IMG/VR virus record: IMGVR_UViG_3300006919_000570 | Span: 1 to 21,232 of that record | Source: a virus | Length of the DNA stretch: 21,232 nucleotides | Reading direction: 5' to 3' (one strand) | Shown here: piece by piece, positions 1 through 21,232 of the stretch | How positions within the stretch are numbered: the stretch's first letter is position 1 | Layout: each line of letters begins with the position of its first letter | Notes under the pieces: model-generated | Databases searched by the model: none | Told to the model about the DNA's origin: nothing | Seen by the model: the letters and a program-made list of their open reading frames with translations, nothing else | Made by a program: the position numbers and the translations under genes

Positions 1-1237
1 CACCAGACTTAGCATCTTTCTGTGAATCCATAGGGATACACATTCCGTAACCATTGTAGTTAAATCCAGTACCACCTAACAAGTCAGGACGATTAAATAG
101 GTCATAAGTTTTCTTGTGGAAAGTATAACCACCACGAGAGAACGAGTTAAAACCTAAGTTCAACGCCATATCTTTGTTGTTAGCGAAAGTACCATAGTTA
201 GCACCACCAGCAGCGTAAGCTCCTTGTGCAGCTAATAAGTCATCAATATCTAAAGATAAGTTAATACCAGCGTAAAGAGCCATTTCTTTTGAACCTCTGT
301 ATTTATCTAAAGACTTAACAGCAGCGTCAAAGTCAGCCATTGTAATTGCTGAAGAACCAAGATCCATAGTTTGACCTTTGTTTTCAATAAATGGTAAAAG
401 ACCTTCAGTTGTAGAAATACCAGTAAGGACTGCAGCAGCAGATCCATCAGTATCAGTATCATCAGAAGTTAATGTTCCATCACCTGATTGTCCAATAATC
501 ATTGCTAATTCAGCATAGTCTTGAAAACGTTGGTAAGTATCAGCCTCACCTTGTAAGTACCATAAGTAACCAGTACCCATCTCAGGAGAGTTAACTTTTA
601 CATAAACAGCGTTAGTTGCCTCAGAACCAGAAACAGTGAAAGATTCTTTAATAATCTGACATTTGTTTTGGTATTGAGTTACACGAGGTGTAATACCAAC
701 TGGTTGACCACTTCTTTCAGCATAAGCATTACCTACTACAGCATAAGCTTGTGAAGAAGCAGAAGAAGGAATACCACCATTCATGTTTTTAACTGTAAAG
801 TCATTATCTGCTAATCCTGCTGTTACATATAACATAGTACCATCAGCACCTAGAATTAAATCACCATCTCTTAACGCTACGTTACCAGTATCTGCACTTC
901 CTGTATCAGTAAAAGCTGCAGCCATTCGTAATTCATTTCCAGAAATATCAGCTTCAAAATGGTTGTGAAGAAGAGTTTCCTCATAGTGCTCAAAAGTTTG
1001 AGATGTTGTTTCTTTTTTAGAACCTAAAAGTTCCATCAATCCAGTGATACCTTGATCACCGTATCGTTTAATTAGTTGCTCATCTACATCACGTTTATGT
1101 AAAGGTACGTTTGCTGCTGTTCCGTCAGAAGACGCTAACAAAGAAGCACTACCAACATAGTTAGATGTAGTTGCAACTGCCACATTAGAAGGAGTAGGCA
1201 CCATTGTTGGTGACGATCCTAGACTTACTGTTGCCAT
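1..1237 (-). CDS. Major capsid protein, 3' end cut by the window
   Basis: The frame is open from an ATG at 1237 to the window edge and gives 412 residues without a stop; the C-terminus lies outside. I translated it by hand. It starts MATVSLGSSP and contains a segment around residues 45-95 (HKRDVDEQLIKRYGDQGITG, then a HYEE stretch) of the kind I associate with capsid proteins of marine and crAss-like phages. The rest is soluble, rich in Gly, Ala, Thr and Asp, with no membrane segment. It is the last visible gene of the terminase, portal, scaffold-like, capsid series, the usual place for the shell protein. The 39-bp spacer upstream is almost pure A/T and has no Shine-Dalgarno site. The capsid call rests on gene order and general resemblance rather than a catalytic signature. 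Confidence 0.8.
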   Translation of the reverse strand, partial: MATVSLGSSPTMVPTPSNVAVATTSNYVGSASLLASSDGTAANVPLHKRDVDEQLIKRYGDQGITGLMELLGSKKETTSQTFEHYEETLLHNHFEADISGNELRMAAAFTDTGSADTGNVALRDGDLILGADGTMLYVTAGLADNDFTVKNMNGGIPSSASSQAYAVVGNAYAERSGQPVGITPRVTQYQNKCQIIKESFTVSGSEATNAVYVKVNSPEMGTGYLWYLQGEADTYQRFQDYAELAMIIGQSGDGTLTSDDTDTDGSAAAVLTGISTTEGLLPFIENKGQTMDLGSSAITMADFDAAVKSLDKYRGSKEMALYAGINLSLDIDDLLAAQGAYAAGGANYGTFANNKDMALNLGFNSFSRGGYTFHKKTYDLFNRPDLLGGTGFNYNGYGMCIPMDSQKDAKSG

Positions 1238-1276
1238 AATTTTATAATTTTAAATAAATAATAATTAATTTTTGTT

Positions 1277-2362
1277 TTAACCAAGTATTTGTCTTCTCAA
1301 CATGTCGAGAGTTGACTCTTGTTTCTGAGGTGTGCTCTGCTTGTCTTGGACAAACGATGGGTTCTTAATCTCATTAATTACGCTCTCTGTCCCCTTGCTT
1401 CTGTACTGATTAGCTACACCTCTAACAATCTTGTCGATGTTATTTAAGATGTACATATCTGTATTGAGAGCGTCAAAGTTCCAGTCACCACTTTCGTTTA
1501 CATACTTATCAAAGAAGTTTTCTAGATCTGAGTTATAACTCTTAATCTCTTGACGAGCTTCGTCATCAAGCGTATAAGTAAACTCTTCACCTTGGTCATT
1601 CATAGAGAAAGATAAACCTTCAAGGTCATTAACCTCATTCTCCATTGTAGATAACCATTCTCCTCTGTCAGCCTCAGATACTCCAGGATCATCTGCTTGC
1701 ATTGGCATAGCATAATCCTCTTTCACCTTGTTAAAGTAATCTCTAGCAGCTCTAGCGTCCTTCGTAAGCTGAACCTTACCAGCGTTAGTGTCTCTCGAAC
1801 TATACTCCTCAGAATCTGTTTTGTATGTCGCAGCAATGTAATCATTTAACTCAGCTTCAGTTAAACTTGGATTCTCTACTCGTAGATACTCCTTCATTAC
1901 AGCGTCATCAGATACGTTGGATAAATCAACCGTCTGAGTGTTTAGGTAATCTTGAACAGTACGACCAGTGTTTTTTACATACTCATTAATAACTTGAAGC
2001 TGCTCGCTAGCAAAGTTATTGCTTTCTGTTGTTTCACCAGTGTTGTTAAAATCATCAAATGAATCTATGTCTCGCCCAAGCTTCTCGCTAAGGTATTGTA
2101 AGACAACTTGATCATCACTTAATTCTTCACCCTCTTGTGGTTGACTAGTTTGAGGTTGTTCCTCAACGTTAGTAGTTTCCTCAGTATTTAAAGAACTCTC
2201 TTCTCCTGTCAAGTCTATAACGTTAGATTGCTCCTGCGTTACAGGTTGCTCTGACTCAACTGCTTGGTTTTCATCACCAGTCAAGTCAACGATATTTCCT
2301 TGTGTTTGTGGCTGAACTACTTCACCCCCAAACTGTTTTACTAATTCGTCTCTTATATCCAT
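1277..2362 (-). CDS. Acidic scaffold-like head protein
   Basis: This 361-residue protein is strongly acidic and rich in Glu, Asp, Gln, Asn and Thr, with a low-complexity first third and helical, charged later parts. It ends in a short amphipathic tail (LDMLRRQILG). It sits between portal and major capsid protein, where tailed phages usually encode the capsid scaffold or its protease, and I see no protease motif. Two near-identical short motifs occur in the disordered N-terminus: NIVDLTGDE at residues 23-31 and NVIDLTGEE at 47-55. A scaffold or head-assembly role is inferred from position, acidity and the helical C-terminus. It could instead be a minor head protein. It has its own promoter-like element just upstream, so it and the capsid gene may be transcribed at a higher level than portal and terminase. 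Confidence 0.6.
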   Translation of the reverse strand: MDIRDELVKQFGGEVVQPQTQGNIVDLTGDENQAVESEQPVTQEQSNVIDLTGEESSLNTEETTNVEEQPQTSQPQEGEELSDDQVVLQYLSEKLGRDIDSFDDFNNTGETTESNNFASEQLQVINEYVKNTGRTVQDYLNTQTVDLSNVSDDAVMKEYLRVENPSLTEAELNDYIAATYKTDSEEYSSRDTNAGKVQLTKDARAARDYFNKVKEDYAMPMQADDPGVSEADRGEWLSTMENEVNDLEGLSFSMNDQGEEFTYTLDDEARQEIKSYNSDLENFFDKYVNESGDWNFDALNTDMYILNNIDKIVRGVANQYRSKGTESVINEIKNPSFVQDKQSTPQKQESTLDMLRRQILG

Positions 2363-2389
2363 TGTCTTAAATTTAATTACTTATTTTCG

Positions 2390-2420
2390 CAAATATAAAC
2401 TTTTTTATTATAAAGTCAAA
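2390..2420 (-). promoter_or_regulatory. Internal Bacteroidota-type promoter for the scaffold and capsid genes
   Basis: Read on the minus strand, TTTG (2420-2417) is followed after 19 nt by TATATTTG (2397-2390). This matches the primary promoter pattern of Bacteroidota, -33 TTTG and -7 TAnnTTTG with about 19-20 nt between. The predicted start is about 20-25 nt upstream of the ATG at 2362. It lies in the 62-bp gap after the portal stop codon, one of the few real gaps in the minus-strand cluster. Confidence 0.65.
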
Positions 2421-2424
2421 TTAT

Positions 2425-4815
2425 TTAACTCACTTTATCTTCAGAGCCTAAAGGACCTCTTTTACCATCTCTTTGTTCAATCATTTGAGATTGATTTATA
2501 GCAGATTGTTGCTGAACCTCTTTTCTAACACCACCTTGTATAGAGGCAGCTCCCTCTTTACCTAAGTTGCCTAGCTCTATCTCTCTAAGTCTTCTTTGGT
2601 GTTGAGCTTGCTCGAACTGCTCTTTAAGCTGATACTCCATTTGCTTTAACTGCATGTCTGCTTGGCTCTTAGCCTGAATACGAGCCTGTTCTATTTGAAC
2701 CTCTGCTTGCATCTCTTGCTGCTTAAGCTGTGCAGATTGTTGTGCAGACTGTTGTTGCAACTGAGCGTTTTGCTCTGAAGCTTGTTTTGCCTGATCCTGT
2801 TGTTCAGCCTGATACTTTTTCCTTCTTAGAATTAACATCTGATTAGCCATCTTCACATTTCTAACTGTACGAATCATTATAGCGTCCTCTAACCTTAACT
2901 CTTTCTGAGCTAAAGATACCTGAATGTTTTGTTCCATCATCTGCTTCTCCTCCTCGTTAGGTGCAACCTCTAAGGTAATACCGAACTCATGGATGGATAG
3001 CTTCTTCATCATATCTATAGACTCCATAGCTGTCTCACCAATAACATTAGCATACATACTGTGAAGACCTTTAAAGTTTACTAAGTCTTGCATCCTTACG
3101 GTAATACTCTTAGCTACTCTATTAGTTACGTTAAGGTAAGCATCATTAATATCTCTAGTAGCATTATTGGACGCTAGAAGCGATAACTTCTGAACACCCA
3201 CCAAAGCCTCACTAGATGGTTTAGATGCGTCACGTGCCTCGTTAATACCTGTAACGTCACGAATCATCTGCATGTTATGGTTATACACCCCGATAAGAGT
3301 ACCGAAGTCTTTACCTATACCATTCTCTAACTCTTGTATCGGCATAGCTCCAGTCATCTGACCTTCATCGTCTATACGTCTATAATATATATTACCTGTC
3401 TGATCGTAAATTTCTTGTAACTCCATAGGGGTAAACGTACCACCGTCACCCTTAGATACGTTCTCTAAAGAACCTACCTCAAACGCAGCACCCTTTGGTC
3501 TCGCTTTAGCAAGTACGTGCTGAATCTTTAAGTGAGCTAGTTGAATCTGATCAGCAAAAGGAACCATTCTATCCACTAAAGAACGACTCTTCATTTTGTA
3601 TAGGTTTGGCTGGTAGATAATATAAGATAAGTTAGTCTCAGATAGAGCTGACTTTTTCCTAGGCATATCCTTCATTAACCCGTAGTTAAACACGTAGTCT
3701 GAACCTACTATATATTTTCCTGTATATACAACCTTTACAGTAGAACCAATAGCTTGTCTATTTGTCTTAGAGTTCTTAGGTTGTTTATAGTTGGATGCTT
3801 TCTTGTTTACAGAGTAACCACCTTTAGCGTTATCTTTCTTTTCGTATTTTAACTCGTGACTTGTAATAAACTCAGCATCTAATATATTAATACTAAACTT
3901 ATCATAATCATAGGAATTATCTCCGTTATCGTAATTAGCTGAAGTGTTAAAGTTCATTGGGTTATTATTCTTCCCAGCGTACTCGTTAGCTATATTAATG
4001 TAATCCTCCTCACTAAACTCATCTCCTGCTTGCTGTTTTAAATCAGCTATAGTCATTGAGTAAACCTCTCCTGCGTGTCTTATATTCTTATAGTCAGAAC
4101 TAGAAGAGAAAGAGGTAATAAGGTTTGCTGGGTCTACGTGACGTATCTTAACACCACTAGATGAAGATAGGTCAGTCTTAGCTGCACATAATCCCAAGAC
4201 AACTAAGTCACGAATCATGTACCTCTTAACCTCAGCGTAATCATTTATATCTAAAGTATACTCAATAGCCTTCTCTAAAGCTATCTCAACGTTTTGCTTA
4301 TAGTTAAGTGCCATAAACATCTCAACCTCTTCAGAACTCTCAGCTACAAAGCCAGTAGGAGATAATGGTATACCAGTCTCATCCTCTAGGTTATTTAAGA
4401 AATCCTTGGATAGCATCTCGCCATACATCTTCTTCTTCTTTTCTAGCCTTTTGTTTGCAGCAATAGGGTCAATAGATTGAGCCTTTATATCGTACTCCTG
4501 GTTTACCATTCCATTAACGATAACGTCAACAAACTTAGGTATTATAGATACAGGGGTCCAATCAATATTAAGGTAAGACGTGTCTCCCTCAGCATCCATA
4601 AGGTCCTTGTACTTACCAACGTCCTGATTACCTTCAGCGTAACTTCTATTCCTAGAGTACCTTAGCTTTTTATCCCTAAAGTAAGCATCACTATTGTTAT
4701 GCCACTCGTAGTACATAGCTCTGAAATAATTTAAACCATAAGCTTTCGATGCCTTCTCTTCGTTTGTAGATAAAGGAGATGGGTAGCCGTTTGATTCTTG
4801 TTTCTTGTTAAACAT
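2425..4815 (-). CDS. Portal protein
   Basis: This 796-residue protein is the expected product between large terminase and the head genes. The portal forms the dodecameric ring at the capsid vertex through which DNA is packaged and to which the tail attaches. The N-terminal two thirds is a mixed helical region with stretches such as KFVDVIVNGM, RDLVVLGLCA and KIRHVDPANLI that fit the clip and wing fold of long portals. Residues of roughly 660-755 are a nearly unbroken Gln/Glu/Ala/Lys-rich coiled coil, which would form the barrel extending into the capsid. The length and Gln-rich tail are like portals of crAss-like and related Bacteroidota podoviruses. The start ATG lies 2 nt after the terminase stop. 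The call rests on context, length and tail character. Confidence 0.85.
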   Translation of the reverse strand: MFNKKQESNGYPSPLSTNEEKASKAYGLNYFRAMYYEWHNNSDAYFRDKKLRYSRNRSYAEGNQDVGKYKDLMDAEGDTSYLNIDWTPVSIIPKFVDVIVNGMVNQEYDIKAQSIDPIAANKRLEKKKKMYGEMLSKDFLNNLEDETGIPLSPTGFVAESSEEVEMFMALNYKQNVEIALEKAIEYTLDINDYAEVKRYMIRDLVVLGLCAAKTDLSSSSGVKIRHVDPANLITSFSSSSDYKNIRHAGEVYSMTIADLKQQAGDEFSEEDYINIANEYAGKNNNPMNFNTSANYDNGDNSYDYDKFSINILDAEFITSHELKYEKKDNAKGGYSVNKKASNYKQPKNSKTNRQAIGSTVKVVYTGKYIVGSDYVFNYGLMKDMPRKKSALSETNLSYIIYQPNLYKMKSRSLVDRMVPFADQIQLAHLKIQHVLAKARPKGAAFEVGSLENVSKGDGGTFTPMELQEIYDQTGNIYYRRIDDEGQMTGAMPIQELENGIGKDFGTLIGVYNHNMQMIRDVTGINEARDASKPSSEALVGVQKLSLLASNNATRDINDAYLNVTNRVAKSITVRMQDLVNFKGLHSMYANVIGETAMESIDMMKKLSIHEFGITLEVAPNEEEKQMMEQNIQVSLAQKELRLEDAIMIRTVRNVKMANQMLILRRKKYQAEQQDQAKQASEQNAQLQQQSAQQSAQLKQQEMQAEVQIEQARIQAKSQADMQLKQMEYQLKEQFEQAQHQRRLREIELGNLGKEGAASIQGGVRKEVQQQSAINQSQMIEQRDGKRGPLGSEDKVS

Positions 4816-4817
4816 AT

Positions 4818-6908
4818 CTATCTTAGTTTTTTACTATACATCCCCTTATTGTTATACTTCTTAACTAAAGGTGATGATATTTTTAATTCTTGCTTTGGTT
4901 TAATATATTTCTGAGAAGCTAGTAAAGCTAATGATGAAGAAATACTAGCATCGTATTTTGTTCTATTATCTATCTCGAACCTGCTCCAGTCATCAAGTAA
5001 AGTGTTAAAGTAACACCTTCCCATCTCGCCTGTATCAGGAGTTATACCCACGTGATCATATATATAGGTTGCTATAGCTTCTGCCTGAGCATTTATTACA
5101 GCAGCTCCAGAACCAGGTATACCCTTTGTCTTTTGCTTTCCTTTACTCCACTCTGTGTGAGTCATTTCTGGTCTATCCATAAGGTACTCATAGTAACCCC
5201 TATTCTCGAAGTACTTAAGTATACCTACCTTGTTATTCTCTACCAGTATCTGACAACCGTAGAAGACACACATCTTAATCATGTCCTCGTAGAATATCTC
5301 CGACTTAGGTGGTCTATTAATGTACTCACATACAAACTGCATAGACGCATCACTCGACATACTGAACTTATGGAATACATGAGCAGCAGCGTCAGATCTC
5401 CTACCATCAGTAGTGGTGTCATGGTCATAAGGGTCACACCCTGCAACCAAGCTATCGGACTTTCCAGGGAATTTCCTGTTGAATCTAGAAGAGATAACAT
5501 TCTGCTCTCCAACTTCTGGGACCCAACTAATTTCCCACTTACCTTTTCTGTGTGGTACCCAAATAACTTCGCTATCTCTGTTCCCACCCTTCCATATAAA
5601 CTCACCCCTTGTTGTAGTTACACTATTAACCTCGTTGTAATCCATCTGTTGATAGATCTTTTCTACGTCAAAGATACAACTTTGAGTGTCATTTCTAAAA
5701 GCTTCTTCTATAGTAAATGGAAATTGTCTTTTAAATTCTGATAACGCTGTGGTATCATTCTTTAAAGCTTCCCTTCTATTTTGTATGTAATCCTTAGCAC
5801 CTACGTCTATTAACATATCATCCACACCCATCGCAGGCTTCTCAGGAGTATCTATTATAGAGTTACCATACTCATCTATAAATCCCTCTAGGTTATCGTA
5901 AGCAGGTATAAATAACTTGTATAGCCCACTCTTAGTCCTACCGTTGAGATCTTTTTCACTCATGTTAGAGTCATAGAATATATCCTTGTACTCTGAACCA
6001 CCATCCTGCAACTTGTTAGCAGTAGAGCCCATCATACATTTACCTACAATCTTTCTACCTAGTAACAGACAGGTTTGTGTTACACTCCAGTTCTTCTTTA
6101 TAGAGTTCTGACCAATCCACTTAGCAGCTTCATCATGAACTAGAAGTTTTAACTTCTCACCATCGTAACTGTTATCACCAGTGTTCTTCCAATCTATACT
6201 AGAGTTCAAAGCTTCAGAGTTCTCTATGTGTTTCTGATTCTTTGTTATCTTCTTAGCAGGCTCTCTAAAAGCCAACTCTACACGAGGGTTACTAGAACCA
6301 TCTTGTATTGGTTGAAAAAAGAATGGGTAGTTACGATATATACGCACTACCTTATCAGTAAACATAGTCTTAGCATCTGCACCAGTCTTTGATAATATAC
6401 CAAACCTACTCTCGTAAGTCATGGTAGATAGGTTGACTGTTTCACTACTAGCCATATAAGAAAAACCACTACGTCTGTTCTTAAGAAAACACATTCCGTA
6501 AGAGTTCTTATCTAATTTACACGCTTCCCAAAAAATAAAGAACGTTCTGTTAGCAGCCCTGTAATCAGGATAACCAACATCTATTTTACTCCACTGGATA
6601 AACATATAGTGTGACCCAGTAATGTACGTAGGAACTCCGTTGTTATAAAACCATAACCCCTCCATTCTACGTCTAAACTCTTCCTCTATGTAATCTACAA
6701 AGTCAGAAGCGTTCTCCCTTGTTAAAGCCTTTGGTGGTTGAAGTCTAGTCCACTTCTGCTTTGCTTTGGGTAGGTCGTGGTAAAGTATATCTTTATTATA
6801 CCTAGGTCTTTTAGGTAAGACAATCTTTAAATTGTCAAACTCCATTACCTCACCAGGACTGTCTTTAATTAAATATATCGTATTATTTTCTTGCATACTT
6901 TTCTGCAA
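4818..6908 (-). CDS. terL: Terminase large subunit (packaging ATPase and nuclease)
   Basis: This 696-residue protein is the packaging motor. The N-terminal ATPase has a Walker A-like segment FLKNRRSGFS (residues 141-150), a Walker B LKLLVHDE ending in Asp259-Glu260, and a coupling-type segment KCMMGSTANKL (290-300). The C-terminal RNase H-like nuclease starts at VAGCDPYDHD with Asp492 as the likely first metal ligand, continues with ILVENNKVG (Glu557 a likely second), and has a late YDASISSS segment for the third acid. The Walker A is the degenerate Arg-Arg-x-Gly form found in many large terminases. The ATG at 6908 overlaps the previous gene by 26 bp; a Met at codon 5 is an alternative start. 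It is followed 2 bp later by portal. All hallmarks are present, so this is one of the firmest calls here. Confidence 0.95.
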   Translation of the reverse strand: MQKSMQENNTIYLIKDSPGEVMEFDNLKIVLPKRPRYNKDILYHDLPKAKQKWTRLQPPKALTRENASDFVDYIEEEFRRRMEGLWFYNNGVPTYITGSHYMFIQWSKIDVGYPDYRAANRTFFIFWEACKLDKNSYGMCFLKNRRSGFSYMASSETVNLSTMTYESRFGILSKTGADAKTMFTDKVVRIYRNYPFFFQPIQDGSSNPRVELAFREPAKKITKNQKHIENSEALNSSIDWKNTGDNSYDGEKLKLLVHDEAAKWIGQNSIKKNWSVTQTCLLLGRKIVGKCMMGSTANKLQDGGSEYKDIFYDSNMSEKDLNGRTKSGLYKLFIPAYDNLEGFIDEYGNSIIDTPEKPAMGVDDMLIDVGAKDYIQNRREALKNDTTALSEFKRQFPFTIEEAFRNDTQSCIFDVEKIYQQMDYNEVNSVTTTRGEFIWKGGNRDSEVIWVPHRKGKWEISWVPEVGEQNVISSRFNRKFPGKSDSLVAGCDPYDHDTTTDGRRSDAAAHVFHKFSMSSDASMQFVCEYINRPPKSEIFYEDMIKMCVFYGCQILVENNKVGILKYFENRGYYEYLMDRPEMTHTEWSKGKQKTKGIPGSGAAVINAQAEAIATYIYDHVGITPDTGEMGRCYFNTLLDDWSRFEIDNRTKYDASISSSLALLASQKYIKPKQELKISSPLVKKYNNKGMYSKKLR

Positions 6909-7170
6909 AAGAACCTTTAAAATCTTTTTTGTCTTCTATCAAAGAAGAACCATCCTTAATTCTATCCTCTAGGTTTTTAATCCCTAAAAGTATCTCTTGA
7001 CAATCTTCAAAGCATTCTCTTTTTGCTTTAATAGCTTGTCTTCTCTTTGCGTCATCTTCCTCTAGTAATGGTTTACTTATCTCTTCTATAAGAAGGTCTA
7101 TAGCTCCCTTACTTGCCTCTATAAGCCTCTCTAAGGTGTTTAGAGCGTAGTCTTTATTGTTATCTATCAT
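6883..7170 (-). CDS. Small charged helical protein beside terminase
   Basis: This 95-residue, predominantly alpha-helical protein has alternating acidic and basic residues, two cysteines (in KRECFEDCQE) and no membrane segment. It overlaps the co-chaperonin gene upstream by 11 bp and terL downstream by 26 bp, so translation is probably coupled. A small subunit of terminase would be expected in this place, and size and helicity are compatible with one, but I see no DNA-binding helix-turn-helix that would prove it. It may equally be an unrelated morphogenesis factor. Confidence 0.7.
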   Translation of the reverse strand: MIDNNKDYALNTLERLIEASKGAIDLLIEEISKPLLEEDDAKRRQAIKAKRECFEDCQEILLGIKNLEDRIKDGSSLIEDKKDFKGSFAEKYARK

Positions 7171-7729
7171 AAGAAGCTAATATATCAACGTTACGCATGC
7201 GTAGAAGCTTTTTACCATCTATATCCATTTCGTACTCAGAGTTCTCACTCCACATAACTCTATCTCCAATTTTAACTCCCTGGTCTTTTACCCAATCGTT
7301 AATAATAACTGCAGTACCATGGAGCTCCACCTCAGAAGGGGAAGTTTCTAAGAATATTCCAGACTCTGACATTTCAGCCTCCTTCATCTCTTGCTCCATA
7401 AAGTTCCATACCCCAATTGGTGTATATTCTCCCTCCCTTTCTATAAGGTATATCTGCTCTATATAAGCCTGATATATGTTATCCTTGTCTGCGTGATTAA
7501 CATGATTAGTAGGTGTAGCGATAAAGTGGTGAAACCATACCTTATCTCCTTCCTGTATACCTGAATCACTAGTGTCAAGGGTTGGTGTTTTATACACCGT
7601 ACCGTATTGTCGGGCTAGCTTCATAGGATCGTAGGATGTATCTCTGTACATCTCCTTACCATTTAATAGTATTGTATCCTCTGTTTCTTTTTCTACCTCT
7701 ATCCAGTAGAGATCTTTAATTGGCTTCAT
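7160..7729 (-). CDS. GroES-like co-chaperonin with two tandem domains
   Basis: This 189-residue protein appears to hold two GroES-like beta-barrel domains in one chain. Domain A (about residues 5-97) has YGTVY at 42-46, GIQEGDKVWF at 57-66 and ends IEQIYLIE. Domain B (about 105-187) has HGTAVI at 137-142, GVKIGDRVMW at 151-160 and DGKKLLRMRNVDILA at 171-185. The G-D-x-V core and the D-I-L-A end are hallmarks of GroES. Phage co-chaperonins such as T4 gp31 replace host GroES on GroEL to fold the capsid protein, and this gene sits in the head-gene cluster, so that role is inferred. A normal GroES has about 95 residues, so this one is a duplicated, fused form. Domain A has a long insertion near residues 70-85, where a mobile or roof loop could lie. 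Confidence 0.7.
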   Translation of the reverse strand: MKPIKDLYWIEVEKETEDTILLNGKEMYRDTSYDPMKLARQYGTVYKTPTLDTSDSGIQEGDKVWFHHFIATPTNHVNHADKDNIYQAYIEQIYLIEREGEYTPIGVWNFMEQEMKEAEMSESGIFLETSPSEVELHGTAVIINDWVKDQGVKIGDRVMWSENSEYEMDIDGKKLLRMRNVDILASYDR

Positions 7730-7740
7730 CTTTTTTTCTT

Positions 7741-8016
7741 TTACTTTACTTCGTAGTCATCTAGGACATCTGTATTGTACTCTATAGCTGTTGGCTGGGA
7801 GAAGAACCTTTTCCAAGGTCTAGAGAACTCCTCCGCTTCTTTCTTTATATATACATCGTAGACTACCTGTTGGTGTTTATACCAAGCTGCTTCGTCTTGT
7901 ATGATTGCTGTTATCTTTAAGGAACCACCTAACATTCGTTGACCTACTTGGTAAGTCAATCCCTGCTTTAAGTCCCCTATTGTAATCTTTCTAATAATAG
8001 GGTTAATTGAATCCAT
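7741..8016 (-). CDS. Small protein of unknown function
   Basis: I do not recognise this 91-residue soluble protein. It has an even mixture of hydrophobic and charged residues, an N-terminal segment INPIIRKITIGDLKQG, a Gly-rich turn and an aromatic C-terminal half (SRPWKRFFSQPTA), suggestive of a small beta-rich fold. It lies between the fibre-like gene and the co-chaperonin, with an AT-rich 22-bp leader containing a run of eight or more A residues on the coding strand. It is counted as a real gene because it fills its interval exactly, in the same orientation as its neighbours. Confidence 0.65.
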   Translation of the reverse strand: MDSINPIIRKITIGDLKQGLTYQVGQRMLGGSLKITAIIQDEAAWYKHQQVVYDVYIKKEAEEFSRPWKRFFSQPTAIEYNTDVLDDYEVK

Positions 8017-8038
8017 TTTAATTTAATTTAGTTTTTTT

Positions 8039-9586
8039 TTACTCGTATAAACCTCTTGATATTTTAATATACCCACACTGCAAACCTCTAGATGCTGCTG
8101 TATGAGTTTGAATGCCAATAAAAGGAAGTAAATCTATATCATCTGTCATAGCTAAAGACTTTGTTGTAGCTACAGCTTGAGTAACCCCACCTGCAGTCGT
8201 ACTAGTAGGTGTGGTTGTTAAACCGTAAGATCTATTATTAACTGATATAGATATTTGTCTACTCTCATTAAAGGCTATTTTTAACTTATACACAGTGCTT
8301 GCGGCTACTACTATACCTAAATCTGTTATATAATCAACCCCCCCTATACTATAAATAAAGTGAAGGTTGCCATTTGTAGTTAAAGCTCCTTGATCATCGT
8401 CTACAGCGTATAAAAAATAAGCCTGATTTGCATCTGTTGCATACGCACCTACCTCAGTAAGCTTTAATCCAGCCCAAATAGAGGTTGAAGTTATAGACCC
8501 ACCTGTAGATATAGCTGTAGAAAATTCTGTTTGGTTTTCCGTTCCAAAGCCTACCGAAGCCCAAGCAGAAGATTCAGCATTTGATGGTAACTCAGTGTTA
8601 CCATTTCTAGGGCTTATTACTGATCTGTCATTATCCGTAGTTCCAGTAATTAATTTAATCCCAGCAAAAGAAGAATCTCTATTTGTATTTCCAGATACTT
8701 GAGATGCCCCTGCACTAACCCCACTTAAAACAAAGTTTTGATTAGGGGTTATGTATGGGTCTACAATAAAAGCAAGCTTAAATACTTGTGCAGCAACATC
8801 AGTTCCATTAGTACCTATTCTAATCTTACAACTACCGTTAGCCACATCATGAACTAAAACGTTAATCATAGCATTATCAGCTATAGTACCTCCATCTTGT
8901 AATTGAACATGAACATGAGATGAAGTCCCAAATATGTGGTTATTATTAAATGTAAACTCTACCGTATCTGTAGCCGCAAGGTCAACAGACTGCATAGTTA
9001 TAATACCATATTTAGCCTGTAAAGTTACAGCAGTAGTTGCATTAGTATCTTGAGTTACAGCAGCACTTTGTAAGCTTGGGACTTTTTCAAAATACTCTAC
9101 AAGATTAAATCTATCATCAGACTGAGATACTGTACCAGCAACGTTAAGGTTACCGTTCTTATCTATACGCATCTTTTCAGACCCGCTAGTAGAAAACCCT
9201 AAGTAATCTTGACTATGATCGTAGTATATCTGTCCAGCGTCATTATCGTTAGAGTCACCAAAGAATATATTCCCTGAAGACGAAGAACCAGATAGTATGG
9301 TTAAACCAGCATCGCTAGAGTTTTCTAACGTTAGTTGGTTTGCAAAAGTACTAGAAGAAACAGACCCAGCACTAACACCCATTACATGAAGTAACCCATC
9401 AGGAGTAGCACCTGCAGTACCGATACCCACCTTAGTGAACTCAGCTTTATCTGTAGATAACTTCATCGCTGTAGCGTTACCACTACCCGTCTCAACAGAT
9501 TTTAGATTAGTATCTTTAATCTCAGCAGCCGATTTTAGTATGGTCTGATATGTAGATGATATTGCTTTTCCTTTAAGTGTAGCCAT
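8039..9586 (-). CDS. Virion fibre-like structural protein
   Basis: This 515-residue protein is rich in Ser, Thr, Gly, Ala and Asn and has almost no long helices. Residues of about 50-150 have the pattern of marine phage fibre proteins: a KVGIGTAGATPDGLLHV stretch, then GNIFFGDSNDNDAGQIYYD and a GSEKMRIDKNGNLNVAG repeat end, which usually form triple beta-helix shafts. The C-terminal 350 residues look like beta-sandwich material ending KISRGLYE, probably the receptor- or partner-binding part. It is likely a tail fibre or other surface appendage. It lies between lysis genes and head-assembly genes, an unusual position that argues for a modular insertion. Exact place in the virion is not visible. 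Confidence 0.75.
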   Translation of the reverse strand: MATLKGKAISSTYQTILKSAAEIKDTNLKSVETGSGNATAMKLSTDKAEFTKVGIGTAGATPDGLLHVMGVSAGSVSSSTFANQLTLENSSDAGLTILSGSSSSGNIFFGDSNDNDAGQIYYDHSQDYLGFSTSGSEKMRIDKNGNLNVAGTVSQSDDRFNLVEYFEKVPSLQSAAVTQDTNATTAVTLQAKYGIITMQSVDLAATDTVEFTFNNNHIFGTSSHVHVQLQDGGTIADNAMINVLVHDVANGSCKIRIGTNGTDVAAQVFKLAFIVDPYITPNQNFVLSGVSAGASQVSGNTNRDSSFAGIKLITGTTDNDRSVISPRNGNTELPSNAESSAWASVGFGTENQTEFSTAISTGGSITSTSIWAGLKLTEVGAYATDANQAYFLYAVDDDQGALTTNGNLHFIYSIGGVDYITDLGIVVAASTVYKLKIAFNESRQISISVNNRSYGLTTTPTSTTAGGVTQAVATTKSLAMTDDIDLLPFIGIQTHTAASRGLQCGYIKISRGLYE

Positions 9587-9587
9587 T

Positions 9588-9974
9588 TTACTTTTTCTTT
9601 ATTTTTTCGATAGACCTACCTGCAAAGTAAGCCCCGTATACTGTTATTAATAATGTTTGATATATAGGAATATAACTTTCTTGAATTACAAAACCTCCTA
9701 TATTTCCGTCAAATACTGACAAAACTACAAAAATTGCAGTTAAAAATATGCATATTAACGGTCTAATATTTTTACTAAGCCAGTTGTCAGACCTCATGTC
9801 TGCCTCCCATCTTCTTGAAACTTGTTCCTGAGCGTTTGACTCAGCCTTCATAAGAACTTCTTCTATAGCTTTCTTTGCAGCTAACCTTTCTTCGTCAGAC
9901 GTGGTAAGGTTATCTACTATATTACCTACACTACCTAAAATGTTTCCACCTAATAAATCTAATAACTTACTCAT
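9588..9974 (-). CDS. Holin of the three-TM / gene transfer agent type
   Basis: This 128-residue membrane protein matches the holin family known from gene transfer agents. An amphipathic N-terminus is followed by the signature RRWEADMRSDNWLSKNIRP (residues 54-72), then hydrophobic segments at about 71-88 and 103-121 and a basic tail KIKKK. Holins form lesions in the inner membrane that time lysis and let the endolysin reach the peptidoglycan. The ATG overlaps the stop of the M15 peptidase gene by 4 bp (ATGA), as expected for a holin-endolysin pair. Confidence 0.85.
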   Translation of the reverse strand: MSKLLDLLGGNILGSVGNIVDNLTTSDEERLAAKKAIEEVLMKAESNAQEQVSRRWEADMRSDNWLSKNIRPLICIFLTAIFVVLSVFDGNIGGFVIQESYIPIYQTLLITVYGAYFAGRSIEKIKKK

Positions 9975-10426
9975 ACTTCTGCATACTTATACTTAGTATC
10001 GTTGTCCTCATCTTTATAAGCCTTTAAAACTTGTTTTCTATTGTTTTTTTCTTTTAAAGATATGTGTATCCAAGAGAAATCAAACTCGTTAATCATTTGA
10101 TCAAACTCTAATCCTGAATCTAGAATCCAATCATAGATAACCTTATTATTCATTTTTCCCCCTTCCCAAAATTGCAAATCCAAAGCCTCGCCTTTACAAT
10201 GCTGCGATTTACTACTGCCACCAATAGCACGATTGAGTGACGGGTTGCGATAACCACTACTGATCCTGATAGGACCAATATCGTCACGAATAGGCTGTAT
10301 AAGATTAGATATAAGCCTTTGCATATTTTCCAAATGTTCCTTTGTTGGCTCATTACTAATTCCTAATCTTTTAGCTGTATTACTATGAGTAATCTCAGAT
10401 AATACAAAGTTTTTACTTAATCTCAT
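9971..10426 (-). CDS. Peptidase M15 endolysin
   Basis: This 151-residue protein is a metallopeptidase of the M15 type, which cuts peptide cross-links in peptidoglycan. It shows SSGYRNPSLNRAIGG (56-70), SQHCKGEALDL (74-84) with zinc ligands His76 and Asp83, then FDQMINEF (109-116) with the acidic residue Glu114, and SWIHISL (118-124) with the third ligand His121. It has no signal peptide, so it needs the holin for release. The C-terminus is a charged Lys/Asp-rich tail. It overlaps the type IX-tagged gene by 14 bp and the holin gene by 4 bp. All metal ligands are intact. Confidence 0.92.
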   Translation of the reverse strand: MRLSKNFVLSEITHSNTAKRLGISNEPTKEHLENMQRLISNLIQPIRDDIGPIRISSGYRNPSLNRAIGGSSKSQHCKGEALDLQFWEGGKMNNKVIYDWILDSGLEFDQMINEFDFSWIHISLKEKNNRKQVLKAYKDEDNDTKYKYAEV

Positions 10427-10958
10427 CTATGTAAACTTTCCTAGTTAGAATGCCATCGCTTGCTATATAGAAACCTCTTACAGGTTTTACCTCTCGACCT
10501 AAAACATCATAATAATGAGTTGGAATAAATTTTGCATTGCCTAACTCTTCTATACCTATAGTTAAGCAGCCTACGTCAACTAATTGTTGTAAGTTATCTT
10601 GAGGCCAAGTCCCTAAAGAGTCTATCCAATCTACATCAGATAAGAACCCATACTGTGCTTCAGCTATATATAAATAAGCACCATTCCAACCATCACCATA
10701 GCTGTCTTGCATATTAATCTGGTAATACTGAGGTAGTACGACAGCCCCTAAATAAGGAGAGCCACCTTCTAATAGTACCCCACCGTTACAAGTTAAGATT
10801 TGCCAAGATATTTCGTCAGGGTATTCCCCTGCTAGACACTCTACAAATACAGTTTGCTGTTGAGCGTTAGCTGCTTTAGATAATCCTATTAATATAAAAA
10901 ATACTACAGCTATAGTTAGTGCTAAGTATGCCCCGTATTCTAAATTGCCTTTTTTCAT
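10413..10958 (-). CDS. Exported protein with a type IX secretion-like C-terminal tail
   Basis: This 181-residue protein has a signal peptide or anchor (hydrophobic 10-26, likely cleavage after Ala-Asn-Ala at 30-32). A small beta domain with the motif DSYGDGWNGAYLYIA (85-99) follows, a motif common in secreted Bacteroidota proteins. The C-terminal 35 residues, with YYDVLGREVKPVRGFYI (149-165) and a final LTRKVYIDEIK, resemble the short sorting domain of type IX cargo (YD-x-LGR-x-V, G-x-Y-I, K-V-Y-I). If this reading is right, the phage product crosses the inner membrane by Sec and is placed on the cell surface by the host type IX machinery. It sits in the lysis cassette, with a 1-bp TAATG overlap to the gene before it. 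A surface role such as exclusion or late envelope change is only inference. Confidence 0.65.
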   Translation of the reverse strand: MKKGNLEYGAYLALTIAVVFFILIGLSKAANAQQQTVFVECLAGEYPDEISWQILTCNGGVLLEGGSPYLGAVVLPQYYQINMQDSYGDGWNGAYLYIAEAQYGFLSDVDWIDSLGTWPQDNLQQLVDVGCLTIGIEELGNAKFIPTHYYDVLGREVKPVRGFYIASDGILTRKVYIDEIK

Positions 10959-11329
10959 TATTGAAACTTATTAAATGTTATTTCGTCTATAATTGCTTGT
11001 ACTTCTTTTTTTGTTGCCTCTAACTGCATCATAATAGTAGGGTTAAACCTAGTTTGCTCTAATCCGTTATCAAATACTATAACAGTAGGAACTGATGTTA
11101 CTTTATACTTAGACTGGAGGTCAGAACTCTTAACTATACAAACTCTGTATACGTTACAATCTTTCAACGAAGGTAAAAACGCTACTTTATTACCATCATT
11201 CCACTCTACATAGAACTCTATTACCACCGTTCCTTTAGCTGTCTTAGAATCAAATGAGTTAGAAGTAACAAATTCTTGAGCTACAACATTTGTAGTGAAT
11301 AACAGTAATAAAAGTAGAAACTTACTCAT
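10958..11329 (-). CDS. Exported thioredoxin-fold protein lacking the redox cysteines
   Basis: This 123-residue protein has a signal peptide (hydrophobic Leu run 4-11, likely cleavage after VVAQ near 18) and then a thioredoxin fold. TVVIEFYVEW (34-43) corresponds to the central strand before the active site, and SKYKVTSVPTVIVFDNGLE (73-91) holds the cis-proline loop (Pro81) and following strand. The CxxC site, usually W-C-G-P-C-K, reads W-N-D-G-N-K (43-48), so both redox cysteines are Asn. Two other cysteines (58, 64) remain. It is probably a binding or chaperone module in the periplasm rather than an oxidoreductase. It overlaps the 92-residue gene by 8 bp and the type IX-tagged gene by 1 bp, which ties it to the envelope block. 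Confidence 0.75.
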   Translation of the reverse strand: MSKFLLLLLLFTTNVVAQEFVTSNSFDSKTAKGTVVIEFYVEWNDGNKVAFLPSLKDCNVYRVCIVKSSDLQSKYKVTSVPTVIVFDNGLEQTRFNPTIMMQLEATKKEVQAIIDEITFNKFQ

Positions 11330-11600
11330 AAAGCTTTTGTTTAATTAACTTCATGTCTTCTTTTATTTCAGAGACATCATCTTGAGTATTCATTATAGTC
11401 TGTCGAATTAACTTATCCTTCATGTCAAATTCCATTCTTGTTATAACAGGGTCTGGTGCTTTAGGTAACTCTCTAGCCTCTGCTATATCATTCTGCAGTG
11501 TAAACCACATCCCTACTAGTGTTGCTATTAAAAATGCTATACCGCCCAAAGTCTTTAAACTTATCTGCACTGCACTGTCTTCGCTTAACTCTTTAGCCAT
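11322..11600 (-). CDS. Single-span membrane protein with coiled-coil tail
   Basis: This 92-residue protein has one hydrophobic span (about residues 17-36) and then a helical, charged segment (55-90, ending VSEIKEDMKLIKQKLYE) likely to form a coiled coil. The topology is that of an inner-membrane spanin subunit or a small holin-associated protein. Its place between the outer-membrane barrel gene and the exported thioredoxin-like gene supports an envelope role. There is no lipobox. I do not recognise the family. Confidence 0.65.
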   Translation of the reverse strand: MAKELSEDSAVQISLKTLGGIAFLIATLVGMWFTLQNDIAEARELPKAPDPVITRMEFDMKDKLIRQTIMNTQDDVSEIKEDMKLIKQKLYE

Positions 11601-11604
11601 TATA

Positions 11605-12633
11605 TTAGAATATTAAATAGTTTATTCCTGTTTGCATATTGTAAGACCTTACGTCCCAATACTTGAGATGTCTTCCCTCTACGAAGATACTAAAATGTTT
11701 ATTAAATTTAACGCCAAACACAACACCAATATCCCATTCCGTCTCTACCCCAGGGTACGAGTAGGAATACTCACTTAATCCTTTGTGAATTGGGTACACA
11801 GAACCCCATGCGTGGACCCAAGCTTGAGCCGAATAGAGGTAGTAATCGGCTCCTATAACTCCTGAAACTTCTTGTTGAAGCCCTAAATCTTTAAGTTGTT
11901 GTGTGTTGTATTCGTTTACAGCATCAGTAAAATGATACGTATAAAACTCTACATCCGATACAGAAACGCACTCTCCATCTCTAGTCCAGCATTCATTGTT
12001 ATCACTATAGAATCCGAAATCATTAGCTAATTGCCACCAATGTTTATTTTCAGGTTTAGAGAACCATTCCTCTACAGGAGAGAAACCATACACAGGATGA
12101 GAACGATGAGCTACACCTACCGTAAGGTCTAGGTTACCAAAATTTTTACGAAGTCTAAACTCTCCTAATGTGTAATTAAGATTTATTAACCCGTCATTTA
12201 CATAAGAAGCTTTTGCTGTGTAACGATCTGATATGTACCTAACCTTATACTCTTGTTGTTTAAACTTCATCCCTCTATTACGGATTGACGAGTACTTAAA
12301 TAGGTACTCTAACCCAGGAGCGTTAGATACAGTGGCGTAATCGCTTATAGCATTCTCTGCCCCTGTGTAAAACATACCTTGCTTAACTTGATAGTCAAAC
12401 CTAGCTATTTTTCTAAGTCCTATAGTTAAGTTAAAGTTTGGCTCACTAACTTGTGTAACCTCTACAAGTTGTCCTGAACCTGCTATACCATCAACAATAA
12501 AAGATTGGTTTTCTGCGAAGGGAGCCCCAGTAGAGAGGCTTGCATAAAAGGTAGAAAAACGAAACACCTGAGCAGCAGATGTTAATGAAGATAGAAAAAA
12601 TAATAAGGTTAATAGTTTCTTTAGCACTTCCAT
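11605..12633 (-). CDS. Predicted outer-membrane beta-barrel protein
   Basis: This 342-residue protein starts with a signal peptide (KKLLTLLFFLSS, cleavage near Ala-Gln 21-22) and continues as alternating polar/hydrophobic strands rich in Tyr, Phe, Trp and Gly (for example FNLTIGLRKIARFDY, DLTVGVAHRSH, EWDIGVVFGVKF). It ends in NYLIF, a C-terminal aromatic residue as used by outer-membrane barrels for BAM recognition. I see no fibre-type repeats that would mark it as a virion part. An outer-membrane protein in the phage lysis block could act in superinfection exclusion or final outer-membrane disruption, but neither is shown. It starts within the end of the basic-protein gene upstream (13-bp overlap), indicating coupled expression. 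Confidence 0.65.
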   Translation of the reverse strand: MEVLKKLLTLLFFLSSLTSAAQVFRFSTFYASLSTGAPFAENQSFIVDGIAGSGQLVEVTQVSEPNFNLTIGLRKIARFDYQVKQGMFYTGAENAISDYATVSNAPGLEYLFKYSSIRNRGMKFKQQEYKVRYISDRYTAKASYVNDGLINLNYTLGEFRLRKNFGNLDLTVGVAHRSHPVYGFSPVEEWFSKPENKHWWQLANDFGFYSDNNECWTRDGECVSVSDVEFYTYHFTDAVNEYNTQQLKDLGLQQEVSGVIGADYYLYSAQAWVHAWGSVYPIHKGLSEYSYSYPGVETEWDIGVVFGVKFNKHFSIFVEGRHLKYWDVRSYNMQTGINYLIF

Positions 12634-13154
12634 CGTCTTCTAGATTGTCTAATTCTTGAGTTGGGATCGTTTTGAGTCTTTTGACTACTTCTCTTTAGTT
12701 GACCAAGAGATCGAGCACAGTATGATTTTCTTCTTTTAGCAGACTTACTACCAGGCTTTACATCTCCTGTAACAGCAGTTTTAAGTTTACTACCAGGGTT
12801 AGCACGTCTATAAGCCTTAACACCTTTTGATGTCATACCAGCTCCAGATTTAGTAGGTCTAAAATTACCAGACTTAATGCTAGTCTTTATTCCCATACCT
12901 TTTTTTGCCTTCTTTACTGCTTTCACTTTTTTATATCTAGATACCCTTCCTTTTTCGTTCTTTTCTTTTTGTGCTCTAGCTTTCTCTGATGGTGTTACCT
13001 CACTCCACGTAGAGGGAGTGTCTTTGCTAATCTTCTTAGTAGGGCGAAAAGTGTTCTCCCCTCCAGAGTAATCTTTTTTTCCTGAGGGTGTCTTCCAGTT
13101 TTCTTTAAACCACCTCTTAAGGTTTAACCCTGCTTTTGTTTTCCTTACAGCCAT
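12621..13154 (-). CDS. Highly basic protein of a family seen in marine phages and giant viruses
   Basis: This 177-residue protein is very rich in Lys and Arg. The start (KAGLNLKRWFKENWKTPSGK, residues 7-26) and the end (RRKSYCARSLGQLKR at 141-155, NDPNSRIRQSRRRWKC at 162-177) match a family I recall from phages and giant viruses, which typically ends with SFCARM, then DPNSRI, then RRWxC. Function is unknown; nucleic-acid binding or packaging with the genome is a reasonable guess from the charge. Residues 73-90 (RYKKVKAVKKAKKGMGIK) carry a motif shared with other basic proteins in this window. It lies 3 bp after a 60-residue basic gene and overlaps the barrel gene by 13 bp. Confidence 0.75.
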   Translation of the reverse strand: MAVRKTKAGLNLKRWFKENWKTPSGKKDYSGGENTFRPTKKISKDTPSTWSEVTPSEKARAQKEKNEKGRVSRYKKVKAVKKAKKGMGIKTSIKSGNFRPTKSGAGMTSKGVKAYRRANPGSKLKTAVTGDVKPGSKSAKRRKSYCARSLGQLKRSSQKTQNDPNSRIRQSRRRWKC

Positions 13155-13157
13155 AGG

Positions 13158-13340
13158 TTATCCTCTTTTTTTTCTGCACTTAGCTATAGCTCCAGATGCG
13201 TAAGCACTAGGGAATACCTTGTAGCTAGCCTTTACTTTATGATAACACGCATCCTTTACAGATCCACCCTTCTTCATAGTCTTGACCTTCTTACTTTTAT
13301 TCTTTCGCTTTACAGCTTTACAAGTACAACCTTTATGCAT
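13158..13340 (-). CDS. Small basic cysteine-containing protein
   Basis: This 60-residue protein has 20 Lys or Arg residues and four cysteines (5, 7, 32, 55). Its C-terminal half (DACYHKVKASYKVFPSAYA, residues 30-48, then CRKKRG) is a recurring element in phage and giant-virus proteins, where Y-K-x-F/W-P-S-A-Y-A is the core. The N-terminus carries KKVKTMKKGGSVK (17-29), the basic motif shared with neighbours. The ATG overlaps the stop of the gene before by one base (TAATG). Probably a nucleic-acid-associated virion protein, but function is not established. Confidence 0.7.
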   Translation of the reverse strand: MHKGCTCKAVKRKNKSKKVKTMKKGGSVKDACYHKVKASYKVFPSAYASGAIAKCRKKRG

Positions 13341-13513
13341 TATTTTCCAACTTGTTTTTGAGCTATAGTATGTGCTTGCTCAAATGTTTTACCAGATAGC
13401 ATAAGCTTCTTCATAAGATCCATATGTTTAGCACTGTGGTGAACTGAGTGCTTCTTCATAGTTGCCTTTTGTCTATCTGTTAAAGCTTTTGATTTTTTAA
13501 TTGCTTTCGCCAT
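13340..13513 (-). CDS. Small basic His- and Lys-rich protein, 57 residues
   Basis: The frame from the ATG at 13513 gives a 57-residue product: MAKAIKKSKALTDRQKATMK, then a KKHSVHHSAKHM stretch, ending TFEQAHTIAQKQVGK. It is basic and His-rich with an amphipathic C-terminal helix. It fills the interval between the 70-residue membrane protein (3-bp gap) and the 60-residue basic gene (1-bp TAATG overlap), which supports it as a real gene. Function unknown; likely part of the same basic protein set. Confidence 0.65.
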   Translation of the reverse strand: MAKAIKKSKALTDRQKATMKKHSVHHSAKHMDLMKKLMLSGKTFEQAHTIAQKQVGK

Positions 13514-13516
13514 AGC

Positions 13517-13729
13517 TTATTTCTTTGCGAATTTTTCTACCCCAGATATACCAAACGAGCCTAACACAACCCACACAAATGAATCGTATACAAACTCGTT
13601 TATAACTAGGTCTGTTCCAACCCAACCTGTAACAAGGTCAGCTACCATTATAAGGCACATTATTGCAAAAGCAATAAACCCTACGATAGCTTTCTCATTC
13701 CAGTTGTTATCGTTCTTGAATATCTCCAT
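13517..13729 (-). CDS. Small two-span membrane protein, holin-like
   Basis: This 70-residue protein has hydrophobic segments at about 14-34 and 49-65, joined by a short loop (TGWVGTDLVINEF), and a basic tail KFAKK. The size and two-span hairpin topology are those of a small phage holin. A better holin candidate lies 3.5 kb downstream next to the endolysin, so this could be an antiholin, a second holin or an unrelated membrane protein. It overlaps the upstream gene by one base (TAATG). Confidence 0.6.
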   Translation of the reverse strand: MEIFKNDNNWNEKAIVGFIAFAIMCLIMVADLVTGWVGTDLVINEFVYDSFVWVVLGSFGISGVEKFAKK

Positions 13730-14085
13730 TATTCTAAATCAGGTGTGTTATCAATAATAAATTTACGAGCCTCTGATTGTGTCATTAAAGTATTCTTAGG
13801 GTAGGCTAAATCTTTTCCTAAATCTAATAATGCACTTACCTCACCTTCTTTCCAACTTACTTCTAACTCTACAATATAATAGTTAGCATTTCCAACTTTA
13901 AGTTTAGGTACTGCACCGAACTTTCTTAAGTTATACTCTCCTAACTCTTTAAAAGTTGGGTGTAAAACTTCTTTTAAACTACCATCTTCATTGTAAGAAG
14001 GTATACCATAAGTAGAAACTAATTCCGTTGGTATCTTACTTTCGTAAGTTGTTGTGTTAAGACACATGTATACGTTACCTCTCAT
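13729..14085 (-). CDS. Protein of unknown function
   Basis: This 118-residue soluble protein is not recognised. It begins MRGNVYMCLNTTTYESKIPT, has a mixed sequence with several Tyr and Gly residues and a charged end (SEARKFIIDNTPDLE). A Met at codon 7 is an alternative start. It sits 4 bp after the 115-residue gene, within the minus-strand virion cluster, so a structural or assembly role is possible but not shown. Confidence 0.6.
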   Translation of the reverse strand: MRGNVYMCLNTTTYESKIPTELVSTYGIPSYNEDGSLKEVLHPTFKELGEYNLRKFGAVPKLKVGNANYYIVELEVSWKEGEVSALLDLGKDLAYPKNTLMTQSEARKFIIDNTPDLE

Positions 14086-14089
14086 AGCA

Positions 14090-14437
14090 TTAAGATATTT
14101 TAACTGTCCCTCTGTCGTTCCATAATCTACCTGTTGACCTTGGGTCGGAAGTTGGTAAGCTATTCCCCATAGAAGATGAAGATAAACTATCTGCTTCTAC
14201 CGAATCGTCAGAGCTGTTTTGTACAGACTTCACTAATATGTGACAGAAAGCTCTAAGCTTCTCTGCTGTAATACCTCCTGCTCCTGTACTCTCAAATAAC
14301 TCTTCAATCATATCAAGAAGTTCAGCTCTATCTCTTTTTTCGTCAGATGCTACTGTAACTTTAGTAAGGGTTTGACTCCTTACTTTTGATTTGTATGAGG
14401 TTTTTACAGTTGAGTCTTTGTAATCTCGTTTTGCCAT
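14090..14437 (-). CDS. Small protein with a phage virion-type C-terminal motif
   Basis: This 115-residue protein has a basic N-terminus (MAKRDYKDSTVKTSYKSK), a helical middle with an acidic stretch (ELLDMIEELFESTG) and a Ser-rich linker. Its last 25 residues have LPTSDPRSTGRLWNDRGTVK, a short pattern that often ends small phage virion proteins (LPTSDP-x3-G-x-LW-x2-G-x-x-K-x-S). That motif favours a virion role such as decoration or tail attachment. The leader upstream of the ATG is pure A/T with ATAAATAAATA repeats, and there is no Shine-Dalgarno site. Confidence 0.65.
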   Translation of the reverse strand: MAKRDYKDSTVKTSYKSKVRSQTLTKVTVASDEKRDRAELLDMIEELFESTGAGGITAEKLRAFCHILVKSVQNSSDDSVEADSLSSSSMGNSLPTSDPRSTGRLWNDRGTVKIS

Positions 14438-14456
14438 TTCTATTTATTTATTTATT

Positions 14457-15914
14457 TTATAATCCGTAATCTGATGAGAAGTCATTACTAAATGCTGAAC
14501 CTGGTTTATGTTGACTTAATCCTGCGTTATAGTTTTGTAATAACTCATCTGCTGATAATGCTCTTTCGTATATTTTAACCTCATCTATTCTTTCAGGGTA
14601 GCTACGGTCTACTGTTTCTCTATACCTACCTATCTCTAAAACTTGAGCAGTGTTAGGTATGGATCGACTTACAGAAGTACCACTAGAATTTGAAACACCA
14701 TTTTTATATGTTTTTATAGTGCTACCATCGTAAGTACCAGCTATATAAACCCATCCTGGAGTATCCATTTCAAGGTCATTACTTCTCTCAAAATCAGTAC
14801 CAATATAAAAATCAAATGTTGTATCCGTACCTTTAATAAGCATATAATCCTCTGTACTAGATTTCCATTTAGATACAATACCAATATCATTAGTACGAGT
14901 CCCATTAGAAAGAGTTTCATTCCAGTAAACCCAACAAGCTACAGTTATAGTGTTACTTGTAGGATTAATAGAATCATCATCAGCCACCTCTGCATACCCA
15001 CTTCCATCTAAATTTAAACTATGCTCTCTAAGTCGAACAGTATTATCTAAGATGTCTTTAGAAGGGTCGTTAGGGTCTGATATTAGAGTAATCTCATCAG
15101 CTACTGGTGTAATCTTCGCCCAATCCATCAAACCAAGTTGTGGTATTGTAGCTTGTTGGTTAACCCAAGTCGCACCATTTATAGTACCATTATTGCCCTC
15201 TCCCGAACTATCGTAGTTAATCGCACCATCACCCTCGCTCAAGTGCCAATAGCCTTTTAAATTAGATAAGGCGATACTCGAAGCAGCTCTATCTGTTACA
15301 AGGTGCTGAGGATTGTTGTAGTCAAAGGTTACATCGGCTTGAGTCCAAGCTACATCGTAGACTTGAACATCTGATAGTTTACCCTCGAAAAATCTAGTTG
15401 TTCCATCTCTACCAATATTAGATGTTGCAGCACTACCTGATAATGCAGTTGTTGTTTTAGCAGATATAAGAGTACCATCAATATATACTGATGTTGTTGT
15501 TCCACTTACTGATACTACAAGCCTAGACCATTTATTGTTTAAATCTGATATTGTGTAATTAACTGCTGCTCCACTTGTATTTGTATAAATAACTAGAGTA
15601 TCATTATCCTCAAGCCAAGCATTAAATCTACCATAATCTATTATAGTTTGGTACGATGTACTAGCTGATACAACTGGGTTTAACCAACAAGCAAAGGTCA
15701 TATTTGTTGCAGGGTTTGATTGTACACCTAAATCAACATAATCATTAGCCCCATCAAAGCTAAGTGCCTTTCCTGTGTATAAGGTAGCATTATTTGAGTT
15801 ACCCGATGAATCGCTACCACTTTTCTCGAAAGGTAGCCACATCTTTAGCCCAGACCTCACAAAATCTAGCAAGGCTGCAGTTATGGATGTTAAATTTAAT
15901 CCTAAACCTAACAT
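14457..15914 (-). CDS. Adhesin with two LamG-type lectin domains
   Basis: This 485-residue protein holds two concanavalin A-like LamG domains. The first (about 20-205) has SGNSNNATLYTGKALSFDGA near 37-56 and a TFACWLNP strand; the second (about 215-470) has a GEGNNGTINGATW start, NLDGSGYAEVADDDS and TITVACWVYW strands, and ends RIDEVKIYERALSADELLQN. Both follow the usual LamG order. Such domains bind glycans, so this is a likely receptor-binding or surface-attaching virion protein. The N-terminal 18 residues (MLGLGLNLTSITAALLDF) could be a virion-anchoring segment. It is second in the minus operon after the divergent promoter. Confidence 0.85.
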   Translation of the reverse strand: MLGLGLNLTSITAALLDFVRSGLKMWLPFEKSGSDSSGNSNNATLYTGKALSFDGANDYVDLGVQSNPATNMTFACWLNPVVSASTSYQTIIDYGRFNAWLEDNDTLVIYTNTSGAAVNYTISDLNNKWSRLVVSVSGTTTSVYIDGTLISAKTTTALSGSAATSNIGRDGTTRFFEGKLSDVQVYDVAWTQADVTFDYNNPQHLVTDRAASSIALSNLKGYWHLSEGDGAINYDSSGEGNNGTINGATWVNQQATIPQLGLMDWAKITPVADEITLISDPNDPSKDILDNTVRLREHSLNLDGSGYAEVADDDSINPTSNTITVACWVYWNETLSNGTRTNDIGIVSKWKSSTEDYMLIKGTDTTFDFYIGTDFERSNDLEMDTPGWVYIAGTYDGSTIKTYKNGVSNSSGTSVSRSIPNTAQVLEIGRYRETVDRSYPERIDEVKIYERALSADELLQNYNAGLSQHKPGSAFSNDFSSDYGL

Positions 15915-15918
15915 ATAA

Positions 15919-16281
15919 TTAGTGTTTAGGTGCTATGTAAGCTATTATTTTTCCTGAGTCTAAATCAATTTCTGTCCATCTTCCAAATATAGTAATACCT
16001 TTAGGAAATGTTACAGAGTCCACAACAATACCACCAGTACCCTGAACCTCAGTTTCTGCACCAGCAGCTAAATCATGAGCAGCAGTATCTGTATTAATAA
16101 ACTTAGTTGCTGTTTCTGCAATTAAACCACCTGTAGCATCAAAAGCTGTATCTTCTAAAAAAGTAATAGCAGCAAAAATGTGATTTGTTGGTGGGTTAAT
16201 CTCCTCACTAGAAGATGTAGTATATACAGATCCGTACTGACCTAAAGAGAGTTCGTTAAACTTTGTACCTGTTAAAGCCAT
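15919..16281 (-). CDS. Small virion-type protein at the head of the minus operon
   Basis: This 120-residue protein is beta-rich with Gly, Thr and Ala, with no membrane segment, and ends in SGKIIAYIAPKH. The pattern (NHIFAAITFLEDTAFDATGG, then ITIFGRWTEIDLDSGKIIAY) is familiar from small structural proteins of marine phages that accompany fibres and adhesins. It is the first gene after the divergent promoter region and is separated from the LamG adhesin by 4 bp, so the two probably act together. Its leader is AT-only apart from the promoter. Confidence 0.65.
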   Translation of the reverse strand: MALTGTKFNELSLGQYGSVYTTSSSEEINPPTNHIFAAITFLEDTAFDATGGLIAETATKFINTDTAAHDLAAGAETEVQGTGGIVVDSVTFPKGITIFGRWTEIDLDSGKIIAYIAPKH

Positions 16282-16312
16282 AATATTTTATTTTAAAGTT
16301 TTTATTTATACG

Positions 16313-16320
16313 CAAATGTA
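16313..16320 (-). promoter_or_regulatory. Leftward promoter -7 element of the divergent region
   Basis: TACATTTG on the minus strand matches the Bacteroidota -7 consensus TAnnTTTG. The predicted start is near 16309, about 28 nt before the ATG of the first minus-strand gene. No clear TTTG -33 element is seen at 19-20 nt; that place is occupied by the AT-only palindrome. It would drive the whole leftward virion cluster. Confidence 0.5.
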
Positions 16321-16334
16321 GTGATATTTTTTTT

Positions 16335-16356
16335 AATATAATAAATTTATTATATT
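16335..16356. repeat. Perfect 22-bp AT-only palindrome, candidate operator
   Basis: The half-site AATATAATAAA is followed directly by its exact reverse complement, with no mismatch. It lies between the two divergent -7 elements, covering the -33 place of the leftward promoter and touching the -7 of the rightward one. A protein bound here would act on both promoters. The winged-helix protein encoded 23 bp to the right is the natural candidate. AT-only palindromes arise easily in such sequence, so a role is inference. Confidence 0.45.
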
Positions 16357-16358
16357 TG
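16351..16358 (+). promoter_or_regulatory. Rightward promoter -7 element for the winged-helix gene
   Basis: TATATTTG on the plus strand matches TAnnTTTG exactly. The -33 place is a run of eight T (16327-16334) instead of a clean TTTG. The predicted start is near 16362, about 17 nt before the ATG at 16379. It overlaps the right end of the palindrome. Confidence 0.55.
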
Positions 16359-16378
16359 TCCTAATTTAATTTAATTCA

Positions 16379-16702
16379 ATGAGGAATTACCTGAAGTATC
16401 TAAACGATACCATGTACCTCTTTCAGCGTAAGTACAAGCTTACAGACAATCAACTAAAATTTCTCCTCTTTATTTGTGATGAGAGGGGGTCGTTTACTAA
16501 GAGGTCTATAAGGGAAGGTATGTACGCTAGTAAGAACTTTCACGAGGTGAAGTTTCCTGCTTTAGTAAAGGAGGATTATATATTTGTCTTTGAAAGAAGG
16601 CTGTGGAACTCTAATCAGCCAAATAAATATCGTGTAACAAACAAGACCATTAGGTTGGTTAATAAATTTTATAACGTCCTTGAAGGGGCAGAAACAATAT
16701 AA
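16379..16702 (+). CDS. Winged-helix (MarR-like) DNA-binding protein, probable regulator
   Basis: This 107-residue protein reads as a small winged helix. A first helix is followed by LTDNQLKFLLFICDERGSFT (21-40), typical of MarR-like regulators. KRSIREGMYASKNFHEVKFP (41-60) forms the helix-turn-helix, with ALVKEDYIFVFERRLWNSNQ (61-80) as the next helix and the wing strands, and YRVTNKTIRLVNKFYNVL (84-101) as the closing strand and helix. No sensor domain is attached. It is transcribed from the divergent promoter that also faces the virion operon, next to a perfect palindrome, so autoregulation or control of the late genes is a reasonable inference. The ATG leader is very short and has no Shine-Dalgarno site. 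Confidence 0.7.
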   Translation: MRNYLKYLNDTMYLFQRKYKLTDNQLKFLLFICDERGSFTKRSIREGMYASKNFHEVKFPALVKEDYIFVFERRLWNSNQPNKYRVTNKTIRLVNKFYNVLEGAETI

Positions 16703-16711
16703 ATAATAGTC

Positions 16712-17416
16712 ATGGGAGTATTAAGAAGGTTTAGGGGCAATAAACAATTAAAAAAGAAAGTAGAAAGAGAATATAAAGCTCTTAAAAAAAGTGGTGACGT
16801 AAAAACTGCTAAAGAGCTTGGTCTTTCTAAAAAAGAAATGAAAAAAGCTATTCGTAAAGGTATAGCAGAGAAAGCCGTTATTAGAAAAAGAAATGTAACA
16901 GCTAAGAAGGCTTCAGATAACATAGCAAAAAAAGAAAGTTTGGTAGCAACATCAAAAGACATGGCTACAGAAAGATCTAACAGATTAGCAGAAAGACAAG
17001 CTTTTATGCAGTCAAAAGCTGACGTAGTAAATAAAGGCATTAAGTCTAGAAAAGCTCAAGATGCTAATAACAAAAGAGTTAGCTCTAACATTAAGTCTGA
17101 AGCTACTGCAAAACCAGGTGAAGAATACGATATAATTACTCGTAGTGGAGCCAAAAAAAGAGTCCGAAAACCTGAAGCTATGTACGGTGCTAAGGTGAAA
17201 GCTGTTAAGAAAGCTCAAGAAGGTGGTAAAGTGAAATCTAAATCATTAGGAGTTCTTAAGTCTGATACTAACAAGGCTGGTCCTAAAATGGAAGAGGGTA
17301 AAGAACCTTATACTAAGAACGGTATTACATATACTTGGGACAGAAAGAACTCAGTATGGAGAGGTGATGCAGATAAAGGATTAAACAATAAATCTAGAGC
17401 TGTTAAGAAAAAATAA
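16712..17416 (+). CDS. Very basic protein with shared KVK-VKK motif
   Basis: This 234-residue protein has Lys and Arg as its main residues. The first 130 residues are helical and charged (KKKVEREYKALKKSG, KELGLSKKEMKKAIRKG). Residues 157-177 carry MYGAKVKAVKKAQEGGKVK, the motif also seen in the two leftward basic proteins and the next gene. The C-terminus (KNGITYTWDRKNSVWRGDA, 202-220) is a small aromatic module with the look of short phage domains that read Y-T-W-x-x-x-x-W. It probably binds nucleic acid or is packaged with DNA. It lies 9 bp after the regulator and 2 bp before the fibre-like gene. Confidence 0.7.
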   Translation: MGVLRRFRGNKQLKKKVEREYKALKKSGDVKTAKELGLSKKEMKKAIRKGIAEKAVIRKRNVTAKKASDNIAKKESLVATSKDMATERSNRLAERQAFMQSKADVVNKGIKSRKAQDANNKRVSSNIKSEATAKPGEEYDIITRSGAKKRVRKPEAMYGAKVKAVKKAQEGGKVKSKSLGVLKSDTNKAGPKMEEGKEPYTKNGITYTWDRKNSVWRGDADKGLNNKSRAVKKK

Positions 17417-17418
17417 AC

Positions 17419-18738
17419 ATGAAGTCACCAAAAATTAAAGGTATAGGTGAAGTAGTCACCGAATATGGTGCTAAAGTGATGAAGGTTATAAAGAAGGGGC
17501 TACTACAACGTAGCCTTTTCGATTTTTATGGGGATGTTAAAGCTAATGCCCTCAGAGTAAAAGAATCTTCTAGCGTACCTCTAACTCCCAACGATAAAGA
17601 TGGGTGTGTCGTTTACGTTAAAAATACTGATGGTAAACTCTACTATAAGAGTAACGAGGTCTCTGAGGTAGAGATTAGTGCTCCTGACACCAACACTACA
17701 TACTCTGAGGCTACAAGCTCTGCTGAAGGTCTTATGTCTACAGCACATCACGATAAACTTGATGGGATAGAGACAGGGGCTACTGCTGACCAAACTCAAG
17801 CCGATATTAATGGGCTTGCTATAACTACGGTTGGTACAATAAGCTCTGGTACTTGGCAGGGTACTGCTATCGCTAGTGCTTACTTAGATTCTGATACAGC
17901 ACATTTGAGTAGTACTCAATCTTTCACTGGAGCTAAAACTTTTAGAGCTGGTATAATATATGATGGAGACCGTAGTACAACACCTGGAGATGGTGCAGCA
18001 ATACATGTTGACGCATCTGATATAACAGACAACAATACCTCTGCTTCTGGAACAGCAACTGCGTTTAATCACGTAAATATTGAAAACCCTAGAATACTAG
18101 CCAGTAATGCTTCAGTTACAACTACTAATGCCTCTACTGTGTATATAAAAGGTGCTCCAGTAGCTTCTACAAATCAAACTATTACTAATGCTTATGCTCT
18201 TAATGTTGCTGGTGGAAATTCTAACTTTGGAGGTAATATCTCATCTACAGGAATAATTACAGGTAAGATGAAGCAAATGTTTCATTTATCCTTCCACGAT
18301 GATTTAGGTACAACTAAACACTGGATGCCTTGGGGAGGAACATTAGAACAGAGTGGAAACGCTTATCAAGAAGAGGTAGCTATGTCTATGCCTTATGGAG
18401 GTAGAATAGTATCTTGCCTTGTTCGTGCCCAGGCAATTAATAGCTCTGGAACTTTAACTATAGGTATAGAAACTAAAGAACCTGGTGCTTTGGTTGGATC
18501 TTCCTGGACTTCAGAAGAAACAGAAAGTTTATCTGTTGAGTCCACAGATGCTAATCACGCCTTTCACTTTGTTTTCGATAACGCATCTCACTTTGAGCCA
18601 GGAGACTTAGTAGCAATGTCTATCCAATCAAATTCAGATTTATCTAACGCTACATATTGGTACGTTACCACAGTTGTAGAATTTGACTTAAATAACCCAC
18701 TTGGAACAACAAGTGCTGAATATGATTCTAATCCTTAA
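17419..18738 (+). CDS. Tail fibre-like virion protein
   Basis: This 439-residue protein has a basic N-terminus with the shared motif EYGAKVMKVIKKG (15-27). A classic fibre segment follows: YSEATSSAEGLMSTAHHDKL then DGIETGATA (95-123), and TVGTISSGTWQGTAIASAYL (137-156), known from T4-like cyanophage and marine phage fibres. The middle (ITNAYALNVAGGNSNFGGN) is also common in marine phage structural proteins. The C-terminal 170 residues are a beta-rich globular part (from HLSFHDDLGTTKHWMPWGGT), likely for receptor or partner binding. It lies on the strand opposite to the other fibre genes. The basic N-terminus could be the anchoring part. Confidence 0.8.
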   Translation: MKSPKIKGIGEVVTEYGAKVMKVIKKGLLQRSLFDFYGDVKANALRVKESSSVPLTPNDKDGCVVYVKNTDGKLYYKSNEVSEVEISAPDTNTTYSEATSSAEGLMSTAHHDKLDGIETGATADQTQADINGLAITTVGTISSGTWQGTAIASAYLDSDTAHLSSTQSFTGAKTFRAGIIYDGDRSTTPGDGAAIHVDASDITDNNTSASGTATAFNHVNIENPRILASNASVTTTNASTVYIKGAPVASTNQTITNAYALNVAGGNSNFGGNISSTGIITGKMKQMFHLSFHDDLGTTKHWMPWGGTLEQSGNAYQEEVAMSMPYGGRIVSCLVRAQAINSSGTLTIGIETKEPGALVGSSWTSEETESLSVESTDANHAFHFVFDNASHFEPGDLVAMSIQSNSDLSNATYWYVTTVVEFDLNNPLGTTSAEYDSNP

Positions 18739-18762
18739 TGAGGAACAATAAAAATAAATTCA

Positions 18763-18770
18763 TATATTTG
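18763..18770 (+). promoter_or_regulatory. Promoter -7 element upstream of the 130-residue gene
   Basis: TATATTTG at 18763-18770 matches the Bacteroidota -7 consensus and is followed by CAAAC. The -33 place has no clear TTTG. The predicted start is about 22-24 nt before the ATG at 18797. It lies in the 58-bp gap after the fibre gene, so the next gene may be transcribed separately and strongly. Confidence 0.5.
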
Positions 18771-18796
18771 CAAACACAATCTTAATATAAAACAAA

Positions 18797-19189
18797 ATGG
18801 CAACAGTAACAACAAAATTAACAGTGTCTAGCTCAGACCTAACGTCTCAGATCTTAAGCTTATCCCTTAGTAAAGCTATTACAGCTTCGCACACAACAGG
18901 TTTAGCTAGGACAAAGGTAGGTCAAACAGCAGTACACGCTAGTGCAGCTCTTCTATATACCGCAGATGATTACGCAGCTACCGCTTACGTCTATATAAAG
19001 AATATAGATACAACAGCTACGAACTACGTGTACGTATACGATGATACTACATCTGGAGATCCTGTTATATTAAAGTTAGCTGGTGGGGAGTTTGCATTCA
19101 TGCCAACTAACGCTGACAAAACCTTAAAAGCTTACGGTACTAACGCAACTAGTGTTGTAGAATGGATGGTATTCGGTGTTGATCAATAG
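18797..19189 (+). CDS. Small beta-rich virion-type protein
   Basis: This 130-residue Thr/Ala/Ser-rich protein begins MATVTTKLTVSSSDLTSQIL and has strands such as ATAYVYIKNIDTTATNYVYVYD and ILKLAGGEFAFMPTN. This pattern is typical of short structural proteins in marine phages, for example head decoration or tail parts. No membrane segment or signal peptide is seen. It has its own promoter-like element. Its last 7 bp overlap the end of the convergent HNH gene, so the two transcripts would run into each other. Confidence 0.7.
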   Translation: MATVTTKLTVSSSDLTSQILSLSLSKAITASHTTGLARTKVGQTAVHASAALLYTADDYAATAYVYIKNIDTTATNYVYVYDDTTSGDPVILKLAGGEFAFMPTNADKTLKAYGTNATSVVEWMVFGVDQ

Positions 19190-19572
19190 GATCTAGATCG
19201 TAACCCTTTCTTGTAATCACTACTAGCTTTTTTGCAACCCTCACATCGGCATCCTCTTCTGTAGGATGCTGCTGAGGGGCAAGGAACCTTTGGAGAGTTA
19301 CCCCTAGACGCTTTATAATTACAACTTTTGTGAGAGAATGCTATATTCTCAATATCAAAAAATAACCCCTTAGGATCTTCTGAATGAAGCCAAGGGGTTT
19401 TATGTTCTACACTCATATCATCTGAGTGCTCTATCTCTGCTGCACACTGAAAACACCAGTGCATATCTAACTTCTTCGCAAGCTCAAACATTAAAGTCTT
19501 CTTGAGCCTGTTCGCAGCAGTACCAGGATCCATACCCAACTGCTCCTTCTTTACATTCTTACTGTTATCCAA
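19183..19572 (-). CDS. HNH endonuclease
   Basis: This 129-residue protein has an HNH-type zinc-finger nuclease core: CFQC (40-43), SVEHKTPW (54-61) with the catalytic His57, a central Asn (76 in ENIAFSHKSC) and a second Cys/His group SHKSCN (80-85). The C-terminus CPSAASYRRGCRCEGCKKA (98-116) is a small module often attached to phage HNH proteins. It could act in DNA packaging or as a homing-type nuclease. The open frame begins with TTG at 19572, 2 bp after the stop of the 54-residue gene, preceded by an AGGAG sequence. The Met at codon 14 is an alternative start. It runs opposite to the fibre genes and converges with them. Confidence 0.85.
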   Translation of the reverse strand: MDNSKNVKKEQLGMDPGTAANRLKKTLMFELAKKLDMHWCFQCAAEIEHSDDMSVEHKTPWLHSEDPKGLFFDIENIAFSHKSCNYKASRGNSPKVPCPSAASYRRGCRCEGCKKASSDYKKGLRSRSY

Positions 19573-19574
19573 AA

Positions 19575-19739
19575 CTAAAAGATCTCCTCGTCTAAGGTTG
19601 TAACGTCTATATCTATAACGTTACCCTTCATGTCCTGTATTACAGCCACGTAATGAGAGTCTCCTACAAAGTGACCTGAAGCTACTATGTTTAACTCTGA
19701 ATCTTTTGGGGATATACCACCGTAAACGTTATCGAACAT
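19575..19739 (-). CDS. Small acidic protein of 54 residues
   Basis: The ATG at 19739 opens a 54-codon frame closed by TAG at 19575. The product begins MFDNVYGGISPKDSELN, continues SGHFVGDSHYVAVIQDMKGN and ends TTLDEEIF, a compact beta-type sequence without membrane segment. It lies 2 bp before the HNH frame in the same direction, so the pair probably share a message. The amino-acid mix is balanced, unlike the AT-rich chance frames nearby. No family is recognised. Confidence 0.55.
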   Translation of the reverse strand: MFDNVYGGISPKDSELNIVASGHFVGDSHYVAVIQDMKGNVIDIDVTTLDEEIF

Positions 19740-19871
19740 ATATCTTTAATTTTTTTGCAATTTATAAATTTTTTTTGAGATGTGAAAAGGGTGGGGGTTA
19801 TATATATAATCTGCGTGCGTGTTTCCATTCCCGAAACCGAAATCTCCGAAGGGGGTACCCGAATCCAAAAC

Positions 19872-19919
19872 CAATGCGTGCATTTCAAATGTCGATTATC
19901 TATTTTCAATGCGTGCATT
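19872..19919. repeat. Pair of AATGCGTGCATT repeats, 35 bp apart
   Basis: CAATGCGTGCATT occurs at 19872-19884 and again at 19907-19919. Each copy is itself an inverted repeat, AATGC-GT-GCATT, so the unit is a dyad of the kind a dimeric protein binds. The start-to-start spacing of 35 bp is about three and a third helical turns. Confidence 0.5.
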
Positions 19920-20076
19920 CTATCTACTATCTGTCTACTGCACAAAATTACGAGGGGATACCTAACATCATATACACGTACTGCAGTACTATATAAGAAT
20001 ACCTATTCACTATAGTATACTAAGGCATCAATTGATTGAGATAATCCATTAAACGGGCTGTAACGCAGTGAGAGAG

Positions 20077-20120
20077 AGGGTTAGAGGTGGAGTAATCCCC
20101 CAATCCTCTTAACTATCCCT
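20077..20120. repeat. Hairpin-forming inverted repeat
   Basis: GTTAGAGG (20080-20087) can pair with CCTCTTAAC (20105-20113) with one bulged base, and an outer AGG can pair with CCT at 20118-20120. The loop contains a smaller GGA/TCC pairing. No T run follows in either direction, so it is not a standard intrinsic terminator. It lies about 70 bp left of the operator dyads. Confidence 0.35.
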
Positions 20121-20191
20121 ACCCCCAAAGAATATACACTACTAAATTACCCCTCTTGAATCCCTTGGTATCAGTACATTCCTTAAATTAA

Positions 20192-20208
20192 TGTAAAAAT
20201 ACTTTACA
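20192..20208. promoter_or_regulatory. Operator-like dyad 1, TGTAAA-N5-TTTACA
   Basis: A perfect 6-bp inverted repeat (20192-20197 with 20203-20208) surrounds five bases. The same dyad, with the same spacing, recurs 30 bp to the right, so chance is unlikely. This copy lies just upstream of the -33 element. Confidence 0.6.
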
Positions 20209-20213
20209 CTTTA

Positions 20214-20245
20214 TTTGTGAGTGTAAAAACTATTTACAATATTTG
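20214..20245 (+). promoter_or_regulatory. Promoter for the structured RNA
   Basis: TTTG (20214-20217) is followed after 20 nt by AATATTTG (20238-20245), one mismatch from TAnnTTTG. The predicted start at about 20248-20252 coincides with the first base of the first strong hairpin of the RNA. The second operator dyad fills the space between the two elements, so a bound protein would block RNA polymerase. Confidence 0.55.
20222..20238. promoter_or_regulatory. Operator-like dyad 2, TGTAAA-N5-TTTACA
   Basis: A perfect 6-bp inverted repeat (20222-20227 with 20233-20238) surrounds five bases and is identical in arms and spacing to the dyad at 20192. It lies between the -33 and -7 elements of the RNA promoter, the classic place for repression. 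Which phage protein binds is unknown. Confidence 0.6.
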
Positions 20246-20247
20246 CA

Positions 20248-20905
20248 GAGCAGTTAGGGAATTATCTACTGCTCGTTCTTTCACATACTGATTCAGATAT
20301 AGCGTACAGCATTGTCGTTGGCTCTCCTTAGGGATTGCGTAAGACCAACATTAAGACATAGTATAGCATCTGAGTACTGAAAGCATCTCTTTAGTTTGCG
20401 AGTAGGTATAGAAGTACAGAGTATTCCTTTTATCTTGATTATGGGAAGTCAGTCTTAGTAACGATATATGAACGTAGCATTGCCTACCGAAGTATATTAG
20501 AGCAATAATTTAATCAGCGTTTGCAAGTATCGAATCAACTTGACGGAAACCACTGCCGACAACCAAGTGGGCTTGGATAGACCAATAGGCTATCATCAAG
20601 TTAGGTAAAACACCATAGAGCAATCCAATAAGATTGCGTACCGATTAATATGGGAAGTCTATCTGAGGATATGTTTAGATAGGTAGTAAGCAATTGAAGT
20701 ACTACCTTAATGAACTAAGACAAGATAGACAACACGCATTTGTATGAATGTTGCGTGTTTGAATGACAACATACAATTTTTGATTCGATGGGATGGAATG
20801 CAGTCTATGTGCTAACATAGGTAAAGTACAATGGTAGGTACTACTGCATCTCCCCTTTAAAGCTACCTAAGGCAGTTACAAGTCTGCATAAAAGCTGAGT
20901 AGAGG
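20248..20905 (+). ncRNA. Candidate large structured RNA, about 650 nt
   Basis: No open frame of 60 codons exists here on either strand, yet the sequence is full of perfect helices. From the 5' end: GAGCAGT/ACTGCTC (20248-20254 with 20268-20274); ATATA/TATAT around GTAG/CTAC (20464-20497); a possible four-way junction closed by AACTTGA/TCAAGTT (20537-20602); GCAATC/GATTGC with a 6-nt loop (20620-20637); CTATCT/AGATAG (20659-20682); AGGTAGTA/TACTACCT (20681-20707); AACACGCA/TGCGTGTT (20731-20759); a three-way junction (20798-20849) flanked by GGGA/TCCC; and GCAG/CTGC (20872-20887). The 5' end matches the predicted start of the regulated promoter. Size and phage setting are like the large ornate RNAs GOLLD and ROOL, but I cannot confirm homology by eye. 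The 3' end is uncertain. A long untranslated leader of the next gene is the alternative. Confidence 0.55.
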
Positions 20906-20939
20906 AAACATTAATCAATAACCTAAACAATTAGAAACT

Positions 20940-21122
20940 ATGGAAAACACTAAAGACACTTACAACTATTACACAGGCTCGAATGTAATAAATGGACTTA
21001 AAGAATGTATCTACTACATCAACGAAGTAACACCAGAAGATGAGCAAGGTAAGTACCATAAAGAGTTATTAAATAGCTTAGAAGATGCTATAAAACAATT
21101 AGAACCAAACATAAAATACTAA
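20940..21122 (+). CDS. Small helical protein downstream of the RNA
   Basis: This 60-residue acidic protein (MENTKDTYNYYTGSNVINGL, then KECIYYINEVTPEDEQG and an amphipathic LLNSLEDAIKQLEPNIKY end) is probably two helices. No family is recognised. No separate promoter is seen directly upstream, so it may share the transcript that starts at the RNA promoter. The leader before the ATG is A-rich (CCTAAACAATTAGAAACT) with no Shine-Dalgarno site. Another start codon follows 4 bp after its stop. Confidence 0.6.
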   Translation: MENTKDTYNYYTGSNVINGLKECIYYINEVTPEDEQGKYHKELLNSLEDAIKQLEPNIKY

Positions 21123-21126
21123 CACT

Positions 21127-21232
21127 ATGGGACAACACATTACAATAGGCTACCTACAATCTAAGATGATTCGTATGCCTTTAAACCTAAACACTAATTG
21201 GAACGAGGATATTAATTCACTATCCTCAATCC
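21127..21232 (+). CDS. Start of a protein, cut by the window edge
   Basis: An ATG at 21127 opens a frame that stays open for 35 codons to the edge: MGQHITIGYLQSKMIRMPLN, then LNTNWNEDINSLSSI. It follows the 60-residue gene by 4 bp on the same strand, as expected in a phage operon. Too little is present for a functional call. Confidence 0.5.
   Translation, partial: MGQHITIGYLQSKMIRMPLNLNTNWNEDINSLSSI

Follow-up and report, generated by a model that had tools for sequence, protein, structure and literature searches.

Here we describe a previously undescribed RNA of about 610 bases, outside every catalogued RNA family, that is restricted to a single group of uncultured phages and is predicted to owe its 3' end to a twister ribozyme of its own. 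It is encoded in IMG/VR virus record IMGVR_UViG_3300006919_000570, a stretch of 21,232 bp referred to below as the window, in which comparative analysis identifies positions 20246-20858 of the + strand as a conserved multi-helix non-coding RNA. No earlier description of such an RNA was found in the literature searched, whose reach excluded most subscription journals. Only a handful of large ornate bacterial and phage RNAs are known, and two of the phage ones form RNA nanocages of unknown purpose; this RNA, from a different phage group and unrelated to them in sequence, would add another class.

The original prediction for this locus had pointed to about 650 bases without a credible gene, and both coding scans agree: there is no open reading frame of at least 50 amino acids on either strand in 20016-20939, and the longest stop-to-stop run in 20246-20939 is 37 codons on the + strand and 54 on the - strand. 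The accompanying argument from tight gene packing, with gaps of 0-20 bp elsewhere, was not fully right, as the sequence immediately upstream (about 19740-20245) is another ~500 bases of non-coding DNA. Minimum free energy was lower than for shuffled sequence (z of -2.1 for 20247-20912; z of -2.5 for 20246-20858, with one of 100 shuffles as low), but only moderately so, and by itself such an excess is weak proof of a structured RNA.

Relatives were gathered through the terminase, a small protein of the structural region, a whole-record DNA search and pattern searches of IMG/VR. An RNA with the same core, here called type A, occurs on 13 other phage contigs: G001 (incomplete), G013, G016, G025, G026, G027, G028, G032 and the contigs of L171, L179, L191, L201 and L202. 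Type B RNAs, which have another core, are carried by four more contigs (G014 and those of L213, L214 and L216). There was no match among the 50,697 phage records of INPHARED, and the bacterial genomes (genome_contigs) contained neither the core nor the twister patterns as exact matches. The core (model R2) was not found in relatives outside the type A group, nor the twister in three named relatives; in many phages whose terminase is homologous there was no sign of the RNA, several of these contigs being fragments. A weak twister match (R1) in G033 was set aside as chance, since it lies within apparent coding sequence, and the pattern TTCAGCAGTCGGCT proved too short as a type B probe, its matches being mostly chance. 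The closest named relatives of the terminase belong to phages of Flavobacterium, Cellulophaga and Maribacter, together with an uncultured podovirus, and a marine member of the Flavobacteriia is the probable host.

The main evidence for a conserved fold comes from an alignment of 12 of the 14 type A RNAs, which are unevenly related. The RNAalifold consensus of these 12 sequences has 135 pairs, 43 of them changed on both sides. After adding the twister pseudoknots and a loop pseudoknot from a systematic covariation scan, the scored structure has 133 pairs, and 96.8% of cells across these pairs in the 12 sequences are paired. Scored on the same alignment from which the structure was derived, 45 of the 133 pairs change on both sides, where shuffles gave 19.0±2.8 (0 of 500 as high); counted by cell, there are 100 such changes against 27.7±4.4 (again 0 of 500). 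When the structure was slid by 1-3 columns in either direction, pairing collapsed to 33-40%, with 4-8 pairs changed on both sides. Shared ancestry does not explain the covariation, because this control keeps the relatedness of the sequences. Among relatives, one stem appears as CCACU/AGUGG, CCAUC/GAUGG and CUAUC/GAUAG, the stem AGGUAGUA/UACUACCU is replaced wholesale, and another reads GCAAUC/GAUUGC in some members and GGAU/AUCC in others. The RNA is assigned to the + strand because G-U cells far exceed A-C cells (171 versus 13 overall; 102 versus 13 at variable pairs). Covariation in related phages had been named as a check when this locus was first proposed to encode a large, structured non-coding RNA transcribed from a phage promoter, and homologs and compensatory changes now strongly favour that proposal. 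The predicted parts, all on the + strand, are as follows.

20246-20858: predicted mature non-coding RNA of ~613 nt, from 13 homologous contigs and covariation; 5' end from the promoter, 3' end from the twister
20248-20274: 5'-terminal hairpin GAGCAGU/ACUGCUC (covariation, helices 1-2)
20275-20503: 5' domain closed by GUUCU/AGAGC, from the alignment-based structure
20286-20460, 20293-20373, 20375-20404, 20463-20498 and 20474-20487: helices of the 5' domain, from the same structure
20425-20447: hairpin with a pseudoknotting loop, 20435-20443 pairing with 20509-20517 (two compensatory pairs)
20502-20657: most conserved core (type A), from the alignment-based structure
20520-20547, 20550-20570, 20571-20601, 20604-20614 and 20620-20637: core helices, from the same structure
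20657-20730: domain closed by GUCU/AGAC (helices 18-20), with a strongly covarying hairpin at 20681-20707
20733-20757: hairpin CACGCA/UGCGUG (helix 22)
20782-20792: element GAUUCGAUGGG, common to type A and type B RNAs
20790-20855: 3'-terminal stem abutting the cleavage site, the stem kept and its sequence varying among relatives
20854-20905: twister-P1 ribozyme without P3 (cmscan 44.7 bits, E of 2.9e-8 and 3.4e-9)

Relatives exchange the 5'-terminal hairpin for CAACAAUGAUU/AAUCGUUG or other stems. At the other end, the terminal stem borders the predicted cut in the members that were folded, despite unrelated sequences (one folding run, covering six members). A possible pairing between alignment columns 297-306 and 619-628 is complete in all members and has zero compensatory change; it is treated here as at most a possible alternative to the pseudoknot that covariation supports.

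Transcription is predicted to begin just ahead of the first hairpin. The established consensus for Bacteroidota promoters is TTTG/TAnnTTTG, and the following elements were recognized upstream of the RNA.

20192-20208, no strand assigned: operator-like palindrome TGTAAAAATACTTTACA, of the pattern TGTAAA-N5-TTTACA, also present in promoters of several relatives
20214-20245, + strand: Bacteroidota-type promoter predicted from sequence, with -33 element TTTG at 20214-20217, a 20 bp spacer and -7 element AATATTTG at 20238-20245
20222-20238, no strand assigned: operator-like palindrome TGTAAAAACTATTTACA, overlapping the promoter, likewise from sequence

The first hairpin begins a few bases 3' of this promoter, so that the 5' end of the RNA would lie at about 20246, in keeping with the transcript start that had been proposed. 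Several relatives have TTGACA-N-TANNTTTG in place of the window promoter. Two promoter versions were noted, one with TGTAAA-N5-TTTACA-like palindromes (the window, G013 and G016) and one of a plain TTGACA type (G025, G028, G032 and L202). Upstream of the promoter, a non-coding block at 19740-20190 is conserved in most of the aligned relatives and contains GGGGGTTATATATATAA..., CCGAAACCGAAATC..GGGGG, repeated TGCGTGCATT and AACG.AGTGAGAGAGAGGG; it is perhaps a replication origin or a minus-strand leader.

The 3' end appears to be set by a ribozyme. No Rfam family matches the window at its gathering threshold, and the twister-P1 match (44.7 bits, E of 2.9e-8) was seen only in a relaxed Rfam scan of 19700-21232; its alignment spans model positions 1-68, the full length, with no mispair (E of 3.4e-9). 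The score in the window, like those of its relatives (39.5-44.7 bits), falls below the gathering threshold of 67.2, a curation cut-off rather than a mechanistic feature, because P3 is missing. Helices P1, P2 and P4 and pseudoknots T1 and T2 form in every aligned member that bears a twister; P1, P2, P4 and T1 show compensatory changes and T2 is invariant. At T1 the consensus pair CCC/GGG is UAC/GUA in the window and UGC/GCA in G028, L202 and L214. The twister as a whole is compact and nearly invariant among relatives. Cleavage is predicted between U20858 and A20859, which would leave ...CCCCUUU at 20858 as the 3' end of the RNA. The original prediction ran the feature to 20905, which is the exact 3' edge of the twister match; the mature RNA should instead end at 20858. 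It had overlooked the ribozyme, along with the swappable core and a second type of 3' end. Minus-strand matches to mir-282 and FopS were at chance level.

A twister is present in 15 of the 18 related loci, the window and 14 others. Of the remaining three, G001 ends at a contig edge, and G026 and G027 carry another 3' element, sharing CUCUUUAYGGGAAUGUAYUGG at the twister position. In G026 (L140, about 1737-1892) this is a tRNA-like fold of ~150 nt with acceptor GGGAAU/AUUCCC and T-arm AGUGGUUCGAUUCCACU (AGUGG-UUCGAUU-CCACU), ending in ACTA; it was called neither by ARAGORN at default settings nor by Rfam. G027 has the first bases of the same element, which could be followed as far as the contig runs. 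An RNase P cut in G026 would give nearly the same 3' end as the twister, and replacement of the ribozyme by another element in these two phages would fit if the RNA requires a defined 3' end.

The type B RNAs have the 3' module of type A around a different core, and vary in how much of the 5' modules they share with type A.

L213, 1590-2220, - strand: type B RNA with the twister 3' module and a different core
L214, 5010-5620, + strand: type B RNA with the twister 3' module and a different core
L216, 37-673, + strand: type B RNA with the twister 3' module, a different core and also a different 5' domain
L143 (G014), 1282-1784, - strand: type B RNA with the twister 3' module and a different core, most of the 5' domain being absent

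Their structure, in which 13 of 58 pairs are compensatory across four sequences, is preliminary. The RNA is modular, with a core exchangeable for an unrelated one, which suggests a platform whose parts evolve separately.

Comparison with known RNAs places this one apart. To our knowledge no GOLLD RNA ends in a twister, and we know of no built-in ribozyme in ROOL. Kinship with these two RNAs, which had been suggested on grounds of size and phage location, was not borne out: neither the GOLLD (RF02032) nor the ROOL (RF03087) covariance model gave a match at E<=10 in eight of these phage records, although the ROOL model was also silent on the control genomes. GOLLD assembles into a 14-mer nanocage, and nanocage assembly and very high abundance mark ROOL. 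GOLLD is a large, ornate RNA of phages and prophages, with a conserved 3' part, a less conserved 5' part and a function that is unknown (PMC12286853). The RNA described here resembles it in being phage-encoded, ornate and hundreds of nucleotides long, and differs in that the window has no tRNA gene and that the RNA ends in a twister. ROOL is a phage-encoded RNA of ~600 nt, pseudoknotted and multi-branched, and one relative is at least as abundant as 16S rRNA (PMC5643018, PMC12286853); our RNA shares the size and phage origin and, in its predicted structure, the pseudoknotting and branching. Its ribozyme has the P1, P2, P4, T1, T2, U^A site and UAAA/GAG segments of twister-P1 (RF03160), but P3 is deleted and its predicted role is that of a 3'-end processor of a large RNA. 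The nearest precedent for a ribozyme maturing phage RNA is found in the HDV-like theta ribozymes of gut Caudoviricetes, which lie at tRNA ends and are thought to trim the 3' side of phage non-coding RNA (PMC10879173); they belong to another ribozyme class and mature tRNA rather than a large ornate RNA. ARAGORN called no tRNA or tmRNA in the window. The idea of a tmRNA, raised by the likeness of GAUUCGAUGGG to a tmRNA D-loop and of CUCGCAGUAGCUUAA to a tag end, was dropped: the sequence concerned forms a hairpin that covaries, and no tmRNA was found by either ARAGORN or cmscan (E<=0.1).

The RNA is followed by a small-gene operon.

20906-20939, + strand: leader ending in AACAATTAGAAACT, preceding the first small gene
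20940-21122, + strand: first downstream small gene, 60 aa, with no PHROG match and unrelated to the first gene of other phages

We consider it probable that the locus produces a stand-alone structured phage RNA that acts in trans and is set free by the ribozyme it carries. Polymerase would start at about 20246 and transcribe the RNA together with the twister and the small-gene operon; folding behind the polymerase, the ribozyme would cut at U20858/A20859, freeing an RNA of ~613 nt, and the 3' product would continue as mRNA. With a hairpin at each end and a 2',3'-cyclic phosphate, the freed RNA should be stable and separately abundant, and would fold into a multi-domain, pseudoknotted form that serves the infection alone or as a scaffold, either homo-oligomeric or for protein. 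The cleavage, abundance and timing of the released RNA are all inferred. By the precedent of GOLLD and ROOL (PMC12286853), formation of homo-oligomers is a fair guess, if a doubtful one. Equally tentative is a wider picture, that of a new superfamily of phage RNA machines built in modules, with common end modules around exchangeable cores, that would be freed by a 3' twister or, in some members, by RNase P cutting a tRNA-like element, and would form RNA-only oligomers or cages as marine flavobacteria are infected.

The ribozyme of the window lies only 34 nt ahead of the first start codon, where a cis-regulatory ribozyme would sit, and no separate promoter was seen in the sequence between the two. 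The RNA might thus be a leader that senses a signal and controls the twister, with cleavage tuning the stability or translation of the operon mRNA as in glmS. We regard this as unlikely. Across 14 phages, the genes that come first after the RNA share no relationship, one pair excepted, and the order of promoter and gene persists in relatives that lack the RNA, as in G020 and G021, where the promoter runs straight into the gene; since the downstream gene varies and some relatives do without the RNA, it is unlikely to be the leader of a particular gene. Exchange of the core for an unrelated one, next to a compact and nearly invariant twister, also speaks against such control.

A role in packaging, replication or priming, in which an RNA like the phi29 pRNA would bind the portal and terminase or a replication origin, seems very improbable. 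The RNA does lie where the late module gives way to the rightward operon, beside the conserved block of ~500 bp that is a possible origin; many relatives with a homologous terminase nevertheless show none, though several of these are fragments, and its size and structure go far beyond pRNA. A selfish RNA cassette, or a circular-RNA parasite of the phage akin to retrozymes or viroids, is hardly credible: self-cleavage, patchy presence and modular exchange would fit, but each locus has a single ribozyme, with none found at the 5' end, whereas circularisation needs two cuts or a repeat; moreover, no protein is encoded, and the RNA always follows a promoter and occupies a comparable position.

A stand-alone RNA would give natural twister ribozymes a concrete job, the maturation of a large RNA, and the 3' end defined by a built-in ribozyme would simplify preparing it with native ends for structural studies. 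In the named relative MW202828.1 the counterpart of the rightward operon runs on into replication genes, which places the RNA at the head of the early side. A repeated leader, ACAATTAGAAACTATG, precedes the downstream small genes. The leader (C)TAAACAATTAGAAACTATG stands at 20916-20942 and at many sites in L140, L141 and L146, before successive operon genes; it is perhaps a phage-specific translation signal, the host group making little use of Shine-Dalgarno sequences. An HNH endonuclease gene (phrog_23251; 19183-19572, - strand) adjoins the RNA locus, and in MW202828.1 an HNH gene is also found near the corresponding boundary.
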